A stretch of DNA of 64,000 nucleotides, taken from the NCBI RefSeq assembly GCF_947494875.1, contig NZ_CANLWM010000006.1:62001-126000 (forward strand), in the 5' to 3' direction. The notes below the pieces were generated by a model that saw nothing but the letters and a program-made list of their open reading frames with translations, did not search any database and had not been told where the DNA came from. This document shows positions 1 to 64,000 of this stretch, in pieces. This DNA is from an uncultured Williamsia sp. (GTDB taxonomy: Bacteria > Actinomycetota > Actinomycetes > Mycobacteriales > Mycobacteriaceae). The position numbers and the translations under genes are program-made. The first letter of the stretch is position 1. Each line of letters begins with the position of its first letter.

Positions 1-1155
1 AAGATCTGGTACACGACATGGGTGTTCGTCGGGCACGAGAGCGAAGTCCCCGAGCCGAACGACTACGTGCGCAAGAAGCTCGGCCTGCAGGACATCATCA
101 TGACCCGCGACCGCGACGATCGGATCCACCTGTTGGTGAACCGGTGCGCGCATCGCGCCAATCTGGTCTGCGACGACGCAAGTGGCAACTCGAGCTCGTT
201 CCGATGCCCGTACCACGGGTGGACCTACCGCAACACCGGGGAACTCCTCGGCTACCCGTACAACAAGGGCTACGGAGGCAAGAAGGTCCTCGATCTCCGG
301 ATGGGTTCGGTCACCAGGGTCGAGTCCTACCGCGGCTTCGTCTTCGGGAGCTTTGCCGCCGAGGGCCCGTCGCTCGTGGAGCATCTCGGTGCTGCGGCCG
401 GGGAGATCGACCGGCTCGCCCGGCTGTCCCCCCAGGGCCGGGTGGAACTCACGGCAGGTTGGCTGCAGCACTCGACTCGCGCAAACTGGAAACTTCTGGC
501 CGAGAACGAGACCGACGGTTACCACCCACAGTTCGTGCACGGGTCGATCTTCGGTGTCACCGGGTCGCCCATCGGTCCGCTCTACAGCGACTCGTCGACC
601 GCGGTGACCCGCGATCTCGGCAATGGCCACAGCGAGAACGATCTGCGACCCGAGTTCTGCAAGTTCGCCGAACCGATGCGATGGTTCGGGACGACCGAGT
701 CACGGGTGCCCGACTACGTCGCCGCGATGCGGGCTCTCCATGGCGACGACGCAGAGCGGATCCTCATCGAGGGCGCACCGCACGTCATGATCTTCCCGAA
801 TCTGTTCATCGCCGAGATCCAGGTGTTCAACATCCAACCGGTCTCGGCCGGGGAGTGCGTGCAGTACGCGACGGCTGTCCAACTCGCCGGCGCGCCGGAG
901 TTGAACCGTCGCATGATCTCGCAGTCGATCGGATCGGTCGGCCCTGCCGGGATGCTCCTCGCCGACGACACCGAGATGTACGAGCGCAACCAGGTCGGCG
1001 TGGGTATGCGCTCGCCGGAGTGGCTCGACGTCCGACGCGGTATGGCCCGTGAGTCCGTCGACGAGAACGGCTTCACCGTCGGCTCGGCCACCGACGAGGT
1101 CGGGATGCGTGGCTTCTGGTCGCACTACAAGACGTTGATGGAGGCGCAGCGATGA
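1..1155 (+). CDS. Rieske non-heme iron ring-hydroxylating dioxygenase, large (alpha) subunit, 5'-truncated
   Basis: This is the catalytic subunit of a ring-hydroxylating dioxygenase, which adds O2 to an aromatic ring using electrons from a ferredoxin. The reading frame is open from base 1, so the start lies outside the window; 384 residues are visible. The Rieske [2Fe-2S] ligands appear as C-A-H (codons near 145) and C-P-Y-H (near 205). The mononuclear iron site follows the family pattern D-x2-H-x4-H in DGYHPQFVH (near 511). The end overlaps the beta-subunit gene by 4 bp (ATGA). A ferredoxin and a ferredoxin reductase lie at 8.2-9.7 kb in the same operon and could complete the enzyme. The general style resembles carboxylated-arene dioxygenases such as benzoate or cumate types, but the substrate cannot be read from the sequence. 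Confidence 0.93.
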   Translation, partial: KIWYTTWVFVGHESEVPEPNDYVRKKLGLQDIIMTRDRDDRIHLLVNRCAHRANLVCDDASGNSSSFRCPYHGWTYRNTGELLGYPYNKGYGGKKVLDLRMGSVTRVESYRGFVFGSFAAEGPSLVEHLGAAAGEIDRLARLSPQGRVELTAGWLQHSTRANWKLLAENETDGYHPQFVHGSIFGVTGSPIGPLYSDSSTAVTRDLGNGHSENDLRPEFCKFAEPMRWFGTTESRVPDYVAAMRALHGDDAERILIEGAPHVMIFPNLFIAEIQVFNIQPVSAGECVQYATAVQLAGAPELNRRMISQSIGSVGPAGMLLADDTEMYERNQVGVGMRSPEWLDVRRGMARESVDENGFTVGSATDEVGMRGFWSHYKTLMEAQR

Positions 1156-1682
1156 CGACCGTCGAGACGACCGGGCAGGGACCGGTCCCGGCGCCGGAGA
1201 TCGACATCCGCGAGGTCGAACAGTTCCTGTACCGCGAAGCCCGTCTGGCCGACGAGAGCGACTACGACGGTTGGGAGGCACTGTGGACCGATGACGCGAT
1301 CTACTGGGTCCCGGCATCCGAACACGATGCCGACCCGTTGCGGTGCGTGTCGATCATCTACGACAACCGGAACCGCATCTCGACGCGCATGAAGCAGGTG
1401 CGCACCGGCAAGCGCTATGCGCAGTCACCGCCGTCGAACCTCCGCCGTCTGGTGTCTAACGTGGAGATCCTCGGCGGGCACCGGGCGTCCGACGGCTCTG
1501 TGGACGTCGAGGTCGGCGCGAACGTCCTCATCTTCGAGTCCAGGGCGCGTGGCAACGAGCTGTGGGGTGGACGTGTGACATACCGTCTGCGGCCGAGTCG
1601 GGATGGGCTGCGCCTGTCCTACAAGAAGGTCGTCCTCGTCGATCATGACAAGGCCGTCCCCACACTCGGGTTCCTCGTGTGA
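1152..1682 (+). CDS. Ring-hydroxylating dioxygenase, small (beta) subunit
   Basis: This 176-residue protein has the size and pattern of the NTF2-fold beta subunits that hold the alpha trimer together. Family-typical features are an N-terminal helix (EVEQFLYREARLADE), a W-x-A-L-W-T-D-D-A-I-Y-W segment, and the motif RLVSNVEI about 100 residues in. It is non-catalytic in the known enzymes. The ATG overlaps the alpha-subunit stop, and the stop overlaps the next start (GTGA), so the three genes are translationally coupled. Confidence 0.92.
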   Translation: MTTVETTGQGPVPAPEIDIREVEQFLYREARLADESDYDGWEALWTDDAIYWVPASEHDADPLRCVSIIYDNRNRISTRMKQVRTGKRYAQSPPSNLRRLVSNVEILGGHRASDGSVDVEVGANVLIFESRARGNELWGGRVTYRLRPSRDGLRLSYKKVVLVDHDKAVPTLGFLV

Positions 1683-1915
1683 CCGCGACGGTCCCCGACC
1701 CGCAGGAGCGGATCGTCGACAGCGAGTTCGCCCAGGTTCGCGTGGCGTTCGACGACACCGGACGGTCGACGCGCCTGCGTCTGGAGGACGCCAAGACCGG
1801 CCGTGTGCGGTTCCTCGACGCGCTGGAGCTCGAGACGCTCATCTGGGTGGCCGACGAACGGATCGACGCGTTGCTCGATCCGTCGGCCGATCGGTGGAAC
1901 ACCCGCGGTGACTGA
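1679..1915 (+). CDS. Small acidic protein of unknown function in the dioxygenase operon
   Basis: This 78-residue protein starts at a GTG that overlaps the beta-subunit stop, and its own end overlaps the next gene by 8 bp. It has no transmembrane segment and no cysteine. The middle (residues 20-60) looks like a short beta-rich domain ending in LDALELETLIWVADE. Small proteins of this kind occur beside actinobacterial dioxygenases and are sometimes labelled as dihydrodiol dehydrogenase; at this length it cannot be a complete dehydrogenase, so I do not adopt that name. An accessory role for the dioxygenase is inference from position. Confidence 0.7.
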   Translation: MTATVPDPQERIVDSEFAQVRVAFDDTGRSTRLRLEDAKTGRVRFLDALELETLIWVADERIDALLDPSADRWNTRGD

Positions 1916-3176
1916 GCCGGCAGCCGACCTCGACCTGACCCGATGGATACGGCCGGGTGACACCGTCGTCTGGGGACAGGCTTGCGCGGAGCCCCGAGCG
2001 CTGACCGCTGCGCTGGTACAGGCCCGCCACGAACTCGACGGGATCCGCTGTGTCGTCGGCATCCCCGCCACGACCACGCTCAAACCCGACACGGTCGACG
2101 GCATCGATGTGGTGTCCTACTGCGGGAGCGGCGGGAACGCCGCACTCGACCAGGCCGGTCTGCTCGACGTCCTGCCCGTGCACTACTCGACCCTGCCGGC
2201 GCTGCTCACCACGGGTGCGCTCCGAGCCGACGTGGTGCTGGTGCAGGTGTCACCGGCGGATGCGCAGGGTCGTCACTGCCTGGGACTCGGTGACGACTAC
2301 TTCTCGTCCGCGATCGACACCGCGCGCGTGGTGCTGGTCGAGGTAAACCGCCACGTGCCTTTCGTCGACGGCGCCCGCACCATCGCCACCGGCGACTGGG
2401 CTCACGCCGTGTGGTCGGACGTCCCGCCCGCACAGATGCCTGCCGGCGTCCCGTCCGACACGGTTGCCGCCGTTGCCGATTCGGTCGCCGACCTCGTCGA
2501 CGACGGTGTGACGCTGCAGATCGGGATCGGTGCGCTGCCCGACGCGGTCCTCGGGCGACTGCACGACCGCACGGACCTCGGCTTCCACTCGGGCATCCTC
2601 ACCGACGGGGTCATGTCGCTCATCACCTCCGGTGCGGCCTCCGGTGCGGCCAAGACCGTCGACCCCGGCGTCGCGGTCGGCGGCTCCCTCGTCGGGACCG
2701 CCGAGCTGTTCGAGTTCGCCCACCACAACCCGCGGATCACCCTGCGCCCCACCGGGTACACCCATCGGATCGACGTCCTCGCCGCGCAACACCGGCTGAC
2801 CGCGATCAACTCCGCCGTCGAGGTCGACCTCACCGGCGCGGTCAACGCCGAGACCGTCGGCGATCGCTACGTGGGTGCGGTCGGCGGGGCCATGGACTTC
2901 CTGCGCGGCGCCGCCCTGTCGCCGGGCGGCACCCCGATCGTCGCACTGCCGTCCACGGCGCGCGGCCGCAGCCGGATCGTGGCGCACCTGTCCGGACCGG
3001 TCAGCACGCCCCGCGCCGACGCCGGCCTGATCGTCACCGAACACGGCCACGCGGACCTGCGCGGACTGTCGATCTCCGCGCGTGTCGAGGCGATGATCGC
3101 CGTCGCCGCCCCCGAACACCGAGACGAACTCGCCGACAGCGCAGCTCGTCTCGCGACAAGAGAGGTCACCGCATGA
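1908..3176 (+). CDS. Acetyl-CoA hydrolase/transferase (COG0427) family protein
   Basis: The 422-residue product belongs to the family that includes 4-hydroxybutyrate CoA-transferase and acetyl-CoA hydrolase. The chosen start is GTG at 1908 (VTEPAAD), which overlaps the upstream stop; an upstream extension in the same frame does not resemble the family. The glycine-rich CoA-binding segment LQIGIGALPDAVL (residues about 202-214) and the C-terminal block YVGAVGGAMDFLRGA are clear. The family's catalytic glutamate normally sits in an H-S/T-E motif just before a D-G-V; here that place reads FHSGILTDGV, with glycine instead of glutamate. Transferase activity is therefore uncertain. It ends overlapping the thiolase start (ATGA). 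Confidence 0.82.
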   Translation: MTEPAADLDLTRWIRPGDTVVWGQACAEPRALTAALVQARHELDGIRCVVGIPATTTLKPDTVDGIDVVSYCGSGGNAALDQAGLLDVLPVHYSTLPALLTTGALRADVVLVQVSPADAQGRHCLGLGDDYFSSAIDTARVVLVEVNRHVPFVDGARTIATGDWAHAVWSDVPPAQMPAGVPSDTVAAVADSVADLVDDGVTLQIGIGALPDAVLGRLHDRTDLGFHSGILTDGVMSLITSGAASGAAKTVDPGVAVGGSLVGTAELFEFAHHNPRITLRPTGYTHRIDVLAAQHRLTAINSAVEVDLTGAVNAETVGDRYVGAVGGAMDFLRGAALSPGGTPIVALPSTARGRSRIVAHLSGPVSTPRADAGLIVTEHGHADLRGLSISARVEAMIAVAAPEHRDELADSAARLATREVTA

Positions 3177-4378
3177 ACCGCGCCGCCATCGTCGCTCCCG
3201 TACGCACACCGGTGGGGGGATTCGGCGGGACCCTGGCCCCTCTCACCGCCGCGGATCTCGCCACCATCGCGATCACGGCGGTGGTGGAGCGATCCGGGAT
3301 CGACCCGGATGCGGTCGAGGACGTCTCGTTCGCGCAGTCCTACGCCAACTCGGAGGCCCCCTGCATCGGGCGCTGGGCCGCACTCGACGCCGGACTCCCC
3401 GTCGGTGTCCCCGGATTCTCGGTCGATCGGCGTTGCGGCGGTGGCCTCCAGTCGGTCGTGACCGCGGCGATGATGGTCCAGACCGGTGCCGCCGACGTGG
3501 TGGTCGCCGGCGGCGCCGAGTCGATGAGCAACATCGAGCACTACACGACGGGTGCACGCTGGGGCTCACGTAACGGGACGGTGTCGTTGTTCGACCGCCT
3601 CGACCGGGGACGTGAACGCTCGCAACCGGAATGGCGGTTCGGGAGGATCAGCGGGATGATCGAGACGGCCGAGAACCTCGCGCGGGAGTTCGGCATCTCC
3701 CGCGAGGACTCCGACGCCTTCGCCGTCCGCAGCCATCGTGCGGCGGCCGCCGCGCACGAGGCGGGGACCTTCGATGCCGAGATGGTCCCGGTCGAGGTCC
3801 CGCAGCGGCGTGGGGAGCCACTCGTCGTCACCCACGACGAGGGCGTGCGTCCCGACTCGTCGATGGAGACTCTCGCCCGGCTCCGCAGCGTGACGCCCGA
3901 CGGCACGGTGACCGCAGGCAACGCGGCGCAGCAGAACGACGCCGCGGCAGCGTGCCTCGTCGTCGCCGAGCACCGTCTGGACGAGCTGGGACTCGAACCG
4001 ATCGGCTTCCTGCACAGCTGGGCCGCGGTCGGCTGCGAGCCGTCGCACATGGGGGTCGGACCCATCGGCGCGGTCGCGAAACTCTTCGCCGCGAACGGGC
4101 TGACGTTCGACGACATGGACCTCATCGAGATCAACGAGGCGTTTGCCGTACAGGTCCTCGCGGTGCTCTCCGGTTGGGGCGTGACACTCGGTGACGTCGA
4201 GGACCGGTTGAACGTCAACGGTTCCGGCATCTCGCTGGGCCACCCGATCGGCGCGACCGGCACGCGGATCATGACCACGATGCTGCATGAGCTCGCGCGT
4301 CGTGAGGGCCGCTTCGCGTTGGCGACGATGTGCATCGGTGGCGGTCAGGGTATGGCCGCGGTCTTCGAGGGGGCCTGA
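3173..4378 (+). CDS. Thiolase (acetyl-CoA acyltransferase)
   Basis: This 401-residue protein is a canonical degradative thiolase, which cleaves 3-ketoacyl-CoA with free CoA. The nucleophilic cysteine is C88 in DRRCGGGLQS, the catalytic histidine is H357 in GHPIGATG, and the second acid/base cysteine is C387 in ATMCIGGGQG. The NEAF motif is present as INEAFAVQ. The start ATG overlaps the upstream stop. It is the only one of the three thiolase-fold proteins in this operon with all four signature motifs intact, so it is the likely chain-cleaving enzyme. Confidence 0.95.
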   Translation: MNRAAIVAPVRTPVGGFGGTLAPLTAADLATIAITAVVERSGIDPDAVEDVSFAQSYANSEAPCIGRWAALDAGLPVGVPGFSVDRRCGGGLQSVVTAAMMVQTGAADVVVAGGAESMSNIEHYTTGARWGSRNGTVSLFDRLDRGRERSQPEWRFGRISGMIETAENLAREFGISREDSDAFAVRSHRAAAAAHEAGTFDAEMVPVEVPQRRGEPLVVTHDEGVRPDSSMETLARLRSVTPDGTVTAGNAAQQNDAAAACLVVAEHRLDELGLEPIGFLHSWAAVGCEPSHMGVGPIGAVAKLFAANGLTFDDMDLIEINEAFAVQVLAVLSGWGVTLGDVEDRLNVNGSGISLGHPIGATGTRIMTTMLHELARREGRFALATMCIGGGQGMAAVFEGA

Positions 4379-4381
4379 CGC

Positions 4382-5755
4382 GTGGCTGTCGAACTGATCT
4401 CCTTCGCCGCCTATCTCCCGTCCGGTCGGCTCGCCCCGACCGACGTCGGCGGGCGTGCCGGCGGGCGTGATCGTGTCGTCGCGTCCTTCGACGAGGACTC
4501 GACGACGATGGCTGTCGAGGCCGCAGCGCGGGCGTTGCGCCGTATCGACACCGCCGCGGATCCGGCCACGGTCCTCCTGGCCACCACCAGTCCCGCCTAC
4601 GCCGACAAGACGAACGCCGTCGCCGTGCACGCGGCGCTCGACCTGCCGCGTTCTGCGTTCTGCGCTGATCTCGTCGGCGGCGGCAGGTCGTCTGTCGCCG
4701 CATTGCGGTTGGTGTCCCGCGACGGCGGCATCGCCGTGATGTCGGACGTCCGGGTGGGGCGCCCGGGGTCCGAGGACGAGAAGCTCGGCGGCGACGGGGC
4801 GGCCGCGTTCGTCTTCGCCGACACCGCGGAGACCGGCGACGGTGTGGCCGCGGTCATCGGGACGGCGTCGGTCTCGGCGGAATTCCTCGACCGGTGGCGT
4901 GATCCCCGCAGCGAGGTCGGTGAACAGTGGGAGGAGCGGTTCGGAGTCGAGCAGTACACCCCACTGGTGCGTGAGGCCGCCGCTGCGGCATTGGCCTGCG
5001 CCGGGATCGAGTCCGCCGATCACGTGGTGATCGCATGTCCGAACTCGGGCATCGCCAAGCGTGCTGCGACGCTCGTCACCGGCGTGGTCTCGACGACGAC
5101 CTCGACGGTCGGGCACAGCGGTGCCGCCGATCTCGGGGTTGCGCTGGCCGCCGCGCTCGACGGTGCCGGACGCGACCAGTCGATCCTCGTCGTGTCGGCC
5201 GTCGACGGGTGCGACGCCCTCGTGCTGCGTACCTTGCCGGGGATCGAGCGGCTCGGCACCCAACCCACTGTGGCCGAACAACGTTCGTCGGGCACCGCGG
5301 TGCGCTACCTGGACTACCTGTCGTGGCGCGGGCTCCTCGACAAGCAGCCTCCGCGTCGTCCCGAACCCGATCGGCCGGCCGGGCCGCCGTCGCGCAGATC
5401 GGTGGCGTGGAAGTTCTCGCTCACCGGCTCCCGCTGCACGGTGTGCGACTTCCTGCACCTGCCGCCGGCGCGGGTGTGTCGCGGGTGCGGGACGACGGAC
5501 GCCATGCGGCCGGAGTCGGCCCGGTCGACATCGGGCACCGTGGTCACCTCCACCATCGATCGTCTCGCGTATTCGCCGGCGCCCCCGGTGGTCGAGGTCG
5601 TCGTCGACTTCGACGGTGGAGGACGAACCACTCTCGAGGTCGCCGATGCCGCTCCCGACGGTGTCGGGGTGGGTGCGCGTGTCACACCGACGTTCCGCAG
5701 GCTGTTCACCGCCGGCGGCGTCCACAACTATTTCTGGAAGGCGAGGACAGCATGA
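4382..5755 (+). CDS. HMG-CoA-synthase-like domain fused to a zinc-ribbon OB-fold (DUF35) domain
   Basis: The 457-residue protein starts at GTG, 3 bp after the thiolase stop. Residues 1-320 resemble the thiolase-fold HMG-CoA synthase/KAS III group. Residues 340-457 form a DUF35 unit with a zinc ribbon (C352, C355, C366, C369) and an OB-fold. DUF35 proteins are known partners of thiolases and HMG-CoA synthases, supplying CoA binding. In the synthase-like half the region where a nucleophilic cysteine is expected reads DLVGGGRSSVAAL, so this half may be non-catalytic. A scaffold or CoA-handling role for the thiolase encoded next (ATGA overlap) is inference. Confidence 0.82.
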   Translation: MAVELISFAAYLPSGRLAPTDVGGRAGGRDRVVASFDEDSTTMAVEAAARALRRIDTAADPATVLLATTSPAYADKTNAVAVHAALDLPRSAFCADLVGGGRSSVAALRLVSRDGGIAVMSDVRVGRPGSEDEKLGGDGAAAFVFADTAETGDGVAAVIGTASVSAEFLDRWRDPRSEVGEQWEERFGVEQYTPLVREAAAAALACAGIESADHVVIACPNSGIAKRAATLVTGVVSTTTSTVGHSGAADLGVALAAALDGAGRDQSILVVSAVDGCDALVLRTLPGIERLGTQPTVAEQRSSGTAVRYLDYLSWRGLLDKQPPRRPEPDRPAGPPSRRSVAWKFSLTGSRCTVCDFLHLPPARVCRGCGTTDAMRPESARSTSGTVVTSTIDRLAYSPAPPVVEVVVDFDGGGRTTLEVADAAPDGVGVGARVTPTFRRLFTAGGVHNYFWKARTA

Positions 5756-6945
5756 CCAGCAACGGGATCCGCGACCGGGTGGCCGTCGTGGGCATGGGCT
5801 GCACCCGGTTCGGTGAACTGTGGGATTCGTCGACCGACGACCTGGTGATCGACGCGGTCGGCGAGTGTCTGGAGTCCGCCGGTGGTCTCGACATCGACGA
5901 GGTCGACGCCTTCTGGCTCGGCACCCTGGGTTCGGGGCAGTCGGGACTGGCCCTGAGTCGCCCGTTGGGGATCGACTACAAACCCGTGACCCGGGTCGAG
6001 AACTACTGTGCGACCGGATCGGAGTCGTTCCGGAACGCCTGCTACGCCGTCGCTTCGGGCGCGTACGACACCGTGATGGCGGTGGGTGTGGAGAAACTGA
6101 AGGACTCGGGGTTCTCGGGGCTGCTGCGCAGCGATCCACCCGCAGACGGTACCGCCAGTGAGCTGTCCCTGACCGCGCCGGCGGCCTTTTCGTTCCTCGA
6201 TCCCGCGTACTGCGCAGCTTTCGGTGTCCACCCGGACGAGATGCGGGCCGCGATGACGCACGTGGCGTGGAAGAACCACGTCAACGGAGCGCGGAACCCG
6301 AAGGCCCAGTTCCGGTCCGAGGTGTCTCGGGAGAAGATCGACCAGGCGCCCCGTGTCGCGGGGCGGCTGGGGGTCTTCGACTGCTCGGGCGTCTCGGACG
6401 GAGCGGCGTGCGCGCTGATCGTGCGGGCCGAGGACGCCCATCGGTACACCGACACCCCGATGTACGTGAAGGGACTGTCACTGTCCGCGGGACCGGCGCG
6501 TGGCGCGCTCGATCCCGAGTTCGACTACACCACCTTTCCCGAGGTCGTCCGTAGCGCGGCCGACGCCTACCGGCAGGCGGGTGTGGACCGACCCGCCGAC
6601 GACCTCTCGCTGGCCGAGGTGCACGACTGCTTCACCCCCACCGAGATCGTCCTCATGGAGGACCTCGGTTTCACCGACCGCGGGCGGTCGTGGAAGGACG
6701 TGCTAGCCGGTGAGTTCGACGCCGACGGGTCGCTCCCGGTGAACCCCGACGGCGGCCTCAAGTCCTTCGGCCATCCGGTGGGTGCGAGCGGGTTGCGCAT
6801 GCTCTACGAGTGCTGGCTCCAGTTCTCCGAACGCGCGGGGGATCGCCAGATCGACGACGCTCGACTGGCTCTCACACACAACCTGGGAGGTCGCCCGGGT
6901 GCGTGCGTGTCGTTCGTGTCGATAGTCGGACGTGATCTGTCGTGA
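5752..6945 (+). CDS. SCP-x type thiolase family protein
   Basis: This 397-residue protein belongs to the sterol-carrier-protein-x-like thiolase branch, typical of steroid and branched acid breakdown. The nucleophile is C86 in VENYCATGSE, HDCF replaces the NEAF box, GHPVGAS carries the catalytic histidine, and the C-terminal block is HNLGGRPG without the usual second cysteine, as expected for this branch. Members usually pair with DUF35 proteins; the upstream neighbour carries a DUF35 domain. It overlaps both neighbours by 4 bp. Retro-aldol cleavage rather than thiolysis is possible for such pairs and cannot be excluded. Confidence 0.9.
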   Translation: MTSNGIRDRVAVVGMGCTRFGELWDSSTDDLVIDAVGECLESAGGLDIDEVDAFWLGTLGSGQSGLALSRPLGIDYKPVTRVENYCATGSESFRNACYAVASGAYDTVMAVGVEKLKDSGFSGLLRSDPPADGTASELSLTAPAAFSFLDPAYCAAFGVHPDEMRAAMTHVAWKNHVNGARNPKAQFRSEVSREKIDQAPRVAGRLGVFDCSGVSDGAACALIVRAEDAHRYTDTPMYVKGLSLSAGPARGALDPEFDYTTFPEVVRSAADAYRQAGVDRPADDLSLAEVHDCFTPTEIVLMEDLGFTDRGRSWKDVLAGEFDADGSLPVNPDGGLKSFGHPVGASGLRMLYECWLQFSERAGDRQIDDARLALTHNLGGRPGACVSFVSIVGRDLS

Positions 6946-8174
6946 ACCACCTCACAGGGGATGGCGCGGTGGCCGACGGCGCCCCGGCCGTGCTCGCGCA
7001 GGCGCTCTACGGCGCGCTCGCAGCGGGTGACAGGGAGGTGCTCGACCATGTCCTGCACGCCGACTTCAGTGGCCGGGCGACGGAGGGTCTGCCCGTCGGT
7101 CTCGGTGGTGAGCACCCCGATCCCCGCGCCATGCGGAGGGATTTCTGGGGTCGGATCGCGAAGCACTACACCGCAGCCGCTCACCCGACGGAGATGGTGG
7201 CGCTCGACGACGGCCGCCTGCTCGTGCGAGGCCGCTACACCGGGACCGCCCGTGTGTCCGGTCGCGCGCTCGACGCCGAGTTCGTGCACGTGCTGACCTT
7301 CGCCGACGGTGCCATCAGTCGACTCGAACAGCTCACCGACAGTCATCTCTGGTGCAGTGCACTGGGCGCCGACGACCGGGGGAGGACGCTGACCACGATC
7401 GACTTCTCGGTCGAGTACGGTGTCGCGACGATCCGCCTCGATCGTCCGGACCACCGCAACGCAATCGACCTCACGCTCGCCGAGGACCTGCTCGAGGCCG
7501 CCCGCCGATGCGCCGCCGACCGATCCGTGCGGGCGGTCCTGATCGAGGGTGCGGGAACGGATCTCACCGTCGGCGGTGACATCGCCTACTTCGGGGGCGA
7601 CAGTTCCGACGAACTCGGGGCAGTCCTGCGTCGGATGACCGGCCCGTTCCACGAGGCGTTCGCGATCCTCGCCTCGCTCGACGCACCCGTCGTCACCGCG
7701 GCCCATGGGTCCGTCGCTGGTGGCGGCCTCGGTTTCGTCTACGCAGCCGACATCGTTCTCGCCGCCCCGGACACCCGCTTCGTCACCGCGTTCGCGGCGA
7801 TCGGACTGTCCGGCGACGGCGGCGGAACGTGGCATCTCCCGCGGCTCGTCGGCGCGCGGCGTGCCGCGAAGATGTATCTCGAGAACTACCCGCTGGGCGC
7901 CGCCGAAGCCCTCGAGTGGGGTCTGATCACCGAGATCGTTCCTGCCAGCGACCTGTCGCGCATCGCACGAGAGAGGGCCCGCGCCCTGGCATCCGGACCG
8001 ACACGGGCGTTCGCGCAGATGCGGATCCTGCTGCATGCGTCCTCGACCTCCACCCATACCGAACAACTCCACGCCGAGGTGGAGGGGATCGTCCGCGTGG
8101 CGTCGACCCACGACGCCTCGGAGGCGCTCACCGCCTTCGTCCAGAAACGCCGGCCCACGTTCGAGGGCCGATGA
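6942..8174 (+). CDS. SnoaL-like domain fused to an enoyl-CoA hydratase/isomerase domain
   Basis: This 410-residue protein is a two-domain fusion. Residues about 15-140 look like a SnoaL/NTF2-fold cyclase-isomerase domain (LYGALAAGDREVLDHVL, then FVHVLTFADGAISRLEQ). Residues about 150-408 are crotonase-fold, with the oxyanion-hole segments AAHGSVAGGGLGF and FAAIGLSGDGGGTWHLPRLVG. Neither hydratase glutamate is seen: GGGLG stands where GG-x-x-E is usual, and AAIGL where the second Glu is usual. An aspartate in GDGGG remains, as in crotonase isomerases and hydrolases. The start is GTG overlapping the thiolase stop. Isomerase or hydrolase activity on a CoA intermediate is more likely than simple hydration; this is inference. 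Confidence 0.85.
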   Translation: MNHLTGDGAVADGAPAVLAQALYGALAAGDREVLDHVLHADFSGRATEGLPVGLGGEHPDPRAMRRDFWGRIAKHYTAAAHPTEMVALDDGRLLVRGRYTGTARVSGRALDAEFVHVLTFADGAISRLEQLTDSHLWCSALGADDRGRTLTTIDFSVEYGVATIRLDRPDHRNAIDLTLAEDLLEAARRCAADRSVRAVLIEGAGTDLTVGGDIAYFGGDSSDELGAVLRRMTGPFHEAFAILASLDAPVVTAAHGSVAGGGLGFVYAADIVLAAPDTRFVTAFAAIGLSGDGGGTWHLPRLVGARRAAKMYLENYPLGAAEALEWGLITEIVPASDLSRIARERARALASGPTRAFAQMRILLHASSTSTHTEQLHAEVEGIVRVASTHDASEALTAFVQKRRPTFEGR

Positions 8175-8223
8175 CTCACCCACCGGGACCGAACACGGTG
8201 CCGGCCATCACCGAGGAGATGCC

Positions 8224-8415
8224 ATGAAGGTCATCGTCGACCGCACCAGATGCACCGGCCTGGGGATCTGTGAATCCCTCGCGCCCGCCTTCTTCGAGGT
8301 GAACGACGACGGCGACCTGGTTCTGCTCGAGGACGAGATCGAGCCCGGGGAACGGTCGGAGGTCGACGAGGCAGTCGCGGGGTGTCCCACCGAGGCACTC
8401 CGTATCGAGGAGTGA
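8224..8415 (+). CDS. [3Fe-4S]-type ferredoxin
   Basis: This 63-residue acidic ferredoxin has the cluster ligands C10, C16 and C54 in the arrangement CTGLGIC and GCPTEAL; leucine at position 13 replaces the fourth cysteine, as in actinobacterial [3Fe-4S] ferredoxins that serve P450s and dioxygenases. It starts at ATG 49 bp after the crotonase-fusion gene, and a reductase follows 4 bp later. It probably carries electrons from that reductase to the Rieske dioxygenase. Confidence 0.93.
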   Translation: MKVIVDRTRCTGLGICESLAPAFFEVNDDGDLVLLEDEIEPGERSEVDEAVAGCPTEALRIEE

Positions 8416-8419
8416 GCCG

Positions 8420-9679
8420 ATGAGCACCACTGACCGACGACGGCTCGTCGTGGTCGGGGCCTCACTCGCCGGTCTCCGCGCGGTCGAGGCCGCGCGCAAG
8501 GCCGGGTTCGACGGTGAGATCGTCCTGATCGGTGCCGAACAACATCTGCCGTACGATCGCCCGCCCCTGTCGAAGGCGTTCCTGGAACCGGCCGACGCCG
8601 GCACGCCGGTGCCGGACCACCCGGTCTTGAGGTCCGAGGAGATGTTGATCTCGCAACTCGGGGTGCATCTCATGCTCGGTACACGCGCTACGGGTCTCGA
8701 CACCGATCGACGGGTCGTGGTCACCGCCGCCGACGACGTCGCCTACGACCTCCTGATCATCGCGACCGGCGCTGGTGCGCGCGAACTACCCGGCACACAG
8801 GGGATCTCGGGAGTGCACAGCCTGCGTACCCTCGACGACGCCATCGCGGTGCGTGCCGCGCTGGACGACGGTGCGCGCACCGTGGTGGTCGGCGCCGGAT
8901 TCATCGGGAGCGAGGTCGCGTCCACCGCGTCCAAGCGCGGTCTCGCGGTGACCGTCGTCGAAGCACAACCCACCCCACTCGTGCGGGCGATCGGGCCCGT
9001 CATGGGCGAGGCGATCGCATCCCTGCACCAGCGGAACGGCACCGCATTGCGCTGCGGAGTCGGGGTCGGCCGCATCGAGAGTGTCGGGACCGCGGAGTCC
9101 CGACGCGTGGACAGCGTCGTTCTCGAGGACGGTTCGACACTCCCCGCCGATCTCGTGGTCGTCGGGATCGGTACTGCTCCCGCCGTCGGGTGGTTGCGCG
9201 ACTCGCCGCTGACCCTCGAGAACGGGATCGTCTGTGACGAGACCCTGTGGACCGGCGTGGAGGGAATCTACGCGGCCGGGGACGTGGCGAACTGGTACAA
9301 CCCGCTTGTCGCTCGGCGTCAACGACTCGAGCACTGGACCAGTGCGGCCGAACAGGGCGCGGCCGCCGCGCGGAACGCGGTGGATCCGAACTCCGCGAGA
9401 CCGTACTCCACCGTGCCCTACTTCTGGTCGGATTGGTACGACAGCCGAATCCAGTTCGTCGGGATCACCGATGCCGACGAGGTCGCGGTGGTGGACGGAG
9501 ACACCGACGTCGCCGGCCGATGGGTTGCGCTCTATCGCACCGGGGACGCGCTGGCCGGTGCGCTCACCGTGAACGGACAGGCCGACATCATGAAGTACCG
9601 CGCCCAGATCGCGAAGGGGACGTCCTGGAGCGACGCGCTCCGGTTCGCCGAGAAGCGCAGAGTTCTCGCCGCGCGGTGA
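8420..9679 (+). CDS. FAD-dependent ferredoxin reductase
   Basis: This 419-residue flavoprotein resembles the rubredoxin/ferredoxin reductases of oxygenase systems. The FAD-binding Rossmann motif is VVVGASLAGLRA (residues 10-21), the PYDRPPLSK block follows near residue 44, the NAD(P)H-binding motif is VVVGAGFIGSEVA (near 156), and the second FAD contact is EGIYAAGDVA (near 280). It is the last gene of the operon that begins left of the window; a TetR gene lies convergent 20 bp downstream. Confidence 0.94.
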   Translation: MSTTDRRRLVVVGASLAGLRAVEAARKAGFDGEIVLIGAEQHLPYDRPPLSKAFLEPADAGTPVPDHPVLRSEEMLISQLGVHLMLGTRATGLDTDRRVVVTAADDVAYDLLIIATGAGARELPGTQGISGVHSLRTLDDAIAVRAALDDGARTVVVGAGFIGSEVASTASKRGLAVTVVEAQPTPLVRAIGPVMGEAIASLHQRNGTALRCGVGVGRIESVGTAESRRVDSVVLEDGSTLPADLVVVGIGTAPAVGWLRDSPLTLENGIVCDETLWTGVEGIYAAGDVANWYNPLVARRQRLEHWTSAAEQGAAAARNAVDPNSARPYSTVPYFWSDWYDSRIQFVGITDADEVAVVDGDTDVAGRWVALYRTGDALAGALTVNGQADIMKYRAQIAKGTSWSDALRFAEKRRVLAAR

Positions 9680-9699
9680 AGAACGGAGGTCGTCGGCGC

Positions 9700-10428
9700 T
9701 CAGGCGCTCCGGGCTGCGCTCCGTCGGGATGCGGCGGTACGGCTCGCGCGGGTTCGAGGCGAGTCGGCCGAGGTGATCGACTCGGCGGTGGACGGTGACG
9801 GCGACAACCCGGCTCGCACGAGCGTCTGTGCCGACGCGACGACGGAGTCGAGGGACCCGCGGCGCGGATTCCACCACTCCACCGCCCAGTTGAGGGCGCC
9901 CATGACGAGCATGCGCGCCACCCGCTGATCCAGGTCGGCGCGGATCATCCCGGCATCGGCGGCGTTCTTGAACAGCTTCCGCCACACCTCGCCGTACAGT
10001 GCCTCCTCGGACTTCTGCCGAGCGCTGATCTGTTCGGGTACCTGCCCGGAGTTGCGGATGGACGCGGTGGTGTAGTCGGAGATCTCCAACTCATGCCGTA
10101 GATGCGCCTCGACGGCGACCATGATGCGGTCCATCGCGTCGGCGTCCGGGTCGGCGGCGTCGAGCGCCGCGAGGACATGCTCACGCATCTCGGCGATACC
10201 GACCCACATGACCTCCTCGATCAGTTCCTCGCGCGACGGGAAGTAGTAGTAGATCGCCGGGGCCTGCAGTTCGGCGTACTCGGCGACGTCGGTGAGCCGG
10301 GTGCCAGAGTACCCCTTGATGCTGAGTACGTGGGCAGCCGCATCCAGGATCCGACCGCGGGTGCGCTCGGACTTCGTCTCCCGGGGACCGGTCGGTGTCG
10401 TCGGTCCCGCGGTGCGCCTTGCTGCCAT
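9700..10428 (-). CDS. TetR/AcrR family transcriptional regulator
   Basis: This 242-residue protein starts at the ATG in MAARRTAGPT. Residues 20-70 form the TetR DNA-binding domain (RILDAAAHVLSIKGYSGT, then a helix-turn-helix ending in YYYFPSREELI). The C-terminal 30 residues are a Ser/Ala/Arg tail without a clear fold. It lies convergent to the dioxygenase operon and next to the lipid-type genes at 10.5-14.2 kb, and may control this catabolic region. A plausible ligand is a CoA thioester, which is inference. The A/T-rich sites at 11538 and 12459 are its possible targets. Confidence 0.92.
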   Translation of the reverse strand: MAARRTAGPTTPTGPRETKSERTRGRILDAAAHVLSIKGYSGTRLTDVAEYAELQAPAIYYYFPSREELIEEVMWVGIAEMREHVLAALDAADPDADAMDRIMVAVEAHLRHELEISDYTTASIRNSGQVPEQISARQKSEEALYGEVWRKLFKNAADAGMIRADLDQRVARMLVMGALNWAVEWWNPRRGSLDSVVASAQTLVRAGLSPSPSTAESITSADSPRTRASRTAASRRSAARSA

Positions 10429-10486
10429 CAGGCAATAGTAGGAGGTCGACCACCACCGCATCGAGCGACGAGCCGTGGGGTCGTGC

Positions 10487-11497
10487 TCACGATGCCGCCG
10501 GGAGGTATCGGTCGATGGACCGGTCGTTCTCCCTTCGTAGCCGGCCCTCGTCGACGAGCACCTCGGCGTGGGCCACCGCTTCGAGAACCGCGGTCCACTG
10601 CTGGTCGTCGGCAAGCTGATCGAGTGTCTGCTCACGGCGGGTCCATCGCATCCCCCGAGCGATGTCGAGTCCGGTCCGGCATCCGTCGTCGACGAGTTCG
10701 GCGACGGTGGCCAGGCGCCTGCGGTGGTGGTCGATGAGTTCGAGCGCTCGATCACCCGATGAGCCCCCGGGCGCGCCGTGTGCAGGCAGGAGGGTCGTGC
10801 GGGGCCGGTCCGCGATCAACCGCAACGAGGACAGATACGACTGGAGCGCAAGGCGGTCCGGTGCCCGCTCGTAGGCGATGGACGGGGTGATCCGCGGGAG
10901 GATGTGGTCGCCGCTGAACAGGAAACGGCCGTCGGCGTCCTCGAACGCGAGGTGCCCCCGGGTGTGGCCAGGCGTCGCGATCACGTCCAGACAGACCCCA
11001 CCACAGTCGATCCCCTCGCCGCCGTCGAGGTACCGGGTGGGGTCGCCGTAGGCGATCCCCTGCTCGAACTCGGCGATCGGCCGCTCGTACATTTCCCGTG
11101 CCCGGATGGGATCACCGGCGCGCTCGAGGAGGGTCACCTGGTTTGGGAAGGCACCGTCGAGCTCGACCCAGGCGGCGATGCTGTGACGCTCACCGGAACC
11201 GACCGCCAACGGGATGTCGCGTCGGGTGGACATCGCGAACGCCGCGCTGTAGTGATCCCAGTGCGAGTGGGTGACGAGGATCTGTGACACCTCGTCGATC
11301 GACGTACCGATCTGAGACAGGCCCCGTGACAGGGCATCTCGCGTCTCCGGCGAGGCCCAGCCCGGATCGATGAGGGTCGTTCCCGAGGTCGAGGCGATCG
11401 CGTAGCAGTTCACGGATCGGAGCTCGGCCAGCGGGAGGGGGAGCGGGATGCGGGTGATCCTGTCGGAGATCGCATCCGAAGCATCGTCGTCACTCAT
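10487..11497 (-). CDS. MBL-fold metallo-hydrolase
   Basis: The start is ATG at 11497 because GAGGAGG lies six bases upstream; a longer in-frame version to 11530 lacks such a site. The 336-residue product has the metal-binding motif THSHWDH (H77, H79, D81, H82), then PGHTRGH, SGDH and PAHG, so the dinuclear zinc site looks complete. The C-terminal third is helical, as in RNase Z/LACTB2-like hydrolases. Related enzymes cleave thioesters or lactones; a thioesterase role in the neighbouring acyl-CoA pathway is inference. It is divergent from the SDR gene. Confidence 0.9.
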   Translation of the reverse strand: MSDDDASDAISDRITRIPLPLPLAELRSVNCYAIASTSGTTLIDPGWASPETRDALSRGLSQIGTSIDEVSQILVTHSHWDHYSAAFAMSTRRDIPLAVGSGERHSIAAWVELDGAFPNQVTLLERAGDPIRAREMYERPIAEFEQGIAYGDPTRYLDGGEGIDCGGVCLDVIATPGHTRGHLAFEDADGRFLFSGDHILPRITPSIAYERAPDRLALQSYLSSLRLIADRPRTTLLPAHGAPGGSSGDRALELIDHHRRRLATVAELVDDGCRTGLDIARGMRWTRREQTLDQLADDQQWTAVLEAVAHAEVLVDEGRLRRENDRSIDRYLPAAS

Positions 11498-11537
11498 CGC
11501 ATCCTCCTCGGCCACAGCGCATTCACGCACGACACGG

Positions 11538-11563
11538 AATTAATTTAATATATGATAAAAATT
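11538..11563. promoter_or_regulatory. A/T-only island in the divergent MBL/SDR promoter region
   Basis: Twenty-five of 26 bases are A or T, in a region otherwise rich in G and C. It lies between the divergent MBL-hydrolase start (11497) and the SDR start (11594), where a promoter or operator is expected. It includes AATTTAATATATGAT followed by AAAAATT and resembles the island at 12459 (shared ATTTA and TAAAAAT). Confidence 0.5.
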
Positions 11564-11593
11564 GGCGGACAACTGCGATCAGGGAGTGATGTC

Positions 11594-12457
11594 ATGGGTG
11601 GAGTCGTCGACAGGGTCATCGTCGTCACGGGGGCCGGTGGAGGGCTCGGCCGCGACTACGCGCGCCTCCTTGCGTCAGAGGGTGCACTGGTCGTCGTGAA
11701 CGATCTCGGCGGCGCGCGCGACGGCAGCGGTGGCGGGTCGTCGATGGCCGACGCCGTGGTCGCGGAGATCACCGCCGACGGCGGTCGCGCGGTGGCCGAC
11801 TACAACGACGTGTCCAGCGCGTCTGGAGGGGAAGCGTTGGTGCAGAACGCCATCGACTCATTCGGCGCGGTCCACGGGATCGTGAACAACGCGGGCATCC
11901 TCCGTGACGCCAGCTTCGCCAAGTCGACGCCGCAGGGATGGGACGCGGTGCTGCGGGTCCACCTCCACGGCAGTTTCCATGTCACCCGAGCGGCGTGGCC
12001 GCACCTGAGGGAACAGGGACACGGCCGCATCGTGATGGCCACGTCGACGAGTGGATTGTTCGGGAACTTCGGCCAGTACAACTACGCGGCGGCCAAGTCC
12101 GGGCTGATCGGTTTGACGAACACCCTCGCGATCGAGGGTGCACGGGCGAACATCATCGTGAACGCCATCGCGCCGATGGCTGCGACACGGATGACCGAGG
12201 ACATCGCCCCGAGAGAACTTCTCGACTCCCTACCGCCCGCGTTCGTGTCGCCGGTGGTGGGCTATCTCATGACCGACGAGTGCGCCGAGAGCGGGTCGGT
12301 GCTGGTGGCCGGCGGCGGCTCGGTCTATCGCGTCGCCCAATTCGCCAACACGGGGGTCAGGTTCGATACGCCGCCGGCCGTGGACGACGTGGCGCGGAGA
12401 TGGTCGGAGATCGTCGACATGTCCGTTGCGAGTCTGGGCGCAAACCCACTCGCCTGA
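11594..12457 (+). CDS. SDR family dehydrogenase, MFE-2 (R)-3-hydroxyacyl-CoA dehydrogenase-like
   Basis: The start is ATG at 11594, preceded by AGGGAG; an upstream ATG at 11552 lies inside the A/T-rich promoter island and is less likely. The 287-residue protein has the NAD-binding motif TGAGGGLG, NNAG, a catalytic serine in MATSTSGLFGNFG, and Y-x3-K in YNYAAAK. The GNFGQYNYAAAK block matches the dehydrogenase domain of peroxisomal multifunctional enzyme type 2, which oxidises (R)-3-hydroxyacyl-CoA. That fits the acyl-CoA ligase downstream and the thiolases upstream. Confidence 0.92.
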   Translation: MGGVVDRVIVVTGAGGGLGRDYARLLASEGALVVVNDLGGARDGSGGGSSMADAVVAEITADGGRAVADYNDVSSASGGEALVQNAIDSFGAVHGIVNNAGILRDASFAKSTPQGWDAVLRVHLHGSFHVTRAAWPHLREQGHGRIVMATSTSGLFGNFGQYNYAAAKSGLIGLTNTLAIEGARANIIVNAIAPMAATRMTEDIAPRELLDSLPPAFVSPVVGYLMTDECAESGSVLVAGGGSVYRVAQFANTGVRFDTPPAVDDVARRWSEIVDMSVASLGANPLA

Positions 12458-12458
12458 G

Positions 12459-12483
12459 AAATTTATTCCAGATTTTAAAAATG
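12459..12483. promoter_or_regulatory. Second A/T-rich island, upstream of the acyl-CoA ligase gene
   Basis: This stretch follows the SDR stop directly (AAATTTATTCC then AGATTTTAAAAAT) and stands out from the GC-rich surroundings. The 150-bp gap before the ligase gene would suit a separate promoter. Its similarity to the island at 11538 suggests one shared regulator, possibly the TetR protein encoded at 9700-10428. Confidence 0.45.
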
Positions 12484-12607
12484 CTTGCCCGCGGTCGGGG
12501 CGTCCCCTATCGTCAGCACCAGGCCAGAGCGCAATGCGAAGCCGGCCCTGTCCCAGAGCCCACCGCCGGCCGCGACTACAAGATCCTGAGCGGAGTGTCC
12601 AGATCTG

Positions 12608-14245
12608 ATGTTGCTCAACGATTCCGCCCTGTTGACCGAGGCCCATCGGCCCGCTGACACCTCGGTCGAGATCCTCGAGGTCACCGTGGGACAACTCCTC
12701 GTCGACCGTGCCGCGACCCACGCCGACACGCTCGCGTTGGTGGGAACTCGGCATGGTGACCACGCGCCCGTCCGGCTGACCTACGCAGAACTGCTCGATG
12801 AGGCGCTCCGTGTGGCCACCGCGCTACGCACGATGGTCGAACCCGGCGCGTACGTGGCGATCTGGGCGCCGAACGTCGTCGAGTGGCCGGTCATCGAGTA
12901 TGGGGCGGCGCTGGCAGGTGTGGTCCTTGTGGCACTCAATCCCGTCCTCCGGGCCGGTGAACTCGACTACGCGATCGGGCATTCCGGTGCGCAGGTGCTC
13001 CTCCACGCCGATCGCAGCCGCGAGTACGACATGTCCACGGTGGCGCAGGACTTGGCCGCGCACCACCCTGGCCTGACGCGGATCAGCCTGTCCGATCGCG
13101 AGCGGTGGCGGTCCGACGTGGTCGATCCGCGCGTCCTGGTGGAGGCGCCCACCGATCCGGATGCCGTCGTGATGCTGCAGTACACGTCAGGCACCACCTC
13201 CACGCCCAAAGGTGTCGTGCTCCGCCACCGATCGCTGGTGAACGTCGCTCGCCTGACGCTGGACGCCGTCGGTGTCGAGCGAGGTGCGGTCGCGGTCAAC
13301 CCACTGCCCATGTTCCACACCGCGGCGTGCGTCATCGGCACACTCGGCCCGCTGTGGACAGGCGGCACCGTGGTGCTGGTCGAGCAGTTCGACCCCCGCA
13401 CCGTCCTGGGACTGCTGCGCGCGGAGTCCGCCTCCGTCCTGTTCTACGTACCCGCGGTGCTGTCGGCCATCATCGAGGCCCAGCGCGGATCCGACGCGCC
13501 CGCTCCGCAACTCGCGGTGGTGATGGGTGGTGCCTCGACGGTGACCGCGCGGATGATCGCCGACGCCCGGGAACTCTTCGGAGCCTCGGTCATCAATCTC
13601 TACGGGATGACCGAGCTGTCACCGGTCGTCAGTGCGACGCGCCCCGACGACACGCAGGACGACCAGGTGGAGACCGTCGGGCGACCGCTCCCACAGGTGG
13701 AGTGCAAGATCGTCGACCCCGTCACCGGTGAGTCATGTGCCTGCGACGAGACCGGAGAGATCTGCGCCCGGGGGTACCAGCGGTTCGTGGAGTATCTGGA
13801 CGATCCGGACGCGACTGCCGGCACCATCGATGCTGATGGCTTCGTCCATACCGGCGATCTGGGTGCGATGGACGCGCGCGGGTACCTGAGGATCACCGGC
13901 CGCCTGAAGGAGATGATCATCCGCGGCGGTGAGAACATCGCGCCTGCAGAGATCGAGACGTGCCTGGCGCGGCATCCGTCGGTGCTCTCCGCGACGGTCG
14001 TCGGGCTGCCCGACGAGCGTCTCGGCGAGGTGGTGGCGGCGGTCATCACGGTTCGCGGCGACGAACCCGTCGACCTGCGGGAACAACTCGTGGCTCATGT
14101 CCGCGAGCACCTGTCACCGCACAAGTGCCCGACGAGGTGGTTCATCGGGGATGAACTGCCCGTCACCCCGACCGGCAAGGTCCGCAAGTTCGAACTCGTG
14201 AGCAGGCTCGGTCGGGGCGAGTTCGGAGAGTTGCCCGACACCTGA
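12608..14245 (+). CDS. Acyl-CoA synthetase (AMP-forming)
   Basis: This 545-residue adenylate-forming ligase activates a carboxylic acid to its CoA thioester. The phosphate-binding loop is YTSGTTSTPKG (near residue 197), the acyl-adenylate motif is LYGMTE, and the hinge and C-terminal motifs are HTGDLGAMDARGYLRITGRLK and PTGKVRKFE with the catalytic lysine. The start ATG has GGAG 11 bases upstream. It could be the entry step for the pathway at 1-12 kb. Substrate is unknown; the sequence is of the fatty-acid/aromatic-acid ligase type. Confidence 0.93.
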   Translation: MLLNDSALLTEAHRPADTSVEILEVTVGQLLVDRAATHADTLALVGTRHGDHAPVRLTYAELLDEALRVATALRTMVEPGAYVAIWAPNVVEWPVIEYGAALAGVVLVALNPVLRAGELDYAIGHSGAQVLLHADRSREYDMSTVAQDLAAHHPGLTRISLSDRERWRSDVVDPRVLVEAPTDPDAVVMLQYTSGTTSTPKGVVLRHRSLVNVARLTLDAVGVERGAVAVNPLPMFHTAACVIGTLGPLWTGGTVVLVEQFDPRTVLGLLRAESASVLFYVPAVLSAIIEAQRGSDAPAPQLAVVMGGASTVTARMIADARELFGASVINLYGMTELSPVVSATRPDDTQDDQVETVGRPLPQVECKIVDPVTGESCACDETGEICARGYQRFVEYLDDPDATAGTIDADGFVHTGDLGAMDARGYLRITGRLKEMIIRGGENIAPAEIETCLARHPSVLSATVVGLPDERLGEVVAAVITVRGDEPVDLREQLVAHVREHLSPHKCPTRWFIGDELPVTPTGKVRKFELVSRLGRGEFGELPDT

Positions 14246-14283
14246 GTGGAGATCGCGCTCGTCGGTGTGCCGCCGGCTGCACA

Positions 14284-15108
14284 TCAGCAGTGGGCGTAGA
14301 CATGACCCGCCGTCCCTGCGGGCACGAGCGCCCGGTCGCGCAGGATCGTGCGCACCGGCGTCCGTCGACACACGTCGCCGAACGAGCCACGCAGATTGTC
14401 GGTGTACTCGATGTCGAACACCGACGACCCATACACGTCCGACGCCGCGGAGCACTCGTCGTAGCGGTCGCACTCCTCGGTGACGGCGAAGTCGAAGCCG
14501 ACGTCGACGCGACCGCGACGGGCGAGGTCGACGGCGTTCTTCTGCGCCACGACGAGCCCTGCGCGATGCGCGCGATCGACCAGCAGCCGAGCGAACGCCA
14601 TCGCCGCGTCAGCCCCGAACGCACCGTCGGAACGGGTGTACGAGTCGAGGTTGTCGAGCTCGATCCCGGCGAAACCCGCTTGTGCACAACGGTCGACGAC
14701 GTCACCGACCCGCGCGGCCGCCTGCGCCCTGCGAGCCGCTGTGCCGATGTCCAGGATGTTCTCGTCGGGCCAGTCGGGGTCGACGATCGGCCGGCCGTCG
14801 TCGCCGCGGACGAGCAGGTCGACCGGCCACCGGTCGCCCGGCTGGGTCTGGAAGGCGTTGACGTAGCAGACGGAGAACACCCCCGACGCCGGAGGCGCCG
14901 ACGCGTCGCGCACCACGACGCGAGCTCCGGCGGGCACCACGGACTCCCCGCCGAGTTGGTAGTCGAACCCGCCGGTGGCGGGGATCGCGGACCGGCCGGC
15001 CGGCGTGGCGGAGCGCGTCGCGGTGGGGCCGCTGTGGCCGTCGTCCGGTGCCGCACAGCCCGCGACGACCACCGCGAGCAGCAGAGCGACCGCCGCCCTG
15101 CGGATCAC
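14284..15108 (-). CDS. Lipoprotein with GH114-type (endo-alpha-1,4-polygalactosaminidase-like) domain
   Basis: Start is GTG at 15108, overlapping the upstream stop by 4 bp. The 274-residue product begins with a lipoprotein signal (RRAAVALLLAVVVAGC, lipobox VAGC). The mature part is a TIM-barrel-like GH114 domain with the family-type blocks VCYVNAF, GIELDNLDSY and VVAQKNAVD. Related enzymes act on galactosaminogalactan-like polymers. It should sit on the outer face of the membrane. The pairing with an alpha/beta hydrolase gene is tight, but the substrate is unknown. Confidence 0.82.
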   Translation of the reverse strand: MIRRAAVALLLAVVVAGCAAPDDGHSGPTATRSATPAGRSAIPATGGFDYQLGGESVVPAGARVVVRDASAPPASGVFSVCYVNAFQTQPGDRWPVDLLVRGDDGRPIVDPDWPDENILDIGTAARRAQAAARVGDVVDRCAQAGFAGIELDNLDSYTRSDGAFGADAAMAFARLLVDRAHRAGLVVAQKNAVDLARRGRVDVGFDFAVTEECDRYDECSAASDVYGSSVFDIEYTDNLRGSFGDVCRRTPVRTILRDRALVPAGTAGHVYAHC

Positions 15109-16019
15109 TCGACGGCGACCTCGTCCCAGATGGTCATCAGTTCCTCCAGGATGTCGGTGGCCGTGTTCAGTGCGCTCAGGTGGCTGTCCCCGGGCAGCGT
15201 GTAGAACTTCGCGTCGGGCAGGCGGTTGGCGACGTGCTCGCCGTGGGCGTGCGGGATGATCCAGTCGGAGTCGCCGTGCCAGACCCGAACGGGGACAGTG
15301 ATGTCGGCGAGGCGGAAGCCCCAGTCGCGGGCGAACACGATGATGTCCGACAGCGGTGCCTCCATCCGGTGCTTGCCGCCGTTGAGCAGGTCGTCGGCAA
15401 ACATGGCGCGGAACTCCGGACGTGCGAGAAGCTGCCGGTCGGCGCGGTGGGAGATCATCCCGAACGCGGCGATCGCGGGGTCGGCGACCGGGCGCGCTAC
15501 GCGCATGAGCGAGCTCAGCACCCGTCCGATGGGAGCGCCGGCCACCTCCAAGGTCCCGGAGAGTCGTTTGCCGAGCTCCATCGCTCCGCCGGAGATCGCG
15601 TCGGGCCCGACGGTGGGCGCGACGCCGCCGAGGACGGCGGCCGCGACCACCCGATCGGACAGCGCGTGCGCCACGCCGAGTGTGTACGGCCCGCCGCCCG
15701 ACAGCCCGATCACGGCGAATCGGTCGATGCCGAGGTTGTCGGCGACGGTCCGGAGGTCGGCGGCGAACCCGACGACGTTGTCGTAGCGGTACTCGGTCGA
15801 CGATCCGACGCCGGGCCGGTCGACACCCAGCAGGCGGACACCGTTCGTCGCCGCCCATCGACGGGCCTCGAGTGGGATCTGTCGCCGGGCGCCGGGTGTG
15901 CCGTGCAGCCAGAACACCGCGCGGCCCTGCGGGTCACCGAATTCGGCGAAACCCATGCGGCGGCGGCCCTCCCCGACGGCCACCGATCCCTCGATCTGGG
16001 GACGGTCGATCTCGATCAT
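15105..16019 (-). CDS. Alpha/beta hydrolase
   Basis: This 304-residue protein starts at ATG 16019 (a GTG three codons earlier is also possible; neither has a strong ribosome site). It has the oxyanion segment WLHGTPG, the nucleophile elbow GLSGGG, the aspartate in WHGDSDWIIP and the histidine in PGDSHLSA, so the triad is complete. No signal peptide is seen. It is co-transcribed with the GH114-like lipoprotein gene. Function beyond ester, amide or epoxide hydrolysis cannot be given. Confidence 0.9.
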   Translation of the reverse strand: MIEIDRPQIEGSVAVGEGRRRMGFAEFGDPQGRAVFWLHGTPGARRQIPLEARRWAATNGVRLLGVDRPGVGSSTEYRYDNVVGFAADLRTVADNLGIDRFAVIGLSGGGPYTLGVAHALSDRVVAAAVLGGVAPTVGPDAISGGAMELGKRLSGTLEVAGAPIGRVLSSLMRVARPVADPAIAAFGMISHRADRQLLARPEFRAMFADDLLNGGKHRMEAPLSDIIVFARDWGFRLADITVPVRVWHGDSDWIIPHAHGEHVANRLPDAKFYTLPGDSHLSALNTATDILEELMTIWDEVAVE

Positions 16020-16147
16020 GAGAACCACTATTCCACCCGCACCGAGCGATTGATCGGGAACGGGGGTACCCGAGGATTGCGGTCCGCAGCTGTCCGCGAT
16101 CACCGGCACGATCAGCCGCGTCGTCCGCACCCATGTCAGGAGCCCCC

Positions 16148-16546
16148 GTGAACCTCGCATCCATCCGCATCATCACCGCCGACGTCGACCGCCTGGTCGG
16201 CTTCTACGAGATGCTGACCGGCGTCACCGCCGACCGGCCCGCACCGGTGTTCGCCGAGATCGTCACCGCGGCGGGCACGCTCGCGATCGGCGACCAGGCG
16301 ACCGTCGCGCTGTTCGGTGAGGGATCGGCGCACCCTGCCGACAACCGCTCGGTGATCATCGAGTTCATGGTCGCCGACGTCGACGCCGAGTACGACCGCC
16401 TGGAAGGTCGTCTCGACGCGGTCGTGCAGGTCCCGACGACGATGCCGTGGGGCAATCGCTCGCTGCTCGTCCGCGACCCGGACGGGAATCTCGTCAACCT
16501 GTTCGCGCCGGTCACGGCGGACGCGATCGCTCGTCAGGAGCGCTGA
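16148..16546 (+). CDS. VOC (glyoxalase/bleomycin-resistance fold) family protein
   Basis: The start is GTG at 16148 with AGGAG six bases upstream; an ATG 15 bases earlier would overlap this site. The 132-residue protein has the paired beta-alpha-beta-beta-beta modules of the VOC fold: an N-terminal RIITADVDRLVGFYEMLTG and a C-terminal RSLLVRDPDGNLVNLFAP, with a possible metal-ligand glutamate in IIEFMV. It is a stand-alone cytosolic protein, divergent from the alpha/beta hydrolase gene. Substrate unknown. Confidence 0.9.
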   Translation: MNLASIRIITADVDRLVGFYEMLTGVTADRPAPVFAEIVTAAGTLAIGDQATVALFGEGSAHPADNRSVIIEFMVADVDAEYDRLEGRLDAVVQVPTTMPWGNRSLLVRDPDGNLVNLFAPVTADAIARQER

Positions 16547-16557
16547 GGCGCCGCGGC

Positions 16558-16601
16558 GCGCAGAAGTCGCGGGCGACGCGCGAAATGCGCAGAAGTCGCG
16601 G
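16558..16601. repeat. Two direct 15-bp repeats before the citrate transporter gene
   Basis: The 15-mer GCGCAGAAGTCGCGG occurs at 16558-16572 and again at 16587-16601, exactly 29 bp apart. It lies between the VOC gene and the transporter gene. It could be a tandem binding site for a regulator or an intergenic repeat. Confidence 0.6.
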
Positions 16602-16695
16602 TTACGCACTCAAGCGTGACTGTGACCGTCGACACCTCGACGCTTCGTGGGTAGCGGAGATCACTCCGGCAGTTCACGGAAGCGACGGTATCGAC

Positions 16696-18129
16696 ATGCT
16701 TGTGGCACTCGGCCTCCTGATGGTGGTCACCTTCATGGCCCTCATCATCACCAAGCGAGCGACCCCGGTGGTCGCCCTCCTCCTGGTCCCGGTGGCGTTC
16801 GGCCTGTTCGCCGGCGCGGGCCTCGGCATCAGCGACATGATCACCGACGGGATCAAGGACCTGGCCCCGACGGCGGCGATGCTCTTCTTCGCCATCGTCT
16901 TCTTCGGGATCATGATCGACGTCGGACTCTTCGACCCGGTGGTCCGCGGGGTCGTGAAGCTCGTCCGCGACGACCCGGCCAAGCTCGTGGTCGGCACCGC
17001 GGTGCTGGCGATGGTCGTCTCCCTCGACGGCGACGGTTCGACCACCTTCATCATCACCACCTCGGCGCTGCTGCCGCTGTACCTGAAGCTCGGTGTGAGT
17101 CCGGTGGTGCTGACCGTCGTCGCCGGCCTGTCGAACGCGACGATGAACATCCTCCCGTGGGGCGGGCCGACCGCCCGGGCCGCGTCGGCGCTGAAGATCT
17201 CGCCGTCGGAGGTGTTCGTCCCGATGATCCCGTCGCTGGTCGTCGGCCTCGTCATCGTGCTGCTGTTCGCCTACCACCTCGGTGTCCTCGAGCGTCGTCG
17301 CATCGGCAAGATCGAGATCCGCGAGTCGGTGCTGGCCCGTTCGGGCGGCGGAACCGGTTCGGGCGTCGCCGTTCTCGACGGCCCCGGCACCGGAACCGTT
17401 CCCCCGGCGCGCCTGTCGGGCTCGGCCGACATCTCTCTCGACGACGACTCGACCGACAACGCCTCCGACACCGGCTTCACCGCCGGCACGCTCGACCCGA
17501 ACCGCCCGACGCTGCGTCCGAAGCTCCTGTGGTTCAACGCTGCCCTGACGATCGGCCTGCTGGCCGTCCTCGGCATGGACGTCATCTCGATCCCGGTGCT
17601 GTTCATGATCGCCGCGGGCATCGCCCTCGTCGTGAACTTCCCGCAGGTGAAGGACCAGTCGGCCGCCATCACACGGCATTCGTCGTCGATCGTCGCCGTC
17701 GTCTCGATGGTGCTGGCCGCCGCCGTGCTGACCGGCGTCTTCTCGGGCACCGGCATGGTCGAGGCGATCGCCGACTGGCTGACCAGCATCCTGCCGACGT
17801 TCCTCGGGCCGCACCTGGCGATCGTGATCGGTCTGCTCTCCATCCCGTTCACGTTCTTCATGACCAACGACGCGTTCTACTTCGGCATGCTCCCGGTGCT
17901 GTCCGAGACGGCGCAGAAGTACGGCATCGACCCGGCCGAGGTCGCCCGGGCCTCCATCACCGGCCAGCCGGTGCACATGCAGAGCCCGCTGGTCCCGGCG
18001 ATCCTGCTGCTGGTCGCGCTGGCCGGTGTCTCCCTGGCCGACCACCACAAGAAGGTGCTGTGGCGGGCGTGCCTGGTGTCGGTGGCGATGCTGGGAGTCG
18101 GCGTGCTGGTCGGTTCCATCCCGTTCTGA
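16696..18129 (+). CDS. CitMHS-type citrate/metal-citrate:proton symporter
   Basis: This 477-residue integral membrane protein has about 12 hydrophobic segments and starts at ATG 16696 with GGAAG upstream. Signature blocks of the CitMHS family are present: MLFFAIVFFGIMIDVGLFDP, LDGDGSTTFIITTSALLPLY and the second-half repeat FTFFMTNDAFYFG. A hydrophilic loop at about residues 205-270 (Gly/Ser/Asp rich) separates the halves. The family imports citrate with Mg2+, Ca2+ or other divalent ions. A CitA/CitB-like two-component system follows at once, which supports citrate as substrate. Confidence 0.92.
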   Translation: MLVALGLLMVVTFMALIITKRATPVVALLLVPVAFGLFAGAGLGISDMITDGIKDLAPTAAMLFFAIVFFGIMIDVGLFDPVVRGVVKLVRDDPAKLVVGTAVLAMVVSLDGDGSTTFIITTSALLPLYLKLGVSPVVLTVVAGLSNATMNILPWGGPTARAASALKISPSEVFVPMIPSLVVGLVIVLLFAYHLGVLERRRIGKIEIRESVLARSGGGTGSGVAVLDGPGTGTVPPARLSGSADISLDDDSTDNASDTGFTAGTLDPNRPTLRPKLLWFNAALTIGLLAVLGMDVISIPVLFMIAAGIALVVNFPQVKDQSAAITRHSSSIVAVVSMVLAAAVLTGVFSGTGMVEAIADWLTSILPTFLGPHLAIVIGLLSIPFTFFMTNDAFYFGMLPVLSETAQKYGIDPAEVARASITGQPVHMQSPLVPAILLLVALAGVSLADHHKKVLWRACLVSVAMLGVGVLVGSIPF

Positions 18130-18134
18130 CGGGC

Positions 18135-18150
18135 GTGACTCCCGAGTCAC
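18135..18150. other. Short inverted repeat after the citrate transporter gene
   Basis: GTGACT-CCCG-AGTCAC is a perfect 6-bp inverted repeat, five bases after the transporter stop. It may be the first part of a composite terminator with the larger hairpin at 18156, or an operator for the two-component system. Confidence 0.45.
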
Positions 18151-18155
18151 CTCAC

Positions 18156-18195
18156 GGCATCCGCCGGATCGCGTCGTCGCGGTCCGGCGGATGCC
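18156..18195. terminator. 13-bp perfect hairpin between transporter and sensor kinase genes
   Basis: GGCATCCGCCGGA and its exact reverse complement are separated by 14 bases. It ends 45 bases before the kinase ATG. As RNA it would be a strong GC-rich hairpin without a U tract, typical of actinobacterial terminators. It may reduce read-through from the transporter to the kinase gene. Confidence 0.6.
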
Positions 18196-18239
18196 TACTG
18201 TTGTCGGGTGCAGGCCGGCCACGTGGGATCGCGACACGC

Positions 18240-19919
18240 ATGAGGCTGCGCACCCAGGTCCTGCTCCTGCAGATCGTCGTGATCCTGCTCAGCCTCGGCG
18301 TCGGGTTCGGCGTCCTGATCGCGGGGTCGGGGGACCGGCTCCGCGACGAGTACGCGCAACGCGCGCTCGCCATCGCACGCTCGGTCGCGAGCGATCCCCA
18401 GGTCCGCGAGGAGACCACCCGCTATTCGACGGACGTCGCGTCCCCTCTGACGCCGACCCGTGCTGTGCTGGAAGCCTCGGCGCTGCAACGACAGTCGCAG
18501 ACAATCGCCGCCCGGACGGGCGCTCTGTTCGTCGTCGTCGCCAACGACCGCGGCATCCGGCTGGCGCATCCGGAGCCCGATCAGATCGGCGGCCCGCTGT
18601 CCACCGATCCCCGACGTGCTCTGTCCGGCCAGGAGGATCTGTCCACCGACCGCGGCACCCTCGGCGAGTCGGTCCGGGCGAAGACACCGGTCTACGCCGA
18701 CGACGGACGGGTCGTCGGACTCGTGAGCGTCGGCATCTCGACCGAGCGGGTACGCAAGGACGTCCGCGGCGACCTGCTGACGACCGCCGGGATCGCCGCG
18801 GGTGCACTCCTGGTGGGTGTCATCGGGTCGATCGCCCTCTCGCGGCGGTGGCGTCGTCTGACCCTCGGGTTGGAGCCGGACCAACTGTCGGAACTGGTGC
18901 GGGAGCAGGAGGCCGTCCTGCACTCGGTGGGCGACGGGGTGTTGGCGGTCGACGCGAGCGGGGTTGTGCGCGTCGTCAACGACCGTGCCCGCGGACTCCT
19001 CGCTCTCTCCGGGGACGTCGGCGACCGCGTCGAGGACATCGGGCTGACACCGCGCGTCCTCGAGGTCGCCCGCGAGCCGGTCGAGACGGCCCGCGCCGCG
19101 GCCGTGGGGGATCGCATCGTGCTGGTCTCGTCGCGCCGGGTCCGCCGCGACGGTCGGGATCTCGGACTGGTGGTGTCCGTCGTCGACCGCACCGACGTCG
19201 AGGGCCTCACCCGCGAGGTCGCGTCGATCAAGGCGATGACAGATGCGTTGCGGGCGCAACGGCACGAGTCCGCCAACCGAATCCATGTGGTGTCCGGGCT
19301 GATCCGTCAGGGTCGTGCCGACGCCGCCCTCGAGTACCTCGACGAGGTGGCCGGCACCGGACGGTTCGCGATCGACGTCCCCGGACTGGACAACGTCGCG
19401 GAGCCGCACCTGCACGCGTTCCTCGACGCGAAGGCCGCCGCGGCGCGCGAACACGGTGTGACGCTGACCCTGGGGCCCCAGACCTGGATCGACGGTGAGC
19501 TCGTCAGCCCAGTCGACGTCGTCACGATCGTGGGCAACCTCGTCGACAACGCGATCGACGCCGCACGGGAGGGATCGCGGGAACCGCGGGTGGTGGAGGT
19601 GGAGATCGTGGCCGAGGGCGACACCGTCCTCGTCACCGTCGCCGACAGCGGCGACGGCATCGGCGGCCTTCGGCTCGGCGCCGACGCCGCGATGGCCGCC
19701 GACCCGCAGTCGGTGTTCGTCGAGGGCGTGACGTCGCACGCCGACCCGACGGTTCCGGGTGGTCGGGGGATGGGTCTCGCGTTGTCGCGGCAGTCGGCGC
19801 GGGGGCACGGTGGCGACGTGGTGATCGGCGACCCCGGCGGCGCGGTCGGGCCGGAGAACCCGCTGGGCGGTGCGATCATGGTCGCGCGGATCCCCGGGGT
19901 GTTGCGAGGTGGTGGTTGA
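18240..19919 (+). CDS. CitA/DcuS-family membrane sensor histidine kinase
   Basis: This 559-residue kinase starts at ATG 18240. It has an N-terminal membrane helix (residues about 6-28), an extracytoplasmic sensor domain of the CitA/DcuS type (about 30-175), a second helix (about 180-200), a PAS domain (about 215-320), then an H-box of the SpoB-like kind, LRAQRHESANRIHVVSGLI, and the ATPase domain with GNLVDNAIDAA and GGRGMGLALS. This family senses citrate or C4-dicarboxylates. With the adjacent CitMHS gene, citrate sensing is the most likely role, as for CitAB in Corynebacterium glutamicum. Its stop overlaps the response regulator start. Confidence 0.92.
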   Translation: MRLRTQVLLLQIVVILLSLGVGFGVLIAGSGDRLRDEYAQRALAIARSVASDPQVREETTRYSTDVASPLTPTRAVLEASALQRQSQTIAARTGALFVVVANDRGIRLAHPEPDQIGGPLSTDPRRALSGQEDLSTDRGTLGESVRAKTPVYADDGRVVGLVSVGISTERVRKDVRGDLLTTAGIAAGALLVGVIGSIALSRRWRRLTLGLEPDQLSELVREQEAVLHSVGDGVLAVDASGVVRVVNDRARGLLALSGDVGDRVEDIGLTPRVLEVAREPVETARAAAVGDRIVLVSSRRVRRDGRDLGLVVSVVDRTDVEGLTREVASIKAMTDALRAQRHESANRIHVVSGLIRQGRADAALEYLDEVAGTGRFAIDVPGLDNVAEPHLHAFLDAKAAAAREHGVTLTLGPQTWIDGELVSPVDVVTIVGNLVDNAIDAAREGSREPRVVEVEIVAEGDTVLVTVADSGDGIGGLRLGADAAMAADPQSVFVEGVTSHADPTVPGGRGMGLALSRQSARGHGGDVVIGDPGGAVGPENPLGGAIMVARIPGVLRGGG

Positions 19920-20593
19920 TGGCGCGCACGCCGATCCGAGTCCTCGTCGTCGACGACGACTTCCGTGTCGCCGCCCTGCACGCGTCCATCGTCGACGCGG
20001 TGATCGGGTTCGAGACGGTGGCTCGCGCGGGCAGCATCGCGCAGGCACGCACGGCGGTCGCCGAGTCCGGCGACGTCGATCTCGCCCTGGTCGACGTGCA
20101 CCTGCCCGACGGGTCGGGCATCGAGCTCATCCGCGAGCTCCGGTGCGACGCCTTCGTCGTGACAGCCGAGGACAGCGCCACCGCGCTGCGTCATGCCGTC
20201 ACCGCCGGAGCGATGGCGTACCTGATCAAGCCGTTCGAGAACACCGAGCTCGCGCGTCGACTCGCGGGCTACGCGCAGTACCGGCGGATCGTCGAGGTGC
20301 CGACGGTGACGCAGTCGCAGGTGGATTCGGCGATGGGTGCGGTGCGTGGCGAGCGCCCGCAGGCGTCGCGCGGGTCGGAGGTGTCGCAGACCGAGAAGGC
20401 GATCCTCGCCGCCGTCGCCGGACACGACGGTCCGATGGTGGCCGACCAGATCGCGGAGGCGGTCGGGATCTCTCCCCCCACCGCGCGTCGTCATCTCGCC
20501 GGCCTCGTCGCCGACGGCCGCCTCGAGATGGCGCTCCGGTACGGGACCACCGGAAGGCCGAAGCAGGAATACAAGATAGTGAACTCTGCGTAG
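19919..20593 (+). CDS. CitB/DcuR-family response regulator
   Basis: The 224-residue regulator starts at ATG 19919, one base inside the kinase stop (TGATG), with GAGGTGG upstream. It has a receiver domain (DDD near residue 14-16, phospho-acceptor aspartate in LALVDVHLP, conserved lysine in LIKPFE) and a C-terminal helix-turn-helix (ADQIAEAVGISPPTARRHL) as in CitB/DcuR regulators. It is expected to control the citrate transporter gene directly upstream. Confidence 0.92.
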   Translation: MARTPIRVLVVDDDFRVAALHASIVDAVIGFETVARAGSIAQARTAVAESGDVDLALVDVHLPDGSGIELIRELRCDAFVVTAEDSATALRHAVTAGAMAYLIKPFENTELARRLAGYAQYRRIVEVPTVTQSQVDSAMGAVRGERPQASRGSEVSQTEKAILAAVAGHDGPMVADQIAEAVGISPPTARRHLAGLVADGRLEMALRYGTTGRPKQEYKIVNSA

Positions 20594-20648
20594 GGGTCAC
20601 GGGGATGGGGGATCGGGGGCCGTTAGGGGATTCGGGGCAGACCCCTAC
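20590..20648. other. Spaced 9-bp inverted repeat around the response-regulator stop
   Basis: GTAGGGGTC overlaps the regulator stop codon, and its exact complement GACCCCTAC lies 41 bases further. The sequence between them is very G-rich. It may act as a loose terminator for the two-component operon or as a regulatory site for the repeat-protein gene that follows. Confidence 0.4.
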
Positions 20649-20711
20649 ACCTGTTGGGTAGGGGGTTCGAATGTCTGGTGGGCCTCGCCGGCGCGGTGTT
20701 TGCTTTCGGTC

Positions 20712-21110
20712 ATGACCTACACCACACGCATCGCCCGCATCACCGCTCTCACCGGATCTGCCGTCGCCGCAGGTGCTTTCGCTGCTGTCTTGATCGCTTC
20801 CCCGGCGTCGGCCGACTCGCTCGGCACCGTGCTGACCAACGGTTCACAGCAGCTGGGCACCGCCCTCACCAACGGCTCACAGCAGCTGGGCACCGCGGGC
20901 ACGAACGCGGGTTCGCAGCTGGGTACGGCGGGCACGAACGGTCAGACTCAGCTGGGTACCGCGGGCACGAACGCCGGCTCGCAGCTCGGTACGGCCGGAA
21001 CGAACGGTCAGACTCAGCTCGGTACCGCGGGCACGAACGCGGGTTCGCAGTTGGGTACAGCCGGCACGAACGCGCTGCGCCAGCTCGGGTCGTTCCTCGG
21101 CGGCCGCTGA
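20712..21110 (+). CDS. Secreted low-complexity protein made of 11-residue repeats
   Basis: The start is ATG 20712. The 132-residue precursor has a signal peptide (TRIARITALTGSAVAAGAFAAVLIASPASA) ending near residue 35. The mature part is eight consecutive 11-residue units with the pattern L-G-T-A-x-T-N-x3-Q, then LGSFLGGR. Units alternate between AGSQ and GQTQ endings, a sign of recent 22-residue duplication. There is no cysteine, no charge in the repeats and no lipobox, so it should be exported and free or wall-associated. I do not recognise a function. A strong terminator follows at 21127. Confidence 0.8.
   Translation: MTYTTRIARITALTGSAVAAGAFAAVLIASPASADSLGTVLTNGSQQLGTALTNGSQQLGTAGTNAGSQLGTAGTNGQTQLGTAGTNAGSQLGTAGTNGQTQLGTAGTNAGSQLGTAGTNALRQLGSFLGGR
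20820..21083 (+). repeat. Eight tandem 33-bp coding repeats
   Basis: The block encodes the eight 11-residue units of the secreted protein. The two first units (with VLTN and ALTN) diverge most. Units three to seven alternate between two near-identical versions, giving a higher-order 66-bp period. Confidence 0.85.
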
Positions 21111-21126
21111 CCCCTCGTCCACCTCA

Positions 21127-21161
21127 CCGCCCGGTGTCGCACCCCACGCGACACCGGGCGG
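21127..21161. terminator. 14-bp perfect hairpin terminator
   Basis: CCGCCCGGTGTCGC and its exact complement are separated by a 7-base loop, 17 bases after the stop of the repeat-protein gene. It also lies downstream of the convergent aldo/keto reductase gene, so it could serve both. Confidence 0.85.
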
Positions 21162-21271
21162 TCTCGCGTTCCCGCGACCCTTCCCGTCGTTCTCGCGACC
21201 GCTCCCGCATCGCGCGACCGTCCCACGGGTAGCCGGGGTCAGGGACGGTCGCGGGTGCGCAGCGCCCGCTG

Positions 21272-22153
21272 TCAGCCGCCCGATCGACCGATCCGATCGA
21301 GTGCGGCAAGGTCGTCGTCGTCGAGGGCGACGGCTGCGCGGGCAACGTTCTCCCGGAGGTGCGCGACCGACGACGTACCCGGGATCACCAGGATGTTCGG
21401 CGACCGTTGCAGGAGCCAGGCGAGGGAGATCGCGATCGGCGTCGAGTGCTTCGCAGTCGCCACCTCCACGAGATCGTCGGCCTGGACGGGCGTGAAACCG
21501 CCGAGAGGGAAGAACGGGACGTACGCGATCCTCGCGTCGTGGAGTTCGTCGATCAGGTCGTCGTCGTGGCGGAACGCCAGGTTGTACATGTTCTGGACGC
21601 AGACGATCGGCCCGAGGCGCCGCGCCTCCTCCACCTGCGCGGCGGTCACGTTGCTCACGCCGAGATGACGGATGAGGCCCTCCTCGCGGAGGGCGAGCAC
21701 GGTCTCGAACGGCCGGGCGAGCGAACCCTCCTGGGGCCCGGTCGCGTCGCCCATCCGCAGGTTGACAACGTCGAGGGCGTCGACGCCGAGCGCGTCGAGG
21801 TTGTCGTGCACGGCCCGACGGATCTCGTCGGGCTCTCTGGCCGTCGGCCAGTTCCCGGCGGCGTCGCGCGTGGCCCCGACCTTCGTCGCGATGTGCAGCG
21901 ATGCGGGGTAGGGGTGCAGTGCTTCGCGGATCAGGTCGTTGACGACGCGCGGGCCGTAGACGTCCGCGGTGTCGATGTGGGTGATCCCTAGTTCGACCGC
22001 GGCGCGCAGCACATCGAGTGCGCCCCCACGGTCCGCCGGCGGGCCGAGGACGCCGGGGCCGGTCAGCTGCATCGCCCCGTATCCGAATCGGGTGACGGTG
22101 AGGTCCCCCAGATGCCAGGTGTCGCCGGGGAGCGAGGTCTGTCGGGTCGTCAT
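21272..22153 (-). CDS. Aldo/keto reductase family oxidoreductase
   Basis: This 293-residue NADPH-dependent reductase starts at ATG 22153, preceded by AAGGAG. The active-site residues D and Y are in HIDTADVYGP and K in HIATKVG. In place of the usual histidine segment (QLHxP) it has DVVNLRMG, as in the YdbC-like branch. The phosphate-binding end IPGTSSVAHLREN is present. It is divergent from an HxlR regulator 125 bp away, which probably controls it. Confidence 0.93.
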   Translation of the reverse strand: MTTRQTSLPGDTWHLGDLTVTRFGYGAMQLTGPGVLGPPADRGGALDVLRAAVELGITHIDTADVYGPRVVNDLIREALHPYPASLHIATKVGATRDAAGNWPTAREPDEIRRAVHDNLDALGVDALDVVNLRMGDATGPQEGSLARPFETVLALREEGLIRHLGVSNVTAAQVEEARRLGPIVCVQNMYNLAFRHDDDLIDELHDARIAYVPFFPLGGFTPVQADDLVEVATAKHSTPIAISLAWLLQRSPNILVIPGTSSVAHLRENVARAAVALDDDDLAALDRIGRSGG

Positions 22154-22278
22154 GAGTTCTCCTTCGCACGGTCTTCCGTCGCACTGCGACCAGCACGATC
22201 GTCGCCCGCTAACATCCCATCGGGAAGTAGGTACCTGAGAGTGCGTTACTCACCACGATCGCGAGGAGGCGGTGAACC

Positions 22279-22701
22279 ATGGCGACGATGACGGCAGCGC
22301 AGAAGCGCAGCAGGGCGAAGGTCGAGTACGACGCGTTCCTCGCCGGATGCCCGAGTCGTGATCTGCTGGAACGCATCTCGAACAAGTGGGTGGCGCTCGT
22401 GATAGCGGGCCTCGCGGGGACCGGCCCGTGCGGTGGCGACGGACCGACGGCGATGCGGTACTCGGAGTTGTCGCGGTTGCTCGCGGGGATCAGTCCCAAG
22501 ATGCTGACGCAGACGTTGCGCACCCTTGAGCGGGACGGGCTGGTGTCCCGCACCGTCGTCCCCACGGTCCCGGTGACGGTGTCCTACGAGCTGACACCTC
22601 TCGGGCTGTCGCTGAACGGCGTGATCAGTGCGGTCAAGACGTGGGCACAGGACAACATGGACGACGTCTTCGCCGCGCGCGCTGAGCACGACCGCGCGTG
22701 A
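22279..22701 (+). CDS. HxlR family transcriptional regulator
   Basis: This 140-residue winged-helix protein starts at ATG 22279 with GAGGAGG upstream. The family hallmark is an N-terminal cysteine before the first helix (GCPSRDLLERISNKWV); such cysteines sense quinones or aldehydes in relatives. The recognition part is FSELSRLL-like (RYSELSRLLAGISPKMLTQTLRTLERDGLV). It is divergent from the aldo/keto reductase gene; the pairing suggests stress-induced derepression. The intergenic DNA has GGTACCTGAGAGTGCGTTACTCACC-like half-sites that could be its operator. Confidence 0.92.
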   Translation: MATMTAAQKRSRAKVEYDAFLAGCPSRDLLERISNKWVALVIAGLAGTGPCGGDGPTAMRYSELSRLLAGISPKMLTQTLRTLERDGLVSRTVVPTVPVTVSYELTPLGLSLNGVISAVKTWAQDNMDDVFAARAEHDRA

Positions 22702-22705
22702 GCGG

Positions 22706-22778
22706 TGCCCCCAGTAGGGCTCGAACCTACGACCTGCGGATTAAAAGTCCGTAGCTCTACCAACTGAGCTATAGGGGC
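22706..22778 (-). tRNA. tRNA-Lys (anticodon TTT)
   Basis: On the minus strand the sequence folds as a cloverleaf: acceptor GCCCCTA with TGGGGGC, D arm GCTC/GAGC, anticodon loop CTTTTAA, T arm GTAGG/CCTAC with TTCGAGC, discriminator A. CCA is not encoded. It is followed by a TetR gene on the same strand. Confidence 0.97.
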
Positions 22779-22821
22779 TGGTGGCCTCGAAAGGCCCACT
22801 GACCGCAGGAGTCTACAGACC

Positions 22822-23520
22822 TCAGCGGCCCGAGCAGTCGCCGCGTGCGCCGTGTTTCGCGGCGTGGATCTGTTCTTTGGTGAGCGCGGGGACGGTCAAC
22901 GGCATGCGGGTTCCGTCGGCGCGGATGGAGTCGAGCAGGAGTGACAGGTAGCGACGCCAGGTGCCCGGCACCGACGCTTCCGTGAGGTCGGCGATGGACC
23001 GCAGCATGCAGAAGATCGCGAAGAAGTCGCTCTCGGCGATGTCCTCCCGGAGGACGCCGGTCACGCGCCCACGCTCGAACACGGCGTCGACCGACGAGGT
23101 CAGCGACTGCTTGGCGGCCTCGACCGACGCCGCGCACGGGTCGACGCGCAACATGACGGCGGCGAGCCCCCTGTCGGTGGCCATGGACTCGCTGACGAAC
23201 GTGACCAAGTCGACGATCCCCTCCCACGCGTCGTCGGCGTCGAGGGCTTTCTGGACGCGAGTCTGCACGTGACCGAAGTGCTCGGTCACGATCGCCTCGA
23301 GCAACTCGTCACGGTTGGCGAATCGTCGGTAGACCGTCCCGACACCGACCCCCGCATGGGCGGCGATGTCGTCGAGCGTGACGTCAGGGCCCCTCTGCGC
23401 GAACAGCTCTCGCGCGGCGTCGAGGATGCGCAACCGGTTGCGCTCGGCGTCCGCGCGCAACGGCTTGGAGGAGGTGTCGGCGGACGGCGTCGTTGCCGAC
23501 CGCGAGTCAACCGTGGTCAT
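22822..23520 (-). CDS. TetR/AcrR family regulator of the adjacent efflux pump
   Basis: This 232-residue protein starts at ATG 23520 (a GTG two codons earlier is also open). Residues about 25-75 are the TetR DNA-binding domain (RILDAARELFAQRGPDVTL and GVGVGTVYRRFANRDELL). The C-terminal domain is of the common TetR ligand-binding kind. It is divergent from an MFS drug-exporter gene, with a palindrome at 23539 just upstream of its start, so it very likely represses both genes. Confidence 0.93.
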   Translation of the reverse strand: MTTVDSRSATTPSADTSSKPLRADAERNRLRILDAARELFAQRGPDVTLDDIAAHAGVGVGTVYRRFANRDELLEAIVTEHFGHVQTRVQKALDADDAWEGIVDLVTFVSESMATDRGLAAVMLRVDPCAASVEAAKQSLTSSVDAVFERGRVTGVLREDIAESDFFAIFCMLRSIADLTEASVPGTWRRYLSLLLDSIRADGTRMPLTVPALTKEQIHAAKHGARGDCSGR

Positions 23521-23538
23521 GCTCACAGTCTAACAAGT

Positions 23539-23553
23539 GGAGACAAGTTCTCC
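23539..23553. promoter_or_regulatory. Palindrome GGAGA-N5-TCTCC between TetR and MFS genes
   Basis: GGAGA-CAAGT-TCTCC lies 18 bp upstream of the TetR start, in the divergent promoter region. ACAAGT also occurs just before it (23533-23538), giving overlapping half-sites. Position and symmetry fit a TetR operator. Confidence 0.6.
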
Positions 23554-23626
23554 GGTTGGTGTTACCGTTCTCACCAAGCGGAGGACATGCCTCCGCATAG
23601 GCCTTCTGAGAATCGCAGGTATCCAC

Positions 23627-25141
23627 ATGACGACGAGTTCTGTGACCGACGCCCCGACGGGCGTCCCGGAGACAGGTGAGGAGCGGCACCACCGGCTGCG
23701 GTGGCTGGTGCTGGGGGTCCTCGCACTGGCGCAGCTGATGGTGGTTCTCGACGTGACCATCGTGAACATCGCGCTCCCGCACGCCCAGCAGTCGCTCGGG
23801 TTCAACGACGCCGACCGCCAATGGGTGGTCACCGCATATGCACTCGCCTTCGGCAGCCTTCTGCTGCTGGGTGGGCGACTGTCCGACCTGTGGGGACGTC
23901 GCACGACGTTCACCATCGGACTGGCCGGGTTCGCCGTGATGTCGGCGGTCGGCGGCGCGGCGGTCAACTTCGAGATGCTGGTGATCGCCCGTGCCGGGCA
24001 AGGTGTATTCGGTGCCCTGCTCGCGCCGGCGGCCCTGTCGTTGCTGACCACGACGTTCACCGACCCGGCGGAACGGGGACGCGCGTTCGGCATCTTCGGC
24101 GCGATCGCCGGTGGTGGAGGTGCGCTGGGTCTGCTCCTCGGCGGCGCCCTCACCGAGTGGGTCGACTGGCGGTGGTGCCTCTACGTCAACCTGGTGATCG
24201 CCGTGATCGCGCTCATCGGTGCCTTCTCGGTCATCGGCAAGCAGCGCAGCGAGAACCGGCCCCGGCTCGACATCCCGGGCGTGATCACCGTGTCTGCGGC
24301 ACTGTTCTCGATCGTCTACGGCTTCTCGAACGCTGAGCACAACGGCTGGGGTGACTGGGCGACCATCACCTGGCTGGTGGCCGGAGCCGTGCTCCTCGCG
24401 GTGTTCCTGCGGCTGCAGACCCGCACCGCGCACGCCCTGCTGCCGCTGCGGATCGTCCTCGACCGCACCCGCGGCGGCGCGTACATGACCGTCTTCATCG
24501 CGGGGATCGGGATGTTCGGGATCTTCTTGTTCCTGACCTACTACCTGCAGCAGAACCTCGGCTTCACACCAATCAAGACCGGGCTGGCGTTCCTGCCGAT
24601 GATCGGTGGCCTGGTGCTCACGGCGACGACCTCGACCTCGGTGATCCTGCCGCGGTTCGGCCCGCGGTGGCTGATGGCCGGCGGCATGCTGGTCGCGGCG
24701 GCCGGCATCACGCTGCTGACGCAACTGTCCACAGACAGCACCTATGTCGCGCACATCCTGCCCGGATTGGTCGTCACCGGTATGGGCATGGGCGCCGCGA
24801 TGGCACCGGCCATGCAGGGCGCGATCTCGGGTGTCTCGCCCGACGACGCGGGTGTCGCCTCGGCGACGGTCAACACCATGCAGCAGGTGGGTGGCTCGGT
24901 CGGCACGGCGCTGCTGAGCACCATCGCGTCGAGCGCACTCACCGGCTATCTCGCCGATCACCCGGCCAGTGGCGGGGCCGCCGCGATGCAGCTCGCCCAG
25001 ACAGCGGCGGTGCACAGCTACACGACGTCGTTCATGTGGGTCGCGGTCATCTTCGCGATCGGCGGCGTGCTGGCCGCCGTCGTGGTGCGGCCCGGGAAGC
25101 TGCCGGCGACGCCGGAGGGCGCGGTCGCCGTCCACGCCTGA
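23627..25141 (+). CDS. MFS drug:H+ antiporter, DHA2 (14-TM, EmrB/QacA) family
   Basis: This 504-residue transporter starts at ATG 23627; the open frame begins further upstream but that part lies in the operator. It shows about 14 membrane segments, motif D1 (LDVTIVNIALP), motif A (GGRLSDLWGRR) and a motif C-like glycine-rich segment (AGGGGALGLLLGG). DHA2 proteins export hydrophobic drugs or cations. The divergent TetR gene indicates induced expression. Confidence 0.94.
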   Translation: MTTSSVTDAPTGVPETGEERHHRLRWLVLGVLALAQLMVVLDVTIVNIALPHAQQSLGFNDADRQWVVTAYALAFGSLLLLGGRLSDLWGRRTTFTIGLAGFAVMSAVGGAAVNFEMLVIARAGQGVFGALLAPAALSLLTTTFTDPAERGRAFGIFGAIAGGGGALGLLLGGALTEWVDWRWCLYVNLVIAVIALIGAFSVIGKQRSENRPRLDIPGVITVSAALFSIVYGFSNAEHNGWGDWATITWLVAGAVLLAVFLRLQTRTAHALLPLRIVLDRTRGGAYMTVFIAGIGMFGIFLFLTYYLQQNLGFTPIKTGLAFLPMIGGLVLTATTSTSVILPRFGPRWLMAGGMLVAAAGITLLTQLSTDSTYVAHILPGLVVTGMGMGAAMAPAMQGAISGVSPDDAGVASATVNTMQQVGGSVGTALLSTIASSALTGYLADHPASGGAAAMQLAQTAAVHSYTTSFMWVAVIFAIGGVLAAVVVRPGKLPATPEGAVAVHA

Positions 25142-25256
25142 TCCGATCGACAACAGGACCCGGGGTCGCTGTGGCGGCCCCGGGCCCTGTGGCCAGCGGA
25201 TTTGAGAAAATTCCGGCCCATGTCCTAAGCTCGTCTAGCTCCCCACGGAGATACTG

Positions 25257-25329
25257 GCCCCCTTCGTTTAGCGGCCTAGGACGCCGCCCTTTCAAGGCGG
25301 TAGCGCGGGTTCGAATCCCGTAGGGGGTA
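25257..25329 (+). tRNA. tRNA-Glu (anticodon TTC)
   Basis: Acceptor GCCCCCT pairs with AGGGGGT, the anticodon loop is CTTTCAA in a GCC/GGC stem, and the T arm is CGGG/CCCG with TTCGAAT. CCA is not encoded. It is the first of a Glu-Asp-Phe cluster, an arrangement common in Mycobacteriales. Confidence 0.97.
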
Positions 25330-25388
25330 CGCCATCCGGCGTTCGAGGTGACATCTCGGAGACGCCGGACAGCGTGCTGTACACGCAA

Positions 25389-25462
25389 GGCCCTGTGGCG
25401 CAGTTGGTTAGCGCGCCGCCCTGTCACGGCGGAGGTCGCGGGTTCGAGTCCCGTCAGGGTCG
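25389..25462 (+). tRNA. tRNA-Asp (anticodon GTC)
   Basis: Acceptor GGCCCTG pairs with CAGGGTC, the anticodon loop is CTGTCAC, and the T arm is CGGG/CCCG with TTCGAGT. The discriminator G is followed by an encoded CCA (25463-25465), unlike its two neighbours. Confidence 0.97.
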
Positions 25463-25508
25463 CCAGATTTCTGGTGATCAACCGGAAGTCGGTGCAATCG
25501 CACCATCC

Positions 25509-25582
25509 GGCCAGGTAGCTCAGTTGGTACGAGCGTCCGCCTGAAAAGCGGAAGGTCGTCGGTTCGATCCCGACTCTGGCCA
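25509..25582 (+). tRNA. tRNA-Phe (anticodon GAA)
   Basis: Acceptor GGCCAGG pairs with TCTGGCC (one G-U), the anticodon loop is CTGAAAA within CCGC/GCGG, and the T arm is GTCGG/CCGAC. CCA is not encoded. Base composition drops sharply 3' of this gene, so it marks the edge of the A/T-richer island. Confidence 0.97.
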
Positions 25583-25676
25583 CTACTTCGTCGGCGCTAA
25601 TTTCTGCGGCCAGCGCGAGTCTGCGGACCGATTGAGTCGCTTGCAAGGTCTTATGTGACCGCCCCGTTCAAACCTG

Positions 25677-27536
25677 TCAGGTACCCGAGTGGCTGCGTAA
25701 AGCCGCGTCTACCAGGTAGGGATTGTGCGATTCGCGCGTTTTGCCAGTGGCTCCCTTGTTCATGATGTTGAGTGCCGCAGTCGCCGCCGCGCGAGTTACT
25801 GCGGTGTCGTCCAGCAGGCGCTCGAGCGCATCGAGATCGGTGGCATGTAGCACGGAGTTTGCGGGTCCAGATTGGGCATACCCCGCCTCAGTGTCGTAAC
25901 AGCCGGGGTGCCGTCGAATGACCGACAGATATGACGCCAGAGTCTCGTCCTCGCCGAACAGCTCGACGTCGGCCACCTGGACAAAGCCCTCTATCGCGCC
26001 AGTGGCTTTGGCTTCGGTGATCACCAGGGTCTCGGTCCAAGAGGTGGTCAGGCAAGCTAGCCGCTGAAAATCCTTGTTTTGGGTTCCTGGCAGTGCGCTC
26101 ACCGACCAGAATCCATACTCGGTGCGGCTGGGAAACGGTATGCACCGGGCGATATAGGCGCCGATTACTCGCTCGACTTGATTTGCATGTTTTGGGTAGG
26201 TTCGTCGGAAATTTTCGTAGTTGTGCTTTGCGCCGGGAAAATCGTCTGCGGTGCGAAACTGAGACTCTGACTTGTCTGTGTTGTTCGTCTCGACGGGTGA
26301 ATTAAGCCAACGTTCTTGATCCTCGGCCGGGACAAGGTTGCGAAAGCTTTCGGTACCGGGGGTGATTGTCATGTCGCTCAGATTCCGCGCCGGCATCTTA
26401 GCTTGCTGCACACTATGGATAAGTTGCTTTTCGACAGCCAGAAGATGGCGGTTGGGAAGTGGTGAGGCCATGGCTTCGGTGTCAGTGCGCACAAATGCGA
26501 CTTCAATATCCTTGAACTTCTTGGGGTGGTCGGAAGCGACTCGGCGTGGAATATATTGCGACTGCCCGACGTAGCATTCTCCGTTCTCAAACTGCAAAAT
26601 GTAGTAGCCGGCGTCGCCGCATTCGCGCTCGTTGAGCGCTTCCACTATCAAGCCACGATCGATCGGTAATGGTTCGCCGAATCCGTTTTCCTTAGACCAT
26701 GCGGCAATCGATTCCTTTCGTTCCAATACTGTCTTCTCATCGGGCCGCTGAGGTGCGCTGAGAGGCGCGATCTCCACAACTGATTTCGGAGAGACGCCAC
26801 CCTGAGAGTGCCAGAAGCCTCCAAAATTTACTGGTTCGAGAAATGACCAAGAAGGCGCCAACAGGAGTGCAATTCTAAGAACTTCCCCAACGGAACATGC
26901 CTGAATCTCGCTGTTTGATCCGCGAATTCCTGTGGAGCCGGAGTCTAGCTTCCATGCATCGCCCCGATTCACGAAGCGCACGATCCCGGTTCCGGGTTGC
27001 GTGTTAGCCGCTGCAAGAAATATTCGCTCGAGAGTCTTCGCTTCGATGGAATCATTTGTCGGGAAGGTGGTTGTTAAGTCAAGATAAAGCTCTGCTTTGT
27101 CAGATTCGCGGCTTTCGACGACGACTTTGCATCCACACGAGGTCAATACGATTATAGCTTCAACCAGATCACCTAATTCGCGCTCGATATAATCGAAGTG
27201 CTGATGAAGATCGCCCTCTGGTAGGTTCGACCATTCGCGACGGGTACGCGCCCGGGCGCGGATTTGAGGTGGTAGCAGCAGCGCCGGAATTGGCTCGAGT
27301 TCATCCCTATCGTCAGTACTTTCCGAGTCATTGTCGAAATTCCAACCGGTCGTTTTCTTCCTCGCCATCGCCCTACCGATGTCGTCGAGCTCTAGGAATA
27401 GAACGGGATTCGAATCGTGGCCGAACGACAGGGACGCCTCTGTCTTGTAGCCGATAAAAGGAGCCAGGAGCAATTCGTTCGGCAGGTCGTCTTGGAACAA
27501 GAGAATCGATCCCGTTGCTGACTCTGCTGAAACCAC
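25677..27536 (-). CDS. Large GIY-YIG nuclease-domain protein on an A/T-richer island
   Basis: The 619-residue protein starts at GTG 27536 with GGAGG four bases upstream. Residues about 308-385 match the GIY-YIG nuclease fold: GYYI (310-313), YVG (322-324), RR (331-332), and a catalytic-type glutamate E369 in LAVEKQLIH, followed by a conserved-looking asparagine in ARNLSDM. The 300-residue N-terminal part and the 230-residue C-terminal part match nothing I recognise; there is no membrane segment. Codons are visibly poorer in G/C than in every neighbour, and the gene sits directly beside a tRNA cluster, both typical of acquired DNA. No integrase or partner gene is present. Defence or DNA-processing function is possible but unproven. 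Confidence 0.85.
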   Translation of the reverse strand: MVSAESATGSILLFQDDLPNELLLAPFIGYKTEASLSFGHDSNPVLFLELDDIGRAMARKKTTGWNFDNDSESTDDRDELEPIPALLLPPQIRARARTRREWSNLPEGDLHQHFDYIERELGDLVEAIIVLTSCGCKVVVESRESDKAELYLDLTTTFPTNDSIEAKTLERIFLAAANTQPGTGIVRFVNRGDAWKLDSGSTGIRGSNSEIQACSVGEVLRIALLLAPSWSFLEPVNFGGFWHSQGGVSPKSVVEIAPLSAPQRPDEKTVLERKESIAAWSKENGFGEPLPIDRGLIVEALNERECGDAGYYILQFENGECYVGQSQYIPRRVASDHPKKFKDIEVAFVRTDTEAMASPLPNRHLLAVEKQLIHSVQQAKMPARNLSDMTITPGTESFRNLVPAEDQERWLNSPVETNNTDKSESQFRTADDFPGAKHNYENFRRTYPKHANQVERVIGAYIARCIPFPSRTEYGFWSVSALPGTQNKDFQRLACLTTSWTETLVITEAKATGAIEGFVQVADVELFGEDETLASYLSVIRRHPGCYDTEAGYAQSGPANSVLHATDLDALERLLDDTAVTRAAATAALNIMNKGATGKTRESHNPYLVDAALRSHSGT

Positions 27537-27694
27537 GCTTCCTCCGACCGTGCACTCTGCTACGACGCGTTCGAGCGTCTCGCGCTGCCGCCATCTGCCG
27601 AAGTCAGAGTAGCCACGAGTAGAGGAAGCGGCAGGCGTTGCAAAACATTTGCCCTAAACCCGTTTGAATCGCTGATTGGTCGGCGTTTACGAGC

Positions 27695-28636
27695 TCATGG
27701 GTTGAGTAGTCGGCCCAACCGGTAGTGCAGCTTGGGTTCCCGGTCCCTGTCCGACGCCATGTCGGCTGTCCGCGCGATGTGGTCCGCCCCGAACCGGGCG
27801 AGCAGCAGGTCGTCGACGAGCCGGACATGGGTGGGCTCGAAGCGGTACTCCATCGCGGCCACGACAGCGTCGACGTCGGCCGACGCGAGGAAGCCGTCGA
27901 GATCCTCCCGCACGACGATCCCGTTCGCGGCGAGCAGCGTGAGCAGCCACTCGTAGGCGTCGGACCGGGCCGGTTTGATGTCGGGGAACGCTTTCGTCAG
28001 CACCTCCTGCAGCGTGCCGATCTCGATCTCCTCGGTGGCGTGCGCGTGCGCCAGGTCGGCCCTGTGCAGCGCGTCGACCTCCGCGAACTGGGCGTCGGCC
28101 AGCTCGATGAGGCCGGCGGCGAGAGTGAAGGCACGATCGATCGGCGGCGACGACGTCGTCCGCGAACCCTTGTAGCGGATGCCGTGTTCGATCTCCGCCC
28201 AGGCGTGTTGGAGGACCGTGCGGATCTGCACCTCGAAGTGGAACTCGTCGTCGGCGCGCAGGATCAGGTGGGTACCCGCGTACCCGAACATGCCGGCGTT
28301 CTGCGTGACGGACGTCCTGTCGACTCGCTGCCGCACCTCGAACGCGGAGGTCAAGGCCTGCTCCGCGCGGTCGATGTCGGAGGTGAGGTAGGTGATGACC
28401 CGTACGCCAATGAGGTCGGTGACCTCGCGGAGGGGGTCGGTGAACATGGGTTGACCGGACTCGTCGAGTCGCGCGAATTTGCCTGCGGCCGAGTCGGGTT
28501 CCTTCGTCCGGGACTGGACCGCATGCACCGCGATGTAGCTCTCGGTCAGCCGCGCCGACACCGCGCGTTCCATCTTCGCGGTGAGGCCCTGGAACCGTGC
28601 GAAGTCTCGAAGATACTGATCGATCGCGGAGGTCAA
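27695..28636 (-). CDS. RelA/SpoT synthetase-domain protein (single-domain (p)ppGpp synthetase-like)
   Basis: This 313-residue protein starts at TTG 28636, supported by GGAAGG eight bases upstream; no better start is in frame. Residues about 65-160 carry the alarmone synthetase motifs: REVTDLIGVRVITYL, GYAGTHLIL, and EVQIRTVLQHAWAEIEHGIRYK with the conserved glutamate and histidine. There is no HD hydrolase, TGS or ACT domain. The C-terminal 140 residues are helical and unassigned. It could make (p)ppGpp or a related nucleotide; some such single-domain enzymes are toxins, but no antitoxin gene is adjacent. Confidence 0.88.
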   Translation of the reverse strand: MTSAIDQYLRDFARFQGLTAKMERAVSARLTESYIAVHAVQSRTKEPDSAAGKFARLDESGQPMFTDPLREVTDLIGVRVITYLTSDIDRAEQALTSAFEVRQRVDRTSVTQNAGMFGYAGTHLILRADDEFHFEVQIRTVLQHAWAEIEHGIRYKGSRTTSSPPIDRAFTLAAGLIELADAQFAEVDALHRADLAHAHATEEIEIGTLQEVLTKAFPDIKPARSDAYEWLLTLLAANGIVVREDLDGFLASADVDAVVAAMEYRFEPTHVRLVDDLLLARFGADHIARTADMASDRDREPKLHYRLGRLLNP

Positions 28637-28704
28637 CGGAGCGTCCTTCCCACGGTGACGTGGTCAGCGACCACTCTAGGAGGGACGGGGACGGTCGGGG
28701 GGCA

Positions 28705-29388
28705 TCAGGCCTTCTGCAGGAGATCGACGAGTGCGGTCGCGGCCTCGGCGGACGAACTCGGGTTCTGGCCGGTGATGAGGATGCCGTCGCGGACGACGTA
28801 CGAACCCCAGTCGGGTCCCTTGCTGTAGTCGCCGCCGAGCTTGATCAGCTCGTCCTCGACCAGGAACGGGACGACGTCGGTCAGCCCGACGCCCTCCTCC
28901 TCGCCGTTCGTGAAACCGGTGACCTTGCGGCCCTTCACCAGGGGCTCGCCGTCGGAGCCGGTGACGTGCCGCAGGACGCCCGGCGCGTGGCAGACGAGAC
29001 CGACTGGGGTGTCGGCGGCGATCGCGCTCTCGATGAGGTTGATCGAGTCGCGGTCCTCTGCGAGGTCCCACAGCGGGCCGTGACCACCCGGGTAGAACAC
29101 GGCGTCGAAGTCGTCGACGCTCACCGATTTCAGCGGCACCGTCTCGGCCAGTTGGGCTTTCGCGTCGTCGTCGGCCTCGAAGCGGTGGGTGTCGTCGGTC
29201 TGGAAGTCGGGCTGATTGCTCTTCGGGTCGAGCGGGGGTTGTCCGCCTGCGGGCGAGGCCACGACGATGTCGGCCCCGGCGTCCTTGAACCGGAAGTAGG
29301 GGGCGGCGAATTCCTCGAGCCAGAACCCGGTCTTCTCCCCGGTGTCGCCGAGGGTGTCGTGGGACGTCAGGACCATGAGGATCTTCAT
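28705..29388 (-). CDS. DJ-1/PfpI (class I glutamine amidotransferase-like) family protein
   Basis: The 227-residue protein starts at MKILMVLTSH (ATG 29388; an ATG three codons upstream is an alternative). The nucleophile elbow is C133-H134 in LVCHAPGVL, and the PGGHGPLWDL block and the DTGEKTGFWLEE region match the Hsp31/glyoxalase III-like branch. This branch includes deglycase/chaperone proteins and isonitrile hydratases. It is divergent from a small monooxygenase gene 41 bp away, suggesting joint stress or aldehyde response. Confidence 0.92.
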   Translation of the reverse strand: MKILMVLTSHDTLGDTGEKTGFWLEEFAAPYFRFKDAGADIVVASPAGGQPPLDPKSNQPDFQTDDTHRFEADDDAKAQLAETVPLKSVSVDDFDAVFYPGGHGPLWDLAEDRDSINLIESAIAADTPVGLVCHAPGVLRHVTGSDGEPLVKGRKVTGFTNGEEEGVGLTDVVPFLVEDELIKLGGDYSKGPDWGSYVVRDGILITGQNPSSSAEAATALVDLLQKA

Positions 29389-29429
29389 GCGGTCCATCGT
29401 GCCAGGACCCCGAGAGGCACGATGGGGGC

Positions 29430-29732
29430 ATGACATGTCTCGTGCTCCTCGAAATGCACCTCGACCCGGCTCAGCGCGACACCGCGCCGGCGATCATCGA
29501 CGAGACCCTGGTGGCCACGCGGAACTGGCCGGGCAACCAGGGCATCGAGGTGCGTGTCGACGACGACGATCCCGACCACGTGATGGTCGTCGAGCAGTGG
29601 GCGACCACCGAGGACCACGCTGCATACGCGCAGTGGCGCACCACGCCCGAGGGTGCGAGTCGGCTGCGCGAGATCGTCGCGACGCCGCCGGTCAAGACCA
29701 TCTGGTCGTCGACGGTGCCGCTGCGAGACTGA
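29430..29732 (+). CDS. Antibiotic biosynthesis monooxygenase (ABM) family protein
   Basis: This 100-residue protein has the ferredoxin-like dimeric alpha-beta barrel of the ABM family, with the typical pieces GNQGIEVRVDDDDPDHVMVVEQW-like strand pair (residues about 36-58) and the helix HAAYAQWRTTPEG. Members include quinol monooxygenase YgiN and heme-degrading enzymes; no heme-ligand asparagine is evident. It is divergent from the DJ-1 family gene. Confidence 0.88.
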   Translation: MTCLVLLEMHLDPAQRDTAPAIIDETLVATRNWPGNQGIEVRVDDDDPDHVMVVEQWATTEDHAAYAQWRTTPEGASRLREIVATPPVKTIWSSTVPLRD

Positions 29733-29740
29733 CCGTCGGG

Positions 29741-30142
29741 TCAGCGACCGCGTCGCCTCCACACCTCGACGGACTGCGACCAGACATCGGGGTCGTGGGT
29801 CTCCTGGAAGTTGCGGCCACCGCGGGCGAAGGTCTGCAGAGTCGCGGCGGGGACCTCGTGTTCCGGCACGGGCTGATCGGTCCAGGTGCAGGGTCGCACC
29901 TCGGTCAGCCCCACCGCGACGGCCTCGTCGCTGTCGTCGTGGCGTAGTGGGCCCGTGAGCCGGCCGACGAAGTACTCGCTGTCGGCGTCACGGGTCCAGA
30001 CGAGGGAGCCGTCGGGAACGTCCGCGAAGCGCTCGACCCGGCGGGCACCGCGTTCGTCGACTGCGGTCATCCCGCAGATCCTGAGATCCAGAGCGCGCTG
30101 GACGCCACCGACCATCGGCGCCCGGAAGACTCGTCCGCTCAC
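29741..30142 (-). CDS. Hypothetical protein co-transcribed with a permease
   Basis: This 133-residue protein starts at GTG 30142, overlapping the upstream permease stop by 4 bp. It is soluble, with a beta-rich start (VFRAPMVGGVQRALDLRICG), a W-rich middle and the end EVWRRRGR. I do not recognise the family. Tight coupling to the permease suggests a shared function. A longer frame extends into the permease gene and is not credible. Confidence 0.7.
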   Translation of the reverse strand: MSGRVFRAPMVGGVQRALDLRICGMTAVDERGARRVERFADVPDGSLVWTRDADSEYFVGRLTGPLRHDDSDEAVAVGLTEVRPCTWTDQPVPEHEVPAATLQTFARGGRNFQETHDPDVWSQSVEVWRRRGR

Positions 30143-31572
30143 CGCGTCCCGATGAGGATCAACAGCGTGTACACCGCGACGATCGGGATCAGGACGGTCC
30201 ACGCGGTGAGGAAGATTGCGCGCAGGTTGGTCGATCGGCACAGCCCCATCACCCCCACCATCGTCGGATTCGGCAGAGGCCCGTACGTGTCGGCTTTCGA
30301 CGAGAACAGCAGGACCACAACCCACACACCGGCACCGATGCCGGCGACGTCGGCGAGCGGACCGAAAACCTTGTCCATCAACACCACCTGCGCACCGGTC
30401 GCGCCCGGTATGCCGATCCAGCCGATCACCGCGATGGTCATCGCGAGCAGGAACGGCGTCATGTGGCCGATGTCGTCGCCGAAGGACCCGAGCACCACCG
30501 AGAACGGGTTGATGCGCGCGATCGCGGTGAACAGGACCGCCAGCAGGAGGAACAGGAAGAACAGCCAGGCGAGTGACGACACCCCTCGGCGGACCGCGTG
30601 GGCGAACGCTGCGGGCCGCATCCCGCCCGCGATCGCCGTCACCACGGCGAGAAGAGGGAGAGCCACCAGCGGCAGCATCACGCCGATCGTGAGGACGGTC
30701 GCGACGGCCAGCACCACGACGAGCGTCACCGTGAACACCAGTGCTGCGCGCGAGGCCCGTCGACTGGCGTGGGCGTCGACGACCTGCGGCACCGCGCCGA
30801 GTTCCTCGGCGGGGTAGTGGTCGTCGGTGCGCGCGGTCCTCCGCTGGATCCAGGGCACGATCAGCATCCCGATCGCGAACGACAGGACCGGGAGCCAGAT
30901 GCCGCCGCGCAGGAGGTACTCGACGTAACCGATGTCGGCGGCCTGCATCACCGCGATCGTGCCGCCGGCGAACGGTGCGATGCCGAAACCCGCACAGCCG
31001 CCGATGAACACGGCCGACGCAGTGGCGGACCGCGTGAGTCCGGCGCGGGCCGCGACGGGCAGGAGAACGGGAACGGCGACGGCGAGCGCGCCGGCGAGGG
31101 TGCCCAGTGCGGTGACCAGCACGCAGCAGGTCGTCATGATCCCCGCCGCGACAGCTGTGGTGCTGGTGGTGCCGGTCCCACGCAGCGTCGTCGAGACGAT
31201 CGTCGTGGCCGCGCCGGTGACGCGGAGCACCTCAGCCAGCGCACCGCCGAAGAGGATCGCGAACCCGATGATCGTCACCTGATCGGTGACGGCGTCGCCC
31301 GCCATCTCGAGGGCCGTGCCGGGACCGGGCAGGAGGATCAGCAGGCTCGACACGACGGCGACCACCGTCGCCCGCACGATCGGCATGCCCATCGCGGCGA
31401 GCACGCCGTACAGCGCGATCGGTAGGAACCCCCACAGTGTCGAGGGGTTCACCGTGACGCCGACGACCAGCGAGACGATCAGGCTGCCCACGGCCAGCGC
31501 GTCGACGGATCGCACGCGGGGAGTCGTCCTGCCGGTGGGACGGATCCGGCCTCTCGACGTGACCTCTGTCAT
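30139..31572 (-). CDS. Multi-pass permease of the ion-transporter type (NhaC/GntP-like)
   Basis: The chosen start is ATG 31572 (MTEVTSRGR). The 477-residue protein has about 12 hydrophobic segments in two halves, separated by a hydrophilic stretch near residues 235-260 (RRTARTDDHYPAEELG). Features such as AILFGGALAEVLR, GFGIAPFAGGTIAVMQ and IGIPGATGAQVVLMDKVFG suggest the anion/Na+-antiporter superfamily, but the substrate cannot be set. It is followed by a coupled hypothetical gene and is divergent from the radical SAM gene. Confidence 0.8.
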   Translation of the reverse strand: MTEVTSRGRIRPTGRTTPRVRSVDALAVGSLIVSLVVGVTVNPSTLWGFLPIALYGVLAAMGMPIVRATVVAVVSSLLILLPGPGTALEMAGDAVTDQVTIIGFAILFGGALAEVLRVTGAATTIVSTTLRGTGTTSTTAVAAGIMTTCCVLVTALGTLAGALAVAVPVLLPVAARAGLTRSATASAVFIGGCAGFGIAPFAGGTIAVMQAADIGYVEYLLRGGIWLPVLSFAIGMLIVPWIQRRTARTDDHYPAEELGAVPQVVDAHASRRASRAALVFTVTLVVVLAVATVLTIGVMLPLVALPLLAVVTAIAGGMRPAAFAHAVRRGVSSLAWLFFLFLLLAVLFTAIARINPFSVVLGSFGDDIGHMTPFLLAMTIAVIGWIGIPGATGAQVVLMDKVFGPLADVAGIGAGVWVVVLLFSSKADTYGPLPNPTMVGVMGLCRSTNLRAIFLTAWTVLIPIVAVYTLLILIGTR

Positions 31573-31636
31573 CACCGGATGGAGCCTATGGCACGGATGC
31601 CGGGATGGTCGTGTTCGTCCGCGGCGTTCATCCGAG

Positions 31637-32728
31637 GTGACCGATGTCGTCAGCGCCCCCACGCGGATCTGGACACCCTCGCGTGTCCTGGTCATCCGCG
31701 CCGCGGCGGACCACCCGCACACCGCCGAGATCCTGCGCCGATGCGAGGCCGCCGGCGTCGAGGACATCCAGATGCTGTCCGGCGACCGCCTGACCGGGCT
31801 GCGCGGCGAAACCGAGCGGCAGACCTACGCCCTGGCGAAGACGACCCTCGCCGTCGTCGTCGCGCCGCCCAGCACCCGCAAGCCGCAACCGATCCCACCG
31901 AGCGCGGACTGGCGCATCGACCTCGCCCGCGGGTGCCCGGCGCATTGTCAGTACTGCTACCTCGCCGGATCGTTGTCGGGACCACCCGTGACACGCGTCT
32001 ACGCCAACCTCGACGAGGTGCTCGACGGCATCCGCACCCACGCGGGACAAGGGACGGTCACGTCGGGCACGGTGGAGCGCGGACACGAGGGCACCACCTT
32101 CGAGTTGTCCTGCTACACCGACCCGTTGGGCATCGAGCGCGTCACCGGCTCGATCGCCGAGGCGGTCCGTCGCGTCGGCGTCGGCGACTACGGCGACGGT
32201 GTCTCACTGCGGTTCACCACGAAGTTCGACGACGTCGACGACCTGCTCACCATCGACCACGGTCGCCGGACCCGGGTGCGGATGTCGGTCAACGCCGACG
32301 AGGTCGCGCATCGGTTCGAGGGTGGGACCGCGCGGATGCCCGCTCGCATCGACGCGCTGCGTCGCCTCGCGGTCGCGGGGTACCGCGTCGGACTGACGAT
32401 CGCGCCGGTGATGCCGGTCCCGGATTGGCGCGAGGAGTACGGACGGCTCCTCGCCGACGTCGCCGCCGCGCTGCGGGACGTTCCCGGTCTCGACCTCACC
32501 GTCGAGATCATCACGCACCGGTTCACGGAGTCCAGCAGGGAGATCCTGCTCGGCTGGTACCCGGCGACCAAGCTCGAGATGGACGAGTCCGCGCGGACCG
32601 CCAAGCGGAACAAGTTCGGTGGCACGAAGTACGTGTATCCCAAGGACACGATGACGGCAATGCGGTCGTGGTTCCTCGCCGAGCTGGACCGTGTGCTCCC
32701 GGACGCGCGATTCCTCTACTGGACGTGA
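31637..32728 (+). CDS. Spore-photoproduct-lyase-like (SPL family) radical SAM protein
   Basis: The 363-residue protein starts at GTG 31637 (VTDVVSAPTR), inferred from where family similarity begins. The [4Fe-4S]/SAM motif is C100-x3-C104-x2-C107 in RGCPAHCQYCYLAG. Later blocks (SCYTDPLGIE, LRFTTKFDDVDDLL, MSVNADEVAHRFEGGT, and the C-terminal KYVYPKD) match SPL-family radical SAM proteins. True spore photoproduct lyase repairs a UV lesion in spore DNA; Mycobacteriales do not sporulate, so the role here is likely different. Confidence 0.88.
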   Translation: MTDVVSAPTRIWTPSRVLVIRAAADHPHTAEILRRCEAAGVEDIQMLSGDRLTGLRGETERQTYALAKTTLAVVVAPPSTRKPQPIPPSADWRIDLARGCPAHCQYCYLAGSLSGPPVTRVYANLDEVLDGIRTHAGQGTVTSGTVERGHEGTTFELSCYTDPLGIERVTGSIAEAVRRVGVGDYGDGVSLRFTTKFDDVDDLLTIDHGRRTRVRMSVNADEVAHRFEGGTARMPARIDALRRLAVAGYRVGLTIAPVMPVPDWREEYGRLLADVAAALRDVPGLDLTVEIITHRFTESSREILLGWYPATKLEMDESARTAKRNKFGGTKYVYPKDTMTAMRSWFLAELDRVLPDARFLYWT

Positions 32729-32813
32729 GCGCTGTCCGAGATCCGCACCGTCACGAACCTCCGTGGGCACAATGACCACGATGGACCGCCAGGATGCGGG
32801 TCTCGGACAGAAA

Positions 32814-34049
32814 TCAGCGCGGGCGGGCCGACTTGTCGCGGTACATCCGTTCGTCGGCGACGCGGAGGAGTCCGGCGGGGTCGTCGCCGGACCAACTCGA
32901 GCCCGCCGAGACCGAGATGCGTAGGGGTGTCGCGGTGGAGGTCAGGGTGTACGGCTCGCTGAGCACCTTCTTGAGCCGCATGCGCTGCTCCTCGAGATCG
33001 TCGGCGGTGCGCGCCGACCGCACGAGCACGACGAACTCGTCACCGCCGAAACGCGAGGCGGAGTCGGCGACTCCGATCACCGCGCGGATGCGGTCGGCGA
33101 CGGCGACGAGCAACTCGTCACCGACCGTGTGTCCGTGGGTGTCGTTGACGGCCTTGAAGCCGTCCAGGTCGAGGTAGAGCATGCCCACATTCGTCGTCGC
33201 CGACTGCGCGATCTCCCCGATCTGCGCGAGCAGCAGGTGACGGTTGCCCAGGCCGGTCAGGGCGTCGGTCGTCGCCTGACGCGCCAGCGCGTCCTCGGCC
33301 GTCCTGCGCCGGGTGATGTCCTGCACCTGGGCGATGATGATGTCCTCGGTGTCGGCGTGGGCCGCGCGCACGATCACCGCGTTGCGCTGGACCCAGACGA
33401 CGCTGCCGTCCTTGCGTACGTAGCGCTTCTCCGACTCGATCTGGTCGCACGTGCCGTCCAGCAGCGAGGCCAGGTGGGCATCGGCATCGGCCACATCGTC
33501 GGGGTGCGTCAGCTCGCGGAACGAGGTCGCGGTCAACTCCTCCGCGGTGTAGCCGAGCAGCGCGCACATGGCGCGGTTCACCTGCAACCAGCGGCCGCTG
33601 GTGCTCACGACGGCCTTGCCGATCGGCGCGAACTCCATCGTGGTCGCGAGCAGCGACATCGACTCGTCGCGATCGAGTTCGATCACCGAGCTCGACGGGA
33701 CGTCGGTCACCTGGCTGAAGAACCCGACGACGTCGCCGTCGACGACGTCCGGGACGAGAGCGACGCGGATGTGGCGCCCTCGACCCGACGCGTCGATCAT
33801 CGTCCGCGTGTAGTCCTGGCGTTCTCCGCGCAGCACGGCCGCCAGGTGTGGTCGGTCGAGCGCAAACATGTCCGGACCGACGAGCTCGAGCATCCCGCGG
33901 CCCGTCGCATCCGGCAGACCGAGGAGCGTGAGGAGAGCGTCGTTGGCCACGACGTTGCGCAGGTCGGAATCCCAGTAACCGATCGCGGCAGGAACGCCGT
34001 CGAACACCCTGAGGATGGTGTCGGCCCGGTGGGCAGCACCTGCAGTCAT
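32814..34049 (-). CDS. PAS-PAS-GGDEF diguanylate cyclase
   Basis: The start is ATG 34049 with GAAGG upstream. The 411-residue cytosolic protein has a PAS domain (about 10-120), a second PAS with PAC (about 130-255; MEFAPIGKAVVS, ELTHPDDVADADAHL) and a GGDEF domain (about 265-405). The active site is intact: LDLDGFKAVNDTHGH and SRFGGDEFVVLV. There is no EAL domain, and no obvious inhibitory-site RxxD. It should make c-di-GMP in response to a small-molecule or redox signal. It is divergent from an alcohol dehydrogenase gene. Confidence 0.94.
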   Translation of the reverse strand: MTAGAAHRADTILRVFDGVPAAIGYWDSDLRNVVANDALLTLLGLPDATGRGMLELVGPDMFALDRPHLAAVLRGERQDYTRTMIDASGRGRHIRVALVPDVVDGDVVGFFSQVTDVPSSSVIELDRDESMSLLATTMEFAPIGKAVVSTSGRWLQVNRAMCALLGYTAEELTATSFRELTHPDDVADADAHLASLLDGTCDQIESEKRYVRKDGSVVWVQRNAVIVRAAHADTEDIIIAQVQDITRRRTAEDALARQATTDALTGLGNRHLLLAQIGEIAQSATTNVGMLYLDLDGFKAVNDTHGHTVGDELLVAVADRIRAVIGVADSASRFGGDEFVVLVRSARTADDLEEQRMRLKKVLSEPYTLTSTATPLRISVSAGSSWSGDDPAGLLRVADERMYRDKSARPR

Positions 34050-34178
34050 GGGGCCTTCACCCCCTGCTGGTTCGGTGGCCGACCGTCCGAGCATCGTCAC
34101 ATGCCGTTCGCAAAACGTTACCTGTTCGCGGACTGTGGTCCGTGTTTGATTCCGAACACGTGCGGGCATCCCGCCGTC

Positions 34179-35357
34179 ATGCGTGCAGTCACATGGCAGG
34201 GCAAGCGGGATGTCAGCGTCGACGAGGTCCCGGACCCCACGATCCAGAAGCCGAGCGACGCGATCATCCGCGTCACGTCCACGAACATCTGCGGGTCGGA
34301 CCTGCACCTCTACGAGGTGCTCGGCCCGTTCATGACCGCAGGCGACATCCTCGGCCACGAGCCGATGGGTGTCGTCGAGGAGGTCGGATCGGCGACAGGT
34401 GACCTCAAGGTCGGCGACCGCGTCGTCATCCCGTTCCAGATCTCGTGCGGGTCGTGCCACATGTGCTCTGACACGCTGTACACCCAATGCGAGACGACTC
34501 AGGTGCGCGACCAGGGGATGGGCGCCGCCCTGTTCGGATACTCCTCGCTGTATGGCGCCGTCCCGGGCGGCCAGGCCGAGTACCTGCGCGTCCCGCAGGC
34601 TCAGTTCACCCACATCAAGGTTCCTGAGGGGCCGTCGGACGCACGGTTCGTCTACCTCTCCGACGTGCTCCCGACGGCATGGCAGGGCGTGAAGTACGCC
34701 GGTGTCCCCGATGGTGGATCCCTCACCGTGCTGGGGCTCGGGCCGATCGGCGACATGGCCGCCCGGATCGGCGCCCACTTCGGCTACCGCGTCATCGGCG
34801 TCGATCGTGTCCCCGAACGACTCGAGCGCGTGCGGTCCCGGGGGATCGAGGTCGTGAACATGGACGAGGTCGACGATCTCGGTGACGAGATCCGTTCACG
34901 CACAGGTGGTCGCGGCACGGATTCCGTCCTCGACTGTGTGGGTATGGAGGCACACGGATCGCCGGTGACGAAGGCGGTCCAGCAGGTCGCCGGGCTCCTG
35001 CCCGACGCGATCTCCGGACCGATGATGGAACACGCCGGCGTCGACCGGCTCGGCGCGCTGTACTCGGCGATCGACATCGTCCGGCGGGGCGGCACGATCT
35101 CGTTGACCGGCGTATACGGCGGCATGGCCGACCCGCTGCCGATGCTGACCCTGTTCGACAAGCAGATCCAGCTGCGCATGGGCCAGGCCAACGTGAAGAA
35201 GTGGGCCCCGGAGATCATGCCGCTGCTCACCGACGACGACCCGTTGGGCGTCGACTCCTTCGCCACGCACGAGCTGCCGCTCGAGGACGCGCCCCACGCC
35301 TACGACATCTTCCAGAAGAAGCAGGACGGCGCGATCAAGATCGTGCTCAAGCCCTGA
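34179..35357 (+). CDS. Zinc-dependent alcohol dehydrogenase (formaldehyde-dehydrogenase-like)
   Basis: The 392-residue protein starts at MRAVTWQGKRDVSV (ATG 34179). It has the catalytic zinc ligands C39 in NICGSDLH and H-E in GHEPMG. The structural-zinc lobe is reduced but has C-G-S-C-x2-C. The NAD-binding motif is GLGPIGDMA. A long loop near residues 260-295 (KAVQQVAGLLPDAISGP...) is typical of the glutathione-independent formaldehyde dehydrogenase branch. The true substrate is uncertain. Confidence 0.93.
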   Translation: MRAVTWQGKRDVSVDEVPDPTIQKPSDAIIRVTSTNICGSDLHLYEVLGPFMTAGDILGHEPMGVVEEVGSATGDLKVGDRVVIPFQISCGSCHMCSDTLYTQCETTQVRDQGMGAALFGYSSLYGAVPGGQAEYLRVPQAQFTHIKVPEGPSDARFVYLSDVLPTAWQGVKYAGVPDGGSLTVLGLGPIGDMAARIGAHFGYRVIGVDRVPERLERVRSRGIEVVNMDEVDDLGDEIRSRTGGRGTDSVLDCVGMEAHGSPVTKAVQQVAGLLPDAISGPMMEHAGVDRLGALYSAIDIVRRGGTISLTGVYGGMADPLPMLTLFDKQIQLRMGQANVKKWAPEIMPLLTDDDPLGVDSFATHELPLEDAPHAYDIFQKKQDGAIKIVLKP

Positions 35358-35361
35358 CACG

Positions 35362-36726
35362 TCACCAGTCGAGGCGGGGCTCCTCGACGAGAGGCGCGAC
35401 TCCGTGGTCGTCGGCGTCGCGGCGCAGGACGGGGAACAGGTCCTCGGCCAGCGTCGCGGCGTCGACGCCGAGTGCCCGCGCGTGGCGGTGAGTGCGGGAA
35501 TCCGCTCGAGTGGAACGGATCTCCACGATCACCTCGTCGTCGGCGACGACATCCAGTCGCCCCGCCCGAGCCGTGTCGAGTTCGGCGACCAGCGCTGGGA
35601 GTGAGCCTGTCTCGGCGTCGATCGGCCGACGGACACGCATCGTGATGCGCGACCGGGCATCCTCGGTCGGTGGTCCCACGACGATGCGGGGGTCGGCATC
35701 ACCCCATGCGGCACGCAGGGTCGTTGCGCCCTCGCCGACGAGGTGGACGACGGCGTCCAGCTCGGTCAGGATCGTGCCGACCGTCACGAGAAGTGTTGCT
35801 GCCGAATGGCCGTCGGTGTCGACGACGACACGGACCTCCGGCAGGGCGAATCGGATCCCGTGTCGCCGCGCGGCGGGGTCCGTGATGCGGGACGCCAGCG
35901 CCAGTGCCTCGGCGTTCTTCCCCACCCGATCGGACGTCGACCGCTCGGCCCAGTCGGGTCCGTCGTGCCATGCGACCGCGTCGACGACGTGCGCGAGCAC
36001 TGCGCCGCGTTCCCAGGCACGCGCCGCGAACTCCCAGTCCTCGCCGCCGTAGCCGATGAAGCCCTCGTCGAAACCCCCCGCGGTCCAGAAGAAGTCGCGA
36101 TCGCAGGTGAGCACGGCACTGATGACGTGGCGATACGACCGGTGGTCGGCGTGCAGCAGGTCCGCGGAGTCGCGATAGGCATCCCGCAACCACGTCGGCT
36201 CGGTCAGCTCTGTCGGCGCCGTTCCGCCGCGGAACCACGCGAGGAGGCCATCGGGCGACCAGCCCGTCAGATCAGCGTGCCGCCGACGTCCCACCGCGAC
36301 GATGTCGGCAGCTGCGGCCGAGAGCCGCACGGCGCGTTCGACATACGTCGGCTCGGGCACCGTGTCCGCATCGAGGAAGCACAGCACCGACCCGTCCGCG
36401 GCTCGGGCGCCGAGGTTCCGCGCCGCGGCGGCGCGGAAGCCTCTGTCCTCCTGACGCACGACGACAGCGCCGTCGAACGCGCGCACGTCCGGCGACACCG
36501 ACGACCCGTCGTCGGCGACGACCACCTGCAGCCGGGAGCCCGGGTGGGTCTGCATCGACAGCGCGGCGAGGACCAGGTCGAGCTGACGCTGCTGCTCGTA
36601 GAACGGGATCACCACCGACACGGTCGGCGGCTCGACGTCCCGGGGCGCGAGGTCCCAGCGATTGCCGGGCAACACCGACCGCCCGTCGGGAAGCACCCAC
36701 CGGCCGTCGGGGAGTCGTCGGGTCAC
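35362..36726 (-). CDS. Glycosyltransferase family 2 protein with C-terminal extension
   Basis: The start chosen is GTG 36726, overlapping the upstream stop like the other gene joints of this operon. The 454-residue protein has a GT-A domain (about 30-260): SVVIPFYEQQRQLDLVL, VVADDGSS, the metal-binding FLDADTVPEP, and an acceptor-side EDWEFAARAWERG. Residues 285-454 form a second domain of unknown type. It is cytosolic. It closes the minus-strand glycan operon; a convergent zinc dehydrogenase gene ends 4 bp away. Confidence 0.9.
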   Translation of the reverse strand: MTRRLPDGRWVLPDGRSVLPGNRWDLAPRDVEPPTVSVVIPFYEQQRQLDLVLAALSMQTHPGSRLQVVVADDGSSVSPDVRAFDGAVVVRQEDRGFRAAAARNLGARAADGSVLCFLDADTVPEPTYVERAVRLSAAAADIVAVGRRRHADLTGWSPDGLLAWFRGGTAPTELTEPTWLRDAYRDSADLLHADHRSYRHVISAVLTCDRDFFWTAGGFDEGFIGYGGEDWEFAARAWERGAVLAHVVDAVAWHDGPDWAERSTSDRVGKNAEALALASRITDPAARRHGIRFALPEVRVVVDTDGHSAATLLVTVGTILTELDAVVHLVGEGATTLRAAWGDADPRIVVGPPTEDARSRITMRVRRPIDAETGSLPALVAELDTARAGRLDVVADDEVIVEIRSTRADSRTHRHARALGVDAATLAEDLFPVLRRDADDHGVAPLVEEPRLDW

Positions 36727-37706
36727 GCGGCCCACCGCGCGAACACCTCGCGATGCATGGTCACCACGTCGTCCCAGGAGGGCCGGACGTCGACGTCACC
36801 GAGCCATGTCCGCGTGGGCTCGGCGAGAGCCGACCGCAGCGCGCCGACGAGATCCTCGTCGGCATAGGTGGTCAGCACGCCGGGGGAACGGTCGGCGAAC
36901 TCGTCGATGTACCGCCCGTGTGGTGCCAGCGGTCGGCGACCGGCAGCGATCCAGGTCGGGATGGAACCCGACGCCGAGATGTGACGGTGGTGTGCGACGG
37001 GCACTGCCACCGCGGCGAGCGTGGCGTGCAGTGCCTCGTCCTCGACGAACCCGGTGACGCGGAACCGACGACCGAGACGGTCCGCGCGACGACGCAGGTC
37101 GTCGACGAGATCGTCGTGGCCGGGGGACGGCGACCCGATGGCGACCACGCCGACATCGGGATCGAGATGCGCTGTCGCCTCCACCACCTCGTCGTGGCCC
37201 TTGCCGGGGTAGATGAAGCCGAACACGCCGATCTCACGATCGATCGACGGCGGTCGCACCACGCCGCGCGGTGGACTGGTCAGGGCCAGCGGGATGACAT
37301 CGGGGTCCGGTCCGGTCCAGCCCGCCTCGCGCAACAGGGACCGCTCGTGCCGGCTGCTGACGACGAGTCCCCGGCACGCGCCGGCGATGCGGAGGTAGGC
37401 CGCGGCACGACGTCCGTAGGCGGCGCCGTCCGATGGTTGCGGGATGTCGTGCAGGGTCGCCCCGACAGGCACGCCGAGCTCGCGGACGAGCTCGACGAAG
37501 CGGTCCGCGGCCGCGGTGGCGTCGCGGCCGAACAGGCGGTCGGTGACATGGACGTGCAGCGGCCCGCGCCCCGGTGAGGTCGGGTCGACGTCGTCCGGCG
37601 TGCCCGCTCGGACCACGGGAGCGCCGAGCGCGGCGGCGATGTCGCGCGCCCATCGGACGACGCCGTGTCGGTCGGGCCCGACGACGAGGTGCACGACGTC
37701 GGTCAC
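36723..37706 (-). CDS. GT-B fold glycosyltransferase (family 1/4-like)
   Basis: This 327-residue protein starts at GTG 37706 and overlaps both neighbours by 4 bp. The N-terminal lobe has a VVGPDRHGVVRWARDIAAAL start typical of GT4-like enzymes, then LHVHVTDRLFG. The C-terminal lobe has GVFGFIYPGKGHDEVVEA and a short ASGSIPTWIAAGRRPLAPH donor region. The usual E-x7-E is not clear. No membrane helix is seen. Donor and acceptor sugars are unknown. Confidence 0.85.
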   Translation of the reverse strand: MTDVVHLVVGPDRHGVVRWARDIAAALGAPVVRAGTPDDVDPTSPGRGPLHVHVTDRLFGRDATAAADRFVELVRELGVPVGATLHDIPQPSDGAAYGRRAAAYLRIAGACRGLVVSSRHERSLLREAGWTGPDPDVIPLALTSPPRGVVRPPSIDREIGVFGFIYPGKGHDEVVEATAHLDPDVGVVAIGSPSPGHDDLVDDLRRRADRLGRRFRVTGFVEDEALHATLAAVAVPVAHHRHISASGSIPTWIAAGRRPLAPHGRYIDEFADRSPGVLTTYADEDLVGALRSALAEPTRTWLGDVDVRPSWDDVVTMHREVFARWAA

Positions 37707-38650
37707 CGTGGACCGAGCCCGAGGATCTCCATGACCTCACCGTGCCGGGCCTGCGCCGCCGCGACGAACCCCGGATACCGCTCGTAGCACCGCATCTGGA
37801 CACGATGGATCTCGTCCGGCGTCATCGTGCGCAGATGCACGGACCACTCCGATCGGGTCTTCCCGTGCAGTCCCAACGCGTCGAGGACGCGCTGCTCTAC
37901 CGGCGCACGGATCCCACCCAGCAGTGTCCGGCCCGGGTCGCTCACCGCTCCGGGCCATCCGAGCGCCTCGAGGATGCGATGACCGAGCCGGACCAGCACC
38001 GCGTTCTGGGGATGGTTGATGGTGTGTGTCGCCTCCGCACCGACGTCGTCGAGGATGTCGGACACGGCGACGTCGGTGTCGCGCGCCTCCCGACGACGCA
38101 GCTCGTCGGCACTGCGTCGCGCCACCTCGCGGAACGCGTCGGCGGGCACGTCGACGTCCCAGGGCTCGTCGGCGGATCGGCCGTCACGGGCCGCGGCGAT
38201 CGTGCGCAGGTCGTGGTACGGGACGCCCGGCGGGTCCATCGACGGGTCGTCGGGGTGACGCACGATGGCCTGGAAGGGGTGCAGCGCCGACCAGCGCACC
38301 ACCGGCCAGCGGAGGATGGGCACGTCTGCGGGCAGGCGATCGCGCAGGTCGTCCAGGCCGATCGGCAGCCCGCGATAGCCCCGGGAGACGGGCTGCGACA
38401 GCACGGCACGCGTGCGGCGAAGCAGTCGAGCGAGGTGGGGGAGGTCGTCGGAGGTGAGCTCGTGCACCGGAGGTACCCGTAGGGTCCGAGGGGGGGTAGT
38501 GTTCACTGTGTTCAGTACGACCCGGAGTGCTTCGGCCTGGCAGTTGCCCCAGACGAGCACCACCGGGAGATCGGTCGAGCCAGCGGCCACCGGACCGCCC
38601 TCTACGCCGTAGAAGCCGCCGTAGTGGCGTGTCCGACCGTCAATCTCCAT
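37703..38650 (-). CDS. WcbI-type polysaccharide biosynthesis protein (putative acyltransferase)
   Basis: The 315-residue protein starts at MEIDGRTRHYGG (ATG 38650). It has the WcbI hallmark GNCQ in LVWGNCQAEALRVVL near residue 35 and the later HPQN-like block INHPQNAVLVRLGHRIL. WcbI of Burkholderia is a capsule-cluster protein with a CoA-binding, SGNH-like fold, thought to acetylate the polysaccharide. It leads the minus-strand operon and is divergent from the second glycan operon, which supports a shared promoter region at 38651-38777. Confidence 0.85.
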   Translation of the reverse strand: MEIDGRTRHYGGFYGVEGGPVAAGSTDLPVVLVWGNCQAEALRVVLNTVNTTPPRTLRVPPVHELTSDDLPHLARLLRRTRAVLSQPVSRGYRGLPIGLDDLRDRLPADVPILRWPVVRWSALHPFQAIVRHPDDPSMDPPGVPYHDLRTIAAARDGRSADEPWDVDVPADAFREVARRSADELRRREARDTDVAVSDILDDVGAEATHTINHPQNAVLVRLGHRILEALGWPGAVSDPGRTLLGGIRAPVEQRVLDALGLHGKTRSEWSVHLRTMTPDEIHRVQMRCYERYPGFVAAAQARHGEVMEILGLGPR

Positions 38651-38777
38651 CGGCGCCCACGGTACACCCCGGCGCGCACCACTTTTCGCTTTGCCCGGCT
38701 GTGACCCCCTGTGGCACAGCCTTTCTCGCTCGGGTGCAGCAGTGCGGCCCGGCCCTTCGTCGTGGCCGAGAGGACGT

Positions 38778-39848
38778 ATGCTCACCGTGGGATCGGTCCC
38801 ATCCGCGCACATCTACGTGCAGCACCTGCAACCCGTCGACGCCGTCGGTGACGACGAACGCGTCGTCCGCCCACCGGATCCGACGCCGGTCGGTGCCACC
38901 TCACCCGGCCAGTGGTGGCCGCCTGTCATGTTGCGTCCGGACTGGATCGCCGAGCACGCCATCGAGATCGACGTGCTGCACGTGCATTTCGGGTTCGAGT
39001 CGTCGACACCCGCGGAGCTGTCCGACACGGTCGCGGCGCTGACGACGCACCGCGTGCCGCTGGTGCTCACCGTGCACGACCTCCACAACCCCCACGAGGT
39101 CGACCCGACCGCACATCTCGCCCGTCTGGCCGTGCTGGTCCCCGCCGCGGCCGAGGTCATCACCCTGACCGACGGCGCAGCGCGGGAGATCGCCGACCGG
39201 TGGGGTGTACGCGCCACTGTCGTCCCGCACCCGCACGTCGTCCCCCTCGACTCCTTCGCCGGACGCGCACGAACCGGTGCTCCGACGGTCCTGGGCGTGC
39301 ACGCGAAACACCTCCGCGCCAACAGTGATCCGGTCCCCGTCGCCCGCGCGCTGCTCGCCATCGCCCGCGATCGCGACGACGTGTGCGTCCGCGTCGACCT
39401 AGACGACGCCGTCGTCGACCCCGCGAGCACCTGGTTCGCGCCCACCGTCGTCGACAGACTCCGTTCTCTCGCGGACGATCCCCGCCTGGAACTGCGTGTG
39501 CATCCCCGGTTCGACGACGACGCACTGTGGGCCTACCTGCGGGAGATCGACGCGTCAGTGCTGCCGTACAGGTTCGGGACGCACTCGGGGTGGCTCGAGG
39601 CATGCCACGACCTGGGCACGCCGGTGATCGCACCGCGGTGCGGCTACTTCGACGAGCAACACGGCTGCACCACCTACGGATTCGACGACGCCGGCGTCGA
39701 CATCGCTTCGCTGGCGACGGCGGTGGACGCGGTCGTGGCGTGCGTGGGCACGTCGCGTGCCGCGGATCCGGACGAGCGTCGGCGCGAACGGGATGCCGTC
39801 GCCGCCGCGCACGCCGAGATCTACCGCCGGGCCATGGTGAGCCTGTGA
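38778..39848 (+). CDS. Glycosyltransferase-like protein (GT-B fold)
   Basis: The start ATG 38778 has GAGAGG five bases upstream. The 356-residue protein has the GT4-like pieces DVLHVHFGFE, LVLTVHDLHNPHEVDP and EVITLTDGAAREI, then a C-terminal lobe with LPYRFGTHSGWLEACHDLGTPVIAP, where the donor-binding glutamate is expected. It begins the plus-strand glycan operon, with the next gene overlapping by 4 bp. Sugar specificity unknown. Confidence 0.85.
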   Translation: MLTVGSVPSAHIYVQHLQPVDAVGDDERVVRPPDPTPVGATSPGQWWPPVMLRPDWIAEHAIEIDVLHVHFGFESSTPAELSDTVAALTTHRVPLVLTVHDLHNPHEVDPTAHLARLAVLVPAAAEVITLTDGAAREIADRWGVRATVVPHPHVVPLDSFAGRARTGAPTVLGVHAKHLRANSDPVPVARALLAIARDRDDVCVRVDLDDAVVDPASTWFAPTVVDRLRSLADDPRLELRVHPRFDDDALWAYLREIDASVLPYRFGTHSGWLEACHDLGTPVIAPRCGYFDEQHGCTTYGFDDAGVDIASLATAVDAVVACVGTSRAADPDERRRERDAVAAAHAEIYRRAMVSL

Positions 39849-40957
39849 GCCGGGCGGGTGCGCTGCGGATCGCGGTGCTCGCGTCCTCGAGCTTCCCCAT
39901 CGAGCAGCCGTTCGCGGGTGGGTTGGAGGCGCACGTCTACAACCTCTCGCGGGCCCTGCGCGAACGTGGCCACGAGGTCAGTCTGTTCGCCGCACCCGGA
40001 TCGTCGCTCGACCACGACATCACGACCCTGCCGGTGCACACCCTCGACCTCAGTCCCGCGTCGCTCCTCGACCCCGCGATGACCCCGACCGCCGTGAAGG
40101 AGCACCACGCCTACCTCGGCGTCATGCTCGATTTCGCCGGCCATCTCGCCGAGGACTTCGACGTCATCCACAACCATTCGCTGCACTACCTGCCGCCCGC
40201 GATGTCGGCGACGTTGCCGATGCCGATGATCACCACGCTGCACACCCCGCCGGTCCCGTGGCTGGAATCGGCTGTGGCGCTGGCGCCGCGGGACGTGAAC
40301 ACGTACGCGGCGGTCAGCCACTTCAACGCCGCCGAATGGTCGTCGGTGGTGCCCGAACTGACGGTCATCCGCAACGGGATCCCGTTGTCGGACTGGCCCG
40401 TCGGACCCGGTGGGACGGAGGCGGTGTGGTCGGGACGGATCACGCCGGAGAAGGGCACACACCTGGCGATCGACGCCGCGCGGATGGCGGGCGTGCGACT
40501 GCGGGTCGCCGGACCCGTCTACGACCCGGCGTACTTCGCGGACCAGGTGGAGCCCCGTCTCGGCGACGACGTCGAGTACGTCGGGCATCTCGATCGCGCC
40601 GACCTCGCGGCGCTGGTGGGGTCGTCGTCGGTCGCGCTGGTGACACCGGTGTGGGCGGAGCCGTACGGGCTCGTCGTCGCCGAGGCGCTCGCCTGTGGCA
40701 CGCCCGTGGCCGCGTTCAGTCGCGGAGGGGTGCCGGAGATCGTCGACGCCGAGTGCGGTGTGCTCGCCCCCGGGGACGACGTCGCCGCCCTGGCCGCCGC
40801 CATCCCGCGAGCGGCACGGCTCTCGCGGGCCGCCGCGCGTCGTCGGGCCGAGAAGCACTGCTCGTCGGAGCAGATGGTCGATGCCTACGTCGACCTCTAC
40901 CGCGAGGTCGTGGCCCGGGGCCGAGGGGTCCGCGAGGACGAGAGGTCCATCGCATGA
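39845..40957 (+). CDS. Glycosyltransferase family 4 protein
   Basis: The start is GTG 39845 overlapping the previous stop. The 370-residue protein is a clear GT4 retaining enzyme: PFAGGLEAHVYNLSRALRERGHEV, HNHSLHYLP, ITTLHTPPVPW, NGIPL, SGRITPEKGTHLAIDAAR, and the donor-binding E-x7-E region EPYGLVVAEALACGTPVAA. It is soluble. Overlaps with both neighbours imply coupled translation. Confidence 0.94.
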   Translation: MSRAGALRIAVLASSSFPIEQPFAGGLEAHVYNLSRALRERGHEVSLFAAPGSSLDHDITTLPVHTLDLSPASLLDPAMTPTAVKEHHAYLGVMLDFAGHLAEDFDVIHNHSLHYLPPAMSATLPMPMITTLHTPPVPWLESAVALAPRDVNTYAAVSHFNAAEWSSVVPELTVIRNGIPLSDWPVGPGGTEAVWSGRITPEKGTHLAIDAARMAGVRLRVAGPVYDPAYFADQVEPRLGDDVEYVGHLDRADLAALVGSSSVALVTPVWAEPYGLVVAEALACGTPVAAFSRGGVPEIVDAECGVLAPGDDVAALAAAIPRAARLSRAAARRRAEKHCSSEQMVDAYVDLYREVVARGRGVREDERSIA

Positions 40958-41943
40958 TCGGCTGGTACGTCCACCACCAGGGGATGGGTCACGCGCACCG
41001 GTCGGACTCGATCGCACGAGCGCTGGACGAGCCCGTCACCGTGCTCTCGTCCCGACCCCGCCCGGCCGGCCACGCGGCCGCGGTCTGGTTCCGGCTGCCC
41101 ATGGACGTGGCCCCGGGTTCGGAGGCCGCGGACCCGAGCGCCGGCGGCGTCGTGCACTGGGCGCCCCGGCAGACGCCCGGGCTGACGGCGCGGATGGCCG
41201 CGATCGCGTCCTGGGTGGAGCGGACGAGGCCCTCGCTGGTCGTCGTCGACGTCTCCGTCGAGGTGGCGCTGTTCGTGCGGCTGATGGGCGTGCCGGTCGT
41301 CGTGATGGCCATGCCCGGCGACCGCGACGACCGCGCACACGCCGCGGCGTACGACGCCGCCGACGCCATCATCGCGCCGTGGTCGCGCGCGGTGTACGAC
41401 CCGCCGTGGCTGGCCGCGCGCGCCGCCACCACCACCTGGGTCGGCAGCATCAGCAGGTTCGAGGGTCGACCGCGACCGACCCCGAGCCTCGAGGGCCGCC
41501 CCGTGGTCACGGTGCTCGGAGGTGCAGGCGGCGGAGCGGTCACCCTCGACGACGTCGCCCGCTGGCAGGCCGCGGACCAGCGATTCCGGTTCCGTGCCGT
41601 CGGTGCGCAGGGCGCCCCGTGGACCGCGGACGTCTGGCCGGTGCTCACCTCGTCGGCGGTCGTGGTGACCCACGCCGGCCAGAACGCGGTGGCCGACGTG
41701 GCCGTGGCCGCGCGACCTGCGGTGATCGTGCCGCAGGCGCGGCCCTTCGCCGAGCAGTCACGGACCGCCGCCGCGCTCGCCGATCACGGCGTCGCCGCTG
41801 TCCGCGGCGAGTGGCCGACACCCGCGAGCATCGCCGACGCCATCGACGACGCCCTCGCGCTCGGGACCTCGCGGTGGGCCGATCTGCAGACCACCGGTGC
41901 CGCCCGACGGGCAGCCGAGGCGATCGCCGGTGTGGCCGCATGA
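40954..41943 (+). CDS. MurG-like (GT28 C-terminal type) glycosyltransferase
   Basis: This 329-residue protein begins YVHHQGMGHAHRSDSIA, a typical GT28/UDP-glucosyltransferase start (G-x-G-H-x2-R). The C-terminal half has VTVLGGAGGG, SSAVVVTHAGQNAVADVAVAARPAVIVPQ and EQSRTAAAL, which match the UDP-sugar-binding GT28 C-terminal domain. It has no membrane helix. It overlaps both neighbours by 4 bp. Confidence 0.9.
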   Translation: MIGWYVHHQGMGHAHRSDSIARALDEPVTVLSSRPRPAGHAAAVWFRLPMDVAPGSEAADPSAGGVVHWAPRQTPGLTARMAAIASWVERTRPSLVVVDVSVEVALFVRLMGVPVVVMAMPGDRDDRAHAAAYDAADAIIAPWSRAVYDPPWLAARAATTTWVGSISRFEGRPRPTPSLEGRPVVTVLGGAGGGAVTLDDVARWQAADQRFRFRAVGAQGAPWTADVWPVLTSSAVVVTHAGQNAVADVAVAARPAVIVPQARPFAEQSRTAAALADHGVAAVRGEWPTPASIADAIDDALALGTSRWADLQTTGAARRAAEAIAGVAA

Positions 41944-42767
41944 CACCGACCGTCGCCGTGGTCACCGTGGTGTCGGGACGGCACGCTCATCTGCGCGCGC
42001 AGCGGCGCGGACTCGCGGCCTCGACCACAGCGGCGATGCACGTCGTGGTGGCCATGGACGACCCCCAGATCGCTGATGTCGTCCGGGACGCCGATGTCCC
42101 GACCGTCGTCGTGGACTGTCCCCGTGATCCGGACGGCCGCCTCCCTCTCGCCCGGGCACGCAACCTCGGCGCCGAGGCCGCCTCCGCGGCGGGCGGCACG
42201 CTCGTGGTGTTCCTCGACGTCGACTGCATCCCCGCTCCGGACACCCTGCGCCGCTACGTCGAGGCCGGCGCCATCCGACCGGACGAGATCCTCTGCGGCC
42301 CGGTCACCTATCTGCCGCCGGGAATCCCGGGCGATGCGTGGCCGGACGACTGGTCGGTGCACACCGACCCTCATCCGGCGCGTCCGGCGCCGCCCGTCGG
42401 AGAACTGTGGCGCGTCGACGATCCCGACCTGTTCTGGTCCCTGTCCTTCGCGCTGCACCCCGACGTGTTCCTCCGCGTCGGCGGGTTCTGCGACGAGTAC
42501 GCCGGATACGGCTGCGAGGACACCGATTTCGCGGCCACAGCCGCAGGTGTGGGCGTGGCGATGTCGTGGGTGGGCGGCGCCGACGCCTACCACCAGCACC
42601 ACCCCGTGTCGCGGCCGCCGCGCGAACACCTCGCCGACATAGTGTCCAATTCGGCGGTGTTCCACAGACGTTGGGGTCGATGGCCGATGGAGGGATGGCT
42701 CTCGGCGTTCGAGTCCGAAGGGCTGATCAGGCGGTCTGACGACGGCGTCATCGCGATGGAGTCGTGA
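41940..42767 (+). CDS. Glycosyltransferase family 2 protein, galactosyltransferase-like
   Basis: This 275-residue GT-A enzyme has the elements VAVVTVVSGRHAHL, PLARARNLGAEAA, the metal-binding FLDVDCIP and the acceptor-side GYGCEDTDFA. This E-D pair followed by an aromatic Y-H-Q-H-H segment resembles the N-terminal galactosyltransferase group. It ends the plus-strand operon. Nine bases after its stop, in the same frame, begins an ANTAR-like fragment, which looks like debris from a deletion rather than an extension. Confidence 0.9.
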   Translation: MTPTVAVVTVVSGRHAHLRAQRRGLAASTTAAMHVVVAMDDPQIADVVRDADVPTVVVDCPRDPDGRLPLARARNLGAEAASAAGGTLVVFLDVDCIPAPDTLRRYVEAGAIRPDEILCGPVTYLPPGIPGDAWPDDWSVHTDPHPARPAPPVGELWRVDDPDLFWSLSFALHPDVFLRVGGFCDEYAGYGCEDTDFAATAAGVGVAMSWVGGADAYHQHHPVSRPPREHLADIVSNSAVFHRRWGRWPMEGWLSAFESEGLIRRSDDGVIAMES

Positions 42768-42776
42768 GGGGTGGTG

Positions 42777-42935
42777 ATGGAGCGTTTCGGGGTCGGCGCG
42801 GACCGCGCGTTCTCGATGCTGGCGACGCTGTCGCAGGAGTCGAACATCCCGGTCGCGCAGGTGTCCCGCAGGTTGGTCGACGCATCGTCCCGATCGGGTG
42901 CCGTGACCGCCGCCGACGCCGAGGGTGCACAGTGA
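42777..42935 (+). pseudogene. ANTAR-domain gene remnant (or 52-residue mini-protein)
   Basis: ATG 42777 opens a 52-residue frame starting MERFGVGADRAFSMLATLSQ, followed by ESNIPVAQVSRRLVDA. This is the second and third helix of an ANTAR RNA-binding domain, and the codons just before it read G-V-V, matching the usual G-V-x-M-E-R. The first ANTAR helix and any sensor domain are missing, and a stop codon lies directly upstream. A truncated gene is the best explanation; GTG codons and a GAGGGG stretch before the ATG leave expression possible. Confidence 0.6.
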
Positions 42936-42939
42936 TCGG

Positions 42940-43530
42940 GTGACCCCCGAGCAGATCGCCGCGCGCCTCGACGCGTTCGAGGTGCGCCGGATCGATCTCC
43001 CCGGCGCGCGGCGGGCCGCGGTGGCCGTCACGGTGACCGTGGTCGAGGGCCGGTGCGGCATCTGGGTGCTGCGGCGCCCCGAGCAGATGCGAAACCACCC
43101 CGGCCAGTTCGCGCTCCCGGGTGGATCGATCGACCCCGGTGAGGACGAGGTCGATGCGGCGCTGCGAGAACTGGACGAGGAGGTCGGCGTCCACGTCGGT
43201 CGCGACGCCGTGCTCGGCCGACTCGACGACTACGCCACCCGTTCGGGTTTCGTGATGTCACCCGTCGTGTGCTGGGCCGGCGCCGACCGGGAAGTCGCGC
43301 CCAACCCCGACGAGGTGGCCCACCTCTACTTCGCGGGCCTCGACGAGATCGCCGTCGAGCCGCGGTTCGTCACGATCCCGGAGTCACCGCGGCCGGTGAT
43401 CCAATTACCGATCCTCGGTGCACTCATCCATGCGCCGACCGCCGCCGTGATCTACCAGTTCGCCGAGGTCCTCGCGGGTCGTGCGACCCGCGTCGCCGAT
43501 CTCGAGCAACCCGTCTTCGCCTGGCGCTGA
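42940..43530 (+). CDS. Nudix hydrolase, probably CoA-pyrophosphatase-like
   Basis: The protein has a perfect Nudix box, G-x5-E-x7-R-E-L-x-E-E-x-G-V, from [13 protein letters not shown] to [13 protein letters not shown] 42940 is used here (196 residues); GTG 42925 would add five residues, and neither has a good ribosome site. The preceding [17 protein letters not shown] block is typical of the NudL/NUDT7 group that hydrolyses CoA or nucleoside diphosphates. It lies downstream of the ANTAR remnant. Confidence 0.92.
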
Positions 43531-43533
43531 CCG

Positions 43534-44265
43534 TCACTCGTCCCGGCCGCAGGCCGCCACGATGCGATCCAGCCAGTCCAGGAGCAGGGACCGTTCCGCG
43601 TCGCTGAGGCCGCCGACATGCGGAGCGACGGTACGGAATCCGACCACGGCGGCGCTGACCGCATCTCGCGGATCGTCCGGGGCGTCGGTCAGGATCGCCG
43701 CGGCCACCGCGTGCCAGAGATCGTCGGCCAGAGGTGAGTCCGCGGCCGCGTCGGGAGTCGACAACAACACGCGGACGGCGCCGTTGGCCGCGGCCGACAT
43801 CATGTCCGCGGCACGCGACTCGTCCACCCGCAGTCGACCCGTGGCGGCGGCCCGACGCACCCGTCGAGCCAACACGTGGCGGCCCTCCCGCGCGGCCTCC
43901 GACCGGACGACGCGCTCGGGATCACCGAAGAGGTGGAACAGCGACGGATGGGCGAGACCGAACTCGACCTGCCGGTACCACCCGTCGCGGAGGTCGTCGA
44001 CGGGATCGACACCGTGCGGTGTCGCGGCGACCTCGGCAGCCTTGTGGGCGACGAACTCGGCCATGACGTGCTCGGCGACCGCCTCGAGCAGCCCGTCCTT
44101 GTCACCGAACAGGCGATAGATCGTCGGTGGCTGGACGCCCGCCGCCTGGGCGACGCCGCGCGTCGTGACCGCCGACGGGCCGTGGTCGGTGAGCAGGTGG
44201 GCGGCGGCCTCGACGATGCGGACACGGACGTCGTCGCGGTCCTCGTCGTGCTGCGCGCTCGTCAT
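43534..44265 (-). CDS. TetR family transcriptional regulator
   Basis: The 243-residue protein starts at ATG 44265. Its DNA-binding domain is at about residues 14-60 (RIVEAAAHLLTDHGPSAVTTRGVAQAAGV, then TIYRLFGDKDGLL). It is divergent from an NmrA-like reductase gene with a perfect 10-bp palindromic operator in between, so it almost certainly controls that gene and itself. Confidence 0.94.
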   Translation of the reverse strand: MTSAQHDEDRDDVRVRIVEAAAHLLTDHGPSAVTTRGVAQAAGVQPPTIYRLFGDKDGLLEAVAEHVMAEFVAHKAAEVAATPHGVDPVDDLRDGWYRQVEFGLAHPSLFHLFGDPERVVRSEAAREGRHVLARRVRRAAATGRLRVDESRAADMMSAAANGAVRVLLSTPDAAADSPLADDLWHAVAAAILTDAPDDPRDAVSAAVVGFRTVAPHVGGLSDAERSLLLDWLDRIVAACGRDE

Positions 44266-44270
44266 GTTCC

Positions 44271-44296
44271 GACGATAACAACGATCTGTTATCGTC
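44271..44296. promoter_or_regulatory. TetR operator: 10-bp perfect inverted repeat, 6-bp spacer
   Basis: GACGATAACA and TGTTATCGTC are exact complements separated by ACGATC, six bases upstream of the TetR start codon. A further TGTTATC-like half-site follows around 44299. Location between two divergent genes makes it the likely operator. Confidence 0.8.
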
Positions 44297-44343
44297 GATG
44301 TTATCAACGGAAACGCTTGTACCGAATCAATGATAGGACCAGC

Positions 44344-45189
44344 ATGATCATCGTCACCGGCGCCACGGGTGCCCTCAACGGCGCGACCACGGACCACCTG
44401 CTTGCGAGCCTGCCGGCCGAGGACCTCGCCGTCGTGACCCGTGACCCCGCCAAGGCGCGTCATCTCGCCGAGCGTGGTGTCGGGGTCCGGCGTGGCAACT
44501 ACGCGGACCCCGCATCGCTGCCCGCCGCGTTCGACGGTGCCGACCAGCTGCTCCTGGTGTCGTCGAACGACCCGTTCGCCGACGCCGTGGTGTCGCACCG
44601 CGCGGCGATCGCCGCCGCAGTGGACGTCGGCGTGGGTCGGATCCTCTACACCAGCCATCAGGGGGCCGCCGCCAACAGTCCGTTCGCCCCCGCGCGCGAC
44701 CACGCCGCGACCGAGGAGACGCTGGCGCGCTGCGGACTCCCCTGGACGTCTCTGCGCAACGGGTTCTACGCCCACAGCCTCGGGTGGCTGGCCGGACCGT
44801 GGCGATCGACAGGCGTCATCCGCATCCCCGCTGATGGGCCCGTCTCGTGGACCGCACGCGAGGACGCGGCCGAGGCCGCGGCGGCGATCATCCTGTCCGA
44901 CGGGGCGTACGACGGGCCCGTGACGATCACCGCGCCCGAGGCGCCGACCTTCGCGGACGTGGCGGAGTCGGCCTCGACGCTCGTCGGGCGGGCGGTCGGC
45001 GTCGAGGTCGTCGACTCCGAGCAGTGGGTCGGCGAACAGGTCGCCGCCGGGGCGCCGGAGCCGCAGGTGCGGTTCTCCCTCGGCATGTACGAGGCGGCAG
45101 CCGGGGGCTTTTTCGCGGGCGTGGACCGGCTGCTCACCGACCTGCTAGGCCGCGCACCTCGAACCGCCCGGGACGCGCTCGTGGCGTGA
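44344..45189 (+). CDS. NmrA-like NAD(P)H-binding protein (QOR2-type quinone oxidoreductase)
   Basis: This 281-residue atypical SDR starts at ATG 44344. It has the N-terminal dinucleotide motif VTGATGALNG, then VVTRDPAKA and RRGNYADPASLPAAFDGADQLLLVSS, typical of the YtfG/QOR2 group that reduces quinones with NADPH. There is no Y-x3-K catalytic pair. The divergent TetR gene and operator suggest induction by an electrophile or quinone. Confidence 0.92.
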   Translation: MIIVTGATGALNGATTDHLLASLPAEDLAVVTRDPAKARHLAERGVGVRRGNYADPASLPAAFDGADQLLLVSSNDPFADAVVSHRAAIAAAVDVGVGRILYTSHQGAAANSPFAPARDHAATEETLARCGLPWTSLRNGFYAHSLGWLAGPWRSTGVIRIPADGPVSWTAREDAAEAAAAIILSDGAYDGPVTITAPEAPTFADVAESASTLVGRAVGVEVVDSEQWVGEQVAAGAPEPQVRFSLGMYEAAAGGFFAGVDRLLTDLLGRAPRTARDALVA

Positions 45190-45221
45190 CCCCGATCACG
45201 ATCGGCGGGCGAGGAATGATT

Positions 45222-45235
45222 CGGACCGCGGTCCG
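45222..45235. promoter_or_regulatory. 14-bp palindrome CGGACCGCGGTCCG with adjacent -10-like box upstream of yceI
   Basis: The palindrome is perfect and is followed within two bases by TTATAG, a good -10 candidate, so it overlaps the promoter of the YceI gene (start 45291). The same core with the same TTATAG spacing occurs at 49816 in front of an unlinked gene on the other strand. Confidence 0.65.
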
Positions 45236-45290
45236 CTTATAGTTCTCGACGGGCCGGACAGGCCGACCCACCGCGCTTCGAGGAGTTCCC

Positions 45291-45839
45291 ATGACCACCG
45301 CAACCGCCGCCGGTCTCGCCGCCGGCACCTGGACCATCGACACCGTCCACTCCGCCATCGCTTTCTCGGTCCGCCACCTCATGGTGAGCAAGGTCCGCGG
45401 CACGTTCGACACCTTCGGCGGCGAGATCACCGTCGCCGAGGACGGCACGCCGTCGGTGCGCGCCGAGATCGACGTCCGCTCGATCAATACCAAGAACGAG
45501 CAGCGCGACGCCCACATCCGGTCCGCCGATTTCTTCGACGCCGACAACCACCCCACCGCGACCTTCGTCTCGACGTCGGTGACCGGCGACAACGGTGACT
45601 ACGTGCTCACCGGTGACTTCACCCTGCGCGGTGTCACCAAGACCGTCTCGATGCCGCTCGAGTTCAACGGCGTCAACCCCGGCATGGGCCACGGCGAGGT
45701 CGCGGGCTTCGAGGCGTCGATCGAGTTGAACCGCAAGGACTTCGGGATCTCGATCGACATGCCGCTGGAGACCGGCGGGACCGTCGTCGGCGACAAGGTG
45801 ACCATCACCCTCGAGATCGAGGCGACCAAAGCCGCGTGA
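45291..45839 (+). CDS. YceI family protein
   Basis: This 182-residue protein starts at ATG 45291 with GAGGAG upstream. It has the complete lipocalin-like YceI fold: GTWTIDTVHSAIAFSVRHLM, VRGTFDTFGGEI, SADFFDADNHPTATFVST, and the last strands FGISIDMPLETGG and VTITLEIEA. There is no signal peptide, so it acts in the cytosol. Relatives bind long isoprenoids such as polyprenyl quinones. A palindromic operator precedes it. Confidence 0.95.
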   Translation: MTTATAAGLAAGTWTIDTVHSAIAFSVRHLMVSKVRGTFDTFGGEITVAEDGTPSVRAEIDVRSINTKNEQRDAHIRSADFFDADNHPTATFVSTSVTGDNGDYVLTGDFTLRGVTKTVSMPLEFNGVNPGMGHGEVAGFEASIELNRKDFGISIDMPLETGGTVVGDKVTITLEIEATKAA

Positions 45840-45925
45840 TCACGCGGAAATTCGGATGACAGTCGGCTGACCGACGTCCTACCGTCCTCGGTGTCACGTC
45901 CCACACCGACCCGAGGAGGCAGCCC

Positions 45926-46144
45926 ATGGTCATCACGACCCGCATCCCGGCGCCGGCGGTCTCCAGCCGCCTGTCGCCGACAACCGTTCTGACGCAGCTG
46001 GTCTCGCGTCTCACGCGGCATCGCGTCGCGGCGAGCCGCGCCGACCGGGAGCGCCATCACCGCCTGCGCCGTGAACGGATCGAACAGGAACGACGCTCCG
46101 CGCGATCCGATCTGGCGATGCTGTACCTCGGCGTCCGCCGGTAG
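45926..46144 (+). CDS. Small basic hypothetical protein
   Basis: This 72-residue protein has a strong ribosome site (GAGGAGG, seven bases before ATG 45926). The C-terminal half is very rich in arginine and may form one long basic helix (RADRERHHRLRRERIEQERRSARSDL-like, residues about 38-62). No family is recognised. It ends directly against the stop of the convergent TetR gene. Nucleic acid or protein binding is only a guess from charge. Confidence 0.65.
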   Translation: MVITTRIPAPAVSSRLSPTTVLTQLVSRLTRHRVAASRADRERHHRLRRERIEQERRSARSDLAMLYLGVRR

Positions 46145-46726
46145 TCAGCGGGCGCGGATGCCGTTCAAGAACAGGTCGACGAGGCCCTCCAGGTAGGCCT
46201 CGTCGACCTGTTCGTGTGCCAGGAGCCTGCGCGCGTAGATCGGTCCGTACATCGCCTCCAGAGCGAGGCGGTGATCGACGCCGGACGCGATCTCGCCGCG
46301 CTCGACGCCGCGGTCGAGGATCGTCGCGACCTCGGTCATGCGCTCGTCGGCGATACGACGACGCGCCTCCTCGAGACGCTCGATCTCGATTGGCATCGTC
46401 GCGAGACGCAGCAGAGCCCAGTTCTGGGGCGACGACATGGACTCGTCGAGGCCGGCCAGCAGGGCGATGAGGTCGTCGCGGACCGACCCCGTGTCGGGGA
46501 CCTCGATCGCGAGCGGGTCCAGGTGGCTCAGCACCGCGTCGGTGATGAGCTGCTCCCGGGTGCGCCAGCGCCGGTAGATGGATGTCACATGCACGCCGGC
46601 GGCCTCCGCCACGGATGCGACCGTCACGCCGTCGACACCCACGTTGAGCAGCTCGTTCAGGGCTGCGGAGAGGACGTTGTCGCGGACTGCCTTGCCGCGA
46701 CGGTGGCCCGCTGTGGCTGACGACAC
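46145..46726 (-). CDS. TetR family transcriptional regulator
   Basis: The 193-residue protein starts at GTG 46726. Residues about 15-60 carry the DNA-binding domain (VLSAALNELLNVGVDGVTVASVAEAAGVHVTSIYRRWRTREQLI), and the C-terminal half matches the TetR_C_11-like fold. It is divergent from the adenylate cyclase gene; palindromes at 46740 and 46771 lie between them. Confidence 0.93.
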   Translation of the reverse strand: MSSATAGHRRGKAVRDNVLSAALNELLNVGVDGVTVASVAEAAGVHVTSIYRRWRTREQLITDAVLSHLDPLAIEVPDTGSVRDDLIALLAGLDESMSSPQNWALLRLATMPIEIERLEEARRRIADERMTEVATILDRGVERGEIASGVDHRLALEAMYGPIYARRLLAHEQVDEAYLEGLVDLFLNGIRAR

Positions 46727-46739
46727 GGAATGAGCCTAA

Positions 46740-46755
46740 CGCAACCGTAGTTGCG
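46740..46755. promoter_or_regulatory. Perfect palindrome CGCAAC-N4-GTTGCG upstream of the TetR gene
   Basis: It lies 14 bp before the TetR start codon. A related weaker palindrome, GCAA-N6-TTGC, is centred 30 bp further at 46771-46784. Two sites three helical turns apart in a divergent region suggest cooperative TetR binding and control of the adenylate cyclase gene. Confidence 0.7.
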
Positions 46756-46770
46756 CTCTGTAAGCTGATT

Positions 46771-46784
46771 GCAACTCGACTTGC
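46771..46784. promoter_or_regulatory. Second, weaker TetR-type palindrome GCAA-N6-TTGC
   Basis: It shares the CAAC and TTGCG elements with the site at 46740 and lies closer to the adenylate cyclase start (46829), where it could block that promoter. Confidence 0.5.
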
Positions 46785-46828
46785 GATGGCTGCCTGACCA
46801 AGACTGCCGAGACGAAACGAGCTGCACC

Positions 46829-48466
46829 ATGACCGGACACGATCACCATCAGGACAGGCGCGTCGTCGCCTCGCGCCTGATGGGTTTCGCGACGGTGGGC
46901 ATCATCCTCGCCAACGTGGCCGTCGGTCTCGAGACCGCGCTCCTCGTCGCTCTCACGACCTCCGGTGGCCACCTCACACTCGGCGCCGGCGGCCAAAGCG
47001 TGTCCGGCGTCTTCTGGGGTCTGCTCGTCGGTGCGACCATCGACTTCGTCGCCGCCATCGCGGTGCTCCGTCCCCACATCCAGTGGTATCTCTCCGGTGC
47101 GGCCGCGGACAAGCGACGCCGACTCTCCCTGCAGCGCATGCCGTTGACCGGTGTCGTCGCCACGGGCGTCGGGTGGGTCGCTGGGGTCGTGGCCTACGCG
47201 GCCGTCGCGGGGCGGGACCTCGGCGGGATCGACCTCCTGATCATCGCGACGGCCTTCGCGTTCGGTGGGGCGTCGTGCGCTGCGGCTACGTACATGATCC
47301 TCGAGCGCGTCGGCCGTCCGTTGGTGGCCGCCGCGATGCGGGACTCCCCGCCGCCGGAGCCGATCCTCGGTGTCCGCGAGCGGATGATCGTGCTGTGGAT
47401 CGCCGTCAGCGGTGTCCCGCTGGGTGGCATCGTCCTGGTCAACGTCGGGCGTGCCATCGGCTGGGTACCGCCGAGCGACACCGTGCTCGACATCCCCACC
47501 GTCGTCCTGGCGATCATCTGTCTCGCCAGCGGCGTCAGGGCGATCGCGCTGGTCACCCGGTCCATCACCGACCCGCTGCGCGACATCCGCGGCGCGGTCG
47601 AACGCGTCGCCGACGGCGACTACTCCACGCGCGTCGACGTGTACGACTCGTCGGAGCTGGGCGTACTGCAGGACGGTTTCAACACCATGGTCGACGGCCT
47701 CGCCGAGCGGGACCGGCTACGCGACCTGTTCGCGCGGCACGTCGGCACCGAGGTCGCCGCCCGAGCGCTGCGCACCGACATCGGGATGCACGGATCGCAG
47801 GCCGATGTCGGCGTGCTGTTCGTCGACATCGAGGGGTCGACGCGGTTCGCCGAGTCGACCGATCCCGAGACCGTCGCGGCCAGCCTCAACCGGTTCTTCA
47901 CCATCGTCGCCGACGTCGTCGCCCGCCACGACGGCTTCATCAACAAGTTCGAGGGCGACGCGGCGTTGGCCGTGTTCGGCGCCCCGAACGCCGTGCCCGA
48001 TCCCGCCGCGGCCGCCCTGGCCGCGGCACGGGAGCTCGGCGCCGAACTCGAGGAGATCCATCCGCTGCGCGTCGGGATCGGCGTGTCCAGCGGTCGGGTG
48101 TTCGCCGGCAACATCGGCGCCGAGTCCCGCTACGAGTACACCGTCATCGGCGACCCGGTGAACGAGTGCGCGCGTCTGGCCGACGTCGCGAAGCAGAGCC
48201 GGTCCAACGTGCTCGCCAGCGGTGCCGCCGTGAGCAGCCTCGTCGCGGACGCCGTCGACGACGACGGCGAGCCGACCGTGATCGCCGAGCACGACGAGTA
48301 CTTCGAGTGGACCGCCATCGGTCAGGTGTCGCTGCGCGGACGCGCTGCGCCGACCGACGTCCACGCGCCGGTCGAGCTCGTCGGCGACTCGGACGTGAGC
48401 TTCACCGACCTCGTCGACGGGTTCCTCCGTCGACCGCTGTCGATGCTGTGGAGCAAGCGCGCCTGA
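46829..48466 (+). CDS. Membrane-bound class III adenylate cyclase (6TM-HAMP-cyclase)
   Basis: The start is ATG 46829 (MTGHDHHQDR). The 545-residue protein has six membrane segments (residues about 15-255), a HAMP domain (about 255-310; DPLRDIRGAVERVADGDYSTRV) and a class III catalytic domain (about 320-490). Metal-binding aspartates are in FVDIEGSTRF and FEGDAALAVFG; the adenine-selecting lysine is in NKFEGD and the aspartate in IGDPVNE; the transition-state N and R are in NECARL. This is the architecture of M. tuberculosis Rv1318c-Rv1320c and Rv3645. It makes cAMP, which would load CRP; a CRP-type site occurs at 62307. Confidence 0.95.
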   Translation: MTGHDHHQDRRVVASRLMGFATVGIILANVAVGLETALLVALTTSGGHLTLGAGGQSVSGVFWGLLVGATIDFVAAIAVLRPHIQWYLSGAAADKRRRLSLQRMPLTGVVATGVGWVAGVVAYAAVAGRDLGGIDLLIIATAFAFGGASCAAATYMILERVGRPLVAAAMRDSPPPEPILGVRERMIVLWIAVSGVPLGGIVLVNVGRAIGWVPPSDTVLDIPTVVLAIICLASGVRAIALVTRSITDPLRDIRGAVERVADGDYSTRVDVYDSSELGVLQDGFNTMVDGLAERDRLRDLFARHVGTEVAARALRTDIGMHGSQADVGVLFVDIEGSTRFAESTDPETVAASLNRFFTIVADVVARHDGFINKFEGDAALAVFGAPNAVPDPAAAALAAARELGAELEEIHPLRVGIGVSSGRVFAGNIGAESRYEYTVIGDPVNECARLADVAKQSRSNVLASGAAVSSLVADAVDDDGEPTVIAEHDEYFEWTAIGQVSLRGRAAPTDVHAPVELVGDSDVSFTDLVDGFLRRPLSMLWSKRA

Positions 48467-48480
48467 CCCGGCCCCGCGCC

Positions 48481-48734
48481 ACCTGTTTGGCAGCCGGGAG
48501 CCGTCTGTTGGGCAGCCGGGACCAGTCGTTGGGCGCCCGGAACCGTTTGTTGGGCGCCCGGAACCGTTTGTTGGGCGCCCGGGACCAATTGTTGGGCAGC
48601 CGGAGCATCTTTCAGCGCGAGCGGGTGCTCCAAGTGCCCAACGAACGGCTCCGAGTGCCCAACGAACGGCCCCAACTGCCCAATGAACGGCTCCGAGTGC
48701 CAACGAACGGCTGCAGGTGCCCACCACGAGGTGG
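48481..48734. repeat. Head-to-head array of 21-bp repeats (six forward, about five inverted)
   Basis: Six contiguous 21-bp units run from 48481 to 48606 (core TGTTGGGC followed by GCCCGGAAC or AGCCGGGAC). After a 29-bp centre, about five inverted units run from 48636 to 48734; in that orientation the unit reads GCCCA-n4-ACG-n-CTCCGA-n-T. The last inverted unit is degenerate. The array fills the space between two convergent genes and would fold as a very long imperfect hairpin. A second array of the same family is at 61005. Confidence 0.85.
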
Positions 48735-48742
48735 AGACGACG

Positions 48743-48773
48743 CGACCCCCGCCTGCCGGGCAGACGGGGGTCG
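48743..48773. terminator. Strong hairpin terminator between convergent genes
   Basis: CGACCCCCG and CGGGGGTCG are exact complements. Between them CTGCC and GGCAG pair again, leaving a tiny loop. It lies 12 bases past the stop of the LLM oxidoreductase gene (minus strand), next to the 21-bp repeat array. Confidence 0.85.
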
Positions 48774-48784
48774 GGCGAGAGAAC

Positions 48785-49804
48785 TCAGCGCCAGCCGAGT
48801 TCCGGCGCCACGTGGGTCAGGATCGACTCGATGACGTGGGCGTTGTACTCGACGCCGAGTTGGTTGGGAACGGTCAGCAGCAGCGTGTCGGCCTCGGCGA
48901 TCGCGGAGTCCTCGGCCAACTGCTCGACGAGCTTGTCCGGCTCGTCGGCATAGGACCGGCCGAACCGGGCGATGCCGCCGTCGATGTGGCCGACCTGATC
49001 CGACTCCTCGCCCCCGTGACCGAAGTACGCGCGGTCACGGTCGTCGGTGATCGCGAAGATGCTGCGGCTCACCGACACCCGCGGCGTGAACGCGTGTCCG
49101 GCGTTCTGCCACTCCTTGCGGAACACGCGGATCTGTTCGGCCTGCAGCTCGTGGAACGGGACACCCGTGTCCTCGGTGAGCAGTGTCGAGCTCATCAGGT
49201 TCATGCCCTGCTGCGCAGTCCATTCCGCGGTCGCCCGTGTCCCGGCGCCCCACCAGATCCGCTCCCGCAGACCCGCGGAGTGCGGCTCGAGCCGGAGCAG
49301 TCCCGGCGGGTTGGGAAACATCGGCCGCGGGTTGGGGCGGGCGAAGCCCTCGCCCTCGAGGCCCTGCAGGAACACCGCGGTGTGGCGCCGGGCCATGTCG
49401 GCGTCGGTCTCGCCCTCCGCGGGCGCATAGCCGAAGTACTTGTAGCCCTCGATCACCTGCTCCGGCGATCCCCGGCTGATGCCGAGCTGCAGCCTGCCGC
49501 CGGAGATGAGGTCGGCCGCACCGGCGTCCTCCACCATGTACAGCGGGTTCTCGTAGCGCATGTCGATGACGCCGGTGCCGATCTCGATGCGCGACGTGCG
49601 TGCCCCGACCGCGGACAGCAGCGGGAACGGCGACGCGAGCTGGCGCGCGAAGTGGTGCACACGGAAGTAGGCGCCGTCCGCGCCGAGCTCCTCGGCGGCG
49701 ACGGCGAGGTCGATGGACTGGAGGAGCACATCGGCCGCGGACCGCGTCGCAGACTGCGGAGAGGGCGTCCAGTGCCCGAACGACAGGAAACCGATGTTCT
49801 TCAT
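48785..49804 (-). CDS. LLM class flavin-dependent oxidoreductase
   Basis: This 339-residue luciferase-like protein starts at ATG 49804 (MKNIGFLSFGHWTP). It has the F420/FMN-binding TIM-barrel features AAEELGADGAYFRVHHF, RIEIGTGVIDMRYENPLYMVEDAGAADLISGGRLQLGISRGSPEQ. The -10-like TTATAG lies only about six bases before the ATG, so the mRNA is probably leaderless. The promoter carries the palindrome at 49816 that is shared with yceI. Substrate unknown. Confidence 0.92.
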   Translation of the reverse strand: MKNIGFLSFGHWTPSPQSATRSAADVLLQSIDLAVAAEELGADGAYFRVHHFARQLASPFPLLSAVGARTSRIEIGTGVIDMRYENPLYMVEDAGAADLISGGRLQLGISRGSPEQVIEGYKYFGYAPAEGETDADMARRHTAVFLQGLEGEGFARPNPRPMFPNPPGLLRLEPHSAGLRERIWWGAGTRATAEWTAQQGMNLMSSTLLTEDTGVPFHELQAEQIRVFRKEWQNAGHAFTPRVSVSRSIFAITDDRDRAYFGHGGEESDQVGHIDGGIARFGRSYADEPDKLVEQLAEDSAIAEADTLLLTVPNQLGVEYNAHVIESILTHVAPELGWR

Positions 49805-49815
49805 GTCCCTATAAT

Positions 49816-49827
49816 GGACCGCGGTCC
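49816..49827. promoter_or_regulatory. Palindrome GGACCGCGGTCC in the LLM oxidoreductase promoter
   Basis: Read on the minus strand it is CGGACCGCGGTCC followed by ATTATAG and then the start codon. It matches the yceI site at 45222 in core, orientation and distance to the -10-like box. It is a probable operator for one regulator that controls both genes. Confidence 0.65.
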
Positions 49828-49847
49828 GTTTGTATTCCAGTCGCAGG

Positions 49848-50801
49848 TCAGCCCGCGGTGGCGAACAGAGTCGGGTCGACGTTCCCGCCCGAGATGACGA
49901 TGCCCACACGACTGCCCGCGAACCGGTCGCGGTGACCGATCGCCGCGGCGAGACCGAGGGCACCCGTCGGCTCGACGACGAGTTTCGCGCGGGTGGCCAA
50001 CAGCCCCATCGCGTGGCGCAGCGCGTCGTCGTCGGCGGTGAGGATGTCTGTGACGTGCTCCCGGATGATCGGGAACGTGCGGTCGCCGAGGCGGGTGGTC
50101 TGTGCGCCGTCGGCGATGGTCCGCGGCGTCGGGATCTCGACGATGTGCCCTGCTCGCAGTGACTGCAGCGCGTCGTCGCCGGCGGCCGGTTCGACGCCGT
50201 AGACCTCGGTGGTCGGAGACAGCGCGCCGGCCGACAGCAGTGACCCGCTGAGCAACCCGCCGCCGCCCAGCGGGACCAGCAGGACATCGAGGTCGTCGAC
50301 GTCGGAGAGCAGTTCGGCGACGGCGGTGCCCTGCCCCGCGATGACGTCTGGATGGTCGAACGGCGGGATGATCGACGCTCCCGTCCGCTCGGCGATCTCA
50401 CCCGCCACCGCGACACGGTCCTGGGTGTAGCGGTCGTAGCGGATGACCGTCGCGCCGTAGCCCTGCGTCGCCGCCACCTTCGGCGCGGGCGCATCGTGCG
50501 GCATGACGATGGTCGCGGGGACGTCGTGCAGCTGCGCGGCCAGGCTGAGGCCCTGGGCGTGGTTGCCCGACGAGTAGGCGAGCACACCGGCGCGACGGCG
50601 GTCGGCGGGCAGTCGGGACACGGCGGTGTAGGCCCCGCGGAACTTGAACGCGCCTGCGCGCTGCAGGTTCTCGCACTTGAGGAACAACGTGGCCCCGACC
50701 ATCTCGTCGAGCAGCCGAGAGGTCACCGCGGGGGTGCGGTGGGCGACGCCGGCGATGGTCGCGGCCGCCGCGGCGACGGAGTCGTAGGTCGGCGCGGTCA
50801 T
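49848..50801 (-). CDS. PLP-dependent threonine/serine dehydratase-like enzyme
   Basis: This 317-residue fold type II enzyme has the PLP lysine K53 in AFKFRGAY, the phosphate-binding loop PLGGGGLLSG and SSGNHAQG for substrate carboxylate binding. There is no C-terminal ACT domain, so it is not feedback-regulated like biosynthetic IlvA. It may be a catabolic threonine dehydratase, a serine racemase or a hydroxyaspartate dehydratase; sequence alone does not decide. Confidence 0.93.
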   Translation of the reverse strand: MTAPTYDSVAAAAATIAGVAHRTPAVTSRLLDEMVGATLFLKCENLQRAGAFKFRGAYTAVSRLPADRRRAGVLAYSSGNHAQGLSLAAQLHDVPATIVMPHDAPAPKVAATQGYGATVIRYDRYTQDRVAVAGEIAERTGASIIPPFDHPDVIAGQGTAVAELLSDVDDLDVLLVPLGGGGLLSGSLLSAGALSPTTEVYGVEPAAGDDALQSLRAGHIVEIPTPRTIADGAQTTRLGDRTFPIIREHVTDILTADDDALRHAMGLLATRAKLVVEPTGALGLAAAIGHRDRFAGSRVGIVISGGNVDPTLFATAG

Positions 50802-50878
50802 GTCCGCAGCATAGGAGCGGCCCCGCCCGGCTGTGACCGCGGCACGAGTTCACGTTCGCCGCACGTAGGATCGCGACC

Positions 50879-51751
50879 GTGAGCTGGACGACGAGCGACA
50901 TCCCTGATCAGACCGGCCGGACGTTCGTGATCACCGGCGCCAACAGCGGACTCGGCGCCGAGGCGGCGAAGGCGATCGGCGCCGCGGGCGGGTCGGTGAT
51001 CCTGGCGTGCCGTTCCACCGAGAAGGCGCAGCCCGTCGCGCAGGAGATCGGTGCGAACGCCACGGTCTCGCGACTCGACCTCGCCGACCTCGCGTCGGTG
51101 CGGGAGTTCGCCGACAGCGTCGAGAAGGTCGACGTGCTCGTCAACAACGCCGGCGTGATGGCCGTGCCGAAGGGCCGCACCGCCGACGGCTTCGAGATGC
51201 AGTTCGGTACCAACCATCTCGGTCACTTCGCCCTGACCGGACTGCTGCTGCCCAAGATCACCGACCGCGTCGTCACGGTGTCGTCGTTCGCGCACGCTCT
51301 CGGGAAGATCGGTCTCGACGACCTCAACTACGACCGCCGTCGATACGAGCGGTGGACCGCCTACGGACAGTCGAAGCTCGCGAACCTGCACTTCGCGTTC
51401 GAGCTGGCTCGCCGCCTGGGCCGGTCGGGGTCGACCATCGGCTCGATGGCCGCGCACCCCGGCTACGCGAGCACGAATCTGCAGTCCCACACGGAGTCGC
51501 TCTACGACCGCCTCATGACGGTGAGCAACTTCCTCGTCGGCCAGTCCGCGGCCAACGGTGCGCTGCCGGAGCTGTACGCCGCGACCTCGCCCGATGCGGC
51601 GTCGGGTGCGTTCTACGGGCCGAAGGACCTCGGTGGCATGCGCGGCGAACCGGTGCTGACCAAGCCGCTGTCGAAGGCACGGGACGAGTCCGTCGCGCAG
51701 GCGCTGTGGATCGCCTCGGAGAAGCTCACCGGCGTCACCTACGACCTCTGA
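50879..51751 (+). CDS. SDR family oxidoreductase (retinol-dehydrogenase/protochlorophyllide-reductase-like)
   Basis: The 290-residue protein starts at GTG 50879. It has TGANSGLG, NNAGVMAVP, the serine in VTVSSFAHA and Y-x3-K in YGQSKLAN. The NADPH-selecting arginine is in ACRSTEKA. This group reduces many hydrophobic carbonyl compounds, and no specific substrate can be named. It is divergent from the dehydratase gene, and its end faces the AlkB gene 9 bp away. Confidence 0.92.
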   Translation: MSWTTSDIPDQTGRTFVITGANSGLGAEAAKAIGAAGGSVILACRSTEKAQPVAQEIGANATVSRLDLADLASVREFADSVEKVDVLVNNAGVMAVPKGRTADGFEMQFGTNHLGHFALTGLLLPKITDRVVTVSSFAHALGKIGLDDLNYDRRRYERWTAYGQSKLANLHFAFELARRLGRSGSTIGSMAAHPGYASTNLQSHTESLYDRLMTVSNFLVGQSAANGALPELYAATSPDAASGAFYGPKDLGGMRGEPVLTKPLSKARDESVAQALWIASEKLTGVTYDL

Positions 51752-51760
51752 CGCCCCGTC

Positions 51761-52393
51761 TCAGAACACTCCGACAGGCCGGAACTGCACACTGATGCGG
51801 GGGCCCACACCCGAGACCTTCGGGACGGCGTGCTCCCAGGTGCGCTGGCAGCTGCCGCCCATGACCAGCAGGTCGCCGTGCGAGACGACGAATCGCAGCG
51901 ACGCGCCACCACCACGGGGGCGCAGCATCAGCGGCCGCGGTGACCCCAGCGAGATGATCGCGACCATCGTGTCCTCGGTGCTGCCGCGGCCGATGGTGTC
52001 GCCGTGCCACGTGACGCTGTCAGAACCGTCTCGGTAGCAACACATCCCGGCCGTCGCGAACCCCTCCGGTAGTTGCTCGCGATAGTGCGCGGAGAGCGCG
52101 GCGCGCGCCTCGACGAGAACGGGGTGGGGGAGGGGCTCGTCCTCGTGATACGTGCACAGCAGGCGCGGGACGTCGACGACGCGGTCGTACATCTGGCGGC
52201 GCTCGGCGCGCCAGGGCACCGTGGCGCGCAGATGGTCGAACAGGGCGTCGGCGCCGTCGAGGAATCCGGGGCGGACGTCGACCCAGGCGCCGTCGGTGAG
52301 GACCCGCCGACGCACGGACGAGCCGAGGGAGGCGACGGTCGGTTCGGCGTCGTCGGCGGCGAACAACGACCCCTGGGTGCCCGCGGAGGTCAT
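51761..52393 (-). CDS. alkB: AlkB-type 2-oxoglutarate/Fe(II)-dependent dioxygenase
   Basis: The start chosen is ATG 52393 (MTSAGTQGSLF); an ATG six codons earlier is possible. The 210-residue protein has the iron ligands H and D in TWHGDTIG and H in WEHAVPK, and the 2-oxoglutarate arginine pair in RISVQFR. This family repairs alkylated bases in DNA or RNA by oxidative demethylation. It stands alone, without an Ada regulator nearby. Confidence 0.92.
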   Translation of the reverse strand: MTSAGTQGSLFAADDAEPTVASLGSSVRRRVLTDGAWVDVRPGFLDGADALFDHLRATVPWRAERRQMYDRVVDVPRLLCTYHEDEPLPHPVLVEARAALSAHYREQLPEGFATAGMCCYRDGSDSVTWHGDTIGRGSTEDTMVAIISLGSPRPLMLRPRGGGASLRFVVSHGDLLVMGGSCQRTWEHAVPKVSGVGPRISVQFRPVGVF

Positions 52394-52456
52394 GACCGCC
52401 AGATTACCCATGATCGAACGTGTGTGCGAGCGGTTTCTCGCGACCGGTCGAGAAGG

Positions 52457-53617
52457 TCAGCCGGCGAGTCGGCGGAGGCGTTCGATCCCCTCGTGCAGCA
52501 CCTCGTCGCGCTTGGCGAACGCGAAGCGGATGAGGTGCTGCCAGGGTTCACGACGGTCGACGAAGGCGCTGACCGGCACACCGGCCACGCCGTACGTGCC
52601 GGGCAGGTCGCGGCACAGGGCCTCGCCGTCGGTGATGCCCAGCGGACGCGGGTCGGCGCAGACGAAGAACGTGCCCTCCGTGCGGTGGACGCGGAACCCG
52701 ATGTCGACCAATGCTTCCGAGATCAGGTCACGCTTGCGCTGCAGGTCCTTGCGATTGGCGTGCACCCACTCCATCTCGGCGTCGAGTGCGCCGGCGACCG
52801 CCGGCTGGAACGGGCCGCTGCCGACGAACGTCATGAACTGCTTGGCCGTACGCACGGCCGCGACCAGACGTTCCGGGCCGCTCACCCACCCGACCTTCCA
52901 GCCGGTCACGTTGAACGTCTTGGCCGCGCTGGAGATGCGGAGCGTGCGGTCGCGCATCCCGGGGAGGGACGCGATGGAGCGATGCTCGCGGTCGTCGAAG
53001 ACGAGGTACTCGTAGACCTCGTCACTGATGACGATGATGTCGTGCTCGACGCATTCGGCGGCGATCGCCGCGAGATCGTCGTCGGAGAGGACCGAACCGG
53101 TCGGGTTGTGCGGGCTGTTGACGACGATCGCCGCGGTCTTGTCGCTGACCGTCGCGGCGAGAGCCTCGCGGTCGAGGACGAACCCGTCGCCGTCGGCGAC
53201 GAGCGGTACGGACCGCCGGAACCCGCCGGCCATCGCGACCGCGGCGGCGTAGGCGTCGTAGAAGGGCTCGACGAGCACCACCTCGCTGCCCGGCTCGACC
53301 AGCCCGACGACGGACGCGGCGATCGCCTCGGTGGCGCCGACGGTGACCAGGACCTCGGTGTCGGGGTCGTAGTCGAGTCCGTAGGTGCGGGACTGCTGAT
53401 CGGCGACGGCGCGGCGCAGCGCGGGCACACCCGGGCCCGGCGGGTACTGGTTCGCGCCCGAGGTGATCGCCGCACAGGCGGCGTCGAGCAGGGACCGCGG
53501 GCCGTCGGTGTCCGGGAAGCCCTGCCCCAGGTTGATCGCCTCGTGCGCCACCGCGAGCTGCGACATCTCCGCGAACACGGTGGTGGCGAAGGGGGCGAGA
53601 CGGGCGACGGTGCTCAT
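52457..53617 (-). CDS. dapC: Pyridoxal phosphate-dependent aminotransferase (DapC-like)
   Basis: This 386-residue class I aminotransferase has the PLP lysine in SSAAKTFNVTGWKVGW, the N-P pair in NSPHNPTGS, D-E-V-Y in VISDEVYEYLVF and the C-terminal arginine in IRFAFAK. It corresponds in place and type to M. tuberculosis Rv0858c, annotated as N-succinyldiaminopimelate aminotransferase for lysine and peptidoglycan synthesis. Kynurenine or methionine aminotransferase activity is also possible for this subgroup. Confidence 0.88.
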   Translation of the reverse strand: MSTVARLAPFATTVFAEMSQLAVAHEAINLGQGFPDTDGPRSLLDAACAAITSGANQYPPGPGVPALRRAVADQQSRTYGLDYDPDTEVLVTVGATEAIAASVVGLVEPGSEVVLVEPFYDAYAAAVAMAGGFRRSVPLVADGDGFVLDREALAATVSDKTAAIVVNSPHNPTGSVLSDDDLAAIAAECVEHDIIVISDEVYEYLVFDDREHRSIASLPGMRDRTLRISSAAKTFNVTGWKVGWVSGPERLVAAVRTAKQFMTFVGSGPFQPAVAGALDAEMEWVHANRKDLQRKRDLISEALVDIGFRVHRTEGTFFVCADPRPLGITDGEALCRDLPGTYGVAGVPVSAFVDRREPWQHLIRFAFAKRDEVLHEGIERLRRLAG

Positions 53618-53669
53618 CCGACCAGGCTGTCACAGCGCCGACGGACCGCTCGGTCGTAGGGTCGCTCGG

Positions 53670-54251
53670 GTGACCGACGTGCGAAGACGGCGGACGCGAC
53701 CGCTGCTCGTCGCGGTCGTGGTGATCGTGGTGCTGCTGGTCGCCGTCGCGGTGGTCGCGGTCATCGGTGGTCGGGGTGCGGTCCGCACCTCGGCCGACGT
53801 CACCGTCGGCGGGTGTGTGGTGGTGAACGATCGTGGCAACGACGCGGTGGCCGTCGACGCCGTCGGCTGCACCGGTGACGGCATGACCTTCTACGTGGCG
53901 GCGAGGCCCACCGGCCGGGCCGGGTGCCCCGCGACGGTCTCCGGCTCCCCGCAACTCGCCCCCGATCTCCGGGTGGAGATCGGGGGCGACGCGATCTGTC
54001 TCGTGCCCGACCTCCGACAGGGCCGGTGCTATCTGCTGCCCACCGGGGGTGACGGATCGGCGGCCCGTCGCGCCGCCCGGCACGAGCGCAAAGGGTGTTC
54101 GACGGTGGCGGGTGCCGCGGACTCGCCGATCTACGCGGTGACGCGTCGCGCCGACGGCACCGCGCGCATCGCCTGCCCGGGCGGACAGGCGGCGTGGGGG
54201 ACCGAACACCCCCGCGCGATCGCGTACTGCCTGGCGCCGACGCGCGGCTAG
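53670..54251 (+). CDS. Membrane-anchored LppU-like protein, short paralogue
   Basis: The start is GTG 53670 (VTDVRRRRTRP). The 193-residue protein has one N-terminal membrane helix (about 12-33) after an arginine cluster, so the rest is outside the cytosol. The outer domain has paired cysteines in VGGCVVVN, VGCTGDG, ICLVPDLRQGRCYLLP, KGCSTV, RIACPG and AYCLAP. The block CLVPDLRQGRCYLLP matches CLTPNLREGKCYSLP in the next gene, so the two are tandem paralogues. The fold resembles the M. tuberculosis LppU lipoprotein family; function unknown. Confidence 0.8.
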   Translation: MTDVRRRRTRPLLVAVVVIVVLLVAVAVVAVIGGRGAVRTSADVTVGGCVVVNDRGNDAVAVDAVGCTGDGMTFYVAARPTGRAGCPATVSGSPQLAPDLRVEIGGDAICLVPDLRQGRCYLLPTGGDGSAARRAARHERKGCSTVAGAADSPIYAVTRRADGTARIACPGGQAAWGTEHPRAIAYCLAPTRG

Positions 54252-54260
54252 GGTGAACCG

Positions 54261-55235
54261 ATGAGCGGTCCGCAGGACGGCCCCGACGACCAGGGCCGCA
54301 CCCCCGACAACGGCGCGCCCGAGGGATGGGAGCCCGCGCCCGGGTCATCCGGTCCGTCCGACGGGCAGCCGCCGTCGTATCCGCAGTACGGGTCGCCCGA
54401 GTCCGCGACGCCACCGCAGTACGGCTCGCCACCGCAGTACGGGAGCACTCCCCAGTACGGGTCTGAGCCCCAGTACGGTTCGCCGCCGCAGTACGGTTCG
54501 CCGCCGCAGTACGGGGCGGCGCCCCAGTACGGTTCGCCGCCGCAGTACGGGGCGCCGCAGTACGGCGGTCCACCGTCGTACCCGCAGCAGCCGTATCCGG
54601 GCGCGTACCCCGGACCGGGTGGACCGCCGCCCGGCGCGTATCCCGGTGCGCCGACGGCGTTCCCGGGTGGTCCGCCCCCGCCGTGGGGCGATCAGCCGCA
54701 GCGGCGACGTCCCTGGGTGAAGTGGGTCGTGGTCGCGTCGGTCATCGCGGTGGTCCTGCTCGCCGCGGTCGTCGTCGCCGGGCTGTTCGTGCAGTCGCGG
54801 GACATCTCCGACATCGACGACACCGCTGTCGGCCAGTGCATCACCGTCTCCGGCACCAGTGACGCCGCGACGCCGCACCGTGCGAACTGCTCGTCGACCG
54901 ACTTCAGCTTCTACGTCGGGCAGAAGGTCGGGGAGAGCGCGCAGTGCACCGACGACTACGCCCTGCACCTCACCCAGCGCGGCAAGGGGCGGCTCTGTCT
55001 GACGCCGAACCTGCGCGAGGGCAAGTGCTATTCGCTGCCCGGTGAGACCGGCTCGGTCACCGACTTCGCCGAGGTCGACTGCTCCGCAACGGGTCTCGCG
55101 GTGTCGAAGACCGTGATCAAGGTGCAGCAGCGCGTCGAGTCGTCGGCGTCGAACGTGTGCTCCACCGGTGAGCAGCTGTCCTACCGGCTGCCCAGTCCGG
55201 TCAGCTACTGCGCCGACGTCCTGACGTCAGGCTGA
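54261..55235 (+). CDS. LppU-like membrane protein with a Pro-Tyr-Gly repeat N-terminus
   Basis: This 324-residue protein starts at ATG 54261, 9 bp after its paralogue. Residues 1-150 are a disordered, P/Q/Y/G-rich cytosolic tail with ten P-Q-Y-G repeats. A membrane helix follows (about 154-178; WVKWVVVASVIAVVLLAAVVVAGL), then the cysteine-rich outer domain (about 190-324). Such tails in actinobacteria are known to mediate self-association and polar or septal targeting; that role here is inference. Its end overlaps the convergent helicase gene by 9 bp. Confidence 0.85.
   Translation: MSGPQDGPDDQGRTPDNGAPEGWEPAPGSSGPSDGQPPSYPQYGSPESATPPQYGSPPQYGSTPQYGSEPQYGSPPQYGSPPQYGAAPQYGSPPQYGAPQYGGPPSYPQQPYPGAYPGPGGPPPGAYPGAPTAFPGGPPPPWGDQPQRRRPWVKWVVVASVIAVVLLAAVVVAGLFVQSRDISDIDDTAVGQCITVSGTSDAATPHRANCSSTDFSFYVGQKVGESAQCTDDYALHLTQRGKGRLCLTPNLREGKCYSLPGETGSVTDFAEVDCSATGLAVSKTVIKVQQRVESSASNVCSTGEQLSYRLPSPVSYCADVLTSG
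54381..54566 (+). repeat. Coding repeats for ten PQYG units
   Basis: The unit CCGCAGTACGG recurs every 18 bp or so and encodes P-Q-Y-G-[S/A]-x. Spacing is regular in the middle and irregular at both ends. Confidence 0.85.
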
Positions 55236-56912
55236 CCCGGATCCCTCACCGATGGCGGGTCCGAGCAGGTCGTCGGCGTCGGTGATCCGATACGCGTAGC
55301 CCTGCTCGGCGAGGAACCGCTGACGGTGCGCGGCGTAGTCGGCGTCGAGGGTGTCGCGCGAGACCACCGAGTAGAAGTGGGCCTGGCCCCCGTCCTTCTT
55401 CGGCCGCAGCAGGCGGCCGAGGCGCTGCGCCTCCTCCTGCCGCGACCCGAACGTGCCCGACACCTGCACGGCGACCGACGCCTCGGGCAGGTCGATGGAG
55501 AAGTTCGCGACCTTGCTGACGACGAGGGTCGAGATCTCGCCGTTGCGGAACCGGTCGAACAGGATCTCGCGATCCTTGTTCTTGGTGGACCCCTGGATCA
55601 CCGGGGCGTCGAGCGCCTGCCCGAGTTCCTCGAGCTGGTCGATGTAGGCGCCGATGACCAGCGTCGGTGACCCCTGGTGGCGGGCCAGGATCGACTTCAC
55701 GACGTTGACCTTGGTGTGGGCGGTGGAGCAGAGCTTGTACTTCTCCTCCGCCTCGGCGACCGCGTACTGCAGGCGCTCGTTGTCGGTGAGGGTGACCCGG
55801 ACCTCGATGCAGTCGGCCGGGGCGATCCAGCCCTGGTTCTCGATGTCCTTCCACGGCGCGTCGTAGCGCTTCGGGCCGATGAGGCTGAACACGTCGCCTT
55901 CGCGGCCGTCCTCGCGGACCAGGGTGGCGGTGAGCCCGAGGCGACGACGTGACTGGAGGTCGGCGGTCATCCGGAACACCGGCGCGGGGAGCAGGTGGAC
56001 CTCGTCGTAGATGATGAGGCCCCAGTCGCGGGAGTCGAAGAGTTCGAGATTCCTGTACTCGCCCTTCGACTTCCGCGTCATCACCTGGTAGGTCGCGATG
56101 GTGACGGGCCGGATCTCCTTGCGCTCGCCGGAGTACTCGCCGATCTCCTCCTCGGTGAGCGAGGTGCGCGCGATCAGCTCACGCTTCCACTGCCGGCCGG
56201 CAACGGTGTTGGTCACCATGATCAGCGTCGTCGCGCCGGCCCGGGCCATCGCGGCCGCACCGACCATGGTCTTGCCCGCGCCGCAGGGGAGCACGACGAC
56301 GCCGGATCCGCCGTCCCAGAACGAGTCCGCGGCGAGCTGCTGGTAGTCGCGCAGCTCCCAGTCGTCCTGGACGAGCTCGATCGCGTGCGCCTCACCGTCG
56401 ACGTATCCGGCGAGATCCTCGGCGGGCCAACCGATCTTGAGCAGCATCTGCTTGATGTGGCCGCGCTCGGAGGGGTGGACGATGATCGTGTCGTCGTCGA
56501 TGCGCGCGCCGAGCATGGGGGCGATCTTCTTGTTGCGCATCACCTCCTCGAGGACGGCGCGGTCGAGCGAGACCAGGGTGAGCCCGTGCACGGGGCTCTT
56601 GACCAGCTGCAGACGGCCGAAACGGCCCATGGTGTCGACGATGTCCATCAGCAGCGGCTGCGGCACGGCGTAGCGGGAGTGCGACACCAGGGCGTCGACC
56701 ACCTGCTCGGCGTCGTGCCCGGCGGCACGCGCGTTCCACAGGGCCAGCGGGGTCACGCGGTAGGTGTGGACATGTTCGGGTGCGCGCTCGAGTTCGGCGA
56801 ACGGCGCGATCGCGGCACGGGCCTCCCCGGCCTGGGGGTGGTCGACCTCGAGCAGCAGGGTCTTGTCGGACTGGACGATCAACGGGCCATCGGTCACCCA
56901 TCCATTGTCCAC
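55227..56912 (-). CDS. xpb: DNA repair helicase XPB (Rv0861c homologue)
   Basis: The 561-residue superfamily 2 helicase starts at GTG 56912. It has an N-terminal helicase-C-like/damage-recognition region (about 15-170), Walker A LPCGAGKTM, the DEVH box IIYDEVHLLPAP, motif III GLTATLVREDGREGD, and motif VI QEEAQRLGRLLRPK. Bacterial XPB unwinds DNA 3' to 5' and is linked to nucleotide excision repair. The place beside the Rv0862c-like gene is the same as in M. tuberculosis. Confidence 0.96.
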   Translation of the reverse strand: MDNGWVTDGPLIVQSDKTLLLEVDHPQAGEARAAIAPFAELERAPEHVHTYRVTPLALWNARAAGHDAEQVVDALVSHSRYAVPQPLLMDIVDTMGRFGRLQLVKSPVHGLTLVSLDRAVLEEVMRNKKIAPMLGARIDDDTIIVHPSERGHIKQMLLKIGWPAEDLAGYVDGEAHAIELVQDDWELRDYQQLAADSFWDGGSGVVVLPCGAGKTMVGAAAMARAGATTLIMVTNTVAGRQWKRELIARTSLTEEEIGEYSGERKEIRPVTIATYQVMTRKSKGEYRNLELFDSRDWGLIIYDEVHLLPAPVFRMTADLQSRRRLGLTATLVREDGREGDVFSLIGPKRYDAPWKDIENQGWIAPADCIEVRVTLTDNERLQYAVAEAEEKYKLCSTAHTKVNVVKSILARHQGSPTLVIGAYIDQLEELGQALDAPVIQGSTKNKDREILFDRFRNGEISTLVVSKVANFSIDLPEASVAVQVSGTFGSRQEEAQRLGRLLRPKKDGGQAHFYSVVSRDTLDADYAAHRQRFLAEQGYAYRITDADDLLGPAIGEGSGSA

Positions 56913-56959
56913 ACCTGCTCGGACGCCACAGCTCCGGCGGCGATCGACGCAGGTCAGAG

Positions 56960-59380
56960 TCAGTTCTCGAGCAACTCCACCGAGGTGATGCGGTGCAGGG
57001 AGTACCGCTCGCCGCCGTCGTCGTCGGCCGCCCCGGTCACGAGTTGCCCCGCGCCGACCGAGGACGGCACCACGACGTGCTTGCTCGCGGACCCGTGCGC
57101 GTCGACGTAGCCGATCCGCACCCGTCGGCCTGTGCGGACCGCGAGCGCCAGCAGCGCGGTCGCCGACTCCCCGCCGCCCGCGCTGACCGCCGCCGCGCCG
57201 CGGGCCGGGGTGGCGGACTCGGCCGCGTCGTGGGAACGCATGCGCTCGACGACGGCGCCGAGGCGGTCGGGGCCGATCTGCCCGGGCCGCCGGGTGGGTG
57301 CGCGGCGCGGACCGCGGCCGCCGGGCAGGCGCACACCGTGGTCCCGCATGTCGACGAGCGCTCCGCGTGAGTCCTCTCCGGCCGGGGCGAACCCCGCGGC
57401 GCGCAACTCGTCGAGCACCTGACGGAGGGGTGCCTGCGACACGGCGACGGTCGGTGCGAGCGCGCGCAGCGCCAGCGACTCGGCCACCGGCGCGGCGAGC
57501 ACCGCCGCGAGTGTCGTGGCGTCCTCACACCGGACGAACGACGTGGCGACCCCGACCCGGAGCTGTCCGTGGCGGCGGGCGACGTCGGCGACGAGGTACT
57601 CCAGCGACTGCGGCACCGGTGTGCGGGAGTGGGCGGCGACGAAACCGGTGATCTCGGTGCCGGTCCGTCCGGTGTCCAGCGCGCGCCGCACCGAGTCCTC
57701 GGTGACGCGGTACACCGATGCGGCACCGCCGGATTCGAGGTCGGCCAGTGCCGACAGCTCGGCCGCGAGCTCGGGTGTCAACGGACCGGGCACGGTGATG
57801 GTGAGGTCGGCCTGGGTGAGGAAGAAGTCGATCGGCTCGGGCAGGGCGGCCGCCATCGCCAGACGCAACGTCTTGTCGACGTCGGACTCGGGGGCCGTCG
57901 GGCGCGGGTCCCGGTCGACGGTGATGTCGAGCAGGGCCCGTCCGACCGACGAGAGCGCCCCCCGCGCGACGACGCCGACCATCCGCGCCTCGTCGAGCGT
58001 CGCCTCGACCGAGCGACGGTGCAGGCGGCGCTGCCAGCGGGGATGACGCCACGCCAGCAGCTCCATCAGGGAGTCGACGTCGACGGAGGTGCCGGGCTCC
58101 GCCCCGGCGAGCGCGGCGACGACCATCCGTCGTTCCAGCGGTGCGGCGACGTCGTGCAGGTCGCCGGCCAGCGCGGGTGTGGGGGAGCCCTCGGTGCTCG
58201 GCTCGCCGATCAGCCAGGCCCGGCGCGGCATCGTCCACCACGCCTCGAGGACGGTCTGCCAACGCTTCTCGGCCGGCTGGTGCGTCCAGGTGTCGACCGC
58301 GACGGTCGGTGCCCACACCGCCTCCCCGACACCGGTCGGCGGATCGGGGAACCCGTTGTCCAGCAGTCGCGCAGCCACGGCGACCTCGACGACGAAGGCC
58401 AGCAGCGTCGTGTCGAGACCGGTCGCCTTGGCGACGCGCCGCAGTTCGCGGACGCCCAGCCCGCCCGACCGCAACACCGCGGCCGGCGCCGCGCCGAGGA
58501 CGTCGAGCGTGTCGGCGACGTGGCGGAGCAGTTCGAGCGCCTCGCCACCCGCTGCGGCGTCGACGTCCTTCACCCCGGACCGTCGCCGTCCGGCCGTCGG
58601 ACCGTCGGCGGCCTCGAGGACGGGTTCGCGCAGGTCGTGGGGACCCCGGGTGCGCTCGCCCCGGACCACGGCGCCGACGACGGGCGCGAGTTCGACGGTC
58701 TGGTCGTCGACGCGGGCGAGCAGGTCGAGGGCGAGCAGTCGGGGGACGGGGCGCGAGGGGTCCGCGGTCGGCGCGGCGTCGCGGGTCCGGCCGAGTGGCG
58801 ATCCCTGCGCGAGGGTGTCGAGGAGTTCGCGCTCACGCTCGTCGAGACCGTCGATGCGGGAGCGCAGTGCCTCGGTGTCGAGGTCGGCGAGAGGCCCCGT
58901 CAGGTGCAGGCTGCGTCCAGGCAGCGCTGCGGGGGCGTGGGCAGCGGTCCGCAGCGCGTCGTCGGGGCCCCAGACGAGCGCGCGGTCGCGCAGGAGGTCG
59001 ATCCGCGCGGCGATGTCGGCGTCGTCGGCCCGACCCGCGAGGGCCGCGCGGACGTCGTCGGCCGAGGTGGTCCCGAGGCCGGGTGCCTCGTCGCCGCGGC
59101 GGCCGGCCGCAGCCGAGCAGAGCCGGATGATCTGCTCGAGCACGGCGACACCGAGCAGATCGAGGTCGTCGGCGACGAGGTTGATCGACGGGGCGGCCAG
59201 CGCGCGCTGGGCGAGGACGGCCGTTCCCGCAGGCGGCGGGCTGGCGAGATCGGGGCGGGCCGCGAGCAGCGCGACGAGCGCGTCGTCGGAGCGGGCGGCG
59301 AGATCCTCGGCGAGGGTGCCGGGCGCAGACGCCGTAGCGGTACGCCGCGCACGCTCGGACGAGGTCATCTCATCGATCAT
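56960..59380 (-). CDS. Helicase-associated domain protein (Rv0862c homologue)
   Basis: The 806-residue protein starts at [10 protein letters not shown] (ATG 59380; ATG 59368 is an alternative). The C-terminal part (about 480-640; [26 protein letters not shown]) is the helicase-XPB-associated domain, and the last 100 residues end in a WYL-like beta domain ([19 protein letters not shown]). No ATPase motif is seen. It lies directly upstream of the XPB gene on the same strand, as in mycobacteria, and probably works with that helicase. Its exact biochemical role is unknown. Confidence 0.88.
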
Positions 59381-59410
59381 AGGGAGGGGGCCGCATGGCA
59401 GAATGAGCCC

Positions 59411-59605
59411 GTGGCCGAGAAGAGCAGCAAGAAGCGGTACGTCGACAACGGGTGGCCCCAGAGCGACGAGGGCGATCACGAGCACGCGGTGTCGGAGTTC
59501 GCCGCCTCGATCTCCGGTGCGCTGTCGCCGTTCGGGGAGACGGAGTTCCCGCTCCCGGTCGACCAGCTGCCGTACACGCACGCCAAGACCACGGTCAATC
59601 GCTGA
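59411..59605 (+). CDS. Small conserved protein (position of Rv0863)
   Basis: This 64-residue acidic protein starts at GTG 59411 ([19 protein letters not shown]), 30 bp from the divergent helicase-associated gene, with no clear ribosome site, so it may be translated from a leaderless mRNA. It has no membrane helix. The gene position, between the Rv0862c-like gene and moaC, is that of Rv0863 in M. tuberculosis. Function unknown. Confidence 0.75.
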
Positions 59606-59609
59606 CCCC

Positions 59610-60092
59610 GTGACCGAATCGGCCCGTCGGCTGTCGCACGTCGACGCCGACGGCGCCGCCCGCATGGTCGACGTCGGCGGCAAGCCCGTCACCGACCGTG
59701 TCGCCGTCGCGGCCGGCTCGTTCCGGACGACCCCGGAGGTCGTCGCGGCCATCGCCGACGGATCCGTCGCCAAGGGTGACGTCCTCGCGACCGCCCGTAT
59801 CGCCGCGATCATGGGCGCCAAGCACACGCCCGACCTCATCCCGCTGTGCCACCAGGTGGCGTTGTCGTCGGTCACCGTCGACCTGCGCGTCGGCGAGTCC
59901 TCCGTCGAGGTGGTCGCGACCGCGGCGACCGCCGATCGCACCGGGGTCGAGATGGAGGCGCTGACCGCCGTCGCGGTCGCCGGACTCACGTTGCACGACA
60001 TGGTGAAGGCCCTCGACCCACGGGCCTCCATGACCGACATCCGGCTGATCGAGAAGACCGGTGGCAAGCACGGTCGGTGGACGCGTGACTGA
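59610..60092 (+). CDS. moaC: Cyclic pyranopterin monophosphate synthase MoaC
   Basis: The 160-residue enzyme starts at GTG 59610. It works with MoaA to turn GTP into cyclic pyranopterin monophosphate, the first step of molybdenum cofactor synthesis. Signatures are LSHVDADGAARMVDVGGKPVTDR, the active-site MGAKHTPDLIPLCHQV and the C-terminal GVEMEALTAVAVAGLTLHDMVKA. It overlaps the next gene by 8 bp. Confidence 0.97.
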   Translation: MTESARRLSHVDADGAARMVDVGGKPVTDRVAVAAGSFRTTPEVVAAIADGSVAKGDVLATARIAAIMGAKHTPDLIPLCHQVALSSVTVDLRVGESSVEVVATAATADRTGVEMEALTAVAVAGLTLHDMVKALDPRASMTDIRLIEKTGGKHGRWTRD

Positions 60093-60561
60093 TCGCCTCG
60101 CCCACGTCGTGGTCGCGTCCACCCGCGCCGCGTCGGGCACCTACCCCGACCGCACCGGCCCGATCATCGACGCCTGGCTGACCGAACGCGGTTTCGTCGT
60201 GCACGTCGACGTCGTCGCCGACGGGGACGCCGTCGGAACCTCGCTGCGTGCGGCGCTCGACGCCGGTGCCACGCTCGTCCTGACCACCGGCGGCACCGGA
60301 CTCACCCCCACCGACGTCACCCCGGAGCAGACCCGCCCGCTCCTCGACCGCGAGATCCCCGGCCTGGCCGACGCGGTGCGCGCCGCCGGGTCCGATCAGG
60401 TGCCGACGGCGATCCTGTCGCGCGGGGTAGCGGGGATCGCCGGGACCACGCTGGTCGTCAACCTGCCGGGATCCACCGGTGGCGTGCGCGACGGGTTGTC
60501 GGTGCTGGAGCCCGTCCTCGACCACGCGCTCGACCAGATCCGCGGCGGCGACCACCGATGA
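60085..60561 (+). CDS. mog: MogA/MoaB family molybdopterin adenylyltransferase-like protein
   Basis: The start GTG 60085 lies within the end of moaC. The 158-residue protein has the MPT-binding motifs LVLTTGGTGLTPTDVTPE and NLPGSTGGVRDGLSVLEPVL. MogA adenylylates molybdopterin before metal insertion. It corresponds to mog (Rv0865) in M. tuberculosis. Confidence 0.94.
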   Translation: MTDRLAHVVVASTRAASGTYPDRTGPIIDAWLTERGFVVHVDVVADGDAVGTSLRAALDAGATLVLTTGGTGLTPTDVTPEQTRPLLDREIPGLADAVRAAGSDQVPTAILSRGVAGIAGTTLVVNLPGSTGGVRDGLSVLEPVLDHALDQIRGGDHR

Positions 60562-60989
60562 GCGGCGCCCGCGTCGTGCGGACCGTCGTGACCGACGCCG
60601 TCCTCGACCCCGACGAGCACCAGCGGGCCGTCGCCGACGACGCCGCCGGCGCGATCGTGTGCTTCACCGGGGCCGTGCGCGACCACGACAGCGCGCGCTC
60701 GGTGCGCGCGCTGCACTACACGGCCCATCCGACGGCGGATCAGGTGCTCGCCGACGTGGTCGCGGGCATCGCGGCACAGTCCGACGGGGTCCGCGCCGTC
60801 GCCGTCTCGCACCGGGTCGGGGACCTGGCGATCGGTGACGTGGCGTTCGTCGTGGCGGTCGCCGCCGACCATCGTCGCGCGGCCTTCGAGACCTGCTCGC
60901 GTCTCGTCGACGACGTGAAGGCCGCGCTGCCGGTCTGGAAGCACCAGCACTTCGCCGACGGCACCGACGAATGGGTCGGCTCCGCCTGA
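60558..60989 (+). CDS. moaE: Molybdopterin synthase catalytic subunit MoaE
   Basis: This 143-residue subunit overlaps mog by 4 bp. It carries the MoaE blocks GAIVCFTGAVRDHDSARSV, YTAHPTADQVL, VSHRVGDLAIGDVAFVVAV, and the active-site lysine in PVWKHQHFADGTDEWV. It transfers sulfur from MoaD to precursor Z. The 21-bp repeat array begins 15 bp after its stop. Confidence 0.97.
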   Translation: MSGARVVRTVVTDAVLDPDEHQRAVADDAAGAIVCFTGAVRDHDSARSVRALHYTAHPTADQVLADVVAGIAAQSDGVRAVAVSHRVGDLAIGDVAFVVAVAADHRRAAFETCSRLVDDVKAALPVWKHQHFADGTDEWVGSA

Positions 60990-61004
60990 CTTGGCACCCC
61001 ACCG

Positions 61005-61119
61005 CGTCGAGTGGGCGGTCGGAGACGTCGAGTGTGCGGTAGGAGCAGTCGAGTGGGCGTCTGCTGCCCACTGGACGCGTCCGAGCGCCCACTCGACGCC
61101 TCCGACTGCCCACTCGACG
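61005..61119. repeat. Second head-to-head array of the 21-bp repeat family (three forward, three inverted)
   Basis: Forward units start at 61005, 61026 and 61047 (core CGTCGAGTGGGC). Inverted units start at 61066, 61087 and 61108 (GCCCACTCGACG-n-CTCCGACT pattern; the last one is partial). Unit length is exactly 21 bp, and the inverted unit agrees with the array at 48481 in the pattern GCCCA-n4-ACG-n-CTCCGA-n-T. As there, it lies between the ends of two convergent genes, moaE and rpfA. Confidence 0.85.
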
Positions 61120-61184
61120 GGTGAGGGCGGCGGGAACCGGGAACCGGGAACCGGGAAGCACGGGGGCTGTGGAATGGAAAAGGA

Positions 61185-61214
61185 CCCCGCACGGACCAGA
61201 GGTCTCGTGCGGGG
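61185..61214. terminator. Hairpin terminator of the rpfA gene
   Basis: CCCCGCACG and CGTGCGGGG are exact complements around a 12-base loop. On the minus strand the hairpin is followed by TCCTTTTCC, a short T-rich tract, so it fits termination of rpfA transcription, 39 bases after its stop. Confidence 0.8.
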
Positions 61215-61252
61215 CCCTTCGTCTGTGTGGCCCTGCTCAGATCACGGGGTGA

Positions 61253-61879
61253 TCACTGGAAGGGGATCAGTCCCTTGTTCTGGTTGAACAGGGCGATCTG
61301 GTCGGCGGAGAGGGTGATGCCGCTGCGCTTGGCCTGCTCCCACAGTCCGACGATCGCCGGGTCGATCTTGTTCTGCTTCTGGGCGTTCTCGACGATCTCG
61401 TCGACCTGCTTCTTCACGTCGTCGGTCGACTTGGCGACCTGATCCTTCACGTCCTGGACCGAGGGCAGCTTCGGCGCCTTCGGCAGGTCGGTCGGGGCGG
61501 AACGCGGGGTCGGCGCGCCGAGGCCGGTGCCGCACACGGGCCAGGCACCCTTGCCCTGGCCGGCGAGCACGCGCTCGGCGACGGTGATCTGCTGCTCCTT
61601 GGTGGCCTGATTGGCGGTCGGCGCGAACTCGGTGCCGCCGTGGCCGGCCCAGGTGCTCGGGCTGAACTGCAGGCCGCCCTGGTAACCGTTGCCGGTGTTG
61701 ATGGCCCAGTTGCCGCCCGACTCGCACTGGGCGACCTGGTTCCACTGGTCGTCGGTGGCCGCGGAGGCGGCGCCGACACCGAAGAAGGCGCTCGCGCCGC
61801 CGCCGATGACGGCGGAGGTGAGAACGACCTTGGCGGCGGTACGGGTGGCGGAGGACTGCTTGCGATGACGTCCGGACAT
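61253..61879 (-). CDS. rpfA: Resuscitation-promoting factor, RpfA-like
   Basis: The 208-residue precursor starts at ATG 61879. A signal peptide ends at ASA-AT (residue 40). Residues 42-118 form the Rpf lytic transglycosylase-like domain: catalytic E53 in QCESGGNW, the C52-C116 disulphide pair, [14 protein letters not shown] and GAWPVCG. The C-terminal 80 residues are a charged, helical tail ending NQNKGLIPF. It cleaves peptidoglycan outside the cell and wakes dormant cells. Location between moaE and moaD matches M. tuberculosis rpfA. A riboswitch-like leader and a CRP-type site lie upstream. Confidence 0.96.
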
Positions 61880-61899
61880 AGGTGCTGTTTTTCCTCTCC

Positions 61900-62030
61900 C
61901 CACGCGCCTGCGAGGTGAGCTGTCGGGTTCGGGCTGAGAGGTTGCCCGGCTCCGCGTCGCGGAGCTTCACCCCAAGGGATCCGGATCTCGCGATCCGGCC
62001 CGATCCTCGTCGACCCCGTTCACCGTCTGG
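61900..62030 (-). ncRNA. c-di-AMP riboswitch (ydaO/yuaA type) in the rpfA leader
   Basis: On the minus strand the leader contains GGGGTGAAGC, a GC hairpin (CTCCGCG/CGCGGAG), GCCGGGCAACCTCTCAGCCC, GAACCCGACAGCTCACC and GCAGGCG. These are the conserved blocks of the ydaO c-di-AMP riboswitch as found before rpf genes in actinobacteria. The element ends about 20-25 bases before the start codon. Boundaries are approximate, especially on the 5' side. Confidence 0.85.
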
Positions 62031-62306
62031 TGTCCGTCGACGAGGTGGGTCCCCCGTCCTCGTTCCTGAAGTCTGGTCTGACGTGGCCCTGTCCGTGGAA
62101 CGAGGTTCGGCGCGGTGAACAGGGCCTGGCTTGGTGGTGGCCACGGGTGTGACCGCCACGGACGCTACGTGGTCGACGGCGCCGAGTCATACCTTCGGGT
62201 GACGCATGTCCGCGCCTGTCAGGGCCGTGTTTCGACGGCGTGACCGCGTCGATGCTGGTGAGCGCGTCGATACCCATCCCGTATCCGATCCGTGACCCCA
62301 CCGTTA
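62031..62306 (-). promoter_or_regulatory. Upstream leader/promoter region of rpfA
   Basis: This stretch between the riboswitch and the CRP-type site holds no credible gene. A possible -10 box on the minus strand is TATGAC at 62186-62191. The transcript would then have a leader of about 300 bases, as is usual for riboswitch-controlled rpf genes. Confidence 0.4.
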
Positions 62307-62322
62307 TGTGAAGAACCTCACA
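62307..62322. promoter_or_regulatory. Perfect CRP/cAMP-receptor site TGTGA-N6-TCACA upstream of rpfA
   Basis: TGTGA-AGAACC-TCACA matches the CRP consensus exactly. It lies about 430 bp upstream of the rpfA start and about 110 bp downstream of the moaD stop. In M. tuberculosis the CRP homologue Rv3676 activates rpfA, so a conserved role is likely. The rest of 62323-62433 shows no feature. Confidence 0.75.
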
Positions 62323-62433
62323 GTTCTCGCGACACGCTGCGGGAAGAAATCAGCCGTGATCCGCGCCCACCGGTGTTCGATGATGTGCCACACACGATTT
62401 CGCAGATCGGACCATCGGGACGAGCCCGACGGG

Positions 62434-62700
62434 TCAACCGCCTGCGAACGGCGGCAGCACCTCGATGACCGAGGCGTCGCCGAGCGGGATGTCGAACTCG
62501 CGCACCACCACCGAGTCGCGCAGGAACGAGCTCCGGTCGAGGACGCGGGCCAGTCCGGGGTGCGCGGCGCCGAGCTGCGTACGCAGCTGCGTGAGCGTCG
62601 TCGACGGGTCGATCTCGACGACTTCGGATGCGAGCCCGGCGGCGGCCTCCGCGGCCGCGAAGTACCGCACCTCGACGGGGCGCCGTGGCTTTCCGGTCAT
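62434..62700 (-). CDS. moaD: Molybdopterin synthase sulfur carrier subunit MoaD
   Basis: This 88-residue ubiquitin-like protein starts at ATG 62700, overlapping the moaA stop by 4 bp. It ends in the required di-glycine (LPPFAGG), which carries the thiocarboxylate. The N-terminal VEVRYFAAAEAAAG strand and PSTTLTQLRTQL helix are typical. It works with MoaE encoded on the other side of rpfA. Confidence 0.96.
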   Translation of the reverse strand: MTGKPRRPVEVRYFAAAEAAAGLASEVVEIDPSTTLTQLRTQLGAAHPGLARVLDRSSFLRDSVVVREFDIPLGDASVIEVLPPFAGG

Positions 62701-63791
62701 CCGCCGATCGCCGACATCGGACGGTCGGGCTGCAGGAACGACGGGTCGTCGATGGCGTGCCCCGGCAGCTTCCCCCACGACGCGACCCGCCACGCCTGCC
62801 CGACGGCCTCGTCGTCGGCGCCGGCACGGAGCAGTGCGCGCAGGTCGGTCTCGGTGGTGGAGAACAGGCAGGTGCGCACCTGGCCGTCGGCGGTCAGGCG
62901 GGTGCGGTCGCAGTCGCCGCAGAACGGGCGGGTCACCGACGCGATGATCCCGACGCGGGCGGGGACCTCGGCACCATCGGCGTCGACGGCGGTGTGTCCG
63001 TCGACCAGCCACGTCTGGGCCGGTGAGGCCCCCCGGGGGCGCGGGTCGGGGAGCAGCTCGAAGTCCCGCGAGAGCCGCTCGTGGATCTGTGTGGCCGTGA
63101 TCATCCGCTCCCGCGACCACGCGTGGTCGGCGTCGAGCGGCATCTGCTCGATGATCCGCAGCGAGTACCCCTTCTCGAGGCACATGCGGAGCAGGGCAGG
63201 CGCGTCCTCGAGGCCCCCGTCGGGATCGAGGACCGCGTTGACCTTAACCGGACGCAGGCCGGCCTCGTGGGCGGCGGCCAGTCCGTCGAGGACGTCGTGC
63301 AGCCGGTCGCGGCGGGTGATCGCGGCGAAGCGCTCACGGTCGACGGTGTCCAGGGAGACGTTCACGCGGGACAGGCCGGCGTCGGCGAGGGCGCGGGCGT
63401 GGCGACGCAGCGACAGCCCGTTCGTCGTCACCGACATCTCGGGCGCGTCCGGCAGTGCGCTCACGGCGCCGACGATGTCGACGAGGTCGCGGCGGAGCAA
63501 CGGCTCACCACCGGTGAACCGCACCGACGTCACCCCGAACTCGTCGACCGCGATCCGGATGAGGCGGACCATCTCCGTCGCGGACAGCAACTCGGTGTCC
63601 GGCATCCAGTCGAGGCCGTCGGCGGGCATGCAGTACGTGCAGCGCAGATTGCACCGGTCGGTCACCGACACCCGCAGGTCACGCGTCACCCGGCCGTGGG
63701 TGTCCACCATGGGTCCGGCCGTCGGCATGCCCGTGACGTCGGGCTGTCGGGGCGACGCCGCGACGGGCATGCCCAGGCCGATGGAGGTCAT
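62697..63791 (-). CDS. moaA: GTP 3',8-cyclase MoaA
   Basis: This 364-residue radical SAM enzyme has the N-terminal cluster motif C47-x3-C51-x2-C54, FTGGEPLLR for SAM binding, and the C-terminal second cluster in RPFCGDCDRTRLTADGQVRTC-type spacing. It ends in GG (SAIGG), needed for activity. It catalyses the first step of molybdenum cofactor synthesis with MoaC. The start ATG overlaps the upstream flavin reductase stop. Confidence 0.97.
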   Translation of the reverse strand: MTSIGLGMPVAASPRQPDVTGMPTAGPMVDTHGRVTRDLRVSVTDRCNLRCTYCMPADGLDWMPDTELLSATEMVRLIRIAVDEFGVTSVRFTGGEPLLRRDLVDIVGAVSALPDAPEMSVTTNGLSLRRHARALADAGLSRVNVSLDTVDRERFAAITRRDRLHDVLDGLAAAHEAGLRPVKVNAVLDPDGGLEDAPALLRMCLEKGYSLRIIEQMPLDADHAWSRERMITATQIHERLSRDFELLPDPRPRGASPAQTWLVDGHTAVDADGAEVPARVGIIASVTRPFCGDCDRTRLTADGQVRTCLFSTTETDLRALLRAGADDEAVGQAWRVASWGKLPGHAIDDPSFLQPDRPMSAIGG

Positions 63792-64000
63792 CCCCCCAGC
63801 GTAGACGTCTCCGAGCGGGCTTCCAGGGCACGGAAGGTGCTGGCGTGGAACACCAGAGGCTCCACCGACGGATCGGCGTCGAGCGTGTCGATCCGCAGCA
63901 GCACCAGGACGTGGTCCCCCGCGGGCACCTCGTTGTAGACGGTGCAGTCGAGGACGGCGGCCGCGCCGGGCACGAACACCGACCCGGTGTCGGCGACGAG
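63788..64000 (-). CDS. Flavin reductase family protein, C-terminal part (cut by window end)
   Basis: The frame is open to base 64000, so the start is outside; 70 residues are visible. They contain the FMN-binding split-barrel end: a cysteine-led strand (AAVLDCTVYNEVPAGDHVLVLLRIDTL) and PLVFHASTFRALE. Such proteins supply reduced flavin to oxygenases. The end overlaps moaA by 4 bp. Confidence 0.85.
   Translation of the reverse strand, partial: LVADTGSVFVPGAAAVLDCTVYNEVPAGDHVLVLLRIDTLDADPSVEPLVFHASTFRALEARSETSTLGG

Follow-up and report, generated by a model that had tools for sequence, protein, structure and literature searches.

The head-to-head repeat array at positions 48483-48729 of the window, by which the whole analysed stretch of 64,000 nucleotides is meant, belongs to type A of a dispersed family of directional, non-palindromic 21-bp units in Williamsia. 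The arrays of this family are probably binding sites of cognate nuclease-like proteins that maintain them, a reading drawn from sequence comparisons in which the logic resembles that of RAYT proteins and REP sequences while the enzyme is unrelated and the units are non-palindromic.

The forward arm of the window array (48483-48607, plus strand, sense GTTCGTTGGGCNNNNGGAACC) consists of five strong 21-bp units starting at 48503, 48524, 48545, 48566 and 48587, together with one degenerate unit ahead of them, from ~48483, in which one base is missing. A spacer of 18 bp (48608-48625, phase class 18 mod 21) separates it from the inverted arm (48626-48729, minus strand), which has three strong units (48626-48688, with starts at 48626, 48647 and 48668) and then two degenerate units to ~48729, the first of them one base short. 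The six forward and about five inverted exact 21-bp units of the initial annotation are reached when the degenerate units are included, and the strong units of both arms are spaced by exactly 21 bp; however, only five and three units are strong, and one degenerate unit per arm is a base short. TRF reports a period of 21 in both arms (scores 112 and 138), and neighbouring units abut without spacers, as had been described. The orthologous array of W. serinedens likewise has a spacer of 18 bp, with a different sequence.

The array fills the gap between two convergent genes, whose domains and orientation agree with the adenylate cyclase and LLM oxidoreductase originally read there. The upstream gene (46880-48466, plus strand) encodes a guanylate/adenylate cyclase catalytic domain with a HAMP domain, and its stop at 48466 precedes the forward arm, with the strong units beginning from 37 bp on. 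The gene for a luciferase-like (LLM) monooxygenase (48785-49804, minus strand) faces the inverted arm with its 3' end at 48785. A GC-rich hairpin at 48743-48773, with 15-nt arms that are 93% complementary, recurs in the orthologous locus of W. serinedens; at the orthologous locus of W. deligens, ~18 bp between two stop codons leave no room for a hairpin of this type, and no array is present. No U-tract terminator was predicted in 48300-48900, in line with the view that the array itself is not a standard terminator, but the terminator claimed at 48743 is the hairpin, which is without a T tract. A second facing array of 21-bp units, this one of type B (GTCGAGTGGGCGGTNGGAGAC), occupies 61005-61119 of the window, where moaE and a transglycosylase-like gene converge. 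Immediately upstream of the transglycosylase-like gene, on the minus strand, is a c-di-AMP riboswitch (the two together cover 61253-61879 and 61889-62022), and this riboswitch and four tRNAs are the only Rfam matches in the window at gathering scores.

An expanding repeat family had been among the initial suggestions, and the window array is indeed one among dozens of dispersed copies in its own genome, W. serinedens and W. deligens. BLAST of the array against its own genome gave at least 44 matches, the best 40 of 53 candidates being scored, and, across stretches of this genome totalling 488 kb, a 25-bit unit profile detected 140 units, against none in a single shuffle of their letters. Array counts from the first BLAST over relatives are lower bounds, as the best 18 candidates per genome at most were scored. 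The two-unit (tandem pair) pattern of types A and B has 58, 52 and 25 matches in G000, G002 and G006 and none in five other Williamsia genomes, and the reversed control has none. Among 401 genomes of the family this pattern is numerous in only three; 12 further genomes have one match each, of which 11 are nearly identical sequence within one genus and probably coding, and the reversed control has two matches. A scan of GTDB r220 species, in which the studied genome itself is possibly absent, returned 14 stretches, all from W. serinedens or W. deligens. The expectation of the repeat elsewhere in the Mycobacteriales thereby held in part: type A occurs in number in the studied Williamsia genome, W. 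serinedens and W. deligens only, whereas sister unit types are more widespread.

The unit consensus sequences of type A (GGTTCCGGCCGCCCAACGAAC) and type B (GTCTCCAACCGCCCACTCGAC), judged by eye, contain no REP-like palindrome with a tetranucleotide head. The 92 array clusters delimited in three genomes comprise 38 facing, 48 one-sided, 4 reversed and 2 complex clusters. The four reversed (tail-to-tail) arrays have 11-13 bp between their arms (L146, L068, L081:819-957 and L144:4921-5057, those of L081 and L144 being orthologous). A lag scan of intergenic DNA, sampled from stretches selected for holding arrays, was dominated by lag 21: within A/B arrays this lag had 110 windows and each of the other lags between 14 and 35 had one or none, and elsewhere it had six windows, with no other lag exceeding three. 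The core GYCGASYGKGC at a 21-bp period is present in all eight Williamsia genomes (once in G004), and outside Williamsia it is found in number in G017, G080 and G023, from two other genera (48, 42 and 52 matches); 12 more of the 121 genomes searched have one or two matches, and the reversed control has four in total. At three nuclease loci (L284, L296 and L297) the units are 22 bp rather than 21 bp long.

Comparisons of orthologous places showed that 40 clusters of G000 have array counterparts in 24 cases in W. serinedens and in 20 cases in W. deligens, with unit counts that differ between orthologous arrays. The unit types at these places are 20 A/A, 1 B/B, 1 B/A and 2 mixed against W. serinedens, and 9 A/A, 5 B/B, 3 A/B and 3 mixed against W. 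deligens. Examples of a change of type are L087 (B) versus L127 (A), and L072 at 14172 (A) versus L149 at 14775 (B).

The position and polarity of the arms relative to genes were analysed with genes called by a codon-score script of our own rather than a standard annotator, in stretches picked for holding arrays, and the counts of flanking genes carry errors. Of 191 arms, 184 lie between called genes, four inside a gene and three at the edge of a stretch, which rules out a coding repeat; the family is one of intergenic DNA and not of conserved genes, as the early dismissal of a coding function had it. The 128 array-bearing intergenic regions of six genomes divide into 65 convergent, 54 codirectional and 9 divergent ones, bearing out the placement of arrays at convergent gene ends. 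The arm nearest the gene 3' end has sense polarity in 49 of the 54 codirectional regions, with five breaking the rule, and convergent regions with at least two arms start in the facing order in 34 of 35 cases, two complex ones included. Over all 3' ends, single arms between two convergent genes included, the polarity is sense in 146 of 184. Arrays of type F, which were not used in finding the polarity rule, follow it in 4/4 codirectional and 8/8 two-armed convergent regions. For 155 arms with an upstream gene on the same strand, the arm starts at a median of 23 bp past the stop codon. The head-to-head order exists mostly because the orientation of an arm is set by the gene ending beside it, and one-sided clusters are common. 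A strict reading of one arm per gene is only partly right, as facing pairs occur in 13 of the 54 codirectional regions and the 9 divergent regions are also among the 128. The polarity at stop codons suggests that the arrays may end or insulate transcription.

A nuclease-like gene is located between two facing type A arrays at G000:C2:52753-53667, outside the window, and another between facing type B arrays at G000:C4:302867-303760. The two genes are paralogues, 75% identical over 261 residues, and each predicted protein of ~300 residues combines an AbiEi-like N-terminus with a putative PD-(D/E)XK nuclease domain of the Vsr/DUF559 type at the C-terminus. The PADLOC AbiEi profile matches the N-terminus of three such proteins at 5e-16, 3e-13 and 3e-8. 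The C-terminus matches the Vsr-like REase MTES_1575 and, in relatives, DUF559 too. The MTES_1575 scores of 26-43 bits lie under the cut-off of 38 for the A and B proteins and just over it for those of G080 and G017, and the DUF559 scores reach at most 31 against a cut-off of 21. In the accessible portion of the source (PMC3710099), the MTES_1575 domain is named as a Vsr-family REase. Residues D234, D247-G248 and H252 are invariant across 18 aligned rows. A single weak match was obtained in the PDB (3hrl, E 0.94), and single-sequence structure prediction was uninformative (pLDDT 33).

A search of 15 hand-picked genomes identified 22 proteins that score above 250 bits, spread over 11 of them, with no score falling between 103 and 250 bits. 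Within this hand-picked set, the subfamily is found in 11/11 genomes with such arrays and in 0/4 others. All 22 members adjoin 21/22-bp arrays, 17 of them on both sides by the lag test, as does one of the 26 weaker homologues (103 bits or less). This sole array-flanked weak homologue (L278, from G010 of another genus) lies between facing 21-bp repeats of another unit (GCGGTTGGCGGACATGCCCCC), a case by which the association of nuclease and array may be wider than the subfamily; a weak periodic stretch ~600 bp from the weak homologue of L294 was not counted as an array. Among 819 called genes in array-rich stretches, seven are located between facing arms. The nuclease accounts for three of these, an amine oxidase at a single orthologous locus for another three, and a CN-hydrolase for the last; the gene of the type B nuclease lies under the gene-score cut and hence outside this count. 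No homologue of the nuclease was found in a viral-contig scan or in phage records, and plasmids gave six distant ones.

The type of the unit follows the clade of the nuclease (Mantel r 0.53, P 5e-5, 23 rows including a distant one, with shared descent uncorrected). The mean unit distance is 0.24 between close nuclease homologues of different genomes versus 0.61 between paralogues of one genome. As a prediction test, eight Williamsia genomes were examined for two unit types. Type F was found only in G001, G004, G005 and G007, exactly the genomes with the matching nuclease, and has 9, 6, 8 and 22 matches in them that do not lie at the nuclease locus. Type K was found only in G001, G005 and G007, as was its matching nuclease; the record of type K is thin, with seven matches, three of which are at the nuclease itself, and none elsewhere in G005. 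W. serinedens has A and E nucleases and no match to a type B nuclease, and it has 2 matches to the B pattern versus 29 and 21 in two relatives with a B nuclease. Type F is shared by two nuclease clades whose sequences differ at 40% of residues, a divergence as large as that between the F and K nucleases of one genome, and the tree leaves the relationship of these two clades open. Type C (GTCGASTGGGCGGNTGCGGAC), with 20, 27 and 5 single-unit matches in G001, G005 and G007, forms arrays at gene ends like the other types (e.g. L252-L265). No type C unit was found beside the eight subfamily nucleases of these three genomes or beside 15 weaker homologues; type C is an orphan type within the homologues searched.

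Analysis of the gaps between facing arms showed helical phasing. The 49 near gaps cluster at 7.7 mod 10.5 (Rayleigh R 0.82), and with one gap per locus (40 loci, grouped by hand, with one second gap of L160 left out) the Rayleigh test at 10.5 bp gives R 0.85 and P about 3e-13. In these 40 loci, 26 gaps fall at 6-9 mod 21, 11 at 17-19 and 3 elsewhere, so that 37/40 are in phase. The phasing is also observed in G080/G017 (6/7 gaps) and in type F (8/9 gaps at 7-9 mod 10.5), and arms more than 400 bp apart show none (n=13, P 0.38). From one orthologue to another, the change in gap size comes to a multiple of 10.5, give or take 2 bp, in 10/15 comparisons, a fraction of 0.38 being expected by chance. 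In a subset chosen after inspection, differences of 10-31 bp are near such a multiple in 8/8 cases, whereas 5/6 larger ones are not. Common descent accounts for part of the 7/8 gap class but does not readily account for the one-turn steps. The helical phasing of the gaps points to a DNA-bound protein, and of the repeated protein binding or structured RNA first proposed for the array, protein binding is probable, and a long RNA hairpin as a product of selection is unsupported.

By analogy with AbiEi, each 21-bp unit would be the site of one protomer, bound through the AbiEi-like part of the protein. Neighbouring protomers would interact along one face of the helix, and facing arms would be kept in phase so that the protomers of both arms meet. 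The nuclease domain may nick or cut the arrays, and repair may then lengthen them, copy them or convert one unit type into another. The arrays would remain next to stop codons either because they are nearly harmless there or because the bound protein blocks transcription in a polar manner, ending or insulating it. An orphan type such as C might be what a lost nuclease left behind, or might provide sites for a more distant nuclease. It is possible, although we hold it as tentative, that the AbiEi-Vsr fusion nuclease, domesticated or selfish, represents an undescribed repeat-nuclease class that binds phased 21-bp units and spreads or rewrites its own unit type at dozens of gene 3' ends, in-place swaps included, with the bound arrays acting as polar punctuation. 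Several observations count against cognate binding and maintenance: the orphan type C, the two diverged clades of type F, the thin record of type K, the weak family matches of the nuclease and the exceptions to the polarity rule; ordinary genes such as those of the amine oxidase and the CN-hydrolase are also located between facing arms, and the W. deligens orthologue of the window locus has no array.

The closest known parallel is provided by the REP/BIME elements and RAYT proteins of Proteobacteria. As far as the available text of PMC3686654 describes them, REPs are extragenic, occur in many copies and are single palindromes with a conserved tetranucleotide, and the RAYT gene, which encodes a catalytic tyrosine and metal-binding histidines, is flanked by inverted copies of its own REP class; a repeat class goes with its nuclease, abundance mostly tracks the presence of the nuclease, and orphan classes occur. 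The Williamsia system is alike in its multicopy extragenic repeats, in a nuclease gene flanked by its own class, in a class that follows the clade and in its orphans, within what that text covers. It differs in an enzyme that resembles AbiEi plus Vsr/DUF559 and in units that are non-palindromic 21-bp tandem repeats in helical phase. Among the genes between facing arrays no Y1 HUH transposase was found; these genes match MTES_1575/DUF559 plus AbiEi or are ordinary enzymes.

AbiEi and Rv2827c bind 23-bp inverted repeats with a gap of 3 bp in one operator and 13 bp in the other, according to the accessible part of PMC7319586. These operators of AbiEi antitoxins (type IV toxin-antitoxin systems) are comparable in that the N-terminal half of the Williamsia protein matches AbiEi and that the gaps of 3 versus 13 bp, as given in that part of the source, are about one turn apart, as are the two gap classes here; unlike AbiEi, the Williamsia protein has a fused nuclease-like domain, and its sites are tandem arrays dispersed through the genome. 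Genes of homing endonucleases are embedded in their target, and the Williamsia nuclease gene is likewise embedded in what is probably its own target, but its targets would be multicopy arrays outside genes. Plasmid iterons are tandem repeats with a spacing of about two turns; they and CRISPR arrays resemble the Williamsia arrays as tandem repeats of similar length, whereas the Williamsia units abut without spacers and are dispersed at dozens of gene ends rather than at one origin. No description of DUF559/MTES_1575 proteins linked to such repeats was found in the open-access literature, which suggests that the partnership of this nuclease with scattered repeats is undescribed. If the partnership is real, the bond between a nuclease and its own dispersed repeats, as in REP/RAYT, would have evolved twice, the second time from an unrelated enzyme. 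The matched types of unit and nuclease would then offer natural variation from which to learn how a protein shifts to a new DNA site, and the function of the gene-end repeats would become directly testable, as an array type could be matched with the removal of one gene.

A different order of events would have the host's own gene-end elements come first: long-standing arrays that serve as polar transcription blocks, insulators or topology sites, into which a homing-type parasite, the nuclease, inserts by recognizing the units. This order is unlikely, though it would explain several of the observations. The 3'-end polarity extends across unit types and genera, arrays occupy orthologous loci (the 24/40 and 20/40 counterparts in W. 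serinedens and W. deligens), the orphan type C exists, and an HNH-type gene family is also found at arrays. However, the unit sequence tracks the nuclease clade and not the host, the paralogues of one genome having different units, and those of the eight Williamsia genomes that are without the matching nuclease yielded no F or K units. The A/B pattern, moreover, is numerous in just three of the 401 family genomes, indicating that no shared host function needs it.

Plain minisatellites, which would have expanded by slippage in tolerant intergenic sites with no dedicated protein, are a highly improbable and already disfavoured account of the arrays. Units are most alike within one arm (0.797, versus 0.728 when arms are compared across arrays that share genome and type), as in slippage, and unit numbers vary between orthologues, but slippage leaves unexplained the 21/22-bp period shared across unit types, the polarity, the helical phasing, the dispersal to dozens of loci and the link to the nuclease.

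The least probable account, already largely refuted, is a bidirectional RNA hairpin in which the two arms of the transcript pair and act as a terminator or as a protector of mRNA ends: the long imperfect hairpin foreseen in the initial annotation does have a strong predicted fold in the window array (z -7.3), with no U-tract terminator nearby, yet in 38 facing arrays the similarity of units predicted to pair (0.705) does not exceed that of unpaired units (0.703) or that between the arms of other arrays, so that the two arms evolve apart, about half of the clusters (48/92) are one-sided, and the 10.5-bp phasing of the gaps has no reason in a hairpin loop. An intrinsic terminator or selected hairpin was rejected on the same lack of excess complementarity and of a U tract, despite the fold.

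The HNH-type gene found at arrays encodes ~430 residues and is multicopy, with eight matches in the studied genome. In three genomes, 16 of the 20 copies checked have A or B units within ~150 bp upstream (L073, L076, L081, L089, L090, L194, L198, L126, L128, L191, L196, L203, L178, L185, L195 and L199); a broken, diverged copy in L204 is left out of the count. The sequence GTGTACACGAGGGG beside one-sided arrays, considered as a separate motif, reads as the coding start of this gene family. Another ~21-bp repeat (TCGGCACGACGTGACGCGACA-like), unlike the others, is located ~60-150 bp upstream of the HNH start in L177, L184 and L200, in the position that type A arrays take at other HNH copies. Several copies (e.g. 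L176 and L203) carry TTGTSCACA between the array and the HNH start, a sequence that we take to resemble a DnaA box.
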